Shown: one piece after another, positions 1 to 48,773 of the stretch
How positions within the stretch are numbered: position 1 is the stretch's first letter
Layout: every line of letters begins with the position of its first letter
NCBI GenBank assembly: GCA_015523565.1
Contig: WAKA01000177.1
Coordinates: 1 to 48,773 of the forward strand
Source of the DNA: Candidatus Heimdallarchaeota archaeon
GTDB lineage: Archaea; Asgardarchaeota; Heimdallarchaeia; Heimdallarchaeales; Kariarchaeaceae
DNA length: 48,773 nt
Direction: 5' to 3'
Notes under the pieces: model-generated
The model's database searches: none
Told to the model about the DNA's origin: nothing
Seen by the model: the letters and a program-made list of their open reading frames with translations, nothing else
Translations under genes and position numbers: made by a program

Positions 1-22
1 TTATAGACGAAAGCAATGTTAG

Positions 23-31
23 ATTTATATT
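23..31 (+). promoter_or_regulatory. TATA box of the TRAP-beta-like gene
   Basis: The AT-rich element ATTTATATT is centred about 26 bp before the ATG at 53. In archaea transcription starts about 25 bp after the TATA box, so this transcript would be leaderless. No Shine-Dalgarno site precedes the ATG, which agrees. Confidence 0.5.
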
Positions 32-52
32 TGGTATTTTCAGCGCTGACTT

Positions 53-631
53 ATGAGAAAATCCTCCAAGGTAATAATGGGCATTTCAATAATTCTATTC
101 TTGATGTTGACATCTACGGTTCATACAAATGCACTTCCAGTTTATTCTGAAAAGGAAGGTCCCCCTTACCCTTCCTTGCAAATCATCAAATGGATTGACG
201 TCACCGAGGATCATGTTAAGGTAGGTCAAACCATTAATGTGTACGTAAATATCACAAACTTTGGAGGATCTGCCGCGTTCAATGTAACTATTGTTGAACC
301 TATATTCCAAAACTTTTCAATTTCAAATCTTGAAGGATACAATCCGAAAAATTGGGTTCGAATGGATCCAGGGGCAAGCGTTTTCTATTCATTCCAGTTC
401 GCCTTTGAAAAGGCAGGGAATTACACAATAGAGCCAACAACTGCCCAATACACTGATGCAGAATTAAATGATTATTCCTCCAAATCAGGTTTTTTTGACT
501 TAAAGGTGTTGAAAGGGAACCCCCCTATAAGCAAGAAGGATGAATGGAAATTTGCTTTTTCACTTATGGGTGGTTTCATAGCCCTTCCAGTCATTTGGTT
601 AATTGCTAAAAAGTACATTATTGATAAGTAA
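53..631 (+). CDS. TRAP-beta (SSR2)-like type I membrane protein
   Basis: The 192-aa product has an N-terminal signal peptide (about 7-27), an extracytoplasmic beta-rich domain and one C-terminal membrane helix (about 168-187) followed by a short lysine-containing tail. This is the topology and length of eukaryotic TRAP-beta, a subunit of the complex that sits beside the Sec translocon. From memory of human SSR2 I can align the pattern V-x-G...N-x-G-x-SAA-x-x-V, a W-x-R-x-x-P turn and a KAG motif near the end of the domain. Several N-x-T sequons (NIT, NVT, NYT) lie in the exported domain. The gene is 48 bp upstream of a Get3 gene on the same strand. The alternative is a generic archaeal CARDB/DUF11-type adhesion domain, which shares the N-x-G pattern. 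The fold and topology are well supported; orthology to TRAP-beta is an inference. Confidence 0.6.
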   Translation: MRKSSKVIMGISIILFLMLTSTVHTNALPVYSEKEGPPYPSLQIIKWIDVTEDHVKVGQTINVYVNITNFGGSAAFNVTIVEPIFQNFSISNLEGYNPKNWVRMDPGASVFYSFQFAFEKAGNYTIEPTTAQYTDAELNDYSSKSGFFDLKVLKGNPPISKKDEWKFAFSLMGGFIALPVIWLIAKKYIIDK

Positions 632-679
632 ATATAAGGTGAAAACAAACTTCATATCAGATATTTCTCGGTGATTTTT

Positions 680-1666
680 ATGGTATTAAAGGGCTTAATG
701 GAAAATCCAGACAAAAAATTCATATTGGTTGGCGGTAAAGGAGGAACAGGTAAAACTACTTCTGCGGCTGCAATTGCCGTGTATTTCGCGGAAAGGGGAG
801 AGAAAACCCTTATCATCTCAACGGATCCTGCTCATTCCTTGGCTGATTCTTTTGACCAGCCATTGGGGAATAAAGAACCAACAAGGATAATCGGTGTAAA
901 CGGACAGCTTTATGGTATGGAAATTGATCCAGAACAGGCGTCTGGTGATTTTGCGGAAATCTTGAACATGTCTGGTGCCAATACGGATGACCTTGCAAAT
1001 ACTTTGGGTTCCATGGGTTTTGACGAGTTCAAAGATATGTTTGCAACCATGCCTCCAGGGGTTGACGAAGCATTGGCACTTGCAAAAGTAATCCAATTCA
1101 TTGAGTCTCCTGAGTACCAAGACTACAAACGGATTATTTTTGACACTGCTCCAACAGGGCATACCCTTAGATTACTTTCCCTCCCTGATTTTCTTGACAG
1201 TTTCCTTGGGAAAGCCATGAAACTCAGGGTCAAGATCAATAACATGTTTGCAGGATTCAAAAGCCTTCTAGGGATGGAAGCCCAAAGAGACAACACTATA
1301 GAGGCAATGGAAGCATTGAAAAAAACAATCATGAAAGTCAGGGAGTTTTTCCAAGATTCTAAAAGAACAGAATTCATCATTGTCACTATTCCTACCATAA
1401 TGGCCATCAATGAATCTGAACGACTGGCAGAGGAACTCCACATACAAAACATTGCAGTCAATAATGTCATTGTCAACCAAATCATGCCTGAAAATTTGGA
1501 TTGTAAATTCTGTAAGGCAAGGTCTGCTGGTCAAGCTCAAAACTTGGAATATATCAGAAACCTCTTTGTACAATTTAATCTAACAGAGGTTCCCTTCTTC
1601 GACCGGGAAATCCGTGGAGTCCCTGCATTAAGAATTATGGGTTCTGCATTGTTTGAAAGCAAATAA
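680..1666 (+). CDS. get3: Get3/ArsA-family ATPase, tail-anchored protein targeting factor
   Basis: A single-domain 328-aa ATPase of the Get3/TRC40/ArsA family. It has the deviant P-loop GKGGTGKTT (about 19-27), the switch I DPAHS motif (D49), the switch II DTAPTGHT motif (155-162) and a late CxxC pair (C275, C278). In eukaryotic and archaeal Get3 homologues that Cys pair binds zinc at the dimer interface. Get3 captures the C-terminal membrane helix of tail-anchored proteins in the cytosol and delivers it to the membrane. ArsA arsenic-pump ATPases usually have two ATPase halves; this has one, and no arsenic genes are nearby. A GTG at 671 could also start the frame, but a GGTGAT Shine-Dalgarno site at 670-675 lies just before the ATG at 680, so I chose that start. 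It follows the TRAP-beta-like gene. Confidence 0.88.
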   Translation: MVLKGLMENPDKKFILVGGKGGTGKTTSAAAIAVYFAERGEKTLIISTDPAHSLADSFDQPLGNKEPTRIIGVNGQLYGMEIDPEQASGDFAEILNMSGANTDDLANTLGSMGFDEFKDMFATMPPGVDEALALAKVIQFIESPEYQDYKRIIFDTAPTGHTLRLLSLPDFLDSFLGKAMKLRVKINNMFAGFKSLLGMEAQRDNTIEAMEALKKTIMKVREFFQDSKRTEFIIVTIPTIMAINESERLAEELHIQNIAVNNVIVNQIMPENLDCKFCKARSAGQAQNLEYIRNLFVQFNLTEVPFFDREIRGVPALRIMGSALFESK

Positions 1667-1749
1667 ATTAAGGGATATTTTCTTTTCATATTTGTGTTTT
1701 TCTCGCAATATATTTTTCAAGGTTACATACTTACATAGGACTGAGAACG

Positions 1750-3780
1750 ATGTCAGATGAAATGATGCAAACTTCAAGAGCCATTCCAATAAATATCAGA
1801 ATGATATTGATTATTTTAATATTGATTGCGGCTCTCGGTATTCCCACATATTTATCCACCACCCAACAGACTAAGCTTGCAGAGGATGTGCAGGAAGGGC
1901 TAAGATTGCAAGAAAGGGACTTGAACATCTCTGCATCGCTTGAACAGGTAATTGGGACAATAAACGAATTGGCTAAAGAAAGTCAATTTTCTGCATACTT
2001 AAAATCTCATAGGGAAGAATTAGAAAATGAAACCGATTTATTCAAAATAAGGCAAGATATCATTATTACCGTTGCTGAAATAAATAACCTTTTGTTTGAT
2101 CGCCAAGCCGAAAAATATAATCTTGTTAATGTCAATTTGACATTTGAAGGGTTTCAAAACGCCGAAATGATTAAGGAATTATCTCAAGCCAAACGAATAA
2201 TCGAAACAAACATGACTACTAATTTGGAAGATCTTGCATCAAAAACGGACGAATACATTTCAAAAATAAATCAAGCGGCCATTGATCTTGCTTATATTGT
2301 CGGGCAACCTACATCTTCTGCAAATATCTCTGTTTCATTGACTGGAAATGCAACTGCAACCTTAAACTCATTGAAATCACATCTAAAATCAAAACTCTCT
2401 GCCGCTAAAAGTTCCAAGGACAATGAAACAATCATCTACGTAGTTGATACATTATATGAACTTGAAAATCTCAATAATCTTATCGATGACATAAATTCAT
2501 TGGTTCAAAAATACCTAACAGTGGCATTGACAGAAAGCCCTGAATCATTATTGGATTATTCGAAGAAATTCAAACAGTCATTTGAACTCATATCCTCCCA
2601 AGCTGATTTCTTATTGGACAAATTTTTAGACCCTACTGCTATTGGCTATTATGCGTTGCAAGCCGATGATCTTGTCTATATCCAAAACCTAGACCCCATG
2701 ATTAGAGGCAATACCACCCAAAAAGGCATGATTCAATATCTGAATTCATCATTGAATCTGGTGTTCGAAACGGAAAGCTTGATTGACCAAATAACTGATA
2801 TCCAATCCACATCATTGAAATCAGCCGTAAATAATATAATTATATTTTTGGAAACCATAAAGAGGGTGGTTCTCTTTGAATTGGATTCTTTTACCTTTAC
2901 TTTCAATACATATGTTAAATTCCGCTCTGCCGCTAACAATATTATCTTGTCTATCACTTTGGCCATCTTAGGTATTCTCGTGTTCGGAGGAACAATTCCA
3001 TTCCTCAACAGAGTCAGGAAAATTACCGTTAGACTGGACGACGGATTTCAGAAAATTGTCAATTATGACCTTTCAATCAAAAAATTTGATAAAATTGAAG
3101 GTGGTGAACTGGGAAGAATTCAATACGGTTTCAATAAAATGGTTGATGAGCTACAACTTATTCTCCAATCATTGGCAGATGCCAGTGAAACCTTGTCCTC
3201 AATTTCTGAAACAATGGCGTCAGGTTCACAGGAAGCTTCGGCATCAGTTACTGAGGTCTCTGACACAATTGCACAGATTTCATATGGTGCTTCTGAACAA
3301 AATAGGTTAATACAACAGCTTTCTGATTTGCTTAAAAAACACATGGATGAAGTCAATGAGGCATCTGTGAAAATCTCCGAGGCAAGTACCTTTGTCCAAC
3401 AAGTCGCAAAACGAACTAATATTCTTGGTCTGAACGCATCAATCGAAGCGGCCAAGGCAGGTCATTTTGGAAGAGGTTTCAATGTCGTCGCTGAAAATGT
3501 CAGGGAACTTTCCGAAGATACCAAAAGGTCTGCCAATGAGATTGCCTCACTTATTGAAACCATCTCACAGAACATTTCAAACACCGTTAAAACAGTGATT
3601 GAAGAAATGGAAGAAGCAAGAATGATCTCTGAAAACACTGCTTCAGGAACAGAAGAGGCAAATGCCGCCACTACGGAACAGGTGTCAATGCTTAGCGAGA
3701 TTAGTGAACAAGCCGCTGAAATTGCAAATATCGCAACAGAACTCAACTCTATCATGGCTCGCTTCAAATTCGCAAAATAA
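1750..3780 (+). CDS. Methyl-accepting chemotaxis protein
   Basis: The 676-aa product has a cytoplasmic N-terminus, a membrane helix (about 18-37), an extracellular helical sensor region of about 355 residues, a second helix (about 396-419), a HAMP segment, and a long coiled-coil signalling domain. The conserved hairpin tip is at about 554-590 (core N-I-L-G-L-N-A-S-I-E-A-A-K-A-G). In typical receptors this tip binds CheA and CheW. No cheA, cheW, cheR or cheB lies in this window. The sensor region is a helical bundle without a recognisable PAS or Cache core. The gene stands alone, with an AT-rich TATA-like stretch at about 1706-1716. The MCP assignment is firm; the ligand is unknown. Confidence 0.93.
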   Translation: MSDEMMQTSRAIPINIRMILIILILIAALGIPTYLSTTQQTKLAEDVQEGLRLQERDLNISASLEQVIGTINELAKESQFSAYLKSHREELENETDLFKIRQDIIITVAEINNLLFDRQAEKYNLVNVNLTFEGFQNAEMIKELSQAKRIIETNMTTNLEDLASKTDEYISKINQAAIDLAYIVGQPTSSANISVSLTGNATATLNSLKSHLKSKLSAAKSSKDNETIIYVVDTLYELENLNNLIDDINSLVQKYLTVALTESPESLLDYSKKFKQSFELISSQADFLLDKFLDPTAIGYYALQADDLVYIQNLDPMIRGNTTQKGMIQYLNSSLNLVFETESLIDQITDIQSTSLKSAVNNIIIFLETIKRVVLFELDSFTFTFNTYVKFRSAANNIILSITLAILGILVFGGTIPFLNRVRKITVRLDDGFQKIVNYDLSIKKFDKIEGGELGRIQYGFNKMVDELQLILQSLADASETLSSISETMASGSQEASASVTEVSDTIAQISYGASEQNRLIQQLSDLLKKHMDEVNEASVKISEASTFVQQVAKRTNILGLNASIEAAKAGHFGRGFNVVAENVRELSEDTKRSANEIASLIETISQNISNTVKTVIEEMEEARMISENTASGTEEANAATTEQVSMLSEISEQAAEIANIATELNSIMARFKFAK

Positions 3781-3803
3781 AACATTGAAAATAGGACTTT
3801 CTT

Positions 3804-3813
3804 CATATTTATC
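3804..3813 (+). promoter_or_regulatory. TATA box of the threonine aldolase gene
   Basis: CATATTTATC is centred about 28 bp before the ATG at 3837, with no Shine-Dalgarno site in between. This predicts a leaderless or near-leaderless mRNA. Confidence 0.45.
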
Positions 3814-3836
3814 AATCTTGACTTAATTTATCGGTT

Positions 3837-4847
3837 ATGAATCATTTGGACTTTAGAAGTGACACCATTACCCATCCAACCGAAGAAATGAGAGAAGCCG
3901 CCGCCAATGCAAAGGTTGGAGACGATGTGTTCGGGGACGATCCTACTGTTAACGAACTTGAACAAATCGCGGCAGAAAAAATGGGTAAGGAAGCCGCACT
4001 TTTCGTTACCAGCGGTACTCAAGGGAACCTTGTTTCTGTCTTGGGTCATACAAATCCTGGAAATGAGGTGATTCTTGAGGCTGACTCCCACATTTATCAT
4101 TATGAGGTCGGTGGAATAAGCGCCATTGCAGGGGCAATTCCTAAATTAATCCAGACAGAGGACGGGAATATCACTCCTGAAATGCTTGAAAATGCATTGA
4201 GACCATCCAATATTCATTTCCCGGATACGTCCCTTCTTTGCCTAGAAAATACCCACAACAGGCATGGCGGTATCGCATTGTCTCCGCATTCAATCGCAGA
4301 AGTTGCAAGAGCGGCACATGATCACGGATTGTCCGTTCATTTGGATGGAGCAAGAATCTTCAATGCCGCCATTTATCACAATGTAAATGTCAAGGAATAT
4401 GCAAAAGAGGTTGATACTATCCAATTTTGCCTTTCCAAAGGTCTTAGCGCCCCAGTGGGTTCCCTTGTTGCAGGAACAAGGGATTTCATTGAAAAAGCAA
4501 GAAAGATCAGGAAAAGACTTGGAGGTGGAATGAGACAGGCAGGAATCATAGCCGCCCCTGGTATCATTGCGCTGACGAAAATGGTCGACAGACTCAAGGA
4601 AGACCACGATAATGCAAGAAAACTCGCTGAAATATTGAAAGGACACGGATATAAGATTATAGAGCCTCAAACAAATATCTTGGTTGTCTATACCGATGGA
4701 AAGTTCGAAAATTCTGACGAGGCTGTTGACTTTTTTAAGTCAAAGGGAATCTTATGTGTTCCATTCGGTCCAAATAGGATCAGATTCACAACCCATAGAA
4801 TGATCTCAGCAGATGATATAAAAAGAGTGGATGAATTGCTCTCTTAA
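3837..4847 (+). CDS. ltaE: Low-specificity L-threonine aldolase (PLP enzyme)
   Basis: A 336-aa fold-type I PLP enzyme of the beta-eliminating-lyase/threonine aldolase family. It cleaves L-threonine or allo-threonine to glycine and acetaldehyde. Diagnostic features are the N-terminal DFRSDT signature (5-10), the GDDVFGDDP loop (28-36), the TSGTQGN segment (58-64), the HLDGARIFNA aspartate site (168-177), and the Schiff-base lysine K201 in CLSKGLSAPVG. The length matches the family (about 330-345 aa). It is flanked by an MCP and thymidylate kinase on the same strand, with its own TATA box. Confidence 0.92.
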   Translation: MNHLDFRSDTITHPTEEMREAAANAKVGDDVFGDDPTVNELEQIAAEKMGKEAALFVTSGTQGNLVSVLGHTNPGNEVILEADSHIYHYEVGGISAIAGAIPKLIQTEDGNITPEMLENALRPSNIHFPDTSLLCLENTHNRHGGIALSPHSIAEVARAAHDHGLSVHLDGARIFNAAIYHNVNVKEYAKEVDTIQFCLSKGLSAPVGSLVAGTRDFIEKARKIRKRLGGGMRQAGIIAAPGIIALTKMVDRLKEDHDNARKLAEILKGHGYKIIEPQTNILVVYTDGKFENSDEAVDFFKSKGILCVPFGPNRIRFTTHRMISADDIKRVDELLS

Positions 4848-4901
4848 CTTCTAGAAAATACCCGCAGTTTTAACAACACCTAAAACCAACAACAATAAAG
4901 A

Positions 4902-5510
4902 ATGAATAAAAAAGGACTGTTCATAGCAATTGAGGGAATTGATGGCGCTGGAAAAACAACTGTTGCAAAAGCTGTTGTTGATAGTTTGGAAAAAAAGTAT
5001 AGCTATCCTGTCCTGTTGACTTCTGAACCCACTAAGAAAAAAATTGGATTGCTTCTCAGGCAGTACTTGAAAAACCCTCATGCAAAACGGGAAGTTGATG
5101 CCCTACTATTTGCCGCAGATCGCGTAGAGCACTATTTTGAGGAAATTGAACCTTTTGTCAATAACGGCGGAATTGTCATTTCCGATAGGTACGTATATTC
5201 ATCGTACGCCTATCAATCATCTCAAGGATTGCCCCTTGAATGGCTAATTGAAATAAACAAGTTTGCCCCCCCTGCTGATCTTGTCTTCCTATTGGACGTC
5301 CCAATAGATATTGCCTTGGAAAGGATCAAAAAAGAAAAAAGACAATATTCCGAGAAGTTTGAAAGTAGTCAAATGCTTATGAAAGTTCAACGTGTTTACA
5401 ATTCAATGAAAGAAAACCCGAATGTCAAGGTTCTGGATGCAAACCAACCTGTTGAAAAAATTGTGAAACAAATTTTGGATATTATCCTTTCAACCGTTAA
5501 TCTTGAGTAA
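4902..5510 (+). CDS. tmk: Thymidylate kinase (dTMP kinase)
   Basis: A 202-aa kinase that phosphorylates dTMP to dTDP in dTTP synthesis. The P-loop GIDGAGKTT is at 12-20. A DRYVYSSYAYQ segment at about 90-100 is the DR(Y/H) nucleotide-binding motif of the family, and a LID-like basic segment RIKKEKRQYSE follows at about 140-150. Length is normal. It lies 54 bp after threonine aldolase and about 170 bp before the transglutaminase-fold operon. Confidence 0.93.
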   Translation: MNKKGLFIAIEGIDGAGKTTVAKAVVDSLEKKYSYPVLLTSEPTKKKIGLLLRQYLKNPHAKREVDALLFAADRVEHYFEEIEPFVNNGGIVISDRYVYSSYAYQSSQGLPLEWLIEINKFAPPADLVFLLDVPIDIALERIKKEKRQYSEKFESSQMLMKVQRVYNSMKENPNVKVLDANQPVEKIVKQILDIILSTVNLE

Positions 5511-5613
5511 TCGATATTCCCTGTAATTCTTTTCGTCATCTATTCATACATTTCTTTAATCAGAATCGATTAAACTTATTAAGAAAATTGAAACTTTGGG
5601 CTTTAGAAGAAGT

Positions 5614-5667
5614 GCAACGCGAATGATTTATCAATTTCGGAATGCATGCAGAATTAAAGTGCGTTGC
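5614..5667 (+). promoter_or_regulatory. Short inverted repeat in the leader of the 5.7-kb operon
   Basis: GCAACGC at 5614-5620 is the reverse complement of GCGTTGC at 5661-5667. They lie in the roughly 80-nt leader implied if the AT-rich element near 5572-5582 is the TATA box. A 7-bp stem enclosing 40 nt is weak evidence, and I cannot say whether the RNA folds. Confidence 0.2.
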
Positions 5668-5673
5668 TTGCAA

Positions 5674-5679
5674 AGGTGA
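5674..5679 (+). promoter_or_regulatory. Shine-Dalgarno site that sets the start at 5684
   Basis: AGGTGA lies 4 nt before the ATG at 5684 and matches the GGAGGTGAT complement of the 16S rRNA tail. The upstream in-frame ATG at 5642 has no such site, so 5684 is preferred. Confidence 0.55.
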
Positions 5680-5683
5680 AACA

Positions 5684-8600
5684 ATGAGCGAGATGGAAGG
5701 CCAAAAAAGAAGACGGAGACGTCGAAGAAGAGCAATAACAAAAAGAATTGTTGATGAACATGGAAATGTAAAAGTTAAAAAATTCACCAGAAGAAAATCG
5801 AGATTCCAGATCCCTGGACTTACAGCACAAAGGGTTCCTTCACTATTGCTCGGTCTTTCATTCGGGTTTTATGCAACCATGGCTTACTATGAATCAAAAG
5901 GTATCATCAATGATGATAGCTCTGGCATATTCGGATTTTTTCATGGATTTTTCCAAAACCTTAATCCTGTCTTAAAATTAGTATTGGCAGGAACTGTTGG
6001 CACTGCTATCGCCACATTTTTTGGATATGCCCTGTTCACTCAAGGATTTAAAATCAAAAGATGGGGGAAGGCCTTCCGGCAACTTGTTTCAATTGGTGTC
6101 CTTATATTGGTCATTTCATCTATAATCAGCCCATTTGTCAATGAGCCAAACATTGTCAGACAAATAAGTGATGAGGATTTCCAACCAAGAACTGAGACTT
6201 TTGACCTAAGTGGACTTTCCTCACCATTTTATGACGAACTGTTGAATAGCTTCCTTGATTTGCTTGGTGGTCTTGATCCTGATATCGCCAACCAAATTGT
6301 AGCCAATATTACTCCAACTGATAATTTTGGGTTGGATCCCACTCGTGATATTTACCTTTTCAGATGGCAGGTCTCTGAAACTTGGGATACTGCCACCAAC
6401 GATTTCAAAAAAGCTGATGAAACAACAACATTGGATTTCAACGGCTTTGACCCTGGCAATGAACCGTTAGATCCAGATAACTTGAGAACATTTGAAATAG
6501 ACAATTCTTATTTGACAATCGGATCAACCTATTCACAACCTCTTGTCTCATTCTGGAATTCTGAAGAAGGTTCAACTTTGACTTCTCCAGACAATTTTAG
6601 CTTGAAATCCAGTGACCCAACAATTACAGCCACAAAAATGGACGTGTTCAATGATGTCAATGAACAGCCTATTGTTGACGCTAAATTCTCAAAATCTTCT
6701 TCTAGTGGTGCAATTAGTATGCCCGCTTATTGGAAGGCTGAGGATAAACAATCCATCGGTTCTGGGTCCGTAAAATTGAGTGAATTGGAATCCTTGCTTG
6801 GTCAAGCTCCTTCCTCAAGATTCCCAAGTTCCAAACTTCAAAACAATGGAGAGGGAATAAAGAAATTTTGGGGAAAGGATTCCTTACCAACCAATTATAT
6901 TTGGAAAGACCAACAAATTGGACAACAGGATGCATTCACTAGAAAATATAACGAATTTGATCAAATCTTCACTGACAGTACAAGCGTCTATGCCGCAATA
7001 ATCACAATTCATAGTTTCATCCAAGATGCTGTCTTGAAAGCATACCAATCAGGATCATTAAATCTTGATCCTGTCAATGGTCAAGGAGATTTCTCAGGTG
7101 ATACTGACAAAGGTCATTATTTCTACGAAGCCCTTGAAAACGACCTGCCATGGGGCTTGAAAGAAATGCTCCCTGGATATGTCAATATGTTACGCTCTTT
7201 TGGAATTCCCTCTCGCGTTGTATTGGGTTTTGCAGGTGGAACTATTGATTCAAATAAAATTTCTCTTCAAATGCTTAATATCCATTATTGGATTGAAGCT
7301 CTAATCCCATGGAGGGATGACAATGGAAACCTCCGCTGGAGCTGGGGTATATTCAATCCTATCCCCATATTTTCTGCACTTCAATCTGGACAAATCGCCT
7401 ATGGTAGAAATGCCCTTGCAACAAGCGCTTCACTTAATGTCGATTTTACATCTGGTGAAAGCATACCTGGTATCGATTTTAAATTGCAAACAATGGGTGC
7501 TAAGTTTCAATTGAATGTATCTGCTGGGTATGGTGGTGTCCCTGCTTCTGGACAAACAGTAAAACTCAAATTACTGGACGAGAATGATCAAAACCTGCTA
7601 ACACAGGGTCTCCCCTCAGATCTTACCAATTTCGGAACAGACCTGCCTGATGCTATTCTTAATGACAAGGGCTATGCCCTCATAAATGGTTCCGTAAACT
7701 ATAGAGGTAATCTTACGATTGGAGATACAATTGTTGCAACAGTCAAGGCCGTTGATATAGATGCAGCACTTAATCCTGGTTCTGGAAATCCTGTGAATGG
7801 ATATGCAATATTGGCAATATTCGGCTTCAATTTCAACTTCACCGCTACAGGTTGGGTGAAAAATGGAACACTTGTGGCGAATATCTTGGGATTGCAAACA
7901 GGAACTATTCCTGGTGTGGATGCACCTGGATCTGTTGTTGTCCCAACCGTCTCATTCACACTGAGTGCAACTTTGTTTGATGCAAACGGAACAGACCCTG
8001 AAAACGCTATTGCCAATGAATCCATTTCTTTGATGCTTTTCACAAAAGATCAATTCGATCAGCTTGACACTACATCAACTTCCACATTGGACAATGCACA
8101 GAATTATGCCGCAGGACTACTAACTGACAGTGCTCTTGTAACTCAGAAAACTGATAATCAAGGTAATGTATTATGGGTTGTCACCTTCCCCCTGAATGAC
8201 AACAATTACCCCGTTGATGATGCCATTTACTTGTTCTTAATGCAATGGAAAGGAAGTACTGTATTCTCCAATCCTGTTTCGGTGTTGGTGACTATTAGGG
8301 CACAAATGGATACTTTCGGCTATTTCAATCAATCCATTTTACAGGCTACCCAATCTTTTGACACTTGGTATGTAAATATTACTCTTACATCTTTAACTGG
8401 AATTTTGACAGATCCACTGCCAATCAAGGGTGTTCCTGTCGATATACTGTTTGTCAACCAACTTGATTTCGATAGTGCAGGAGTTGTAACATATCAAGAC
8501 CTTGTAAACTTTTTATCTGGACAGACTGAAGGTGCCACCTACTACAATCTCAGTATTGCAACCTCTGGTCATCCCAATACCAGAACCAATCCACTGCCTG

Positions 8601-8851
8601 TTACTGATAAGAACGGTACTGTACAAGCCAATATCTTGATGAAGGCAAGCGAGGTGGCCGCAGGATTTTTCTATTATGTAATAGTGGTGGTTGACGAATT
8701 TGAAATATTCACGATTGTCAAAAATGGCACTGATACAGATAGTTTCAAGTTTGGTGTCGCAGGTGCACCTGGCTATGCTTCAACTCAGTCTGCATCATTG
8801 TCTTGGACCCCGCAAATTGAATTGTTCATGAAGGAGGAGAAAATGGCATGA
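5684..8851 (+). CDS. Membrane-anchored transglutaminase-fold protein with Ig-like region, catalytic Cys missing
   Basis: A 1055-aa protein with an Arg-run at its cytosolic N-terminus, three membrane helices in the first 145 residues, then a large extracellular part. A transglutaminase-like core lies around 490-575. It carries LRSFGIPSRVVLGF, matching the family's LGIPARVVxGY, then an IHYWIEA histidine motif and FNPIP where active enzymes have a D-P-T/I-P motif. The GxC motif normally about 15 residues before GIPSR is GLK, with no cysteine nearby, so the catalytic Cys appears absent. The C-terminal part is rich in beta-sandwich-like repeats. It starts a four-gene set: its TGA overlaps the next ATG by 4 bp. 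In bacteria and archaea such proteins accompany MoxR and DUF58 genes, neither of which is seen here. Probably a structural or binding protein of the cell surface. Confidence 0.72.
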   Translation: MSEMEGQKRRRRRRRRAITKRIVDEHGNVKVKKFTRRKSRFQIPGLTAQRVPSLLLGLSFGFYATMAYYESKGIINDDSSGIFGFFHGFFQNLNPVLKLVLAGTVGTAIATFFGYALFTQGFKIKRWGKAFRQLVSIGVLILVISSIISPFVNEPNIVRQISDEDFQPRTETFDLSGLSSPFYDELLNSFLDLLGGLDPDIANQIVANITPTDNFGLDPTRDIYLFRWQVSETWDTATNDFKKADETTTLDFNGFDPGNEPLDPDNLRTFEIDNSYLTIGSTYSQPLVSFWNSEEGSTLTSPDNFSLKSSDPTITATKMDVFNDVNEQPIVDAKFSKSSSSGAISMPAYWKAEDKQSIGSGSVKLSELESLLGQAPSSRFPSSKLQNNGEGIKKFWGKDSLPTNYIWKDQQIGQQDAFTRKYNEFDQIFTDSTSVYAAIITIHSFIQDAVLKAYQSGSLNLDPVNGQGDFSGDTDKGHYFYEALENDLPWGLKEMLPGYVNMLRSFGIPSRVVLGFAGGTIDSNKISLQMLNIHYWIEALIPWRDDNGNLRWSWGIFNPIPIFSALQSGQIAYGRNALATSASLNVDFTSGESIPGIDFKLQTMGAKFQLNVSAGYGGVPASGQTVKLKLLDENDQNLLTQGLPSDLTNFGTDLPDAILNDKGYALINGSVNYRGNLTIGDTIVATVKAVDIDAALNPGSGNPVNGYAILAIFGFNFNFTATGWVKNGTLVANILGLQTGTIPGVDAPGSVVVPTVSFTLSATLFDANGTDPENAIANESISLMLFTKDQFDQLDTTSTSTLDNAQNYAAGLLTDSALVTQKTDNQGNVLWVVTFPLNDNNYPVDDAIYLFLMQWKGSTVFSNPVSVLVTIRAQMDTFGYFNQSILQATQSFDTWYVNITLTSLTGILTDPLPIKGVPVDILFVNQLDFDSAGVVTYQDLVNFLSGQTEGATYYNLSIATSGHPNTRTNPLPVTDKNGTVQANILMKASEVAAGFFYYVIVVVDEFEIFTIVKNGTDTDSFKFGVAGAPGYASTQSASLSWTPQIELFMKEEKMA

Positions 8852-11800
8852 AGAAAATCGTTGTTTTGTTGATTGCACTAATGTTTTTTGGTCAGATAAT
8901 TATTCCAAATTCAACATCTCAGAACAAAGTATCCCACGATGTCATTGTCAACAAAAACTTCAATATAAGAAAAGTGACATCTCCTCCACAAAAAAATGAG
9001 CTTTCTACTGTTGTAGAAAAAACAATTCTGGAAAATAGGCAAAAATTCCATACTGGCGATAAATTCTCTCCTCATCAAAAAGAAAATCCAGAAGTGCCCG
9101 TGTCCATCAAAGCAACAGTTCAAAAGGATTATTCCGTCAAAGTAGGGGATACCTTGACAATTAATGGAGTTTTGAAAAGTGGAAGTGTGCCTTGGGCAAA
9201 TGAACAGGTCGTCTTAATGCGGGAAGGATACGCAAACCTTACTGATATAACAGATGCCAATGGAAACTACAAATTTAGTTTCAGCTATACACTGTCAGAT
9301 ATTGGTAGACATAACTATACTGTATATTTCCCTGGTAATCCATCCCTATTGAGGCAGGAGGGGGTTCTTCAAGAGGGTGTCATATCTGTTACGGAAACAA
9401 TTACCATGAAAGCTTTTACAGATCAAGGTACGTCTGCCCAAACTGTAACTCCAAATTTCCCCTACAATGTTATAGTTACATTCGAATTTTCTGATGGAAC
9501 TCCCTTTGATCCTACAACTGCATCATTCGAAAATGAATCAAACATTGCCTATGATTTTTCAATCTTGAAAATTGACGTGATTGAGACTTACCAGGACACA
9601 GGTGGTGGAACACCCGATACAACAACAGCCCTCAATCTTGTAGATCAACCTGTCACAGGTAGCACTTTGACTTATTCCAGTAATACTGGAAATCAAATCT
9701 CTTCAATGGATATAAAATTAAGTGTGACTCTAAAGAATTATCTGGAATTTGCAGATATCTTATCTTTCAAATCGGAAAGTGATAATACTCAACCAGTTGT
9801 CGCAAATAAATTAATCCTGCAAATCGATATTAACTATGTCTTTACAGCCCAATTCCTTATTGACGGTGCAAATTTGATTGATGGATCAAGGCAATATAGA
9901 CAAGGGCAAAACGTCACTGTTGCAGGAACACTTTCAAATGCAGTTTTGGGCATTGAATATGTCCGCGGAGTTGGGTATACATACACACTGACTTATGGAA
10001 CGCAAACCTTGGTAACTAAAACTGGAAAAACAGATACAAATGGCAAGCTAAAGGAAACATTTTATTTGAACAAGACTGTATTCAATGACACCCTGCAATC
10101 CGTGACCATAAGGGTTGACATTGATACCTCAAACAGTACAATAACAAACTTGTCTCCATCTTCCGTATCAAGAAGTTTCTCATTATATGAATATATTGGC
10201 TCTATCACAATTGGTCCATTGCAGGATACTACAACTGTCTTTTCCGAACAAGGTTCACAGTTCCTTGTCAATGGCACTGTTTATGATATAGATGGAAATG
10301 CATCAGCGTCCGCTAAAGTCAAGTTTTCTATTCTTGATTCTACAAATGCCTTGATTCCAAACTTTGCCCCCACTGCAACAACAAATGGGACAGGATTTTT
10401 TGAGAAAACAATAACTTTACCTTCAATGTCGACTGGAAACGGTACATTCTTCCTTAAGGTCGAGGTAGTCAACGGTACATTCCCAAATGATGTTTGGTAT
10501 ATTCAAAACGCAGTTGAAAAGAGCTACGGCAAGTTCAACTACACTCAGGGGGCAACAATGACTATTCAAAATCTCCGAGGAAAAACCCTGATCGATGGGA
10601 ATATAAGCAGGGTTTTCAATGATTCCTTTGCTAAATTATTACAGCAGAACCCCAGTTACACAATTAACGTGATTGATATATTTGGTCGTGCACCTTATGG
10701 AATGACTGTTCAACTAATTGAGAATTATCTTGCAGTTAGTGCCAGTTCATCATCATTGGTTTATACAATTAATAGTTCAAACAACGGTGTTTTTGTCGTC
10801 AAAATCAATGATTTCAGCAAATTACTTGATCCAAATGGTCCAAACGGAAATCGTTTAACAAATCATCCTGACACCTTTAGGTATGATATAATTCTGAAAT
10901 CATCAAAAGGATCAACAGTGCAAACTCTCTCTGAAAGTTATCAGCTTTATGGCCCTGACGAATCACCCCCTACATTAAATCCAAATTCATTGACAGTTAC
11001 TGGTAATGACGGTACTAGTGGGTCTGATATTGTCGTTTCAATTGCATTGCAGGATCCAACCCAAGTCCACAATATTCGCAACGTAACCATATTCTATAGG
11101 TTAAGCCTGAATAAGAATGTAAATGATACTACCCCTGATTTTGGTAGTCAACCATTTATTGCAAGAGCAATGACCAATGATACGGCAAATAACCGCTTTA
11201 CCTTTACATTCCTGTATAATTCCTCCCAAAATGGTATTTGGATTGAATTTTATTTCATTGCATATGACCTTGCCGGAAATGGATTGGACGTAAATGGCGT
11301 CACAATAAGACCTCCTGCTTATGATCCTAATTATACCCTCTCCTATGACATTCGGACAAACCCTTCGTGGACTGACCAAATTGTTCGGATGGGTGATCTC
11401 TCTATTAGTGACATAAATCTTGGAACTGGAATAGAAGTGAATGGAACTCAATTGGGTGCATTTGACGGTGCCATTGCAAATGGAAGTCAGTTGATTATCA
11501 TCTTTAATGCCCCTGACCCAGATATAGAAAAGGTCTTCTTAATTTATAGGACTCGAAGCGTAGATCCAATAACTTTGGAAGCTGGTGATTGGTCTGACAA
11601 TATCACTGTTGAAATGCTGAAAATGACTGGAAATAGATGGAATTATACTTTTTCAGGAGATTTGTTGGTTTGGGGTATTGAGCTTGATTATAGATTCGCC
11701 TATAGGGACATTTACGGGAACGCAAAAGAAACCTCTTTTGTCAGTACAGAATTCTCTGGATCCACTACCAGAAGAAATCCAATTGTTGTGGATTCTGATG

Positions 11801-12846
11801 CACCAACTGCTACAGCCGTTGTGCATAAAAGTCCCTATAATGAAACATATCCAATAGCAGGAAGAAATGGAAACAATGGAACCTTCTATGAAATTTGGAA
11901 TAATGAAACATTGACCATTGCGTTTAATCTTACAGACGGATCGTCAGGTTCTGGTGTTGCAAATGTAACCTTCTTCATTACCTATTATTTCGCAAACGGG
12001 TCCGTTTACAAAGTCATTAACCAGACAGTCTTTACCTCAAAAATATTTGGCGAAGGTCAGGATGTCCAAATTACATTTGACATTCCAACTGATTTCTATG
12101 TCATAAACGGCTCATTTACATGGTATGCAAATGCAACAGACAAATTTGGAAATGTGCTTCTAATTAATCAAAATGGTATCAACTATATTATCAGAGAACC
12201 ACCGAAACCTCCATTACCTCCTGACCAAACAATCCTCACCTCCAATATCGTCACAACAATAAACGGTTCTGAAGTGACCTTGACAACTTCGGTAACTGTT
12301 CCTCTGACAAATGCCACCCAAGCAGAATCTGGATCTGATTACAGAGGATTGATTATCTTCACTGGATTCATATTCGGTCTCTTTGCATTGGTTTTATATT
12401 ATAAACGGCATACCCTAATTGAATACATTAAACGAAGAAACCGTGCAAGGCTTCTTCAATCTCGTTTACAAGATATCTCCGATGACATTGCCAGATTAGC
12501 AAAAGACGGGAACTATAAGGAAGCGGTTCTCTTAATCTGGCAGGCATTTGAAAGAGCTTGTAGGGAAGCATTACAGGCTCCCAGAAAATACAATATGACT
12601 GTTCGAATGTATACTGATTACATTGGAACTATTACACTTGTTGATCCCCTTGTCCTTACCACTTTGGCTCATGTGTTTGAGAAAGCAAGGTATGGGAACG
12701 AGGAGATCACTGAAGACGACTTCAAAGAGGCATTCAATGCCTTGGAAGTCACTATTCAAACTTTGATTGCCACTGGCGCAAAAAGAATAGTCCTCGAAGA
12801 CGAGGACGAAGATTTCGACATCGATATCGATATCGAAGAAGAATGA
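8848..12846 (+). CDS. Large secreted Ig-like repeat protein with one membrane helix and cytosolic DUF4129-like domain
   Basis: The 1332-aa product begins with a signal peptide (about 1-25). About 1140 extracellular residues follow, with repeated Ig/Big-type segments such as VKVGDTLTINGVL and VTDANGNYKFSF-like turns, and many N-x-S/T sequons. A single membrane helix spans about 1167-1188. The cytosolic tail of about 140 residues is helical and resembles DUF4129 (GNYKEAVLLIWQAFE, then TVRMY-like and FEKARYG-like motifs). It ends in a very acidic run of D/E residues. The same cytosolic domain recurs in the next gene. Start overlap (ATGA) with the upstream gene indicates translational coupling. 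Function unknown; a surface sensor or scaffold is an inference. Confidence 0.75.
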   Translation: MKKIVVLLIALMFFGQIIIPNSTSQNKVSHDVIVNKNFNIRKVTSPPQKNELSTVVEKTILENRQKFHTGDKFSPHQKENPEVPVSIKATVQKDYSVKVGDTLTINGVLKSGSVPWANEQVVLMREGYANLTDITDANGNYKFSFSYTLSDIGRHNYTVYFPGNPSLLRQEGVLQEGVISVTETITMKAFTDQGTSAQTVTPNFPYNVIVTFEFSDGTPFDPTTASFENESNIAYDFSILKIDVIETYQDTGGGTPDTTTALNLVDQPVTGSTLTYSSNTGNQISSMDIKLSVTLKNYLEFADILSFKSESDNTQPVVANKLILQIDINYVFTAQFLIDGANLIDGSRQYRQGQNVTVAGTLSNAVLGIEYVRGVGYTYTLTYGTQTLVTKTGKTDTNGKLKETFYLNKTVFNDTLQSVTIRVDIDTSNSTITNLSPSSVSRSFSLYEYIGSITIGPLQDTTTVFSEQGSQFLVNGTVYDIDGNASASAKVKFSILDSTNALIPNFAPTATTNGTGFFEKTITLPSMSTGNGTFFLKVEVVNGTFPNDVWYIQNAVEKSYGKFNYTQGATMTIQNLRGKTLIDGNISRVFNDSFAKLLQQNPSYTINVIDIFGRAPYGMTVQLIENYLAVSASSSSLVYTINSSNNGVFVVKINDFSKLLDPNGPNGNRLTNHPDTFRYDIILKSSKGSTVQTLSESYQLYGPDESPPTLNPNSLTVTGNDGTSGSDIVVSIALQDPTQVHNIRNVTIFYRLSLNKNVNDTTPDFGSQPFIARAMTNDTANNRFTFTFLYNSSQNGIWIEFYFIAYDLAGNGLDVNGVTIRPPAYDPNYTLSYDIRTNPSWTDQIVRMGDLSISDINLGTGIEVNGTQLGAFDGAIANGSQLIIIFNAPDPDIEKVFLIYRTRSVDPITLEAGDWSDNITVEMLKMTGNRWNYTFSGDLLVWGIELDYRFAYRDIYGNAKETSFVSTEFSGSTTRRNPIVVDSDAPTATAVVHKSPYNETYPIAGRNGNNGTFYEIWNNETLTIAFNLTDGSSGSGVANVTFFITYYFANGSVYKVINQTVFTSKIFGEGQDVQITFDIPTDFYVINGSFTWYANATDKFGNVLLINQNGINYIIREPPKPPLPPDQTILTSNIVTTINGSEVTLTTSVTVPLTNATQAESGSDYRGLIIFTGFIFGLFALVLYYKRHTLIEYIKRRNRARLLQSRLQDISDDIARLAKDGNYKEAVLLIWQAFERACREALQAPRKYNMTVRMYTDYIGTITLVDPLVLTTLAHVFEKARYGNEEITEDDFKEAFNALEVTIQTLIATGAKRIVLEDEDEDFDIDIDIEEE

Positions 12847-12861
12847 AAGGAGCGATAAAAA

Positions 12862-13347
12862 ATGGGAATAATAGATTTCATAAAATCACTTTTCAGCAAT
12901 GAGAAAAAAATGAAGCAACGGCAAGTTCAGACTGCCATGGACGCCGTAAAACAGGCGGCTCAATCTGGAAATTACAATGAAGCATCTATCAAGGCATTCT
13001 ATGCCTTCCAAACAATTGGCGAAGTATACCTCGAAAAACCAAGGGAAAACGCACAAACTGTCCGTGAGTATATTTCCCTAGTCTTGGAAGAAGTCAAGGT
13101 TCCTCGCGAGGAGGTAATGCCTTTAGCATATGCTTTTGAGATTGCAAAATACAGCCCAAATGACGTAACCGCCGATCAGTTCATGAAAGCGGATGAGGCC
13201 TTGAAACTGTTTGAAAGCAGAGCAATGGGTCATGCAGACGGTAAAGGAAAGAAAGGTGGCGGTGCCAAGAAACAGAGGGCAAGGAAACGAGCAGCTCCTC
13301 GAAAACGAACAAGAAGAACAGGAAGGCGACAGCAGCGTGGTAACTGA
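12862..13347 (+). CDS. Small soluble DUF4129-like protein with Arg/Lys-rich tail
   Basis: The 161-aa product has no membrane helix. Residues about 20-120 align by eye with the cytosolic tail of the preceding protein: GNYNEA, a helical AFxxxG/E core, KPRExxxTVREY, LAYAFEIAKYS and an acidic-residue-rich final helix. The last 35 residues are dominated by Lys, Arg and Gly and are strongly basic, whereas the paralogous tail upstream ends in an acidic run. An AAAGGAG Shine-Dalgarno site lies about 10 nt before the ATG. The coding end overlaps the next gene's probable start. Role unknown; pairing with the acidic tail of the upstream protein, or nucleic-acid binding through the basic tail, are both possible. 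Confidence 0.75.
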   Translation: MGIIDFIKSLFSNEKKMKQRQVQTAMDAVKQAAQSGNYNEASIKAFYAFQTIGEVYLEKPRENAQTVREYISLVLEEVKVPREEVMPLAYAFEIAKYSPNDVTADQFMKADEALKLFESRAMGHADGKGKKGGGAKKQRARKRAAPRKRTRRTGRRQQRGN

Positions 13348-15115
13348 TAGAGCTCGAAAGGCATTCGGATGGATGCAGATACTGGCCTTGACATTCATTT
13401 TCGTTGTCGGAGTGGCACCCATTTTCCTCGCTTATGTTGGGGAAAGCAATGAGGCTTTCTCAATCTACAATAATGGTGCTGATGGACTTTCCATTTTCCG
13501 GAATGAACTTGAATTGGCCACTTTCGACTCTGGAGGTCAAAAATACAATGTAAGTAACCTCGTGAGCAATTTAAATGCTTTAAACCGTTTCAATGACAGC
13601 GGTGTTCTCATGGTCATCGGACCATCCGCAAAATACGACCAAACAGAATTCTTTTCACTCCTGCTTTTCCTGTTGCGGGGTGGAAGCTTGGTCATTGCTG
13701 ATGATTTTGGAACTGGAAACGAAATTCTGGAACCGTTGTTCAAGGCTTTTGAATCATATGATTCTCTTGTGGAAACTCTAAATGAAACTGCGGGCATTCA
13801 AATCCCCACATTCAATGAATTCCTGCAAAATTTCACCTCTTCAGATGCAGGTAGTCAAGAAGCGGATGCTTTAAGCGGTACTGGTGTGGGAGGACAACAA
13901 ATTCCTGGCGTTGATCTGGGAGGAACTACCCAATCCCTTGCCAATGGTCTTTTCAATCTAATCGGCAACGTATTGAAACGGTTTGGATTTAATGGTTCTG
14001 TACTTATGGATGTTGGAAGCAATAACCAAAATCCAAACAGACCTGTGATTGTTGACGTGGATGAAACAAATACCCCCTATCGAATGACGGAAGGAGTCCA
14101 AAAAATCCAAACAGAAATGCCCACTATTATCTCATTGCAACTGAATGTTTCTGTTGAGGTGACAGATCCCGATACTGGTGAAGTCAAACAAGTCCAAAAA
14201 ACTGTTTGGCAACCTTTAAGTCGACTCTCCCTCTCTCAAATCGCAGGCGGAAGTTTAGGGCAAGCTGTGCCTGAGTTGGACACATTTAGGCAACTGGATT
14301 TCTTGTTCCCACTTTACTCCTCCAAGCAGTCTTGGATTGAAACAGACATCAAGGCCGCTGCGGATAATACCGCACAACCTGATGTGACTGAATGGGGAAA
14401 CGAAGCATTCAGCCTTGCTTTGACCCTACCAATCTTCCCTGGTGGCGGAAAGATTGTTTTTATTGCCGATCCCAGTATTTTCATTAATAGATGGACAACA
14501 AAGGTTACGGAAAATGACAATCTGCAATTCGCAATGAACGTTGTTGAAATGGTCACTCGACATTTGGAGGAAAATGGAAAGCCAATTCCTGTAATCTTTG
14601 ATTTTGGTCATACATATCAAGCATTGACTTCCCCTGCACTTTACTCAACAGCTTTACTGAAGCTTTTGGCAAACCTCAGCATGTTCCCGCTTCTCGCTCC
14701 TTTCGTTCCATTTACTGCCTATAGCTTCGGTAAACTTGTCATCCCACAATCCAGAAGACTTCGCCCTATCCTCCTCACAAAACGCAGAGGTGAAAAAGGG
14801 GCTTCCCAATTCGAACAGAAACTACAGGAAATCAAGGAAGCAGGTACTTATGGAGAGCCAATCAAGCATCTTGTAAATAAATTGGTTAGAACCGTTCAGT
14901 CTGACGCACGTTTCACGGGTCGATTTGCAAGAGATCCGAAAGAAATGGCTGATTTCTTTGTTTCCAATTTTCCAAGCGAATTCAATAGGAGAGAATTGAC
15001 AAGAAACCTAAAAACACTTTTCAAAATCGCTGAAAATCCTGCAAGGAGAATGACAATGGTTCAAGCAAAGGTATATTTTGCTCTCCTGAAGAAATTACTT
15101 TCCTATGTCACATGA
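13337..15115 (+). CDS. DUF4350-domain membrane protein
   Basis: A protein of about 592 aa with an N-terminal membrane helix (about 11-33 from the GTG), a long extracytoplasmic domain and a second membrane region near the C-terminus (around LLANLSMFPLLAPFVPFTAY), followed by a basic helical cytosolic domain. The N-terminal exported part has the DUF4350 pattern: a GVLMVIGPSAKYD strand-loop, then LLRGGSLVIADDFGTGNEIL. The frame is open from 13211, but that would overlap the upstream gene by 137 bp. GTG at 13337, 10 nt after a GGAAGG site, gives an 11-bp overlap and places the membrane helix at the N-terminus, so it is my preferred start. DUF4350 genes commonly accompany MoxR/DUF58/DUF4129 sets. 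Confidence 0.7.
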   Translation: MVTDRARKAFGWMQILALTFIFVVGVAPIFLAYVGESNEAFSIYNNGADGLSIFRNELELATFDSGGQKYNVSNLVSNLNALNRFNDSGVLMVIGPSAKYDQTEFFSLLLFLLRGGSLVIADDFGTGNEILEPLFKAFESYDSLVETLNETAGIQIPTFNEFLQNFTSSDAGSQEADALSGTGVGGQQIPGVDLGGTTQSLANGLFNLIGNVLKRFGFNGSVLMDVGSNNQNPNRPVIVDVDETNTPYRMTEGVQKIQTEMPTIISLQLNVSVEVTDPDTGEVKQVQKTVWQPLSRLSLSQIAGGSLGQAVPELDTFRQLDFLFPLYSSKQSWIETDIKAAADNTAQPDVTEWGNEAFSLALTLPIFPGGGKIVFIADPSIFINRWTTKVTENDNLQFAMNVVEMVTRHLEENGKPIPVIFDFGHTYQALTSPALYSTALLKLLANLSMFPLLAPFVPFTAYSFGKLVIPQSRRLRPILLTKRRGEKGASQFEQKLQEIKEAGTYGEPIKHLVNKLVRTVQSDARFTGRFARDPKEMADFFVSNFPSEFNRRELTRNLKTLFKIAENPARRMTMVQAKVYFALLKKLLSYVT

Positions 15116-15157
15116 AACAATCATATCTAATAAATTAAAGAAATTTTATCTTTGGTT

Positions 15158-15718
15158 GTGTCAGACTTAATCAACAAGTACAGTCAAATCATTAGGGAAT
15201 TACTTATTGACTTGGGAATTACTAATAAGGAAGTACTGGAAAATACTCCAAAAAGATGGATTAAATTCTTGGAATCCTATTCAAAACCCCTGAAAAATGA
15301 TTTCAATGACTTTAAAACATTTCCTAATGCATCCGATGATATGGTTATAGCAGAAACCCACTTTTGGTCGATTTGTGAGCACCATCTCCTCCCATTTTTC
15401 GGAAAAGTATACTTCGGCTATATTCCAGACCAAAAAGTACTTGGAATTAGCAAAATTGTAAGATATATTCAATATACCTCAAAACAGCCATCCATCCAGG
15501 AAGAACTTACACAAAAAATTGCAGATACACTTTTTGAAAAGTCCAATGCAAAGGGGGCAATGGTATTGATCAAAGCATTTCATACATGTGTGGCTTCCAG
15601 ATATAGCAATGGTTGGATGACCACGTCTGCAATCAGGGGCATGTTCAGGGAGAACAAGACTCTAAAAAATGAGTTTCTCTCTTTGGTACATCAATCAAAA
15701 TTTGAAATGCTCGAATAG
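15158..15718 (+). CDS. folE: GTP cyclohydrolase I (type IA, FolE)
   Basis: A 186-aa enzyme that converts GTP to 7,8-dihydroneopterin triphosphate, the first step of pterin, folate and 7-deazaguanine routes. Zinc ligands are visible: C73 and H76 in SICEHHLLPF and C144 in FHTCVASR, with the E. coli spacing. LGISKIVRYI and QEELTQKIAD match the conserved core. No in-frame ATG exists before the core, so the start is GTG 15158 or TTG 15152. Many archaea use the unrelated MptA/FolE2 enzyme instead, which makes the type-IA enzyme notable. It lies 42 bp after the DUF4350 gene. Confidence 0.93.
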   Translation: MSDLINKYSQIIRELLIDLGITNKEVLENTPKRWIKFLESYSKPLKNDFNDFKTFPNASDDMVIAETHFWSICEHHLLPFFGKVYFGYIPDQKVLGISKIVRYIQYTSKQPSIQEELTQKIADTLFEKSNAKGAMVLIKAFHTCVASRYSNGWMTTSAIRGMFRENKTLKNEFLSLVHQSKFEMLE

Positions 15719-15770
15719 TATGGTTTGGAAGTCCTTTTATTTGATATGGACTATTTCATTAACGAGACAA

Positions 15771-16610
15771 ATGAAACTCTTGCAATTGTCAATCCTTCTT
15801 TTTCTTCTTGCCCTATCAACATTCGTTAATGGTCAGCAATCCACCACCTTGTGGCCTGCGGGAATAGACTATACCTTGACTTATGCAGAAGACTTGAACA
15901 TTGAATTCTTCAATGCTTCTCTTTCACAGAAGAATTTGCCCATAGTTTTCAATGTCACTGAACTTAACAACACTGGCTACAAATATTTCCTGCAAGGGAA
16001 TGTGTCAAATGAATACAGTGTGAAAATGGACATTATACAAATTCCAAATCTCGGTGCCTTTGAAATTCCTGTTGGAGATTTGCCACTGTTTCTCCCATTG
16101 TCATTCAATGGAAAGGAGGATTGGATGGACTCATTTGGTTCCCAATTGCAAATACTCGGTGGATTCATTAATAATCTCAATAACAGCATTATTGTTGGAT
16201 CAAACATTACAATTACAAATGAGGAGATTATCTTTGCACTGTCTGCCTCATTTGACAATATCTCTTTTATAAATATCAATCAAAATTTCGAGAACTATTT
16301 ACAATTTTTGCCTTTAGATATATTTACAAACCAAAATTATACCCTGTTTAAGGCATCTGTTTTTACAAACTTCACTTATTCAAAAAGCTCTGGCATTCTG
16401 CAAAGCTTTGAGGTGAAAATTACATCTGCAAACGTGACAGATCTCTTGACCAATTATTCAAATCCATTGATCTATCAGGCACTTACCTTTGTCGCAGTTC
16501 TCCCTCCATTTGGCTCTTCAGGTCTATTTGACTCACCACTTCCAGTTTTACCCATGGTCTTTATTCTTCTTGTACTCACAAGAAGATTAAGGAAGAAATC
16601 TCTTTTCTAA
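15771..16610 (+). CDS. Secreted or surface-anchored protein of unknown function
   Basis: The 279-aa product starts with a clear signal peptide (KLLQLSILLFLLALSTFVNG) and ends with a hydrophobic helix followed by RRLRKK, i.e. a C-terminal membrane anchor with a basic stop-transfer tail. The middle is rich in N-x-S/T sequons and alternating hydrophobic residues, suggesting beta structure. The frame is open from 15669, inside folE, but the ATG at 15771 places the signal peptide correctly. The last 24 bp overlap the convergent TPR gene. I recognise no family. Confidence 0.7.
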   Translation: MKLLQLSILLFLLALSTFVNGQQSTTLWPAGIDYTLTYAEDLNIEFFNASLSQKNLPIVFNVTELNNTGYKYFLQGNVSNEYSVKMDIIQIPNLGAFEIPVGDLPLFLPLSFNGKEDWMDSFGSQLQILGGFINNLNNSIIVGSNITITNEEIIFALSASFDNISFININQNFENYLQFLPLDIFTNQNYTLFKASVFTNFTYSKSSGILQSFEVKITSANVTDLLTNYSNPLIYQALTFVAVLPPFGSSGLFDSPLPVLPMVFILLVLTRRLRKKSLF

Positions 16611-17876
16611 ACTTGAAACTTCCGCATCAGATAAATTAAGTGCATCCTTCAAGTTCTTGACTTCTTCAAGGAATTTCTTTCTAATATCCTTGTTTTTGCA
16701 TCTAGGTAAAAGGTCAACACCTTTTTGATACGTTTGCTTTCCACTTGAAAGCGTCACTGACAAAATTGAAAGTAGGGCACACCAATCCTTCTTTTTCCTA
16801 AATATGTCCATCGCATAGTCCATCACTTGATCCTTTATTTTCGTTTTCATGGATATCTGATCCGTTATCATCGGCAAAAGATTTTTGTAAAGGGGGTCTT
16901 CCTTATCAAACTGGTTCATTATTTTCAATGTCATTTCAATTTCGTCCCAACTTAGCTCTGTGGATTGCTGTTCCTCCAATGTTCTCTTTAAATTCTTCCC
17001 AAATGCACGTTCAACCAAAACATTTGATCCCACTAACCTATCAATCTCATTCCGAAGGGTATCTTTTGTAGAATTTTGCCATTTTCCAAGGTCTCTCCAT
17101 GTAAACTCATGACTCAAAATTACTTTGAATACGTCATTAAATCCATTTGCATCTTCACTGTTTATGACACATTGCTCCAATAACATTGCTTTCTGTTCCC
17201 TTTCCAATTCAATGTAATTAAATCCATTCAATACCAAGGAATTTGACAACTTTTTGTTTTTTGACTTCTCAAGAAATGAGCTTAGATCATTGAACAGCTT
17301 TTTTCCACCTTTCATCGTTATTTTGTTGAATTTAATGATGGTGTTGTATCTCTCTTGTTTTTCCTTGTCTTTGATTTTTTTTGACGCCTTCTCTAATTTT
17401 TTAACTAAGTTGAGATCTGCTTCCCTTGTCAATTGCAAAATATTTAGGTACAGCTGACCTATGTTTAATGCTTCATCATGTCTTTTTATTTTCAAGAATC
17501 CCTCTATTGCAGATTTATAATATATTTTCGAATTTTGTAGATCATTTTTGGCTAAATAGATTTTCCCAATTTTCTGATTTATTGCAGAAATTAGGGAAAG
17601 GCTTTTTTCATTCACCTCCACTCTGTCCAGAATATATTGAAAACTGCCCAACGCCTTATCCAATTCATTTAAGTGGAAATAACATTCTCCTTCAGATACT
17701 TTCAAAAAAAAGAAGTTGTTGATTGTTTCAGCATCATGCTTCTGTTTTGCAATTGTCGACTGGAGTCGGTTCAATGATTTCTTGATCTTTTTTAAGGCAG
17801 ACCTGTAATCTCCGATTTCAAAATCAGATTGGATTGATTCCAATTTTAAGTCAATGTCCTTGCCTTTTTTTCCCAT
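16587..17876 (-). CDS. TPR-type helical repeat protein
   Basis: The 429-aa, lysine-rich, all-helical product has TPR-like helix pairs in its N-terminal half: GDYRSALKKIKKSL, GECYFHLNELDKALGSF, IGKIYLAKNDLQNSKIYYKSAI and RHDEALNIGQLYL. The C-terminal half is helical without clear repeat consensus. No signal peptide or membrane segment is seen, so it is likely cytosolic. It converges on the secreted-protein gene with a 24-bp overlap and is divergent from the 610-aa gene. TPR proteins are scaffolds; the partner is unknown. Confidence 0.75.
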   Translation of the reverse strand: MGKKGKDIDLKLESIQSDFEIGDYRSALKKIKKSLNRLQSTIAKQKHDAETINNFFFLKVSEGECYFHLNELDKALGSFQYILDRVEVNEKSLSLISAINQKIGKIYLAKNDLQNSKIYYKSAIEGFLKIKRHDEALNIGQLYLNILQLTREADLNLVKKLEKASKKIKDKEKQERYNTIIKFNKITMKGGKKLFNDLSSFLEKSKNKKLSNSLVLNGFNYIELEREQKAMLLEQCVINSEDANGFNDVFKVILSHEFTWRDLGKWQNSTKDTLRNEIDRLVGSNVLVERAFGKNLKRTLEEQQSTELSWDEIEMTLKIMNQFDKEDPLYKNLLPMITDQISMKTKIKDQVMDYAMDIFRKKKDWCALLSILSVTLSSGKQTYQKGVDLLPRCKNKDIRKKFLEEVKNLKDALNLSDAEVSSLEKRFLP

Positions 17877-17976
17877 GTCTATTTCCTTATAGTTTTCCTT
17901 GCTTTTATCCCTTTAGGAACTGCTTTTTTCAAACCCTGTGTTTTTTACTTTGTCTTCATCCCCGCACTGTTCCAAA

Positions 17977-17986
17977 TTTAAATATA
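17977..17986 (+). promoter_or_regulatory. TATA box of the 610-aa gene
   Basis: TTTAAATATA is centred about 32 bp before the ATG at 18014, in the 137-bp divergent gap shared with the TPR gene. It predicts a leader of only a few nucleotides. Confidence 0.4.
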
Positions 17987-18013
17987 GGTGATTGACCAAA
18001 TTGGGTTGCTAGC

Positions 18014-19846
18014 ATGCCAATGGTTCTACTGAGTATCAATAGGGAACGAATCCCAGAATTTGAGGAATTGATTGATGAAGCTTATGAAATGATCCAGAAT
18101 ATAGATGATCTTTCCCGTGCAATTGATTTCAGCGAACCAAACACCCCTAAACTTATGGTTCTCAAAAACAGGCTAAAAGATCTTCAAGAATTGATCTCTA
18201 ACATTGGTCATTATCAAGATGTCGACGCGGCAAAAAAGCATGAAAAAATCATGGATATCCAAAATGACCTATTGTTGCTCACCAACCGGATTTTTGGTTT
18301 CAATGAAGAGATTGACATGACATTGTCAATAATTACCAATTTCTTGCTCAACCATCTTTGCTCCACTGCCGCGGCAACACCTCACTCACAAGTCATTGGC
18401 ATCGCAAATGTCCTTGCGCAAGTTTTGTCAAGGGAGCACATAAATTCTGAGATCTCATATGAAATCCCAAAAGATATTACACAATCAATGTATTTTTCCC
18501 GCTTTTCCTTAATTTTCAATTATTTAATAACTAATGCTGGACTTTACGCAGCTCCAATTATCGGATTGCCGCATATCTCCATTTCCGCTTTGGGTGGATG
18601 GGCTGAAACTGCTTTGGAGCACTTCTCCCAATTGTTCCATTTCATTGAAAGTTATTTTTCCATAGAAAAATTCATTGGATTTGACAAGATGTTTGATTCA
18701 ATTGTGCAATTTGACACTACCAAGGATGTCCTTTCTTCTTTTCTTTATATGAATGAATTTTATGCATCCTTGGCATCTCTTGCAGACCTGCTAAGCGGCT
18801 TGAAATTTCCTGCAAACCTTGCAGGTCAAGAGAATGATGTGGTGTTTAGTTCTAAAGAACATATTACACGGACTCTCTGTTCGTCAATTAAAAGAAATTA
18901 TTCAATTATCCTGAAATATATCGACCAAATCAAGAAAATGTTCAATGAGGGGGCAATCAATAAAAATGAAAATCCATTTACTGACGAGGATCTAATCCGA
19001 ATTGAAAATGAAGCATACTTGTGGAGTTTAATTGGGGAAATGGGGGAACACCTCATTGAAATTTTAAACTTGCAGGCAAAATTCTACAGTGAAGAGAATA
19101 TCCTGCAAAACAATTTCTATGAGTTCATTAGGGACAACACAAATGATATTTACAATGAATTAAACATTCTTTTCAATAAGATTGACCAAGAGTTTTCATC
19201 TCTTATGGAAGGGTCATTGGAAGATCCAAGTATTGCCTCATCTTCAAGGTTTGTACAATACAGGCATTTCTTCCAATACATGCTTTATGTTGCTTCTGCC
19301 CTTTGGGTATATTTCAAAGACAGCCTGCCCATCAATATGGTCAATGAAAAATATTATTTCTTGTTTCAGATACCCAACATTGAGAAAAATCCAATTGGAA
19401 ATATAATTCTCGCTCAACTCAAGGGATTTATGGGCATAGACAGCAACGATTACTCCTTAATTAACCAATCAATCATTATGTTCAACCAAGTATTGCCTGT
19501 CGTTGAATTTCAGTCCCATCATTATATTCATTCTACAATTACTCGCGAGCTATTTCAGAGCATCATCGACAATTTGTCAAATATCGAAATTGCACAACGG
19601 CTGCGAGCCACTGTTGAAACCTTTTTGGACGGAAATTTCATCGGTTCGGACAGCAAACTATTCCAAAAACTGATCGTATATAACGGAATGCTGGAAATTT
19701 ATGAGGAAAGTGGTGTATTCATGGTCAACCCAGGAGAACGGTTGATCCCTTTTGATATATTCACTTGGCTGTTAACCCCTGGTATTCAATACAAAATCCC
19801 ATTCATTCCGTTTAACACCGCTCTCGACAATTTGGATGAAGGATGA
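18014..19846 (+). CDS. Unknown 610-aa helical protein upstream of a longin-like gene
   Basis: I do not recognise this protein. It is predominantly helical, without a signal peptide. Residues 1-80 look like a coiled coil (EFEELIDEAYEMIQNIDDL), and a moderately hydrophobic stretch around 170-200 (ITNAGLYAAPIIGLPHISISALG) is too polar to call a membrane span with confidence. The rest alternates amphipathic helices like an alpha-solenoid. It lies 67 bp upstream of a longin-like protein on the same strand, with a possible promoter (ACTATACATATT, about 19893-19905) between them. The context suggests a partner of the GTPase-linked proteins in this region; that is an inference. Confidence 0.65.
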   Translation: MPMVLLSINRERIPEFEELIDEAYEMIQNIDDLSRAIDFSEPNTPKLMVLKNRLKDLQELISNIGHYQDVDAAKKHEKIMDIQNDLLLLTNRIFGFNEEIDMTLSIITNFLLNHLCSTAAATPHSQVIGIANVLAQVLSREHINSEISYEIPKDITQSMYFSRFSLIFNYLITNAGLYAAPIIGLPHISISALGGWAETALEHFSQLFHFIESYFSIEKFIGFDKMFDSIVQFDTTKDVLSSFLYMNEFYASLASLADLLSGLKFPANLAGQENDVVFSSKEHITRTLCSSIKRNYSIILKYIDQIKKMFNEGAINKNENPFTDEDLIRIENEAYLWSLIGEMGEHLIEILNLQAKFYSEENILQNNFYEFIRDNTNDIYNELNILFNKIDQEFSSLMEGSLEDPSIASSSRFVQYRHFFQYMLYVASALWVYFKDSLPINMVNEKYYFLFQIPNIEKNPIGNIILAQLKGFMGIDSNDYSLINQSIIMFNQVLPVVEFQSHHYIHSTITRELFQSIIDNLSNIEIAQRLRATVETFLDGNFIGSDSKLFQKLIVYNGMLEIYEESGVFMVNPGERLIPFDIFTWLLTPGIQYKIPFIPFNTALDNLDEG

Positions 19847-19913
19847 TGTTTTTTTCACAATGCTAATACCTAAGGTTAAAAAGGAGTTTTGCAACTATAC
19901 ATATTAGGGACTT

Positions 19914-20675
19914 ATGTCAAATTTTGAAAAAAAATCAGAAAGCTTGATTTCAGGGTTAATTGTTGTGGTAGTTAAGGAAATGGGTCCTGAAGTCGTATGT
20001 AACATTTCTCCAATTAATGACGACTTGGCTTTCATCACTTCCGCCCATCTGTTTTCATTGGCTGGTCTAATGGAAAATCAAGAAAAAGATGAACGAGAAG
20101 TTATTGGACCTATCCCCGTTAAAAACACTCCGGGTATCAGGGCACTTTTCTTCTTGACTAATGTAAATCATCCAAATTCAGACGACCAAAGGCTGGCTGA
20201 CCATGGTGCACAATTGGGGATAATTCTTTTGTTCAAGGAGGATCGGCTTCCAGAAATCAGAAGGGCAATAGGTCTAATAGAACCTTATCTCAAGTCTTAC
20301 TTTAATAGGTATGATAATTTTAGTGTTGAGGATATAGATTTGCTATTTGGAAACAAGTTATTTGACCATATTGTTGAATTGGTCTCAAAACCACGGACAA
20401 GGGCATTTTGGTATCAACCCCCCAATAAACTCATTGAATACAAAGACCCCTTTTACATAGACAAATCCAAAGACATAATCATTGTTGATGAATATGAAAA
20501 ACAGGCTTATATCTTGACCTCTCCAACCACCTCACCTTTTGAAGCCCGAAAATTAAACAATACCGTGAATGAGATGAACTTCGAACTTTACCGGGGTGCC
20601 TTGGGCATCCAAAAAATGGATGACTTTATGGAAATAGAGCCTATCTTGATAAAATATGGAATTAAGACTTATTAG
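19914..20675 (+). CDS. Longin-like domain protein
   Basis: The 253-aa product has an N-terminal alpha/beta domain (about 10-135) with the pattern of longin-type small-GTPase regulators: a hydrophobic strand running into KEMGPEVV, a GPIPV motif followed by a strand ALFFLT, then LGIILLF and an amphipathic helix. The same order, GPE, GPLPV, AVFFSLY and ILILFY, occurs in the C-terminal third of the receiver protein at 42908-44188, so the two share a domain. The C-terminal half (about 140-253) is alpha/beta and unfamiliar. The last 4 bp overlap the convergent coiled-coil gene. Longin assignment is by pattern only. Confidence 0.6.
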   Translation: MSNFEKKSESLISGLIVVVVKEMGPEVVCNISPINDDLAFITSAHLFSLAGLMENQEKDEREVIGPIPVKNTPGIRALFFLTNVNHPNSDDQRLADHGAQLGIILLFKEDRLPEIRRAIGLIEPYLKSYFNRYDNFSVEDIDLLFGNKLFDHIVELVSKPRTRAFWYQPPNKLIEYKDPFYIDKSKDIIIVDEYEKQAYILTSPTTSPFEARKLNNTVNEMNFELYRGALGIQKMDDFMEIEPILIKYGIKTY

Positions 20676-21628
20676 GGATTTCCTGCAAGAATTTTCCCTG
20701 CCCATTCGTCAATTGTCGATAATATGTCTCCTTTCCCCACTTTTTGAGATTTTATGGCTTCTGAAAGTTTGCGTATGGCAAAGAAGACTGTTGTTGCAGG
20801 AACTTCTCTTTGTTGCAACTCATCCCGGAATTCTGCTAAATATGCTGGTATCTTTTCTATCCTCTCTGCTTTAACTAAATTCTTCAATGTTTCAAACATT
20901 TCTGGAAGTGACAGGTCTGACCAAATTACCTCATTTGAGCTTATGATTATCTTTGAATCAATCATGACCTCTTGATCTTCTTCTTTGAGATATCCCTTTC
21001 TTACCAATTGTGAAAGATGAAATTCAAATTGCGGTACATTGGATTTTTCCCTTAACTTGTCTTTTGGTCCCTTTCCCCCGTATTTTATCAAGGTAGCTAA
21101 TATTTTGGTCTCTGGATCCCCATAAATGGTCAAGGATTCCACAAATTCAATAAATGCATTTGTATATCTCTCATCATCACTTTCAATTTCTCGCATCAAC
21201 AGTTTTTGTGTAGCTGAGGCAAGGCTTTCTGGAAGTCTCTGGCTGATGCTACTTGTTGGATTGCTTCGTTGAAGTTCACTAATCCTGTTCATTAGATCCT
21301 CATTTTCTTTCTTTAATCTATCGAGCTTTTGTTGTAAATTCCTGACAATTTCTGGATCTATTGCTTCACTATCCCTTACTTGAACTTTAGCTCCTGTTTC
21401 CAAAATCTGTATTTCTCTTTCCTTTTCCTCCAAAACATTGGCAAAATACAGATTTTCTTCCTCTAGTTCTTTTTTTGCCTTTATGAGCTTATTAAGGGCA
21501 TCTTCATATTCCTTGATAAGTTCGTTTAACTCAAAGATCCTTGCCTGCAATCCTTGATTGTGCTTCATGGCTTGTTCATATTTCGCTTTCCATGCATATT
21601 TCGTATCTGAATTTTCATTGCCAAACAT
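20672..21628 (-). CDS. Coiled-coil protein with possible winged-helix region
   Basis: The 318-aa product has a long N-terminal coiled coil (about 10-130) with a heptad-rich core of Glu, Lys and Leu. After a linker, a helical region around 165-235 contains KYGGKGPKDKLREKSNVPQF-like and LSQLVRKGYLKEED-like segments, the layout of a winged helix-turn-helix (helix-turn-recognition helix, then a wing). A helical C-terminus follows. No membrane segment. It could be a DNA-binding or adaptor protein. The 280-bp gap upstream (21629-21908) holds its promoter region and nothing else I can support. Confidence 0.6.
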   Translation of the reverse strand: MFGNENSDTKYAWKAKYEQAMKHNQGLQARIFELNELIKEYEDALNKLIKAKKELEEENLYFANVLEEKEREIQILETGAKVQVRDSEAIDPEIVRNLQQKLDRLKKENEDLMNRISELQRSNPTSSISQRLPESLASATQKLLMREIESDDERYTNAFIEFVESLTIYGDPETKILATLIKYGGKGPKDKLREKSNVPQFEFHLSQLVRKGYLKEEDQEVMIDSKIIISSNEVIWSDLSLPEMFETLKNLVKAERIEKIPAYLAEFRDELQQREVPATTVFFAIRKLSEAIKSQKVGKGDILSTIDEWAGKILAGNP

Positions 21629-21891
21629 TGATCAATTAATATTGGGATTACATTGTTTAAGGGTTTCTACTGATAAAAGTTTCAATCAATGGTATTCTGA
21701 AGGAAAATATGACTTGTTTGCTGTGAAATTTTTGGAAAATCCAATTATAAATTCTTTTTCTGCAAATGCAATTGGCATATGGTTAACTGTTAAGTTGTAA
21801 ATTCGGTTACATTATTTTCAATTTTCAGTCGAATCTTCAAAATCTGCATAATGGATTTATAGATATAATGGGGATGCATTTAATTAACAAT

Positions 21892-21898
21892 AAAAAAA
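21892..21898 (-). terminator. T-run terminator of the 21909-22661 gene
   Basis: On the minus strand a run of seven T begins about 10 nt after the stop codon at 21909. Archaeal termination commonly uses U-rich tracts without a required hairpin, and none is seen. Confidence 0.4.
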
Positions 21899-21908
21899 GG
21901 GTTTTTCC

Positions 21909-22661
21909 TTAGGTATTTTTCAAGAGTGTTTCTAGTTTTTGGCAGAATTCTCCAAATATTTCTGTTGTTTTTTCTTTTTGTGTTGGGTTTATGACTGCCT
22001 GACCTAAAATAAAAAATTCTGTATTATTCAGTCGGTTAATCAGTAAAATTTCTTTTGCAAGTTCATTGTTCAATTGGAAAATTGATGATTCTCCAACCCA
22101 TGTCCTATCAATCGGCAATTGCGATAGAATTTCCATCAAAAGCATGACCTTATCTTCATTCCCTAAATAAACGTGAATTATCCCGTCATCTAGATCAGTG
22201 AGTAACAAAGTTTCAAATTCTATTCCATCATATGTCAACAATTTGTCTATATAGCTGAAAGTTTTTGGCAACAGCTCTTCTGGAAATTGATATGTGTCCA
22301 AAATCCTTTTAATATGTTTCTCCACTTCTTCAGATGGTGACCAATCGAACAAGGTTTCTATTGTAATTTCTTTACCCAAAAAATCCATTACGTTTGACAG
22401 TTTCTTTGAAATTAACTCTTGATTGTCAAAAATGTCACTGAATGCAATGTATTGAACACCATTCTTGCTTGAGACTGTTATTCTTAATGAGCCAATGTCC
22501 GCTCCCCTGAAATCAAGATCAGAAGAAAGAGTTCCTGTAAAAAGAAGTAATGCCCCAACAAGACCAGAAAGCAACGATGGATCCACCTTTATGGTCTTAT
22601 CATCGTACAAATCAAAACCTAATCCCGAATCTTTATCCATAACCAAAATTTTATGGATCAT
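21909..22661 (-). CDS. Longin/roadblock-like protein divergent from a Ras-like GTPase gene
   Basis: From the ATG at 22661 the protein has 250 aa. It opens with IHKILVMDKDSGLGFDLYDD, a strand-turn-strand opening typical of longin/roadblock-type small-GTPase regulators (hydrophobic strand, D-x-x-S-G-L, then an aromatic strand). LLSGLVGALLLFTGTL looks like the first helix. A repeat of the opening pattern around 145-165 (ETLLLTDLDDGIIHVYL) suggests a second similar unit. The frame is open to 22763, but the extra 34 residues are low-complexity and AT-derived, so I prefer the later start. It is divergent from the GTPase at 22838. Confidence 0.6.
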   Translation of the reverse strand: MIHKILVMDKDSGLGFDLYDDKTIKVDPSLLSGLVGALLLFTGTLSSDLDFRGADIGSLRITVSSKNGVQYIAFSDIFDNQELISKKLSNVMDFLGKEITIETLFDWSPSEEVEKHIKRILDTYQFPEELLPKTFSYIDKLLTYDGIEFETLLLTDLDDGIIHVYLGNEDKVMLLMEILSQLPIDRTWVGESSIFQLNNELAKEILLINRLNNTEFFILGQAVINPTQKEKTTEIFGEFCQKLETLLKNT

Positions 22662-22810
22662 CTTGAATTGTTTTGTTTTTTTCCTTAATAAACTAGCCGA
22701 AAGAATAATCCCCACGACAAATTTAATATAAAAATTAAATTGAAAATAAAATGAAAAATTCATCTCTCTCGGTAATTTTGACCTCTCTGGAAATCACTTA
22801 AACAAGCTTT

Positions 22811-22823
22811 TTTAATTATAAAT
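22811..22823 (+). promoter_or_regulatory. Probable TATA element of the GTPase gene at 22838
   Basis: TTTAATTATAAAT lies 15-27 bp before the TTG at 22838. No Shine-Dalgarno site or in-frame ATG is present, so a leaderless TTG start is the simplest reading. Spacing is slightly short. Confidence 0.35.
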
Positions 22824-22837
22824 CCATTAAAAATTCG

Positions 22838-23821
22838 TTGAATAACACTATTCATGGCTCCGAATGGGAAGACTATCTTGATAGTCTGTATGATTGGGTT
22901 AATTCAAGATTGACAGCCTACCAAGAAGGAGAAATTTCTAAAGAGGAATATTACAAGGATTATGATTATTTTAAAATGGAACTGAAAAGGGTTTATTCGA
23001 TTATAGAGGATGAAAGAAAAAGAAGAGAAAAAAATCCTACGGAAAAAATTGAACCACAGGTGATTAAACCAGATCTGATATTCCAGTATTTTTATGGAGA
23101 GGAAAAGAAAGAAATTATTGAAGAGGACAGCAAGGAAACTATTTCTGAAATCCCTGAAGAATCCATTCAGGCACAGGAAAAAATTGTGGAAAGCCAATCT
23201 CAAAAACCACTCTTTGAGGCTATTAAAAAAGTACAATCCAAGAAAAAGCATACCCCAACAAATCAGAATTATACCCAAATCCAAATTGTTTTGCTAGGCG
23301 AAAGTGCTGTTGGTAGAACATCTTTAAGGAGAGCTTTCTTGGGAAAACATTTCATCAATGAACACTTAAGTACTGTTGGCGCTGCTATGGAGGATAAAAT
23401 CATAACTGTAGAAAACGAACATTTCAAGATTACTCTGGTGGATCTGGGAGGACAAGATTTTTATGCGCCTGTCCGTGCCAATTTCTACAAAAAAGCCAAT
23501 GGGGCTCTTCTTGTGTTTGATTTAAGCAGAAAAAACACGTTCATTAAATTGGATTCTTGGTTGAGAGAATTCTTTATGCATACAAAACGCGGTCTCCCAT
23601 TCATCATTGTTGGAAACAAATCAGATCTAAAAAGGGCAGTGAAGAGAGAAGAGGGGATACAACTTGCCGAAAGCTTGAGTAGGCAGACAATGCATGCAGG
23701 ATTTGAAGTGAAATATTTTGAGACATCCGCAAAAGAGAGAATAAATGTTGATGAGGTATTTCTTGAACTAATCAGACAAATCAAGCATTTTAATCATGGG
23801 AAAAAACAAATGTCAAATTAG
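22838..23821 (+). CDS. Ras-superfamily small GTPase with N-terminal extension and Arg in place of the P-loop Lys
   Basis: The 327-aa product has a 145-residue N-terminal extension (acidic, coiled-coil-like, then a Lys-rich linker) ahead of a Ras-type G domain. Motifs: G1 GESAVGRTS (154-162), a candidate G2 threonine in STVGA, G3 DLGGQD (202-207), G4 NKSD (260-263), G5 TSAK (296-299). The G1 lysine, which contacts the beta- and gamma-phosphates, is arginine (R160, codon AGA). The glutamine of G3 is kept. The C-terminus has no CaaX or Cys prenylation site. The start is a TTG; the first in-frame ATG falls inside the extension. It is divergent from a longin-like gene and 70 bp upstream of an MCP. 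Confidence 0.85.
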   Translation: MNNTIHGSEWEDYLDSLYDWVNSRLTAYQEGEISKEEYYKDYDYFKMELKRVYSIIEDERKRREKNPTEKIEPQVIKPDLIFQYFYGEEKKEIIEEDSKETISEIPEESIQAQEKIVESQSQKPLFEAIKKVQSKKKHTPTNQNYTQIQIVLLGESAVGRTSLRRAFLGKHFINEHLSTVGAAMEDKIITVENEHFKITLVDLGGQDFYAPVRANFYKKANGALLVFDLSRKNTFIKLDSWLREFFMHTKRGLPFIIVGNKSDLKRAVKREEGIQLAESLSRQTMHAGFEVKYFETSAKERINVDEVFLELIRQIKHFNHGKKQMSN

Positions 23822-23891
23822 AATAAAAATAAGAAAGAAATTCAAAATTTTTGGAGACAACAAATAAATTATATGATTTCTTTGAGAACAT

Positions 23892-24989
23892 ATGTCTGCT
23901 CCTGAGTTTACTTTCATCAATGCAATGTTGTTTGCCTCCAAATTTTTTACCGTCTTGCTCCCCACCTATCTAATTATTCGATTTTTAATGCCACGTATCC
24001 CCAAACTTGGAAAAATTCCTGTATTGAAAACAATGATGCTTCCATCTGACTTGTCAAAAAGGATTTTCTTTGTTTTCTCATTTTCCATGTTTGCAGTCAT
24101 TGTTGTTTTGTTTGCTGTGATTTTGCCTAGTTCCAATACAATTGACGATTGGACACTTGCAGTCACTCTCACTGTGACAATCATAGTAGTAACATTGTTC
24201 CTTTCAGGCGGTTTCGAACGTTCTGTCTCTCAGCCACTTAGGTCTGTTGCATTGCAATCAGCCGAATTTGCAGACAAAAATCTAGCTGCAAAAGTGAAAT
24301 TGTCTGATAGTGGTTTTGGAGAAGCTAGAAAACTGGTTAATGCCAATCGCCAATTAGCTAATGTGTTTCGTACACTAATCACTAACATGAAAGACACCAC
24401 CAATAGACTTGCAGAATCTGCTGAAGAATTGGCCGCTGGTTCCGAGGAAGTTGCCGCGACTACTGAGGAAGTGACCAGCACCATTCAGAACATCGCGGAA
24501 GGTGCCGCCGAACAAGTACGCCAAATCAATCAGATTTCTGAAATCATTAAAGAAATAGAAAACATTATTGAAATCTCTATTTCTGAAATTGCATCCACAT
24601 CAAGCATAACAAAGGATCTTGCAGAGCAGACAAATCTCATTTCCCTCAATGCCGCCATAGAAGCTGCAAGGGCAGGAGCAAGCGGACAAGGATTTGGTGT
24701 GGTGGCTGACCAAGTCAGAAAACTGTCAATTGAATCAAAAAATGCATCTGCATCCATTGAAAATACAATCACTGAAATTGGTGAAAATATAAAGGAATCT
24801 GTGGCTCGCATTGCACACGCAGTTAATACCATTCAAGGAGTGGCAGAAAACACTGCGGCATCATCTGAGGAAGCCGCGGCAGCAGCGGAAGAACAGGCGG
24901 CATCACTTCAAGAGATAACAGAGCATGCTCAAAAATTGTCGGAGCTGGCAGATAAGTCACAGGCTATAATCAATGAATGGAAAATTTGA
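23892..24989 (+). CDS. Methyl-accepting chemotaxis protein without an extracellular sensor domain
   Basis: A 365-aa receptor. Membrane helices are seen at about 10-32, 57-77 and 85-105, with only short loops between them. A HAMP-like segment follows (about 106-160), then the MCP signalling coiled coil with the hairpin tip LAEQTNLISLNAAIEAARAG near 238-257 and VVADQVRKLS after it. With no sizeable outer domain, the stimulus must come from the membrane, from the short loops, or from a partner protein. It follows the Ras-like GTPase by 70 bp on the same strand and precedes enolase. Confidence 0.93.
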   Translation: MSAPEFTFINAMLFASKFFTVLLPTYLIIRFLMPRIPKLGKIPVLKTMMLPSDLSKRIFFVFSFSMFAVIVVLFAVILPSSNTIDDWTLAVTLTVTIIVVTLFLSGGFERSVSQPLRSVALQSAEFADKNLAAKVKLSDSGFGEARKLVNANRQLANVFRTLITNMKDTTNRLAESAEELAAGSEEVAATTEEVTSTIQNIAEGAAEQVRQINQISEIIKEIENIIEISISEIASTSSITKDLAEQTNLISLNAAIEAARAGASGQGFGVVADQVRKLSIESKNASASIENTITEIGENIKESVARIAHAVNTIQGVAENTAASSEEAAAAAEEQAASLQEITEHAQKLSELADKSQAIINEWKI

Positions 24990-25016
24990 TTGAATTTGCG
25001 GGATTTGATTGTAACA

Positions 25017-25023
25017 TTTTTTT
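25017..25023 (+). terminator. T-run terminator after the second MCP
   Basis: Seven T residues lie 28 bp after the MCP stop. The element abuts TACTATAAGG, the likely TATA region of enolase, so terminator and promoter are packed together. Confidence 0.35.
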
Positions 25024-25045
25024 ACTATAAGGTTACTTTTTATCC

Positions 25046-26305
25046 ATGAGTGCAATAATAAAGAAAGTTTTTGCGCGAGAAGTGCTGGATTCAAGAGGCA
25101 ATCCCACAGTTGAGTGCGAAGTCCACACTGACTCCACTTTTGGGAAATTCATAGTTCCATCTGGTGCATCAACTGGTCAGTTTGAAGCTGTTGAACTTCG
25201 TGATGGAGACCCGAAACGCTTCCATGGAAAAGGCGTATTGAAAGCCGTTTCAAATGTAAATGAAATAATCAGTCAGAAAATTGTGGGAATGGACGTTACT
25301 GACCAAGAAGGAATTGACAAGGTTCTGATTGAACTTGACGGTACACCTAACAAGGGAAAACTTGGTGCAAATGCCATTTTGAGCGTTTCAGCCGCTTCTG
25401 CAAGAGCCGCCGCAAAAGTGAAGGGTCAACATCTCTTTGAATATCTTGGTAACAGTAAACGACTGCCCACTCCTCTTTTGAATGTCATTAATGGAGGAAA
25501 GCATGCAGGTGGAAAATTGGCAATCCAGGAGTTCATGATTGTTCCAAAAGGCTTTGAAACATTCAGGGAGGCATTGCGTGCCTCTTCTGAAGTATATCAT
25601 TCGCTGAAAAAATACTTGAAGACCAAATATGGCTCTTCCTCAATTAATGTGGGCGATGAAGGAGGCTTTGCACCCCAAATAGATTTTGCAAAGGATGCTT
25701 TGTCTGCTTTAACAGAAGCCATAAACAATGCAGGATACGAGGTTGGGGAGCACTTTTTCTTTGCAATAGATTCTGCCGCATCTGAATTCTATGAAAATGG
25801 AAAATATTTCGTAGATGAAAAATATATGGATGCAGATGAACTGTTGAACTACTATCTTGAACTTATTGATGATTTCCCTGCATTGATTTCCATTGAGGAT
25901 CCTTTCGATGAAAATGATTTCGAAGCTTTCTCTAAAATGGTCAAAAAAGTAGGAAGTACAAAAGCCATTGTTGGTGATGACCTGACAGTTACCAATGTTG
26001 AACGAATTCAAAAGGCTATCGATATGCAGTCCATGAATTATTTACTATTGAAAATCAATCAAATAGGGACATTGACTGAAGCCAAAAATGCTTTTAACCT
26101 TACAAAATCCCAAAATTGGGGAGTTGTCATCTCTCATAGGTCGGGTGAAACGGAAGACCCATTCATTGCAGATTTGTCAGTTGGATGGGGTGCAGAAAGA
26201 ATTAAAACAGGGGCTCCTGCAAGGACTGAAAGAGTTGCTAAATACAATCAATTGCTGAGAATTGAAGAATTGCTCGGAGAGGAGGCAAAATATTATAATC
26301 AATAA
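25046..26305 (+). CDS. eno: Enolase
   Basis: A 419-aa enzyme converting 2-phosphoglycerate to phosphoenolpyruvate. Signatures: the N-terminal AREVLDSRGNPTVE segment (residues 10-23), SGASTGQFEA (39-48), NVGDEGGFAP with its substrate-binding Glu, the magnesium-binding IEDPFDEND and GDDLTVTN motifs, and ISHRSGETEDPF near the C-terminus. Length is normal. It sits alone between the MCP and the receiver-longin gene. A 15-bp tandem duplication covers its stop codon. Confidence 0.97.
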   Translation: MSAIIKKVFAREVLDSRGNPTVECEVHTDSTFGKFIVPSGASTGQFEAVELRDGDPKRFHGKGVLKAVSNVNEIISQKIVGMDVTDQEGIDKVLIELDGTPNKGKLGANAILSVSAASARAAAKVKGQHLFEYLGNSKRLPTPLLNVINGGKHAGGKLAIQEFMIVPKGFETFREALRASSEVYHSLKKYLKTKYGSSSINVGDEGGFAPQIDFAKDALSALTEAINNAGYEVGEHFFFAIDSAASEFYENGKYFVDEKYMDADELLNYYLELIDDFPALISIEDPFDENDFEAFSKMVKKVGSTKAIVGDDLTVTNVERIQKAIDMQSMNYLLLKINQIGTLTEAKNAFNLTKSQNWGVVISHRSGETEDPFIADLSVGWGAERIKTGAPARTERVAKYNQLLRIEELLGEEAKYYNQ

Positions 26306-26326
26306 ATTTTAAATCAATAAATTTTA
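26297..26326 (+). repeat. Perfect 15-bp tandem duplication across the enolase stop
   Basis: AATCAATAAATTTTA occurs twice in direct succession (26297-26311 and 26312-26326). The first copy contains the enolase TAA. Confidence 0.9.
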
Positions 26327-26363
26327 TCTGCATCAAGCATAATTAAAAAAACTATTCCTTTTG

Positions 26364-26372
26364 TTTATATAT
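26364..26372 (+). promoter_or_regulatory. TATA box of the receiver-longin gene
   Basis: TTTATATAT is centred about 43 bp before the ATG at 26411, which predicts a short leader of around 17 nt. Confidence 0.4.
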
Positions 26373-26410
26373 CTGGAAATTCAGAACAAAATTCAGTTAA
26401 GTGTGGTCGA

Positions 26411-27841
26411 ATGGATGTTCGATGGGTTGAAAACAGGAAAGTCATAGTCATCGATGATTCCCTTTACCAACGGGAATTACTTTTCAGTCAACTGACAAAG
26501 GATGGTTATGATGTTGTTGGTTTGGCTGAAAATGCAAAAGATGGGCTTCGAATGGTGGGAACCCAACGACCTAACATTGTCATACTTGATATTTCTCTAC
26601 CTGACATGCCTACAGACGAAATTATTCGGGGTCTCAGATCACTTTTGCCAAATGTCTTTATTATTGTCTCTGCTCCTTTGGGAATGGAGGAAAATATCCA
26701 TTATCTCATAAGGGTGGGTGCCAACGAGTTCTTACCGAAACCTATCGAAAAATCCCACTTGGATTATATTTTGGTGAAATATGAAATTACAAATTTCCCT
26801 GAAAATACAAATCTTGCATTTGTCATCAATTTTCTTCACCAGCTTTATTATACGCAACTTATTCAGTTTGCAGATGATGAATACGAAAAAATAATCAAGA
26901 GGGTTCTCATCAGGAATTTCAAAAACATGGTTCGAAAATATCCTGAACGATTTATTTTCTATGAAAATCCCTTGAAACTGGACGTGGTTCTTTCATATAA
27001 TAAGAAAATTCCTGTACAGCTTGAAAAGGTTATAATCAGGCAAATTGAAAATCTGTTCCAAAGAAATTTGAATGACTTGGAAAAGAAGATACCGTTGGAG
27101 ATACTTCAATCACTCCTTCAAGAAAGCTTTATGTCATATTATTCTCTTGCAAAACCATTCATTGATGCTTTTGATTATTCGCTTCCTGAATGGAAAAATT
27201 TCAAATTCAAGATTGTCAGACCATCCCCTCCGATGCAAACAGAAAGGCAAAAGTTGCAATATATCTCAAATACTGAATTTTCATGGCCTGACATCCCAAT
27301 CAGTCCAGAAATTGAAAGAATAAACGCATACCGCTTTGAAAATGAAAGAGGTCTTGCATCATTAAAGGAATTGAAATGGAAAAATGATGTCAATGCTTTT
27401 GTTGGTCTCGCAATGTTCGATGAAATTTTAGGTCCTGTAATGGCTCAAGTTACCCCCTCGGTTGTCCCCGAATTCATGGAAGATACAATGAAAATCATTC
27501 CCAGCCTTATGGATCGGCAAGGACTCAAGGATATGGAACCATTTTTGCACTCCGAAAGTGATTTTGGATCTCTAAATATCGTATTTTCTGTAAGATCTGA
27601 AAAGATGAGGGGAATGTCTCTCGATCTCATGCTTTCCATAATTGTCTCTCCAATTTCTGCAAATCATCTACTCAAACTAAGCCAAATGAGTGGAATTCTA
27701 AAAGCAACCGCCGCCCAAATCCTCTATCATCTTTCTGAAAGTGATGTTGCCGATCCTGTAAGTGCAATCAAATTGAAATCAGATATTCCAGACCTTCTCA
27801 ATGTATTTCTCCACGAAGTGAGAACATTTTTGGAATATTAG
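26411..27841 (+). CDS. Response-regulator receiver fused to a helical and a longin-like domain
   Basis: The 476-aa product starts with a CheY-like receiver (about 8-125). The acidic pair D15/D16, phospho-acceptor D60 in VILDISLPDM, S87 and K110 in LPKPIE are all present, so it should be phosphorylated by a histidine kinase. A helical middle domain (about 135-260) follows. A C-terminal alpha/beta domain (about 324-450) opens GLAMFDEILGPVMAQVTP and continues with a strand SLNIVFSV and an LSIIVSP strand, the pattern seen in the longin-like protein at 19914. The same three-part order recurs at 42908-44188. There is no DNA-binding output domain. No kinase gene is adjacent. Confidence 0.8.
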   Translation: MDVRWVENRKVIVIDDSLYQRELLFSQLTKDGYDVVGLAENAKDGLRMVGTQRPNIVILDISLPDMPTDEIIRGLRSLLPNVFIIVSAPLGMEENIHYLIRVGANEFLPKPIEKSHLDYILVKYEITNFPENTNLAFVINFLHQLYYTQLIQFADDEYEKIIKRVLIRNFKNMVRKYPERFIFYENPLKLDVVLSYNKKIPVQLEKVIIRQIENLFQRNLNDLEKKIPLEILQSLLQESFMSYYSLAKPFIDAFDYSLPEWKNFKFKIVRPSPPMQTERQKLQYISNTEFSWPDIPISPEIERINAYRFENERGLASLKELKWKNDVNAFVGLAMFDEILGPVMAQVTPSVVPEFMEDTMKIIPSLMDRQGLKDMEPFLHSESDFGSLNIVFSVRSEKMRGMSLDLMLSIIVSPISANHLLKLSQMSGILKATAAQILYHLSESDVADPVSAIKLKSDIPDLLNVFLHEVRTFLEY

Positions 27842-27898
27842 GCTGGCAATATCTTTATAAAATAAAAAACTACATTTGTATTATCCAGGTGGTTATGT

Positions 27899-28066
27899 AT
27901 GAAGTCAACAAAATTATCTCCATTGACATTTAGAATCACTCCAGAAATGGAAAGAAGAATTGAAAGGATGGTTGAAAAGAAGCTTTTCAAGAATAAGGCT
28001 GAACTTATCAGAGAAGCAGTGGAAAATTTTCTTCTTAATGAAAAATTAATTATGGACAAAAAGTGA
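27899..28066 (+). CDS. Small ribbon-helix-helix (CopG-like) protein
   Basis: A 55-aa product, short enough to be overlooked. LSPLTFRITPEMERRIERMV gives the N-terminal beta ribbon and first helix, and NKAELIREAVENFLL is the second helix, the normal ribbon-helix-helix pattern for dimeric DNA-binding repressors. An AGGTGG Shine-Dalgarno site lies 5-6 nt upstream, and TTTATAAAATA at about 27853-27863 may be the TATA box. No toxin gene follows it: the next gene is convergent and ends 2 bp away. Target unknown. Confidence 0.78.
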   Translation: MKSTKLSPLTFRITPEMERRIERMVEKKLFKNKAELIREAVENFLLNEKLIMDKK

Positions 28067-28067
28067 A

Positions 28068-28298
28068 TCAAGAATCTTTTGAAAAATCATTTTTATAACC
28101 CAAAATTGTAATCATGGCTTCATATTGCTGATTTGAGAGCTGAAGTTCATTTGCATTATGCCTTCTCAAAAGATCCGCGGCTATCACCTTAATCCTTGGA
28201 AGGTCTTCCTTGTAGATATTCTCATCCTTTTGCAGGCTCTTAGCTACAAGCATCAAGGCATCAAGAATCCGAACCTTTGGAATAAATTCCTTATCCAT
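28068..28298 (-). CDS. Small helical protein of unknown function
   Basis: The 76-aa product is all helical (RILDALMLVAKSLQKDE, IKVIAADLLRRHNANE, QQYEAMITILGY), near-neutral and cytosolic. Its stop lies 2 bp from the convergent ribbon-helix-helix gene. I recognise no family. The regular amphipathic helices favour a real gene over a chance frame. Confidence 0.5.
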   Translation of the reverse strand: MDKEFIPKVRILDALMLVAKSLQKDENIYKEDLPRIKVIAADLLRRHNANELQLSNQQYEAMITILGYKNDFSKDS

Positions 28299-28506
28299 CC
28301 TAACATAACCACCAATGAAAAAAGAAAATTAACGAGTTGTTAAACCTTTCCCAGAATTACTGACTTGGCATTACATTTAAACTCATGTCCAATGAATTGA
28401 AAACAAAAACATCCAATTTATTTTTTCCATACATGTTACAGATTCCATGTTTTCATTGCATGTCTCCCATCCTTAACTTAATTAATTTCAATAATATTTT
28501 ACCTCT

Positions 28507-29097
28507 GTGAATGAAACTGACTTTCTAATACAAAGTTGGGAAGAAACATATTCTTCCGCCCTCTCTGTATTTCTTCAAGTTTGGGAAGACGGGTTTGTGC
28601 CAGATGTTATCCTTGGAGTGGCAAGAGGTGGTTGGGTGCCCGCCCGCCTTATTGCAGACTTTTTTAGAACGAAACAGACGGCAAACATCAAGATCGATTT
28701 CTATGGAGATATCAATGAGAGAAAGGAAGAGCCAGAAATCACTCAATCCGCACCAAATCTTTCTGGAAAAAAAGTCCTTATTGTTGACGATGTGGCGGAC
28801 AGTGGAAAAAGCCTCAAAAAGGTGATGGAACAGCTGGATCAAATGGACAACTGTGTCTATAAAACCCTCACAATTCATTACAAACCCCATTCCATTGTCA
28901 AACCTGACTATTATCTTGTTGAGACAGACAAATGGGTTGTCTATGGCTGGGAAAAATTCGAATTTATGGAGCAGTTTGCACAAATGATGAAATCCAAAGG
29001 CTTAGAGCAAAAAGAAATAGAGAAAAAACTAATGAAGCTTGGCTTTCATCCTGGGGAGATTGGGATCTTTTTCAACAACCTACAGAAACAACACTAA
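28507..29097 (+). CDS. Phosphoribosyltransferase (hypoxanthine/xanthine-type)
   Basis: The 196-aa product has the type I PRTase fold: GVARGGWVPARLIADFF (37-53) is the PPi/PRPP loop region of xanthine/hypoxanthine PRTases, and VLIVDDVADSGKS (90-102) is the PRPP-binding motif with the D94/D95 pair. The C-terminal WVVYGWEKFEFM resembles the purine-specific hood of that family, so purine salvage is likely. About 40 extra helical residues at the end (KGLEQKEIEKKLMKLGF) look UBA/helical and are unusual. The start is GTG; the AT-rich CAATAATATTTTA just upstream may be the TATA box. Confidence 0.85.
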   Translation: MNETDFLIQSWEETYSSALSVFLQVWEDGFVPDVILGVARGGWVPARLIADFFRTKQTANIKIDFYGDINERKEEPEITQSAPNLSGKKVLIVDDVADSGKSLKKVMEQLDQMDNCVYKTLTIHYKPHSIVKPDYYLVETDKWVVYGWEKFEFMEQFAQMMKSKGLEQKEIEKKLMKLGFHPGEIGIFFNNLQKQH

Positions 29098-29111
29098 AAT
29101 TAATTGATGGT

Positions 29112-29144
29112 TTTTCGGGAAATTGTTAAGGTTTTTCCCGAAAA
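29112..29144 (+). repeat. 11-bp inverted repeat after the phosphoribosyltransferase gene
   Basis: TTTTCGGGAAA (29112-29122) and TTTCCCGAAAA (29134-29144) are exact reverse complements separated by 11 nt. The element starts 15 bp after the stop codon. No T-run follows, so a simple terminator is not obvious; an RNA hairpin or protein site is possible. Confidence 0.75.
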
Positions 29145-29188
29145 GTAAACACCTATCCTGAACAATTTCCTGTAATTTTCCTATTATT

Positions 29189-29198
29189 TTTTATATAT
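29189..29198 (+). promoter_or_regulatory. TATA box of glutamate dehydrogenase
   Basis: TTTTATATAT is a strong TATA match in the gap before gdhA. It predicts transcription start near 29220, leaving a leader of about 40-50 nt. Confidence 0.55.
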
Positions 29199-29220
29199 GT
29201 TTGGATGTCATTGAATCGAT

Positions 29221-30608
<1,388 letters not shown>

Positions 30609-30610
30609 TC

Positions 30611-31420
30611 CTAATTATCCTTTAACTTTTCCAATATCTTGTTAAGTTTTTCATCATAACTTTTCTCGGTATCTGATTGATACAGGCTTTTTAGTTTTTC
30701 AAACTCCCCAATTTCTTTCTGAAGCAAAACTCGTTCCTCCACTTCTGCTATTGTTTTTCTTAATTCAATCTTATTGCTTGCATGGATTGTAAATCCAATA
30801 AGGGAACCCCAAGTCTCTTCAAGCTGGAAATTCGGTTCTATTTGAAGAAATTGCCTCAGACTATGGGATGCCAAATCTTGATAGCCCAATTCATATTGGC
30901 ATTTGAAAAGGAAAAACCAATATTCTGCCTTGTTGTCCTGTTTCAAAAGTTCTTGAATGGATTCAATTGCTTCTTCATACCTTTGTTCCTTGTAAAGGAG
31001 CTCTGTCAGAAGCAAATCAATAAGAATGGATTTTGCACGATTCTTGCCCTTTTCCAATAATTCTATGGCCTCTTGCAGTTTGTTTCTCTTCTGCAAAATT
31101 AATGCGTAAAAATAATACGGTTCCCAATTCGATAATGCTGACCCTCCTGACTCAAAATATTCCTTCAACCATTTTTCTGCCTTTTGCAATTCCCCTGCCT
31201 GATAAGAGATCATACCCAATTTTAACAAAATATTAAGGTCCATACTGTCCAGTTTATGTGCCTCAAGATAACAGGCATACGCATTTCCATAATCTCTTTT
31301 CAAATAATGGAGTGCTCCACAAAGCACCCATGCCCTTTCATCCTCTGGATTTTCCCCCAATTCTTCAATCAACCCATTGATTAATTCCCCTATGCTATCC
31401 ACGGGATGATCAAAATTCAT
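30611..31420 (-). CDS. TPR protein
   Basis: The 269-aa product is a chain of TPR helix pairs. Recognisable units include WVLCGALHYLKRDYGNAYACY, LLKLGMISYQAGELQKAEKWL, YALILQKRNKLQEAIELL and LTELLYKEQRYEEAIESI, each with the small/aromatic positions of the TPR consensus. A short coiled C-terminal part follows. No signal peptide. It is convergent with gdhA and divergent from the prenyl synthase. A scaffolding role is the family norm; no partner can be named. Confidence 0.85.
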   Translation of the reverse strand: MNFDHPVDSIGELINGLIEELGENPEDERAWVLCGALHYLKRDYGNAYACYLEAHKLDSMDLNILLKLGMISYQAGELQKAEKWLKEYFESGGSALSNWEPYYFYALILQKRNKLQEAIELLEKGKNRAKSILIDLLLTELLYKEQRYEEAIESIQELLKQDNKAEYWFFLFKCQYELGYQDLASHSLRQFLQIEPNFQLEETWGSLIGFTIHASNKIELRKTIAEVEERVLLQKEIGEFEKLKSLYQSDTEKSYDEKLNKILEKLKDN

Positions 31421-31560
31421 TAACTATTGTTTGTTTTCCTAGTTAATAACTATGCTTTTGTTTAGTGAGCAAATTAAATCCCAGTTTCAAATTATTAACA
31501 ATCAGAATGGTGGTGGCTGAACCGCTAGATTGTTAAAAAACTTCTATCGCTTTCAATCTA

Positions 31561-32568
31561 ATGGTAGATTTAACCGAGGAAATTAAAGTCCGATCTAAAA
31601 AGGCATTGGATTTCCTCTTTACAATGTCTGAGAAATACATAATGCCTGAAGACCCCTTGAGAAAGGCTGCTTTGCATTATCCCAAAAGTGGCGGGAAGGG
31701 ATTTAGGCCCGCAATGCTGATGTTGACTTGTGGCGCTGTCGGAGGAAATGAGGAAGAGGCTGTTCCTGCCGCAGCGGCCATAGAGGCACTTCATGTTTCC
31801 AGTCTGATACATGATGACTATATGGACAACGACGATACAAGACGTGGTGCAGAGGCTGTATGGAAAAAATGGGATCCTACAATAGCAATTCTTGCAGGAG
31901 ATGTGCTGGTTGGACTGGCTTTCCGACTTATCTCAAAATTGCAAAACATCGGAAACGAACTAAAAACTGAAATCCTTTCTGGATTGGCTCTAAAATACAC
32001 TGAACTATGCCACGGACAGATGTTGGACATTGAGTTCACCAAAAAACCAATTGAAGATGTCTCACTTGAAGAGATCAAACAGATGCAATATCTCAAGACA
32101 GGGGTTCTTTTTGAGTTTTGTTGCGTTTCTGGCGCTCAAATCGGATTAAAAAATAAAAACCATGAATGGATCGACGCCATCCGCTCTTATGCAAAAAAAG
32201 CAGGTACTGCATTTCAAATACAGGACGACATTCTTGGGTTGACCGAAGACAGCTCTAAAACTGGAAAGCCCCAATTTTCAGATATCAGGGAAGGGAAAAG
32301 AACAATTATTGCAGTCCACTCATTTGTCCATGCATCTGAAGAGGACAAGGCGTTTCTTCAGCAATATTTTGGGAACCATAATGCAGATGCAGAAAAACTC
32401 CAAAAAGTCTATGATATTTTTGAAAAGACAGGATCTATAGAGTTTGCCAAATCTTTGGCGCTAAGTCTGGCAAAAGAAGCTCTTGAAGCCTTGAACTCTC
32501 TGCCTGACAGCACAAACAAGGAAATCCTTCAGGAATTCGCATTGTACATGATCAATAGGTCATTTTGA
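31561..32568 (+). CDS. Polyprenyl synthase, probably geranylgeranyl/farnesylgeranyl diphosphate synthase
   Basis: A 335-aa trans-prenyltransferase making the isoprenoid chain used for archaeal ether lipids. GGKGFRPAML (44-53) binds isopentenyl diphosphate. The first Asp-rich motif DDYMD is at 85-89, followed by NDDTRRG. The second motif is DDILG (about 222-226), with GKPQFSDIREGKRT after it. Residues before the first motif (ALHVSSLIH) set chain length but I cannot call the product with certainty. Upstream TPR gene is divergent; a lipid phosphatase-like gene follows 95 bp later. Confidence 0.9.
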   Translation: MVDLTEEIKVRSKKALDFLFTMSEKYIMPEDPLRKAALHYPKSGGKGFRPAMLMLTCGAVGGNEEEAVPAAAAIEALHVSSLIHDDYMDNDDTRRGAEAVWKKWDPTIAILAGDVLVGLAFRLISKLQNIGNELKTEILSGLALKYTELCHGQMLDIEFTKKPIEDVSLEEIKQMQYLKTGVLFEFCCVSGAQIGLKNKNHEWIDAIRSYAKKAGTAFQIQDDILGLTEDSSKTGKPQFSDIREGKRTIIAVHSFVHASEEDKAFLQQYFGNHNADAEKLQKVYDIFEKTGSIEFAKSLALSLAKEALEALNSLPDSTNKEILQEFALYMINRSF

Positions 32569-32632
32569 CATCTCTTGAAATTCTTCAATTGAATTCAGTT
32601 ATTTTTATTAGGTTTTTAAGTTTACTGTGAAA

Positions 32633-32642
32633 AATTTATAAG
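32633..32642 (+). promoter_or_regulatory. TATA box of the PAP2-family gene
   Basis: AATTTATAAG is centred 26 bp before the ATG at 32664, and there is no Shine-Dalgarno site. This predicts a leaderless mRNA. Confidence 0.5.
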
Positions 32643-32663
32643 CAAATAACATTTTTTTCACAT

Positions 32664-33656
32664 ATGCAGAATATTAATGCAACCAAAAAGGTTGGAAAAA
32701 CCATTGTCCATTATGAGGAAATTCCTGAAAGGGTATTGTGGTTTTACCATAGGGGCTACTTAAACTCTTCACAGTCTGCTAAGGTTGTGGTTGCAAATAT
32801 CTCCATTTTGTCTTTGGTTGCATTGGTATTAGGGTATTTTCAACCTAATTCTGGGTTTAACTACTCAAAACCCCTGCTTTACCTTTCTTTCCTGTTGATA
32901 CTTCCAATAGGCATGAGGTATTTCAGGGTTGAACTGTATCGTTTTTATCCATTGATACTGTTTACACTTATTTATGACATTTTGTCTATTTTGCAATTTT
33001 ACTTTGTAATCCATCCTTCATACCGTCCCCTCTATTATTTCGACAAATACTTGTTTGGATGGATTTTTGGAGGTGTTCCTCCCTCTTTTTATTTCTTTGA
33101 AAACCATAACCCTTGGTTTGACATTTTCTTTAGTATAATTTATTTTTCCCAAGTTGTAATTCCTCCTATTTTGTTTTTTTATTACCGATTGACTGACCCT
33201 GAGGAAATTCCTGTACTTGTTTGGGGAATGGGGTTCTTGGGTGTCGCCGCCGCATCCATTTTCTTGTTGTTTCCCACGGCTGCACCTTGGTACATTTACA
33301 ATTTTGGTTTCGATCCCACAAAAGTCAACAGCCTGACTCCTGACATAGCTACAGCAGGACTATGGAATGCAGATCAGGCATTGGGTACTGATTTCTTTGT
33401 CTCATTTTTCTGGTCAAATACACAAGCGAAATTTGCCGCTTTCCCAAGTTTGCATGTTGGTGTCGTTGCCTTATTTTATTTCTTTGTGAAAAAGAAAAAC
33501 CTTGCATTTCAAACCTCTCTTAAATATTACTTGATTTTGATGTTCTTTACAGTAGTTTACCTCAACCACCATTGGGTTGCTGATGCATTGGCAGGATTTA
33601 CCCTTGCTTATTTGGCAGTTCAGTTGTCTTCTCATCTTTACAAGGAAAAAATCTAA
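32664..33656 (+). CDS. PAP2-superfamily membrane enzyme, inositolphosphorylceramide-synthase-like
   Basis: The 330-aa product has about six membrane helices and the PAP2 phosphatase/transferase signatures: FPTAAPWYIYN before the active site, AAFPSLHVGVV with the catalytic serine-histidine motif, and HHWVADALAGF with the second catalytic His. This arrangement matches the PAP2_3/AUR1-like branch, whose members transfer or remove lipid phosphate head groups. The order after a prenyl synthase suggests a lipid role, for example on polyprenyl phosphate or an ether-lipid head group. The substrate cannot be read from sequence. Confidence 0.82.
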   Translation: MQNINATKKVGKTIVHYEEIPERVLWFYHRGYLNSSQSAKVVVANISILSLVALVLGYFQPNSGFNYSKPLLYLSFLLILPIGMRYFRVELYRFYPLILFTLIYDILSILQFYFVIHPSYRPLYYFDKYLFGWIFGGVPPSFYFFENHNPWFDIFFSIIYFSQVVIPPILFFYYRLTDPEEIPVLVWGMGFLGVAAASIFLLFPTAAPWYIYNFGFDPTKVNSLTPDIATAGLWNADQALGTDFFVSFFWSNTQAKFAAFPSLHVGVVALFYFFVKKKNLAFQTSLKYYLILMFFTVVYLNHHWVADALAGFTLAYLAVQLSSHLYKEKI

Positions 33657-33786
33657 AATTAGTTCTAAATTTGGAAAAATACCAATATCATCCCCAATTT
33701 CTTGGAAAATTGCTTGAAATGGAACAAACAGCTTTAAAACAATATGGGATTTCATAATTTGGAAATTTTATTTCAATGGTGATTTC

Positions 33787-35577
33787 ATGAAAAATGAAAT
33801 AAGTTTTAGAATAAGTGGTCAAAACGGAGACGGAATTTTCTCTTCTGGAGAGGTTTTTTCCAAAATCTGTAGTAGGTCTGGTCTTCATGTCCATGGATAT
33901 CGGTCTTATCAATCTGTTATCCGTGGAGGTCACGTTAATTATAGCGTCCGTGCCGCTAATTGGGACGTCGCTGCACCTGCAAATTACATCGATGTCTTGA
34001 TTGCCTTGAGACCAGACAGCTTCATTGTTGATGCACCACACATGTCTGACGATGGAATCATCCTTTATGATTCCAAAGGATTTCGTATCAAACCTGAAAA
34101 TGTTAAAGTAAAGGAAGGAGTAAGAGTTGTGGACATGCCTGCTGTTGAGTTGGCCGCACAGTTCTCCAATCTCAAAATTGTTGCTAATACTGTCTTCTTG
34201 GGTGCTGTTGTTGCAATTTTCAACCTTGACATGAGCGTATTCGAAAAGATGTTAGCCGACAATTTTGCCTCAAAAGGGGAAGAAGTTGTCCGTGTCAACG
34301 TAGAATCTGCAAGAGCAGGATACAATTGGGCTAAGGAAAATCTGGAACCTTTGCAACTTGATATTACAATCGATCCAAATGCAGAACCGAAAATGTTTAT
34401 CGGAGGAAATGAGGCTCTTGCTCTTGGAATGCTAATTGGTGGTCTGCAATTTTATGCTTGGTATCCAATGACACCTGCAAGCCCTGTAGGTCATTTCATC
34501 GCAAAATACGGGGAATTGGCGGGTGTTGTCTGTAAACAAATGGAAGATGAAATCAATGTCTCAAATAGTGTTGTAGGTGCAGCAGTGGCTGGAGCTAGAG
34601 CCGCTTGTGCAACCTCTGGAGGCGGTTTCGCTCTTATGACTGAGGCTATTGGCTATGCATCCATGGTTGAGGCTCCTGTAGTTTACATTGAAGTGGCAAG
34701 AGGTGGTCCATCAACTGGTCTGCCAACTAAACAGGAACAAGGTGATTTGAGACAATTATTGGGTGCTTCTCAAGGTGACTATCCACGTGCAATTATTGCC
34801 CAGACAAGTGTGGAAGATGGCATCATCCTTGGTCAAGAGGCTTTGAACATAGCTGAGAAATATCAAATGCCTGTAATCATTGCTTCTGACTTGTATATGG
34901 GTGAACATTTTGAGACAATTCCTGAGCCTGATCCTGAGGCAATTCCCATTGAACGAGGAAAATTGATCCTTGATGAGGTGCCAGAGGAGATGAGACCATA
35001 TAAGAGATACCTTGTTACTGAGGATGGCATTTCTCCAAGGACAATTCCTGGCGTAAAATATGGACAATATGATGCAGGTTCTGACGAACATGATGAATTC
35101 GGAAAATTGATCTCTGATGTAAGGGCTGGATACCCTGAATCCATCAAAATCAGAATAGAACAGATGAACAAAAGAATGAGGAAAATGGAAACTCTTCTAA
35201 AGGAATTACCTGCTCCAACAGCAGAAGGTCATCCTCCTGAGGATGCAGATGTCTTGCTCGTGACTTGGGGCAGTCTTCTTGACATTACAAGAGAAGCAAG
35301 AAGAGAACTTGAAACACAACATGGAAAAAGAACTGCCCATTTGAACATCAGGTATATTGAACCATTCCATTCAAAAGAAGTAAAAGAAATTCTTGAATCT
35401 TACCAAAAAGCAGGGGCAAAGATCATACTTGTCGAAAACAATTATACTGGACAAATGGGTCAACACATCAGAATGAAAACTGGCTTTGAAATCAAAGACA
35501 AGTATCTGCGGTATGACGGTGAAACAATTCTCCCAAGAGAAATCACTTCTGCCGTGCTTGAAATCTTGAACAGGTGA
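33787..35577 (+). CDS. korA: 2-oxoacid:ferredoxin oxidoreductase, fused gamma-alpha subunit
   Basis: The 596-aa chain has an N-terminal gamma domain (about 1-190, beginning SFRISGQNGDGIFSSG) and an alpha domain with the YPMTPASPVGHFI motif (near 223), the counterpart of the YPITPSS motif of Sulfolobus enzymes. It oxidises a 2-oxoacid with CoA, reducing ferredoxin; 2-oxoglutarate or a broad substrate range are the options. A GGTGAT Shine-Dalgarno site precedes the ATG. The stop lies 5 bp before the preferred start of the beta-subunit gene. Confidence 0.93.
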   Translation: MKNEISFRISGQNGDGIFSSGEVFSKICSRSGLHVHGYRSYQSVIRGGHVNYSVRAANWDVAAPANYIDVLIALRPDSFIVDAPHMSDDGIILYDSKGFRIKPENVKVKEGVRVVDMPAVELAAQFSNLKIVANTVFLGAVVAIFNLDMSVFEKMLADNFASKGEEVVRVNVESARAGYNWAKENLEPLQLDITIDPNAEPKMFIGGNEALALGMLIGGLQFYAWYPMTPASPVGHFIAKYGELAGVVCKQMEDEINVSNSVVGAAVAGARAACATSGGGFALMTEAIGYASMVEAPVVYIEVARGGPSTGLPTKQEQGDLRQLLGASQGDYPRAIIAQTSVEDGIILGQEALNIAEKYQMPVIIASDLYMGEHFETIPEPDPEAIPIERGKLILDEVPEEMRPYKRYLVTEDGISPRTIPGVKYGQYDAGSDEHDEFGKLISDVRAGYPESIKIRIEQMNKRMRKMETLLKELPAPTAEGHPPEDADVLLVTWGSLLDITREARRELETQHGKRTAHLNIRYIEPFHSKEVKEILESYQKAGAKIILVENNYTGQMGQHIRMKTGFEIKDKYLRYDGETILPREITSAVLEILNR

Positions 35578-35582
35578 TTATC

Positions 35583-36482
35583 ATGGTCGCAACACAACAA
35601 AACGTACAATTATTCACTCAAAAAGACTGGAAAACGGATGTCGCTAAACCAACTTGGTGCCCTGGTTGCGGAGACTATGGAGTACTCTCAGCAACAAGAA
35701 AGGCATTGGTTGAATTGCAAATTGATCCAACAGATACATTGGTTATTTCTGGTATTGGATGCTCCTCCAATTTCCCCCACTTTATCGGTGGCTATGGCAT
35801 ACATTCTGTGCATGGTCGAGCTGCGCCAAATGCTGTTGGTGCAAAACTTTCAAATCCTGACTTGACAGTCATTGTGGCTGGTGGAGATGGCGACGGACTT
35901 GGCATAGGATTGGGTGGTTTTGTCCATGCCGCAAGGAGAAACCTTGATATCACTTATGTAATTATGGACAACCAAATTTATGGTCTTACAACTGGACAAA
36001 CCTCACCCACCTCATTGCTCGGTGCAAAAACAAAGAGTACCCCTTATGGAAATATTGAAAGACCAATCAACCCAATTTCCATGGCTTTGGCCGCAGAGGC
36101 AACTTTTGTAGCAAGAACATTTTCTGGTGACGCCAAACATTTTGCAGAAGTTATGAAAAGGGCAATCGCCCACAAGGGATTTGCCATTGTGGACGCCTTA
36201 AGCCCTTGTGTCACTTTCAACAAGTTCAACACCTATGATTATTTCAGGGAAAGGGTCTACAAACTTGAAGAAACTGACCATGACACTTCGGATCTTATGG
36301 CCGCCTTCAAAAAGGCATATGAATGGGAATTTGAAGACAAGGTACCCATTGGTGTCTTCTATGAAGTCCAAAGACCAACCTATGAAGAACAAGAGCTTGC
36401 CTATAAAGAGTTCGGCAACCCTGTCAAAAGAGGTCCTCAAAGACCACCCAACCTCAAAAAAATAATCAAGGACTTTTATTGA
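35583..36482 (+). CDS. korB: 2-oxoacid:ferredoxin oxidoreductase beta subunit
   Basis: A 299-aa thiamine-diphosphate subunit. CPGCGDYG near the N-terminus, GIGCSS and SPCVTF supply the four Cys for one [4Fe-4S] cluster, as in the two-subunit archaeal enzymes. GGDGDGLGIG with the downstream NQIYGLTTGQ is the thiamine-diphosphate motif. The frame opens at GTG 35574, but AGGTGAT lies just before the ATG at 35583, which I prefer. The last 17 bp overlap the convergent metal-receptor-like gene. Confidence 0.95.
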   Translation: MVATQQNVQLFTQKDWKTDVAKPTWCPGCGDYGVLSATRKALVELQIDPTDTLVISGIGCSSNFPHFIGGYGIHSVHGRAAPNAVGAKLSNPDLTVIVAGGDGDGLGIGLGGFVHAARRNLDITYVIMDNQIYGLTTGQTSPTSLLGAKTKSTPYGNIERPINPISMALAAEATFVARTFSGDAKHFAEVMKRAIAHKGFAIVDALSPCVTFNKFNTYDYFRERVYKLEETDHDTSDLMAAFKKAYEWEFEDKVPIGVFYEVQRPTYEEQELAYKEFGNPVKRGPQRPPNLKKIIKDFY

Positions 36483-37266
36483 TCTGACTTCTTAAATTAA
36501 TTAATTCCTTTAATCCTTTAATTGATCTAACACCATACCAACTTAACAAACTCCCATCAATAAAAAATACAGGGACATTTTCCAGTTTCATATTAATTCG
36601 TTTCAGATCTTCTATATCTGGTTGTTTGAATTCATACGGCTCTGAAGGCATTATCAAGACATCAATATCCATTTGCTGAATGCTTTCCTCATCTACTATA
36701 GGATATCTTTCTTCTCTGTTTTCCATGACATTCTCAAACCCTGCCTGTTGAAGCATGTCATGAATGTACGTATCCTTGTTGACACTCATCCATGGGTTTT
36801 TCCAGATCGGGCAAAATACTCTAAATGTTTCTTCAAAAGTATGTTTGTTTGACAGTTCCTTGCCTTCAGCAATCACATTTTTAATCTTGGTTTCTTTCTC
36901 AACCCCAAACAGTTTGGATAAATCCTCAAGAAGCCTTACACTTTCTGAGAAAGATTTCGGAAATGTCACAAAAACATCACAGAATTCTTCTATTTTTTCA
37001 ATTCTTTCCTTGGGGTTTTCCTCCATATTTGCAATTACTAGGTCAGGTGAAAGATCCTTGATTTTTTTGACATTCGGTGATTTTGTTCCCCCTACCTTTG
37101 GCTTTTGCTTTGCTTCTTCTGGTGCAATACAATATCTCGTAACGCCAACAATCTTATTCCCCAACCCCATAAAAAACAATGTTTCTGTCAATGATGGAAC
37201 AAGCGAGACTATTTTATCTCCAGTAAAAGGCGAAAATACCTTTCCCCTTGCATCTGTTACTTTCAC
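36466..37266 (-). CDS. Helical-backbone metal-receptor-like protein without signal peptide
   Basis: The 266-aa product has the class III periplasmic-binding fold of BtuF/FhuD: DKIVSLVPSLTETLFFMGLGNKIVGVTRYC at the start of the first lobe, KIKDLSPDLVIA, a long backbone helix (about 105-135), and a second lobe ending WYGVRS-like. There is no signal peptide, Cys lipobox or membrane anchor, so it is predicted cytosolic, and no ABC permease or ATPase is adjacent. Start is GTG 37266 with the strong site GGAGTGATT (37271-37279 on the minus strand). It follows the 125-aa gene by 6 bp and overlaps korB by 17 bp. Ligand unknown. Confidence 0.78.
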   Translation of the reverse strand: MKVTDARGKVFSPFTGDKIVSLVPSLTETLFFMGLGNKIVGVTRYCIAPEEAKQKPKVGGTKSPNVKKIKDLSPDLVIANMEENPKERIEKIEEFCDVFVTFPKSFSESVRLLEDLSKLFGVEKETKIKNVIAEGKELSNKHTFEETFRVFCPIWKNPWMSVNKDTYIHDMLQQAGFENVMENREERYPIVDEESIQQMDIDVLIMPSEPYEFKQPDIEDLKRINMKLENVPVFFIDGSLLSWYGVRSIKGLKELINLRSQINKSP

Positions 37267-37270
37267 AATG

Positions 37271-37279
37271 AATCACTCC
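37271..37279 (-). promoter_or_regulatory. Shine-Dalgarno site of the metal-receptor-like gene
   Basis: GGAGTGATT on the minus strand lies 4-5 nt before the GTG and overlaps the upstream gene's TGA. It supports the GTG start and coupled translation. Confidence 0.55.
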
Positions 37280-37650
37280 AGCCATTTCAAAAACAATTCA
37301 AAAGGAATCTCTTCTTTTACAAGTTCCTCAATCTTTTCCTTGAATATGAGATTGTAGTCCTCTATTTCATCTTCTGGGATTTCTTCCTCACTCATTTCCA
37401 GCAAATAATAAATTTCCTTGCCAGGAATGGTAAACATAGGATCATACACCTGTTTAGTCTCAACATGCCTGTCATAAATATCCACAAAATTATGTTGCTC
37501 CAACTCAATCCAAAATTCACCTGAATCAAAATAGATATTGAAATATCGGTTCAAGCATCTTCTCCTGTTTTTAAAGAGAAAATTGGATGTTTCAAGAAGA
37601 AATCTCGCATACTTTTTCTCTGACGTTTCACTTTCCATCGGTTTTCTCAT
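37273..37650 (-). CDS. Unknown 125-aa protein
   Basis: I do not recognise this protein. It is an alpha+beta cytosolic product with an acidic C-terminal half (SEEEIPEDEIEDYN), a basic N-terminal helix (NFLFKNRRRCLNRYF) and several aromatic residues. It is the first gene of a two-gene unit with the metal-receptor-like protein, separated from it by 6 bp. That link suggests a shared role but does not define it. Confidence 0.6.
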   Translation of the reverse strand: MRKPMESETSEKKYARFLLETSNFLFKNRRRCLNRYFNIYFDSGEFWIELEQHNFVDIYDRHVETKQVYDPMFTIPGKEIYYLLEMSEEEIPEDEIEDYNLIFKEKIEELVKEEIPFELFLKWLE

Positions 37651-37799
37651 TATTTGAAATTAGTAGAAAGAATTAAAATAACTTACAATTGTCTCATTAA
37701 TTTTTCAAGACTTCCCACTTTTTATGAAATTTATATATTAATAAAATCATTCAATTAATTAATCTCTTTTTTTTGTTTATTCTATACAATGAAAACAAT

Positions 37800-37809
37800 G
37801 TTTTTATTA
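37800..37809 (+). promoter_or_regulatory. TATA box of the radical-SAM-fold gene
   Basis: GTTTTTATTA is centred about 29 bp before the ATG at 37835, without a Shine-Dalgarno site. It predicts a near-leaderless transcript. Confidence 0.4.
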
Positions 37810-37834
37810 AGTCTGTTACATTTTTTTTTGCACA

Positions 37835-38914
37835 ATGACCGCCAATTCCTCTGATTTCATAAAAAAAGCACTAAACAAGATGCCTGCGAATTATTTACTT
37901 GCAAGTCGAATAGAAACTTATTTCTCTAAAGACGAAAGTACAAAAGAACTAAGAATTAAACTTGTATCTGCATTGAAAAATAAAAAAATTTCTGAAAATC
38001 CCCCTGGACAATCCCTCTTGGATTTGGCGACTGAAATTGCTGAAAGAATGAACGGTCTATGCGGCTATTGTGCTGAAATATGTAAAAACCCTGACCATCC
38101 AAAACTTATGGAAAATTACTCACTCTTTTTTTATTCACACAGTTGGGACTCTGAGGTGAATGTTCTAGGGACAAATGGATCAGGGGTTGTCTATCTAGAC
38201 CCTGTTGGGGTCCAACCCGAAAAATTCGATGATCCCACAATTAAACCAGCAGAATATCATGTGAATTCTAAATTTGTCGCTTCAATTTCTGCTCTCTTAA
38301 GGAAAGAAAAGGCTTCTGCACTTATGCTGAAAGGAGGCGAACCTTCCTTTTATGCGCCGGCAATATTCAATAGTGTCAAATTCTTAAAAGATAACAATCT
38401 TTTCCCCATCCCTCAAAATTTACTCAGTGCACGTGCAGACATATTATCCAATTACCAAACAGATCAATCATTCCTGTTCTATCAAAATTCAATTAATGTG
38501 CCAATTTCAATTTTCTCTCCTTTATTGGCGAATTCACTTATCATTGAAACACTCTCAACAATCATTGATCTATGGAATGTACAAATTGATTATTTCTCTG
38601 ATCAATGCATCTATGAAATTTACAAAACTGAGAATTACCTTGATAGATTTCAAGCCAATTTGGAAAAATTATCTGCAATCTCCCATGATGTTATTATAAG
38701 GCATCATGTGCATCCTGGGCATTTAGAATGCTGTACAATTCCCGCCTTGGATTTTTTGACTTCAAAATTCCCCCAACTGCCCATCAAGATTGATTTGCGA
38801 TATATTATGAATAAGAAACAAAGGGAAGAAATTAAACAAATGATATTGAATTCTTATGGAAATCATGTCAACCTGTCTAGTTCATACGTAACTGAATGGC
38901 TCCTGAACACCTGA
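37835..38914 (+). CDS. PflX/activating-enzyme-like radical-SAM fold protein lacking the cluster cysteines
   Basis: The 359-aa product aligns by eye with the PflX branch of radical-SAM proteins. It has the N-terminal Cys motif (C76, C79, C83), a GSG-VVY strand at 115-120, KGGEP (166-170), and RHHVHPGHLECC (289-300), which resembles RHLVLPxHxECC in that branch. In working enzymes GSG-T-x-x-F is followed by CxxxCxxC, the ligands of the SAM-binding [4Fe-4S] cluster. Here the segment reads LDPVGVQPEK, with no cysteine until well beyond it. The protein is therefore probably not a SAM-dependent radical enzyme. Family assignment is moderate; the missing motif is directly seen. Confidence 0.6.
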   Translation: MTANSSDFIKKALNKMPANYLLASRIETYFSKDESTKELRIKLVSALKNKKISENPPGQSLLDLATEIAERMNGLCGYCAEICKNPDHPKLMENYSLFFYSHSWDSEVNVLGTNGSGVVYLDPVGVQPEKFDDPTIKPAEYHVNSKFVASISALLRKEKASALMLKGGEPSFYAPAIFNSVKFLKDNNLFPIPQNLLSARADILSNYQTDQSFLFYQNSINVPISIFSPLLANSLIIETLSTIIDLWNVQIDYFSDQCIYEIYKTENYLDRFQANLEKLSAISHDVIIRHHVHPGHLECCTIPALDFLTSKFPQLPIKIDLRYIMNKKQREEIKQMILNSYGNHVNLSSSYVTEWLLNT

Positions 38915-38917
38915 AGC

Positions 38918-39649
38918 TTATTTCCCTATGCTTAATTCCCTATACTTCTCGCTTGCTTCTCGCCAATCTTTTGCATGCATTATTCCTCTTGAAACTGTAA
39001 AAATAACTTTTTCTCCAAATATTTTTTGAAGCAGTTCTGGTTTACCACCTTGGGATCCCAATCCTGGTGCTAAAACAAATGGGTCAGGTGCTATCTCTTT
39101 CACTCTTCGCAAATGTGATTCCTTTATGTGGTTTGTTGTCCCAATGACCATTCCACTTGCAAATTTTTGGGCGTCTGACGCCCATTTCTCATAGGGGGCT
39201 GGCGAGCCTTCAACTAGGTACTTTGCTTCTGGATTTGACATTATTGTCAATAGGATGATTTCCAATCCTAATTTTGATGCTTCTGTCGATGTTTGCTCTG
39301 CGTTTCCCGGAAAAGGTGAAACTGTAAGCATATCAAATCCTTCTTCACTTATGGCAATTAATGCGGCCAAATTACTGGAACCTACATCACTCAATTTGTG
39401 ATCCATTATTGAAATGGCGGGATGTTTGTGAATTCTTTGATTGATTTCTTCCATCTGTTCCGTTGTTGCACCAAGAAAAAACTGCCTGTTCAATTTATAG
39501 GCAACTGCAAGGTCCCATGTCTTGTCAACCAATTCCAAGGCCATGGAAATGCGGTCTTCAATTGGAAGGGTAACAGGTGGATCAATACCTATACAAAGCT
39601 GTGATTCCTTTGATAATACTAGCGAATTGATATCTGTTTTCAATTGCAT
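38918..39649 (-). CDS. pyrF: Orotidine-5'-phosphate decarboxylase
   Basis: A 243-aa enzyme catalysing the last step of UMP synthesis. The catalytic D-x-K-x-x-D set is in IMDHKLSDVGSSN (D83, K85, D88). AVAYKLNRQFF supplies the other conserved lysine (K52). The phosphate loop at the end reads FTVSRGIMHAKD. Length fits the family. It is 3 bp downstream of pyrE, and its stop lies 3 bp from the convergent radical-SAM-fold gene. Confidence 0.94.
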   Translation of the reverse strand: MQLKTDINSLVLSKESQLCIGIDPPVTLPIEDRISMALELVDKTWDLAVAYKLNRQFFLGATTEQMEEINQRIHKHPAISIMDHKLSDVGSSNLAALIAISEEGFDMLTVSPFPGNAEQTSTEASKLGLEIILLTIMSNPEAKYLVEGSPAPYEKWASDAQKFASGMVIGTTNHIKESHLRRVKEIAPDPFVLAPGLGSQGGKPELLQKIFGEKVIFTVSRGIMHAKDWREASEKYRELSIGK

Positions 39650-39652
39650 TCC

Positions 39653-40276
39653 CTATGCCCATTGGGAAATACTGTCTTCAATTGTCTTTCGGTCTTCTTT
39701 ACCCAGTTGTGGAGAAATAAGCAATCCATCCAATATTTCAAAAATGCTGAAGGCTGAATGTATTTTTATCCCCATTTCATTCCAATCATGCATTTCCTTT
39801 TTCTTTCTTCTATCTATCAAGACAAGAATGTCCTTGACATCTGCTCCTGTATTTCTCACTGCCTCAATGGGTTCTAACTTACTGGCACCTGTGGATATCA
39901 AATCATCAACCAAAACCACAATATCTTCTGGTTTCAAATCTTTTCCCTCAACCATTTTTTTGGTGCCATGATCTTTTTTGGATGAACGGATTTGTATTAA
40001 GGGCAATTCTTCTTCCAAACATAATGCCGTTGCAAATGGAACTCCTGCAGACATGATACCACCTATAACGACATTGGTCTTGCTCTTATACAACTTGTTA
40101 AACATAGCTTGGTAATATTTAACGGTCGATTTGAAAAGATCGGGATAGGATGGAATTAATCTTAAATCAATGTAGAATGGGCTGACATCACCTGATTTCA
40201 ATTTAAAATTTCCAACTTTTATGGCTCCGATCTTATAGAGGTGTTCTGCAAAACTAACCAAATCTGGTTCCTTCAT
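39653..40276 (-). CDS. pyrE: Orotate phosphoribosyltransferase
   Basis: A 207-aa type I PRTase that adds orotate to PRPP. IGAIKVGNFKLKSGDVSPFYIDLR (17-40 region) is the OPRT N-terminal signature, and VDDLISTGAS (123-132) is the PRPP motif. The conserved KDHGTKKMVEG flexible loop is at 101-111. Gene order pyrE then pyrF matches the domain order of eukaryotic UMP synthase. It follows the thioredoxin-like gene by 29 bp. Confidence 0.94.
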   Translation of the reverse strand: MKEPDLVSFAEHLYKIGAIKVGNFKLKSGDVSPFYIDLRLIPSYPDLFKSTVKYYQAMFNKLYKSKTNVVIGGIMSAGVPFATALCLEEELPLIQIRSSKKDHGTKKMVEGKDLKPEDIVVLVDDLISTGASKLEPIEAVRNTGADVKDILVLIDRRKKKEMHDWNEMGIKIHSAFSIFEILDGLLISPQLGKEDRKTIEDSISQWA

Positions 40277-40305
40277 AAATATAAATTTGCAATCTTTATT
40301 AAAAT

Positions 40306-40617
40306 TTATTCCGAAAGCCTTCTCAACAAATTAATTAATGAATTGCCTGCCTTTACCGTTAGCATTCCCTTCCATACCCCGATAACATTTCCATTTTTAT
40401 CAGTGACCAATATCGTTGGGACTGTTTCAATCCTCATTCTTAATTGATCAAAAGTTTTGGATGCTATGTCAATCTCCATTAATTTAGCTCCATTCAGTCC
40501 ATTTTCTCTCAAGAGGATTTTTTTTGAATAAATGCATTTTGAACAGAATGTACTCTTAATAAGAATTATGGCAGGATGGCTAATCCCATCGATATGAACC
40601 CGTTTCCCAATCAGCAC
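40306..40617 (-). CDS. Thioredoxin-like protein
   Basis: The 103-aa product has the thioredoxin fold: strand AIILIKS, active-site C25-S-K-C28, a helix, and the cis-proline in TVPTILV (P67), then GVWKG. The CSKC pair instead of CGPC, and no Trp before it, suggest a specialised redox partner rather than a general thioredoxin. The GTG start lies inside AAGGTG and is uncertain. It is divergent from the Lrp-TRASH gene and may be first in an operon with pyrE and pyrF. Confidence 0.75.
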   Translation of the reverse strand: MLIGKRVHIDGISHPAIILIKSTFCSKCIYSKKILLRENGLNGAKLMEIDIASKTFDQLRMRIETVPTILVTDKNGNVIGVWKGMLTVKAGNSLINLLRRLSE

Positions 40618-40666
40618 CTTCTATTCTTGATTGAGTTTTGACTTTTTAGGATGTGCCATTGTGGAA

Positions 40667-40676
40667 TATATTTATT
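40667..40676. promoter_or_regulatory. Shared TATA element of the divergent Lrp-TRASH and thioredoxin-like genes
   Basis: The near-symmetrical ATATATTTAT element lies about 28 bp before the ATG at 40699 on the plus strand. It also lies about 55 bp before the GTG at 40617 on the minus strand. One site could fire in both directions, with a leaderless mRNA on the right and a leader of about 30 nt on the left. Confidence 0.4.
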
Positions 40677-40698
40677 CATAACTAACTAATTTCAATGG

Positions 40699-41313
40699 AT
40701 GACTCTTGATCAATCTGATCTCCAGATTTTGTATTATTTAAAACAAAACTCGCGGATATCTCTGACTGAATTGGGGAAATATATAGGTCTGACACCAGCC
40801 GCAATTAATTATCGCCTTCAAAAACTTATTGAAAACAATATCATCAAAAATTTTACAATAGAAATCAACCATGAAAAACTAACACCCAACTATCAGTCTT
40901 TCTACCTGAAGGCAAAATTATCACGGCACGAAATCCCTATTCAATCAGATCCTCTTTCACAGGTCTTCTTCAGGGAAATTCACCTTGTTGCTGATTCCTT
41001 CAATTTACTCGCAATTACTTATCCCTTAGACACTGATCAAGTAAGAAAACTGATTGAATTCCTTGAAAACACAGGGATAACGGATTATTCATTGGTTCCA
41101 ATCATAAATTCCACTTTCTTTTCGTCTTCTATGGAAATTCGAGGTGAAAATATTCAAAAATTGTATTGCCCTGAATGCCAAGCTGAAATGACTGGAAAGG
41201 CAATCATTGTGGAAGTCGACAAAATGAAACTAATGGCATTCTGCTGTGACGATTGCAAAAATAACTTTCTTAAAAGATACGAAAACATAACACAATCTGC
41301 TATTTCTAGCTGA
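40699..41313 (+). CDS. Lrp/AsnC-family regulator with C-terminal TRASH metal-binding domain
   Basis: The 204-aa product has an Lrp-type winged helix at residues 1-50 (LDQSDLQILYYLKQNSRISLTELGKYIGL, then a recognition helix PAAINYRLQKLIENNII). A middle alpha/beta region follows, then a TRASH domain (about 155-198): CPECQAEM...AFCCDDCKNNFLKRY. This Lrp-TRASH order is the design of archaeal copper or metal-responsive regulators. It likely controls the divergent thioredoxin-like gene or the MFS gene 45 bp downstream. The cysteine motif is seen; the metal and targets are inference. Confidence 0.85.
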   Translation: MTLDQSDLQILYYLKQNSRISLTELGKYIGLTPAAINYRLQKLIENNIIKNFTIEINHEKLTPNYQSFYLKAKLSRHEIPIQSDPLSQVFFREIHLVADSFNLLAITYPLDTDQVRKLIEFLENTGITDYSLVPIINSTFFSSSMEIRGENIQKLYCPECQAEMTGKAIIVEVDKMKLMAFCCDDCKNNFLKRYENITQSAISS

Positions 41314-41325
41314 TATGAATGCAAC

Positions 41326-41333
41326 TTTTTTTT
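41326..41333 (+). terminator. T-run after the Lrp-TRASH gene
   Basis: Eight T residues lie 13 bp past the stop and could terminate the message. The AT-rich stretch that follows may also act as the TATA region for the MFS gene at 41359. Confidence 0.35.
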
Positions 41334-41358
41334 AATTCATGTTTGTTTAATAAAAAAT

Positions 41359-42828
41359 ATGGCTACTGTTAGCGTAGATGAAAATGAACTAAACATTGAT
41401 GAGATGACCCCTTCGAAAAAAGTTTCAAAGGAAATTATTTTTCTGGTGATTTCAACATTATTCTTGAGAATCGGATTTGGTGCAATCCTGATAATATTTG
41501 ACTGGACTCTTGTCTGGGGAATAGAAAATGCTTTGGGTGTAGCTGAACATTCAAGTGTTGAATCCATACTCATGACCTCCTTTGCTGCAATAACATATCT
41601 GATTGCAGAAATAATGATGACTGGTTATTATGGGAACAAATCTGATAGGATTGGCGCAAAACCAGTAGTTATCTTTGCCACATTTGGTTCCATGATTGTT
41701 ATTTTGCTTTATATGCCATCCTCAATTATTTTTGAAAAATTTTATATTATCCATCCTTTTATTGCCCTTACTTTGTTGACTGGATATCTTGCCGCAATTC
41801 ATTTCATACATGGAATTTTTGCATCCGCAACAGTAGCTCCAACTTTAGGATTTATAAACCATTACTCCAATTCAACAAATAGGACTCTTCATATGGCTTA
41901 TTTTGATAATGCCATTCTCTATGGAAGGGCATTGGGAATGATAAGTGGCGCTTTTGTCTGGATTGCATTCGGTGTTGACAATACAACGAGTATAACTGAA
42001 CAATCTAGAAGAATTGCGTATTCATATCTTCCCCTTTCACTCCTATTACTCATTGCCACATTAATATTGTATTTCGGATTGGAAAACACCCCGAAAAAAG
42101 AGGAAGTCAAGCCATTTAACCTCAAGGAGGACGTAAAAATTGCGTATTCCGTAATGCTAGCTGAGGAAAGAAAACCATTGTTGCTTCCATGGCTTTCAAT
42201 AGCCGCGCTAATCGGATCTGCCTCAATTTGGGGTCCAAGCGTCGCATTTAGAATTGCAGGGGGGGGTAACGGACAAAATTCTGAAAGAGGCTTTGACGCC
42301 ATTCTTCCCATCATGATGGTTCTTTTTGCATTGGCACTGCCTGCACCCTTTTGGGGCTGGATTGCAGATAGGAAGGGAAAGAAAAAGGTTATGCAGTTTG
42401 GTCTATTCAGTATGCCAATTGCTCTTATTTTGGGGTTGGCAATTGGCTTTCCCTTCTATAAGGAGGCTCTTTTGAATCAAGAAGCCTCTATCATCAGTAA
42501 TATTCCGTTTTTATTGTCCTTAGCCCCTTCAATTTTCTTTTTTTCTGCATTCATTCCTATCCTAATTGGATCGCTTGGTGAAACTGCGAAAAAAGAAAAG
42601 AAGGAAGATGGTCATGTTATGTCGGGTTACCACTTTGTCATTGCGTTAGGTGAAATAATTGGTATACTTGGTGGAGGTCTTTTCATTGGATTCTTTGCAT
42701 TGTTACATACTATTGGTTTGATTAAGGACGCTGACATTGCATTGCTTGTCGGATTTGTGCTTTTTGAAGTAATTTTAGTTGCAGGAATGACAATCGGTAT
42801 CATAAGATTACCTGATAGGTATCATTGA
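41359..42828 (+). CDS. Major facilitator superfamily transporter
   Basis: The 489-aa product has about twelve membrane helices in two halves with a cytosolic loop between them (LENTPKKEEVKPFNLKEDV). GNKSDRIGAKPV, between early helices, is the MFS motif A (G-x-x-x-D-R-x-G-x-R/K), and WGWIADRKGKKKVM is its repeat in the second half. Substrate not identifiable; the aspartates within the motifs are normal. It follows the Lrp-TRASH regulator, which might control it. A T-run at 42853-42859 ends the unit. Confidence 0.88.
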   Translation: MATVSVDENELNIDEMTPSKKVSKEIIFLVISTLFLRIGFGAILIIFDWTLVWGIENALGVAEHSSVESILMTSFAAITYLIAEIMMTGYYGNKSDRIGAKPVVIFATFGSMIVILLYMPSSIIFEKFYIIHPFIALTLLTGYLAAIHFIHGIFASATVAPTLGFINHYSNSTNRTLHMAYFDNAILYGRALGMISGAFVWIAFGVDNTTSITEQSRRIAYSYLPLSLLLLIATLILYFGLENTPKKEEVKPFNLKEDVKIAYSVMLAEERKPLLLPWLSIAALIGSASIWGPSVAFRIAGGGNGQNSERGFDAILPIMMVLFALALPAPFWGWIADRKGKKKVMQFGLFSMPIALILGLAIGFPFYKEALLNQEASIISNIPFLLSLAPSIFFFSAFIPILIGSLGETAKKEKKEDGHVMSGYHFVIALGEIIGILGGGLFIGFFALLHTIGLIKDADIALLVGFVLFEVILVAGMTIGIIRLPDRYH

Positions 42829-42852
42829 CCCGTATGACTCATTTTTCTGTGA

Positions 42853-42859
42853 TTTTTTT
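42853..42859 (+). terminator. T-run after the MFS gene
   Basis: Seven T residues lie 25 bp past the MFS stop, ahead of the receiver-longin gene. Confidence 0.35.
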
Positions 42860-42907
42860 AATTTTAATTCACTACCTTAATAACTGAAGTAGGAATGTAG
42901 ATAATAG

Positions 42908-44188
42908 GTGGCATCTCAAGTCAAATGTATTGTAATAGATGATTCTCTATTCGTAAGAAAAACACTCGTCTCACTTATTTCAAGTTTGGGTCATCAAGTT
43001 GTCGGCGAATTTGGGAATGCGGAGGATGCATTGGTTGCCATTCCTGACACAGATCATGATATAATCTTCCTTGATATCATTCTTCCAAATATTTCTGGTT
43101 TGGAAGCCCTAAAAATGATATTGTCCCAAAACAAAGATGAAAAGGTAATAGTCCTGTCTGGTTTGGGTGATGAAGATGTAATTAACGCCGCTCTGCAATT
43201 GGGGGCTATAGACTATATCCAAAAGCCAATTGATGAAATACAACTCAGACGCGTTTTTGAAAGGATAATTGAATCATATTTTATTCCTGACGCAGTTACC
43301 CTTTCAAAAATAGAGGCAACTGCAAAACTTGTCTCAATTTTCTTTGATGAACTTCTATCAATTGCAACATATCAGGTTCGAAGAGTCATCAAATCCCAAA
43401 TTGATTCACTTTTTTTAAACCCACCAGAAATCATCCCTAAAATGTTTAAGTTGGATCCAGAAAATTTCGGCATAACAACCAATGAGGAAATCTTTGGAAT
43501 TTATGAAGAAGAAGAGGTGATTTATGCATTAAACGGCTTTATTGAGATCCTAAAAAATGAACTTTCATACATTTATTCAGAGGATTTCATCAATCGTCTT
43601 TTTCAGTCTGCTATGCTGGCAATTGCCTCAAAACCCAGAACCGCAAAACTTGTTGCATTCGTAAATCCCGAAGAAATTGGAATTCCCCTTCCTGATAAGG
43701 TAAATTATGATCAATTTAAATTTTATTTACAAAAATCCCAATTGCAAATTGAGGATAATCTCCTGTTGGCAACAGTGTTTTTTGGATCAATAGGTCCAGA
43801 AATGAAAAACAGGATTGGAAATGAAGAAATGGTGCCTGAGAATACCATAGTTAAATCTTCAATTTTCTATTTCACCTTGGTTGGATTTGGAAACGAGAAA
43901 AAAGGTCTTTTCGGCCCCTTACCTGTTTCAGATCTAAATGATGTATCTGCTGTATTTTTTTCCCTTTATCCATTGGAAGATGAAAACAATCCCAATCCTA
44001 TTAGTACAATACTTATCCTATTCTACAGGTATACCGCGGATAAGATTGTTGAGGATATTAATAAGCTGAACTTTATCTTTAGAACACGGCTTGGCAATGT
44101 AAAATATTTGGGTGATATTTCCAAACCGATTTTGAGGGGAATAATGGAGGATTTGGTTGAATATTATAGAGAAATAGAAAATGCTTGA
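42908..44188 (+). CDS. Second receiver-longin-like fusion, upstream of a small GTPase gene
   Basis: A 426-aa protein with the same design as 26411-27841. The receiver (about 5-120) has D11/D12, phospho-acceptor D56 in IIFLDIILPN, S84 and K106 in IQKPID. A helical middle domain (about 130-270) follows. The longin-like C-terminal domain (about 282-410) has VFFGSIGPEM, GPLPV, AVFFSLY and ILILFYRY strands in the order of the longin-like protein at 19914. Start is GTG 42908. The gene lies 95 bp upstream of a Rab-like GTPase on the same strand. Because the GTPase has its own TATA-like element, co-transcription is likely but not certain. Confidence 0.8.
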   Translation: MASQVKCIVIDDSLFVRKTLVSLISSLGHQVVGEFGNAEDALVAIPDTDHDIIFLDIILPNISGLEALKMILSQNKDEKVIVLSGLGDEDVINAALQLGAIDYIQKPIDEIQLRRVFERIIESYFIPDAVTLSKIEATAKLVSIFFDELLSIATYQVRRVIKSQIDSLFLNPPEIIPKMFKLDPENFGITTNEEIFGIYEEEEVIYALNGFIEILKNELSYIYSEDFINRLFQSAMLAIASKPRTAKLVAFVNPEEIGIPLPDKVNYDQFKFYLQKSQLQIEDNLLLATVFFGSIGPEMKNRIGNEEMVPENTIVKSSIFYFTLVGFGNEKKGLFGPLPVSDLNDVSAVFFSLYPLEDENNPNPISTILILFYRYTADKIVEDINKLNFIFRTRLGNVKYLGDISKPILRGIMEDLVEYYREIENA

Positions 44189-44283
44189 CCATTAATTTAG
44201 TGGCTGATAAAAATAGTCATTTGTTGGTTTCTAAATTCTATAGTTTTTTATATTATATTAAAAAACCCCTTTAAGGTGGACAA

Positions 44284-44856
44284 ATGCAATCTGTCGGATT
44301 GACCACAGATATCAAATTATACAAGATTGTCATTGCTGGAGAGACAAATGTTGGAAAAACCAGCTTAAGAATGAGATATTTCGGCGAAAAATTTACCAAA
44401 AGCTATATCCCAACTCTTGGAGTTGATTTTTCTGTAAAAAGACTAAAATTGGATCAATCTACCTTCGCAGAAATCCAAGTATGGGATATGGCTGGACAAA
44501 TGACTTTTCAGGCTTTAAGAAAACGATTCTTTCTCGGTGCATCTTCAATCTTCCTAGTGTTTGATATCAAAGACAAAGAATCCTTTGTAAAGCTAAGGGA
44601 ATGGTTTGACGACTTTTGGGTATCATTCAACAATCGAAAGGACATCCCTGTTGTATTGGTTGGTAACAAAATTGATTTGGGGGATCCTGTAGTATCAAAA
44701 GAGGAAATGGATCAGTTTTGGGAAAACATCAAAAAAGATTACCCTGATTTTACAGGAAAATATGAAACTGTTTTGACTTCTGCGTTAAACGGTGAAAATG
44801 TTCAAGAGCTTTTTGATTCTACTATCCATCATATTTTTGAACTTTATCGGAATTGA
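44284..44856 (+). CDS. Rab-like small GTPase
   Basis: A 190-aa Ras-superfamily G protein. Motifs: G1 GETNVGKTS (19-27), G2 threonine T44 in IPTLGVDF, G3 WDMAGQ (67-72; Q72 in place of Ras Q61), G4 NKID (128-131), G5 TSAL (165-168). The switch I region IPTLGVDF resembles Rab/Rag-type GTPases. No C-terminal Cys or CaaX, so no eukaryote-like prenyl anchor. A TATATTATATTA stretch (44250-44261) and an AAGGTGG Shine-Dalgarno site (44274-44280) precede the ATG. It follows the receiver-longin gene and overlaps the convergent zinc-ribbon gene by 13 bp. Confidence 0.95.
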   Translation: MQSVGLTTDIKLYKIVIAGETNVGKTSLRMRYFGEKFTKSYIPTLGVDFSVKRLKLDQSTFAEIQVWDMAGQMTFQALRKRFFLGASSIFLVFDIKDKESFVKLREWFDDFWVSFNNRKDIPVVLVGNKIDLGDPVVSKEEMDQFWENIKKDYPDFTGKYETVLTSALNGENVQELFDSTIHHIFELYRN

Positions 44857-45926
44857 TTCAAAACATTCAAAACATTCACCCCCATTGTAAGGACAAACAA
44901 AAAGAATGCCGCCAAAAAAATCAAGGTTCCCTGAATTCCTGCAATTTCCTTCATGAGTTGTTTATCTCTTCCCCAACCGGGAAATATCTCGAATAAGATA
45001 AACAAGGCAAGTACTCCACTGAAAATCTCAAATGCCAAAAACATCTCTATTTGCATGTTTTGACTGATGTAATGGAATAAATAACCTATTCCCAAATAAA
45101 TAAGCAGTAATTTTTTCTTGGTGTTTGGATGCACTATAAAGTAAAAATACTCACTTTTTGACATTGTTTGGCTTTGATGTTTCTTCCTGTTGAAGTTTTT
45201 TGTAAGAATGATTTTGTCATCGTTGATTGTCGATTTTGAAAAGTCTGTCTTGACTCTTACATTCAAAATAGAAACAAAGAAGGTTGTTAACACTAATGTT
45301 GAAATAAATCCAAACTTATCTGCAAAAAAATCTGCATGGAATCCATGTGACGCATACCCATTTCTTATCCACAAAAAATATGAGGCAATAAACATTCCCG
45401 ACAAAACAAAAAATGTTACCAGCGTCAACAATTTTGGAAGGGAATCAAACAGCAATAGGTACTTGAAAAATAAGGCTCCGAATATTGCCAGCCATAAAGG
45501 AAATATGATCTTCATGTCTTCTTTTTTGAGTAAGGGGGTTGTTGGTCGTTCAATTTCAGTTTCATAAATTGAATCACTGGGTTTCATTGGATATGAGCGT
45601 CTTTGATATGGTTGCTGGAATTGTTGTTGTGGTTGATACATGTTCGGTGATAAAGGATATTGGGAATTTTGAGATGCTGGAAATTGTTGTTGGTATTGTG
45701 GCGGCGGAGATGTACCTTTAACAATTGTGCTGGATGTTGGTTGCCCACAATTCTGGCAAAATTTGGAATCTGGCTTTAAGTTCTCTCCGCAATTCCTGCA
45801 TTTGTTCATTGACTGAGTTGTTGTGTCTTGCAAATTTTCCTGTCTTACAGGGCTTCCACATTTTCCACAAAACTTTGCATCAGAAGATAGGGCATTCCCA
45901 CAAACCCTACACGACTTTTCACTCAC
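44844..45926 (-). CDS. Double zinc-ribbon membrane protein, possibly a degenerate M50-type protease
   Basis: The 360-aa product opens with two zinc ribbons: C6, C9, C20, C23 and C43, C46, C57, C60. A Pro/Gln/Tyr-rich linker (about 65-120) follows, then about six membrane helices. Around 190-205 the sequence HGFHADFFADKFGF lines up with the HExxHxxxAxxxG motif of site-2 proteases, but with Gly for the catalytic Glu and Ala for the second His. No other M50 feature is certain, so this may be a pseudoprotease or an unrelated membrane protein. Start is GTG 45926; an in-frame stop lies just upstream. The zinc-ribbon/membrane layout is firm, the protease link is weak. Confidence 0.7.
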   Translation of the reverse strand: MSEKSCRVCGNALSSDAKFCGKCGSPVRQENLQDTTTQSMNKCRNCGENLKPDSKFCQNCGQPTSSTIVKGTSPPPQYQQQFPASQNSQYPLSPNMYQPQQQFQQPYQRRSYPMKPSDSIYETEIERPTTPLLKKEDMKIIFPLWLAIFGALFFKYLLLFDSLPKLLTLVTFFVLSGMFIASYFLWIRNGYASHGFHADFFADKFGFISTLVLTTFFVSILNVRVKTDFSKSTINDDKIILTKNFNRKKHQSQTMSKSEYFYFIVHPNTKKKLLLIYLGIGYLFHYISQNMQIEMFLAFEIFSGVLALFILFEIFPGWGRDKQLMKEIAGIQGTLIFLAAFFLFVLTMGVNVLNVLNQFR

Positions 45927-46018
45927 AATCCAGACTTTGCTTCACTCCTTAAAACCAAATCGATACCTGTTAACTCCTTTTCTCAATCAATACGTCAATT
46001 CATGAAATTTTAACTTCA

Positions 46019-46028
46019 TTTAAATTTA
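46019..46028 (+). promoter_or_regulatory. TATA box of phosphoglycerate kinase
   Basis: TTTAAATTTA is centred about 24 bp before the ATG at 46048. It predicts a leaderless mRNA and favours 46048 over the in-frame ATGs at 46066 and 46075. Confidence 0.45.
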
Positions 46029-46047
46029 TTCTCTTGTCCTGAATATC

Positions 46048-47274
46048 ATGGACTCAGAAAGAAAAATGTCTATTATGGACATAAATGACTTGGAAAACAA
46101 AAAAGTACTCGTCAGGGTGGATTTCAATGTGCCCATTAAAGATGGTGTGGTCAAGGACGACACAAGAATCCGTGCCGCTCTTCCAACAATTAATTACTTG
46201 ATCCAAAAGAATTGCAAAATTATACTTATGTCACATTTGGGAAGACCAAAACTTCCAGATATCGAAAAAAAATACTCCCTCGAACCAGTCGCAGAACATT
46301 TGAAAAATCTGGTCGACACTGATGTCTTCTTCTCTCCCGAATTGGTCGGTGAGGAAACAAGAGCGCTTATATCAAAATTGAAACCAAAACAAATCTTACT
46401 TCTGGAAAATACCCGTTATAATCCTGGAGAAACAAAAAATGACCCTGAATTGGGGAAAGAACTCGCCTCACTTGCTGATTATTTTGTCAATGATGCTTTT
46501 GGTACACTCCACAGGGCTCATGCCTCAACCGTCGGTGTTGCGAAACACCTGACTGCTGTTGCGGGTCTCCTTGTCAAAAAAGAGATAGATGCCCTTGATT
46601 CATTCCTGAAAAACCCTGAAAAACCAGTATTGGCAATCTTTGGAGGGGCAAAGGTGTCTGACAAGATCAAAATCATTAACCGATTTATTGGATTTGCAGA
46701 TTATATTGCCATTGGAGGAGGGATGGCGTTCACATTTCTTAAAAGCAAGGGAAATCCAATTGGGAAATCCCTCGTTGAAGATTCCATGCTGAATGAAGTG
46801 GAAAATGCATTGCAGACTGCAAAATCAAAAAATACTGAAATTCATGTTCCCAAAGACTTCAAAATCGGTCATGATCTTGACACTCCATTCTTGGAAAACA
46901 ATATGCCTAAGGTTGTCAATGCTGATTCAATTCCCAATGATGCAATGGGTCTTGACATTGGTCCCCAAACAATATCTGATTTCAATGACCTGATAGATAA
47001 GGCACATTCAATTTTCTGGAATGGTCCCATGGGTGTTTTTGAAAATCCCCTCTATAAGGAGGGCACTTTAAGCATAGCCGAAAAACTCCTCCAGAAAAAG
47101 ACAAAAACAATTATCGGTGGTGGGGATAGTGTATATGCCCTTAATATGACTCTTAAAGAAAAAGGTCTTTCATTGCCTCCTGAAATCCATGTCTCAACTG
47201 GTGGCGGCGCAACCCTTGAATATATGGCTGGAAATGTGCTTCCTGGGCTTGAGGCACTCGACAATCTTGCCTAA
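46048..47274 (+). CDS. pgk: Phosphoglycerate kinase
   Basis: A 408-aa glycolytic/gluconeogenic enzyme exchanging phosphate between 1,3-bisphosphoglycerate and ADP. Signatures: VRVDFNVPIKDG and DDTRIRAALPTI in the N-domain substrate site, MSHLGRPK, LLENTRYNPGETKNDP, and in the C-domain IFGGAKVSDK, WNGPMGVFENP and GGGDSVYAL nucleotide-site motifs. Length is normal. Its last 4 bp overlap the convergent TPR gene. With enolase in the same window, this shows lower-glycolysis genes are dispersed singly here. Confidence 0.97.
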   Translation: MDSERKMSIMDINDLENKKVLVRVDFNVPIKDGVVKDDTRIRAALPTINYLIQKNCKIILMSHLGRPKLPDIEKKYSLEPVAEHLKNLVDTDVFFSPELVGEETRALISKLKPKQILLLENTRYNPGETKNDPELGKELASLADYFVNDAFGTLHRAHASTVGVAKHLTAVAGLLVKKEIDALDSFLKNPEKPVLAIFGGAKVSDKIKIINRFIGFADYIAIGGGMAFTFLKSKGNPIGKSLVEDSMLNEVENALQTAKSKNTEIHVPKDFKIGHDLDTPFLENNMPKVVNADSIPNDAMGLDIGPQTISDFNDLIDKAHSIFWNGPMGVFENPLYKEGTLSIAEKLLQKKTKTIIGGGDSVYALNMTLKEKGLSLPPEIHVSTGGGATLEYMAGNVLPGLEALDNLA

Positions 47275-48773
47275 TTTATGCTCTGAAAAATCCTGCCAAC
47301 TTTTTCTACGTATTTTTCCAATGTTGCAATTTGGAAGTATTTGTTCTCTTCTGTTAATTTGATAACTTCTTTATTGGTTTGAATTAACAGCTCTTTTATA
47401 TCTTTTATTTCCTCATCAACCATTTCTCGAATATGCCTGGATCTTAGCATATTCTTGACATTTTCCAGTTTGTTGATAACCTCAAATGCCTTGTCATGCT
47501 GGTCGTACTCGATATGGCAGGTCAACAACATCAACAAGGTCTGAATTTCCAATGATTTGAGGTTTGATCCCTCCAACTCTTTAAGCATCTTATCTATTTC
47601 TCTTATTAGATTATTATATGTCCTGTCGTTAGGCATTACACGAAATTCCATGATTGAAATCTTGATTAACCTGTACCATGCGACCATTTTAAGTGAAAAG
47701 TCTGGGAAATTGTCGTTTTCAATTATCCGCATTAATCTTTCTTTTTTCTTTATAAGGTCTATCAACCTTCCTGAATAAAAGCATTGGTCAACTTGCATTA
47801 TGTCAATTATGGAGCTAAACCATAAATCTTGTTGTTTTGATGCTATTTCCTTCAATTCTTCCAACAATTTGTATGCCTGGTCAACCTTGTTATGACGTAA
47901 CAATGAATTATGCAGTTCCAAACCTCTCTCAAGCTGTAATTTTGCATGGTTGAACTGTTTGCTTAAGTTATATGCTTGACTAAAGAAATCAATCGCCTTT
48001 TCCATATTGTCCAAAGAAAGATTTGCATTTCCAAGTTCCCTAAGAACATATGGCAAATCTGACTCATTGCCAATATGCTGAATGGCCTCAACAGCATTTT
48101 CAAGATAATGAATCGCAAGATCTGGTCGACCTGTCATTTGATAACAATATGCGAGGTTTAACAGGGAAAAAAATCTAACTGGGCAATAAGGAATGCCCTG
48201 TAATGAATCAATAACCTCATTGAACAGACTTATGGCCTTTTCAAATTTGCCGACATATGAGTAAAATAAACCATGATTATTCTTCCTATAATTTTTCCAA
48301 AAAAGGTGTATACTGAAGGGAATCACGCTTGGATTTTCTGGAATTTCTTTTGTTTTATTTATCTCTGCTTTTGCTTTTGCTAAGTCCCCTGTTTCAATAT
48401 ACCAAAATGTTTTGATAATCCCATTGATCCAATTTATATACTCTTTTAGGTCTGAATAAAGTTTATCTGTCTGATCCTCAATGATACCAATGTGGGTTTT
48501 GGCAGTATTATAATCCCCGTTTCTTATTAATCCCAAGATTTTGATTTGATTGAAGTTTATTAAATTCACAAAGCACTCTTCTTCCCATGTGATGGGGGGT
48601 GGTAAATGCTTCAATTCCAAATATCTCCCTGAGATCAAGTAAAAGAAAGCAAGAAACAAAGCTTCATTCCAATCTTTGGGAATTTTATCCTCTGACTCTT
48701 CATATTCAAAAAATATTTGCCTAATCCCCTCAACTTCTCCCTGCAAAAGAAGTTCCAAACTTAAATCAAAAAA
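47271..48773 (-). CDS. TPR protein, 5' end cut by the window edge
   Basis: The frame stays open to the last base, so the start lies beyond the window; the TTG at 48758 is not a reliable start. About 500 residues are seen, with TPR pairs in the middle (YSYVGKFEKAISLFNEVI, LAYCYQMTGRPDLAIHYLENA, LRELGNANLSLDNMEKAIDFF) and helical flanks. It resembles MalT/LuxR-type or SNAP-like TPR scaffolds, with no output domain in the visible part. Its 3' end overlaps pgk by 4 bp. Confidence 0.8.
   Translation of the reverse strand, partial: FFDLSLELLLQGEVEGIRQIFFEYEESEDKIPKDWNEALFLAFFYLISGRYLELKHLPPPITWEEECFVNLINFNQIKILGLIRNGDYNTAKTHIGIIEDQTDKLYSDLKEYINWINGIIKTFWYIETGDLAKAKAEINKTKEIPENPSVIPFSIHLFWKNYRKNNHGLFYSYVGKFEKAISLFNEVIDSLQGIPYCPVRFFSLLNLAYCYQMTGRPDLAIHYLENAVEAIQHIGNESDLPYVLRELGNANLSLDNMEKAIDFFSQAYNLSKQFNHAKLQLERGLELHNSLLRHNKVDQAYKLLEELKEIASKQQDLWFSSIIDIMQVDQCFYSGRLIDLIKKKERLMRIIENDNFPDFSLKMVAWYRLIKISIMEFRVMPNDRTYNNLIREIDKMLKELEGSNLKSLEIQTLLMLLTCHIEYDQHDKAFEVINKLENVKNMLRSRHIREMVDEEIKDIKELLIQTNKEVIKLTEENKYFQIATLEKYVEKVGRIFQSIN

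Follow-up and report, generated by a model that had tools for sequence, protein, structure and literature searches.

TRAP and Get3 belong to two separate pathways of the eukaryotic ER, co-translational translocation through Sec61 and post-translational insertion of tail-anchored proteins, respectively. Eukaryotic TRAP-beta (SSR2; PF05753; PDB 8B5L, 8BTK, 8RJC and 8B6L) is a protein of about 185 aa with a signal peptide, one Ig-like extracytoplasmic domain and one C-terminal transmembrane helix. The Ig domains of TRAP-alpha, -beta and -delta make up a cradle beneath the Sec61 pore, the C-terminal tail of TRAP-alpha anchors the ribosome, and the ancestral TRAP may, in the view of the authors of that work, have been a single-domain protein (PMC10279528). 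Three TRAP subunits (alpha, beta and gamma) were reported to be broadly distributed in Asgard archaea (Eme 2023; PMC10307638), and the same three subunits of MK-D1 were studied by Carilo 2024, where the signal peptide of MK-D1 TRAP-beta was found to work in human cells (PMC11417166). The protein described here is of the same family and comes from the same phylum. The main texts of PMC10307638 and PMC11417166 make no mention of Get3 or its linkage to TRAP-beta, and the organism studied by Carilo is a Lokiarchaeon; in the Lokiarchaeial loci that we read, Get3 follows a release-factor-1-like gene. We found no report of a TRAP-beta–Get3 linkage in the open-access literature; the new part is therefore the linkage to Get3 and not TRAP-beta itself.

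The window, by which we mean the whole stretch of 48,773 bp that was analyzed, is one contig (C177) of a heimdallarchaeial genome (G000; 3.57 Mb, 90% complete). A gene for a TRAP-beta homologue (53-631) and a gene for Get3 (680-1666) are both located on the + strand near its start. The gap between them (632-679) is 48 bp, exactly as the first-pass annotation had it when it placed a TRAP-beta-like gene upstream of Get3. A sigma-70 and terminator scan of the window, using models that do not cover archaeal promoters, gave results near chance level.

The first gene encodes a 192-aa protein that shares with eukaryotic TRAP-beta the single Ig-like domain and the one C-terminal transmembrane helix, at about 20% identity, and differs from it in adjoining Get3. 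Residues 1-27 (53-133, + strand, as are the features that follow) read as a probable Sec signal peptide with a basic n-region, a hydrophobic core and the ending ...HTNA. An Ig-like beta-sandwich, presumably extracytoplasmic, occupies residues 41-155 (173-517) and is followed by a C-terminal transmembrane helix at residues 161-190 (533-622), which holds a hydrophobic window at residues 167-185; the cytosolic tail, KKYIIDK (608-628), has 7 residues. The AlphaFold2 model, made from a four-sequence alignment with a mean pLDDT of 70 (76-88 over most of the Ig domain), shows the same layout: a signal-peptide-like helix (residues 7-20), the sandwich with strands between residues 42 and 153, and a single transmembrane helix.

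The search against Pfam, which had been proposed as a check on the annotation, returned TRAP_beta (PF05753) as the best match, well over its cutoff (E=1.7e-12; 47.5 bits, cutoff 22.4). BatD came next with 22.4 bits, under its own cutoff of 24.1 (E=1.9e-4), and DUF11, CARDB and DUF7507 each fell under their own Pfam cutoffs; we rejected CARDB, DUF11 and BatD as assignments for the window protein on these grounds. TRAP-alpha was also rejected, having no Pfam match to the protein and ranking under TRAP-beta in Foldseek. Searched alone against PDB, the window protein found TRAP-beta first, but only at E=0.024. A profile of 17 Asgard relatives (A1), all 17 of which match PF05753, gave three significant matches among all PDB sequences, each of them a ‘Translocon-associated protein subunit beta’ (E=4-5e-10), and the first non-significant match followed at E=0.056. 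Foldseek with the AlphaFold2 model placed TRAP-beta chains in the top five PDB matches (1.4e-7 to 1.3e-6), and VIA-align gave these chains Z scores of 12.8-13.8 over model residues 37-192, the transmembrane helix included, with the next fold at 9.6. Eukaryotic TRAP-beta is thus the best match of the Asgard protein by sequence profile and by predicted fold.

We considered whether the protein might instead be a generic anchored surface protein of the Ig, CARDB or BatD type that resembles TRAP-beta and is unrelated to translocation. The Ig fold is common, as illustrated by integrins and macroglobulins (Z of about 9.5 to the model); PF05753 also picks up many large Asgard surface proteins of 450-1300 aa, and profile A1 also picks up DUF58-like proteins of 445 aa with a BatD-like Ig domain. 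The TRAP-beta claim consequently rests on profile, length, topology and fold combined. Taken together, these argue against a generic Ig protein, to which we assign little probability: BatD, DUF11 and CARDB match at 1.9e-4 or worse, TRAP-beta chains score 3 to 4 Z units over unrelated Ig folds, and length, topology and profile coverage all agree with TRAP-beta. The first-pass observation thus holds, and the protein is a true Asgard TRAP-beta homologue.

The second gene encodes a 328-aa ATPase of the Get3/TRC40 family. The open reading frame caller had set its start at a GTG (671), but a ribosome-binding-like GGTGA motif at 670-674, 5 nt before the ATG at 680, favors the latter. The product matched TIGR00345 (GET3/ArsA/TRC40) as a single domain (E=1.2e-85; 287.7 bits, cutoff 135), and Get3 structures were among its PDB matches. 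In a nine-genome Get3 alignment the P-loop, the switch motifs and the CxxC motif were kept: the deviant Walker A sequence GGKGGTGKT (731-757, + strand) was invariant except for one V/T position, and both cysteines (C275 and C278) of the zinc motif CKFC (1502-1513, + strand) were invariant throughout. The ArsA arsenical pump ATPase was rejected, given 133 bits for TIGR04291 against a cutoff of 650 and one domain in place of tandem two. These features are shared with Get3/TRC40 and the archaeal Get3-type ATPases (PDB 3UG6, 3ZQ6), from which the window gene differs by its linkage to a TRAP-beta homologue. By its sequence the product is a Get3 family member, and binding and insertion of tail-anchored proteins are predicted for it. 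Downstream of Get3, at 1750-3780, lies a gene for an MCP-like protein that is kept in several genomes of the window's family (f1) and of family f4.

Conservation of the pair, the other check proposed for the annotation, was examined across 227 Asgard genomes, with PF05753, Get3 and the TRAP-beta of the window as queries; searches of two selected sets of 30 and 71 genomes completed the listing for these, and coordinates were cross-read. Genome counts were read from tables of the matches listed, beyond which there may be a few more linked or unlinked genomes. The two genes were adjacent in at least 56 of the 227 genomes, corresponding to 56 of the 62 listed genomes in which both were located, and the adjacency spanned nine of the 12 families with both genes located. 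Among the matches listed, the adjacent genomes fell into families f1 (6), f3 (22), f4 (3), f5 (11), f6 (1) and f7 (7), which belong to the window's class (f1-f7), and into f26 (4, one of them with Get3 cut by a contig end), f27 (1) and f29 (1) outside that class. Three gene orientations were recovered: co-directional with TRAP-beta upstream of Get3 (f1, f3, f4, f26, f27 and f29), divergent with 83-95 bp between the genes (f5, Hodarchaeum and kin), and convergent (f6, 270 bp; f7, 462-545 bp with a 90-aa gene in between). Spacing was near zero in several f1 genomes, with 1 bp from the TRAP-beta stop to the Get3 ATG in the Heimdallarchaeota MAG B11T1B5. Both genes were present yet apart in f21, f23 and f24 (6 genomes among the matches listed), and one genome (f2) had Get3 without TRAP-beta among the matches listed. 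The recurrence in at least 56 of the 227 searched genomes means that the adjacency is not a product of chance. As a control, the genes lying up to five genes away from Get3 in the retrieved loci were grouped into clusters. TRAP-beta was common to 401 of 432 cross-family locus pairs, a figure that is not a rate, most loci having been chosen because the pair was present; what matters is the erosion of the remaining gene order, any other neighbor being common to 31 of the 432 pairs, 21 of which were f1-f4.

The Get3 genes of Loki- and Thorarchaeia had neighbors other than TRAP-beta in the loci read. Inspection by eye placed Get3 directly after a gene resembling peptide-chain release factor 1 in three Lokiarchaeial loci (L167:4635-6954, L135:4511-6823 and L132:1169-3488), with an acetyltransferase-like gene two genes beyond in L167 and L135. 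A multi-TM protein of about 115-120 aa and an alkaline-phosphatase-like gene take the place of TRAP-beta near Get3 in f11 and f13 (L047:1066-1428 and L060:1074-1433 in Get3 orientation; L106), and a beta-CASP/metallo-beta-lactamase-like gene, also assigned by eye, follows Get3 in f9, f10, f27 and f29 (L046, L061, L257 and L258). One TRAP-beta–Get3 contig assigned to an f7 genome (G060:C32; L057/L092) is almost identical to f3 (G028) and is probably bin contamination.

Upstream of the pair the window reaches a contig end, and its first 24 bases (1-24) recur unchanged as the final 24 of contig C198 of the same genome. Across this join the order reads membrane protein, Zn-ribbon membrane protein, signal peptidase I, acetyltransferase, pilin-like protein, TRAP-beta and Get3 (C198 region read as L274, G000:C198:8000-19925). 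The genes for signal peptidase I (TIGR02228 over cutoff), the acetyltransferase and the pilin-like protein lie on the same strand as TRAP-beta, and the acetyltransferase is of the ARD1/RimI N-terminal type (TIGR01575 over cutoff). An overlap of 24 bases is by itself a short join; much the same order occurs on single contigs in G039, B11T1B5 and the f4 genomes.

The first-pass annotation had suggested that the adjacency marks an archaeal membrane-protein-biogenesis unit. The two families and their conserved linkage stand; the single functional unit is what we infer from that linkage. With moderate confidence, we favor the reading that TRAP-beta and Get3 are selected together as parts of one module for membrane-protein biogenesis, and the two may interact physically or functionally. 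In such a module TRAP-beta, with one membrane span and an extracytoplasmic Ig domain, would have its place next to the SecY channel and would help or stabilize it, as in the eukaryotic Sec61-TRAP translocon, an association carried over by analogy from eukaryotes. The part of Get3 would be to keep hydrophobic C-terminal segments covered while they are in the cytosol and to carry them to that same membrane. In the lineage of the window and the related f4, signal peptidase I and the ARD1/RimI-type acetyltransferase, which likewise act on nascent or exported proteins, would extend the module. Against it we count the separated genes of f21, f23 and f24, the different Get3 neighbors of Loki- and Thorarchaeia, the linked copy of f26, which is nearer to BatD, and the fact that Pfam models detected neither TRAP_alpha nor TRAP-gamma in the window's genome. 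Neither of the two models found anything over cutoff in any of the 227 Asgard genomes; distant-homology methods do find Asgard TRAP subunits (Eme 2023; PMC10307638). The window's genome also carries two EMC3_TMCO1 genes of the Get1/Oxa1 superfamily (L268 and L269), one of them in a 487-aa open frame and neither on the TRAP-beta–Get3 contig.

The Get3-linked protein varies among families, some Asgard versions departing from eukaryotic TRAP-beta by long basic tails (f3) or by three domains (f7). The cytosolic tails are strongly basic in f3 (long, net +12 to +20), f26 (+9 to +10), f27 (+11) and f29 (+7). The f7 protein (L219, L221, L254 and L255) is TRAP-beta-like, about 500 aa in length, with three Ig-like units, one transmembrane helix and a basic tail, and is convergent with Get3. 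Genomes of f26 have one TRAP-beta-like gene close to a PRPP synthase-like gene and a second immediately upstream of Get3 (L013, L015 and L022 versus L045, L048 and L049); BatD scored over cutoff and better than TRAP_beta for the Get3-linked copy, and a better TRAP-beta is encoded at another site of the genome. For some Hodarchaeales TRAP-betas, BatD and DUF11 were also over cutoff, with TRAP_beta still on top.

These tails bear on the possibility that the linked protein serves Get3 as a receptor or tether in the membrane, in the manner of Get2 or CAML, and does not belong to a SecY-TRAP translocon. Get2 uses its tail as a tether for Get3, and a basic cytosolic tail on the Asgard protein would recruit Get3 in a similar way. 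It is Get3 itself that the gene is linked to, rather than SecY or another translocon gene, the tails of f3, f26, f27 and f29 are very basic, and in f26 the Get3-linked copy is split from the other TRAP-beta-like copy. We nevertheless consider a receptor rather unlikely, since the tail in the window's own family comprises 5-7 residues with a net charge of +1 to +3, those of f4 and f5 are short too, and gene linkage does not demonstrate contact. The basic tails of f3, f26, f27 and f29 could, by analogy, be ribosome anchors as well as Get3 tethers, the eukaryotic TRAP-alpha tail being a case of ribosome binding (PMC10279528). If the receptor reading were right, the protein would recruit Get3 to the membrane as the eukaryotic GET receptor Get1/Get2 does; it differs from Get1/Get2 by its Ig domain and one transmembrane helix.

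The Get3 tree requires 5-6 changes of the ‘linked’ state, and the pair is accordingly either ancient, with later losses, or the product of more than one origin or move. The presence of linked Get3 rows in a few groups of the tree would allow a single inheritance with chance retention in some lineages, but an ancient common gene order that carries no function is very unlikely in view of the three orientations around Get3, the near absence of any other neighbor kept between families and the near-zero spacing in several f1 genomes.

The linkage extends to the Hodarchaeales, a proposed sister group of eukaryotes. The f5 Hodarchaeales (G040-G050) have TRAP-beta genes divergent from Get3 with PF05753 values of 2.8e-14 and 2.5e-11 (L136:5222-5833 and L137:5153-5779, both on the - strand). 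For Candidatus Hodarchaeum mangrovi (2.8e-14), TRAP-beta chains were the sole PDB matches (E=0.004-0.006), and 11 of the 12 genomes of its family had the linked pair. Translocon ‘TRAPP’ components, which the context indicates to be TRAP, were listed among the eukaryotic signature proteins missing in Hodarchaeales on the basis of figure 3 of Eme (Forterre 2025; PMC12395588). Contrary to that listing, TRAP-beta is clear in Hodarchaeales as judged from the profile matches.

The TRAP-beta–Get3 pair offers a small, testable two-gene system. A bolder version of the module, which we regard as speculative and on balance doubtful, would make Asgard TRAP-beta the membrane partner of Get3. Hydrophobic tails would then pass from Get3 to the SecY-TRAP-beta site or an insertase anchored at it; if true, what are separate Sec/TRAP and GET routes in eukaryotes formed a single pathway at one time. 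The conservation of such a pair in the lineage nearest to eukaryotes suggests a functional link between TRAP and Get3 that is older than the ER.

Follow-up and report, generated by a model that had tools for sequence, protein, structure and literature searches.

A CheY-like receiver protein with an Asgard signalling module, encoded beside a Rab-like GTPase in a Heimdallarchaeota archaeon

The window analysed here, a stretch of 48,773 nucleotides from Candidatus Heimdallarchaeota archaeon (contig WAKA01000177.1, assembly GCA_015523565.1), encodes a 426-aa protein that is best explained as a CheY-like response regulator, switched by phosphorylation and carrying a C-terminal module that would act as a protein-binding platform and is shared Asgard-wide; the probability of this reading is put at about 0.42. 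What is new is the Asgard signalling module, together with its fusions to receivers. Independently of any link to a GTPase, the module represents a signalling domain, found Asgard-wide and so far without a name, that occurs in many architectures and that can be solved and assigned. A first-pass annotation had described the protein as a receiver-longin fusion next to a Rab-like GTPase and had read the pair as a switch from two-component signalling to a GTPase; its observation is confirmed except for the label 'longin', and its interpretation is partly supported. The coordinates of the features are collected in Table 1.

Table 1. Location of the features discussed, numbered from the first letter of the window
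Feature	Coordinates	Strand	Remarks
Receiver - helical middle domain - C-terminal module protein	42908..44188	+	426 aa, GTG start
CheY-type receiver domain, residues 8-115	42929..43252	+	Pfam, PDB profile, fold match
Phospho-acceptor Asp56 codon	43073..43075	+	conserved in 8/8 covering proteins
Middle domain, residues 126-262, mostly helical	43283..43693	+	model pLDDT 52-91 per ten-residue block
C-terminal Asgard module, residues 282-422	43751..44173	+	GPE ... GLFGPLPV signature; alignments A2, A4; census
Intergenic gap, 95 bp	44189..44283	+	T-run and TATA-like TTTATATT at 44247-44254
Rab-like small GTPase	44284..44856	+	190 aa, ATG start, G1-G5 complete, no lipidation cysteine
Stand-alone protein carrying the same C-terminal module	19914..20675	+	
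Second Ras-like GTPase, N-terminally extended	22838..23821	+	in block shared with G002
Methyl-accepting chemoreceptor signalling protein	23892..24989	+	Pfam MCPsignal 2.2e-24; 53% identity in G002
Second receiver protein, own C-terminal domain (FDEILGP motif)	26411..27841	+	476 aa; orthologues in six family genomes

Receiver domain and phosphorylation

The N-terminal part of the 426-aa protein is a receiver, matching Response_reg in Pfam at 1.1e-22, archaeal CheY (6er7) as the top match of a PDB sequence profile, and CheY structures with a TMt of 0.94 when its model is used in a fold search. The first-pass annotation had called the receiver intact, with D56, S84 and K106, and these residues do lie at those positions; neither they nor D11 and D12 vary among the eight proteins that span the region, namely the window protein and seven orthologues, the active site being kept down to about 22% overall identity. 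The receiver fold, the acidic pair, the phospho-accepting Asp, the Ser/Thr and the Lys that mark a response regulator are thus all present, and the receiver is apparently active, judging from its conserved residues. Following the receiver, the middle domain gave no confident match in profile searches of Pfam and of PDB sequences (best E in the latter 0.015).

No kinase gene lies beside the receiver gene. Elsewhere, the window's genome encodes nine receivers in all, two CheA kinases of Hpt-P2-HATPase-CheW architecture, both with P2 receiver-binding domains, as well as CheB, CheW and two HisKA kinases, and on this inventory CheA is most likely the phosphate donor to the receiver. According to the mechanism proposed here, one of the two CheA kinases would phosphorylate Asp56, the phosphorylated receiver would pack differently against the helical middle domain, and the altered packing would expose or dimerise the C-terminal module, which could then serve as a platform for binding other proteins.

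Fold and distribution of the C-terminal module

The module is defined in the alignment by the signature GPE ... GQGxxYxxGLFGPLPV ... DR and has no match in Pfam, NCBIfam or the PDB sequences. The longin-like character ascribed to it at first pass did not find support in these comparisons: neither the window's module nor any of 25 module members matches Pfam Longin, and a Longin search of the family genomes rose above the cut-off in none of nine. Against 13 roadblock proteins from the same archaeal family, hhalign returned a probability of 0.3%, which does not place the module among Roadblock/LC7 domains. Structure prediction was of low confidence, with the module at a pLDDT of 27-63 in a full-length AlphaFold run on four sequences and at a mean of 44 in a domain-only run on the Kariarchaeota homologue, likewise with four sequences, though in both models the module's second half has two strands and, after them, two helices. 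When propensities are averaged crudely over 25 sequences, the order is strand-strand-(ambiguous helix)-strand-strand-strand-helix-helix. The longin domain has a profilin-like fold, in which two strands and a helix are followed by three strands and two helices. The order of strands and helices in the module, as modelled and as averaged, is weak evidence that fits, and does not prove, a longin-type topology, so that a longin-like module is put forward as a plausible hypothesis only.

A search with a profile made from the orthologues located the module in 36 of the 228 genomes of the phylum. Its domain partners, read from open frames and with PAS, GAF and membrane labels assigned by eye, include intact receivers (the set of alignment A1 and L192), degenerate receivers (L075, L088), TPR arrays (L067, L069, L070, L074, L081 and others) and N-termini that look PAS-, GAF- or membrane-like (L068, L076, L085, L082). 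The module is a mobile, Asgard-wide plug-in that is used by other signalling proteins too. A scan of a genome collection with the full 426-aa protein gave no relatives, the same scan with a four-row alignment gave three loci (Heimdallarchaeota BWSM_123, Kariarchaeota FT_008 and Dive100_bin10.34), and a scan of viral contigs for the module gave no match. An expansion is seen in the Asgard family f18, whose genomes each encode up to five TPR proteins of about 700 residues that end in the module (L182-L215).

A different role for the module, that of a sensory ligand-binding input domain by which the protein would integrate a small-molecule signal with phosphorylation, is quite improbable. The PAS- and GAF-like segments beside which it stands and the TPR arrays that it follows are typical partners of input domains, and the GQG and GPLPV motifs, which are strongly conserved, could form the lining of a pocket. 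Receivers, however, usually bear output domains at the C-terminus, stand-alone copies such as the protein at 19914-20675 exist, and the crude order of helices and strands fits a longin-type fold.

The Rab-like GTPase and its linkage to the receiver gene

The neighbour 95 bp downstream is a Rab-like GTPase with complete G1-G5 motifs, just as it had first been annotated. Its product matches the Ras family in Pfam at 8.6e-38, carries the motifs GETNVGKT (G1, residue 19), PTLGVDF (G2, 43), DMAGQ (G3, 68), NKID (G4, 128) and TSA (G5, 165), and has yeast Ypt7 (5e-29) and then a Thorarchaeota Rab (1.6e-28) as its nearest solved relatives. There is no cysteine in the whole protein, which therefore has no Rab-type lipidation site and lacks the C-terminal prenylation feature of eukaryotic Rabs.

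The two genes may be accidental neighbours, the receiver protein being real and having targets other than this GTPase, perhaps no GTPase at all, and the GTPase having a promoter and partners of its own; this is a substantial possibility, if somewhat short of even odds. The TATA-like element and the T-run in the intervening gap are in keeping with it, as they may constitute a separate promoter for the GTPase gene. The window's genome, a 3.57 Mb draft, contains 29 Ras-like genes, and the chance of a Ras-like neighbour, assuming one gene per kb, is about 1.6% per receiver gene, with about 0.15 such neighbours expected for nine receivers. Adjacency by itself is mildly unusual and not decisive. In the cultured Asgard archaeon MK-D1, Tran and colleagues (PMC10933270) reported that GTPase genes generally do not share operons with those for roadblock, longin or TRAPPC3, and adjacency is thus weak evidence either way. 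The window's genome also has a more classical GTPase/roadblock pair, in which a divergent Ras-like GTPase gene and a roadblock gene lie about 190 bp apart (G000:C148:16676-17643).

Comparison with other genomes bears on both sides of the question. In G002, a member of the same genus, the order of transporter and receiver genes is kept, and the GTPase gene lies 4.2 kb upstream, divergent and two genes away. In a phylogenetic tree, the window GTPase groups with that of G002 and with a fragment in G001 (support 95/96 and 100/95), a placement by which both are assigned to its orthogroup. The presence of GTPase and receiver genes within 5 kb of each other in two divergent congeners, despite rearrangement, argues against an accident; the intervening genes and divergent orientation in G002 argue for one. 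The G001 fragment was rejected as proof of pairing, since its contig starts inside the GTPase, and neither a receiver orthologue nor the transporter was found in the G001 genome. Among three other genera of the family, no Ras-like gene lies near the receiver gene in any of four genomes (G005, G006, G008 and G004, the last on a partial contig that ends at the receiver gene), which favours accidental neighbourhood. The GTPases near the receiver gene in G005 and G006 were rejected as partners, that of G006 being of the translational EF-Tu type by Pfam and that of G005 looking like its relative. The orthogroup of the adjacent GTPase was found in this genus only, at least four other genomes of the family encode the receiver protein without it, and strict adjacency is confined to the window. 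Of the gene pair that the first-pass annotation proposed to look for in other Asgard genomes, linkage within 4.2 kb in the congener G002 was recovered, and the pair is absent from G005, G006, G008 and the partial contig of G004.

In family f3 (G011, G013) a GTPase gene lies 2 kb downstream of the receiver gene, with Lrp- and TruD-like genes in between. Its orthogroup, however, is a different one, as it groups 100/100 with a gene on contig C56 of the window's genome that adjoins TruD without any receiver gene. Because this relative keeps its TruD synteny without a receiver, the f3 linkage is independent of the receiver; it was rejected as support for the pairing and sits well with an accident. 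GTPases occur near seven of about 57 module-bearing loci, roughly the background density, which points the same way. The receiver-bearing loci considered separately speak against it, with a GTPase within 5 kb at four of nine; with estimated spans of 80 and 50 kb, P is about 0.004-0.02 if these loci are independent and about 0.06-0.12 if they are counted as two lineages.

The full model proposed at first pass, in which phosphorylation would control the receiver protein as an exchange factor or activator that acts specifically on the adjacent Rab-like GTPase, draws on the adjacency and the genus-level linkage. It also draws on the GTPase's closest solved match, Ypt7, and on Mon1-Ccz1, a complex of longin/roadblock type that serves Rab7 as exchange factor (PMC9481161). 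With the longin fold unproven by AlphaFold and the pair not conserved outside the genus, this model is unlikely. Under the broader reading of the module as a protein-binding platform, it is a serious possibility, not far below an even chance, that the target is a small GTPase of some kind; in this genus no single partner is more likely than the neighbouring Rab-like GTPase, although as an individual candidate it is rather improbable. That phosphorylation of the receiver controls this GTPase is a guess, and one that can be tested.

Comparison with known systems

To the first-pass annotation's statement that it knew of no such system, it must be objected that the principle is known. In Myxococcus xanthus, the Ras-like GTPase MglA has an exchange-factor complex that contains a receiver, RomR/RomX (PMC9481161), and the Frz chemosensory system acts upstream of it (PMC10329633, PMC4316618). 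Other links of receivers or kinases to MglA-type GTPases have been described (PMC4316618, PMC9481161). The RomR/RomX-MglA-MglB system resembles the window's pair in combining a receiver protein with a Ras-like GTPase, RomR with its partner being the exchange factor and a chemosensory system acting upstream, while the roadblock protein MglB is the GAP (PMC9481161, PMC10329633, PMC4316618). It differs in that the output of RomR is a disordered region with a Glu-rich helix rather than a folded module, and in that the RomR/RomX and MglA genes are not adjacent, whereas those in the window are.

Ammonia-oxidising archaea encode NitrOD3, in which a receiver is fused to a domain reported, on the basis of HHpred, to be related to Roadblock/LC7 (PMC5847659). 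This too is an archaeal receiver with a fused output domain, but the output domain is another one, the window's module having, unlike that of NitrOD3, no profile match to the roadblock proteins of its own archaeal family; the NitrOD3 paper (PMC5847659) mentions no GTPase. The conservons (Cvn) of Streptomyces, which encode a histidine kinase, an MglB-like protein and an MglA-like GTPase together (PMC4316618), likewise link two-component signalling with a small GTPase that has a roadblock partner. In contrast to the receiver protein described here, they have no response regulator, and the GTPase itself has been proposed as the output (PMC4316618). Asgard archaea such as MK-D1 have dozens of longin and roadblock domains as well as Rab-like GTPases, some of them fused (PMC10933270); the window's module differs from Asgard longin proteins in having no Pfam Longin match, and the MK-D1 paper (PMC10933270) mentions no receivers or response regulators. 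The literature searched, which covered subscription journals in part, contained no account of an Asgard receiver protein with a longin-like module.

A second receiver protein and its gene block

The window contains a second receiver protein at the end of a block (18014-27841) that is kept in order in the congener G002 (L222). The shared order runs from a 610-aa protein through the stand-alone module protein and two further proteins to the second GTPase, the chemoreceptor, an enolase and the receiver protein, the GTPase and chemoreceptor genes being 70 bp apart. The block is not kept outside the genus, and housekeeping genes are kept within it, so that slow rearrangement accounts for part of its conservation. 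A GTPase and a chemoreceptor beside the second receiver protein form a lead at least as good as the original pair, and the block is possibly a chemosensory-to-GTPase module. The C-terminus of the second receiver protein gave no credible match in profile searches of PDB and Pfam; compared with the C-terminal module it gave a weak profile match (3%, E 0.015), above all controls and not convincing.

Taken together, the two regions (42908-44856 and 19914-27841) would be two instances in this window of a wider arrangement in which Heimdall-lineage archaea wire CheA signalling to Rab-like GTPases through receivers with a longin-type platform, a generalisation that is doubtful at present. If receiver proteins do drive Rab-like GTPases in these archaea, the closest to eukaryotes, this would illustrate one way for a prokaryotic cell to have governed the GTPase switches on which eukaryotic membranes depend.

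Two side observations concern other proteins. Proteins of about 260 residues, with an N-terminus of the type LVMDKDSGLGFDLYDD and a strand-strand-helix look, are encoded at 21909-22763 on the minus strand, at L046:16110-16889 and at L047:13187-13969; they have no Pfam match, and in two genomes different Ras-like GTPase genes have a member no more than a few kb away, which makes these proteins possible GTPase partners. At L052:14523-15017 there is a stand-alone relative of the C-terminus of the second receiver protein (35% over 95 aa), and a CheA/CheY cluster of that genome lies no more than about 5 kb away.
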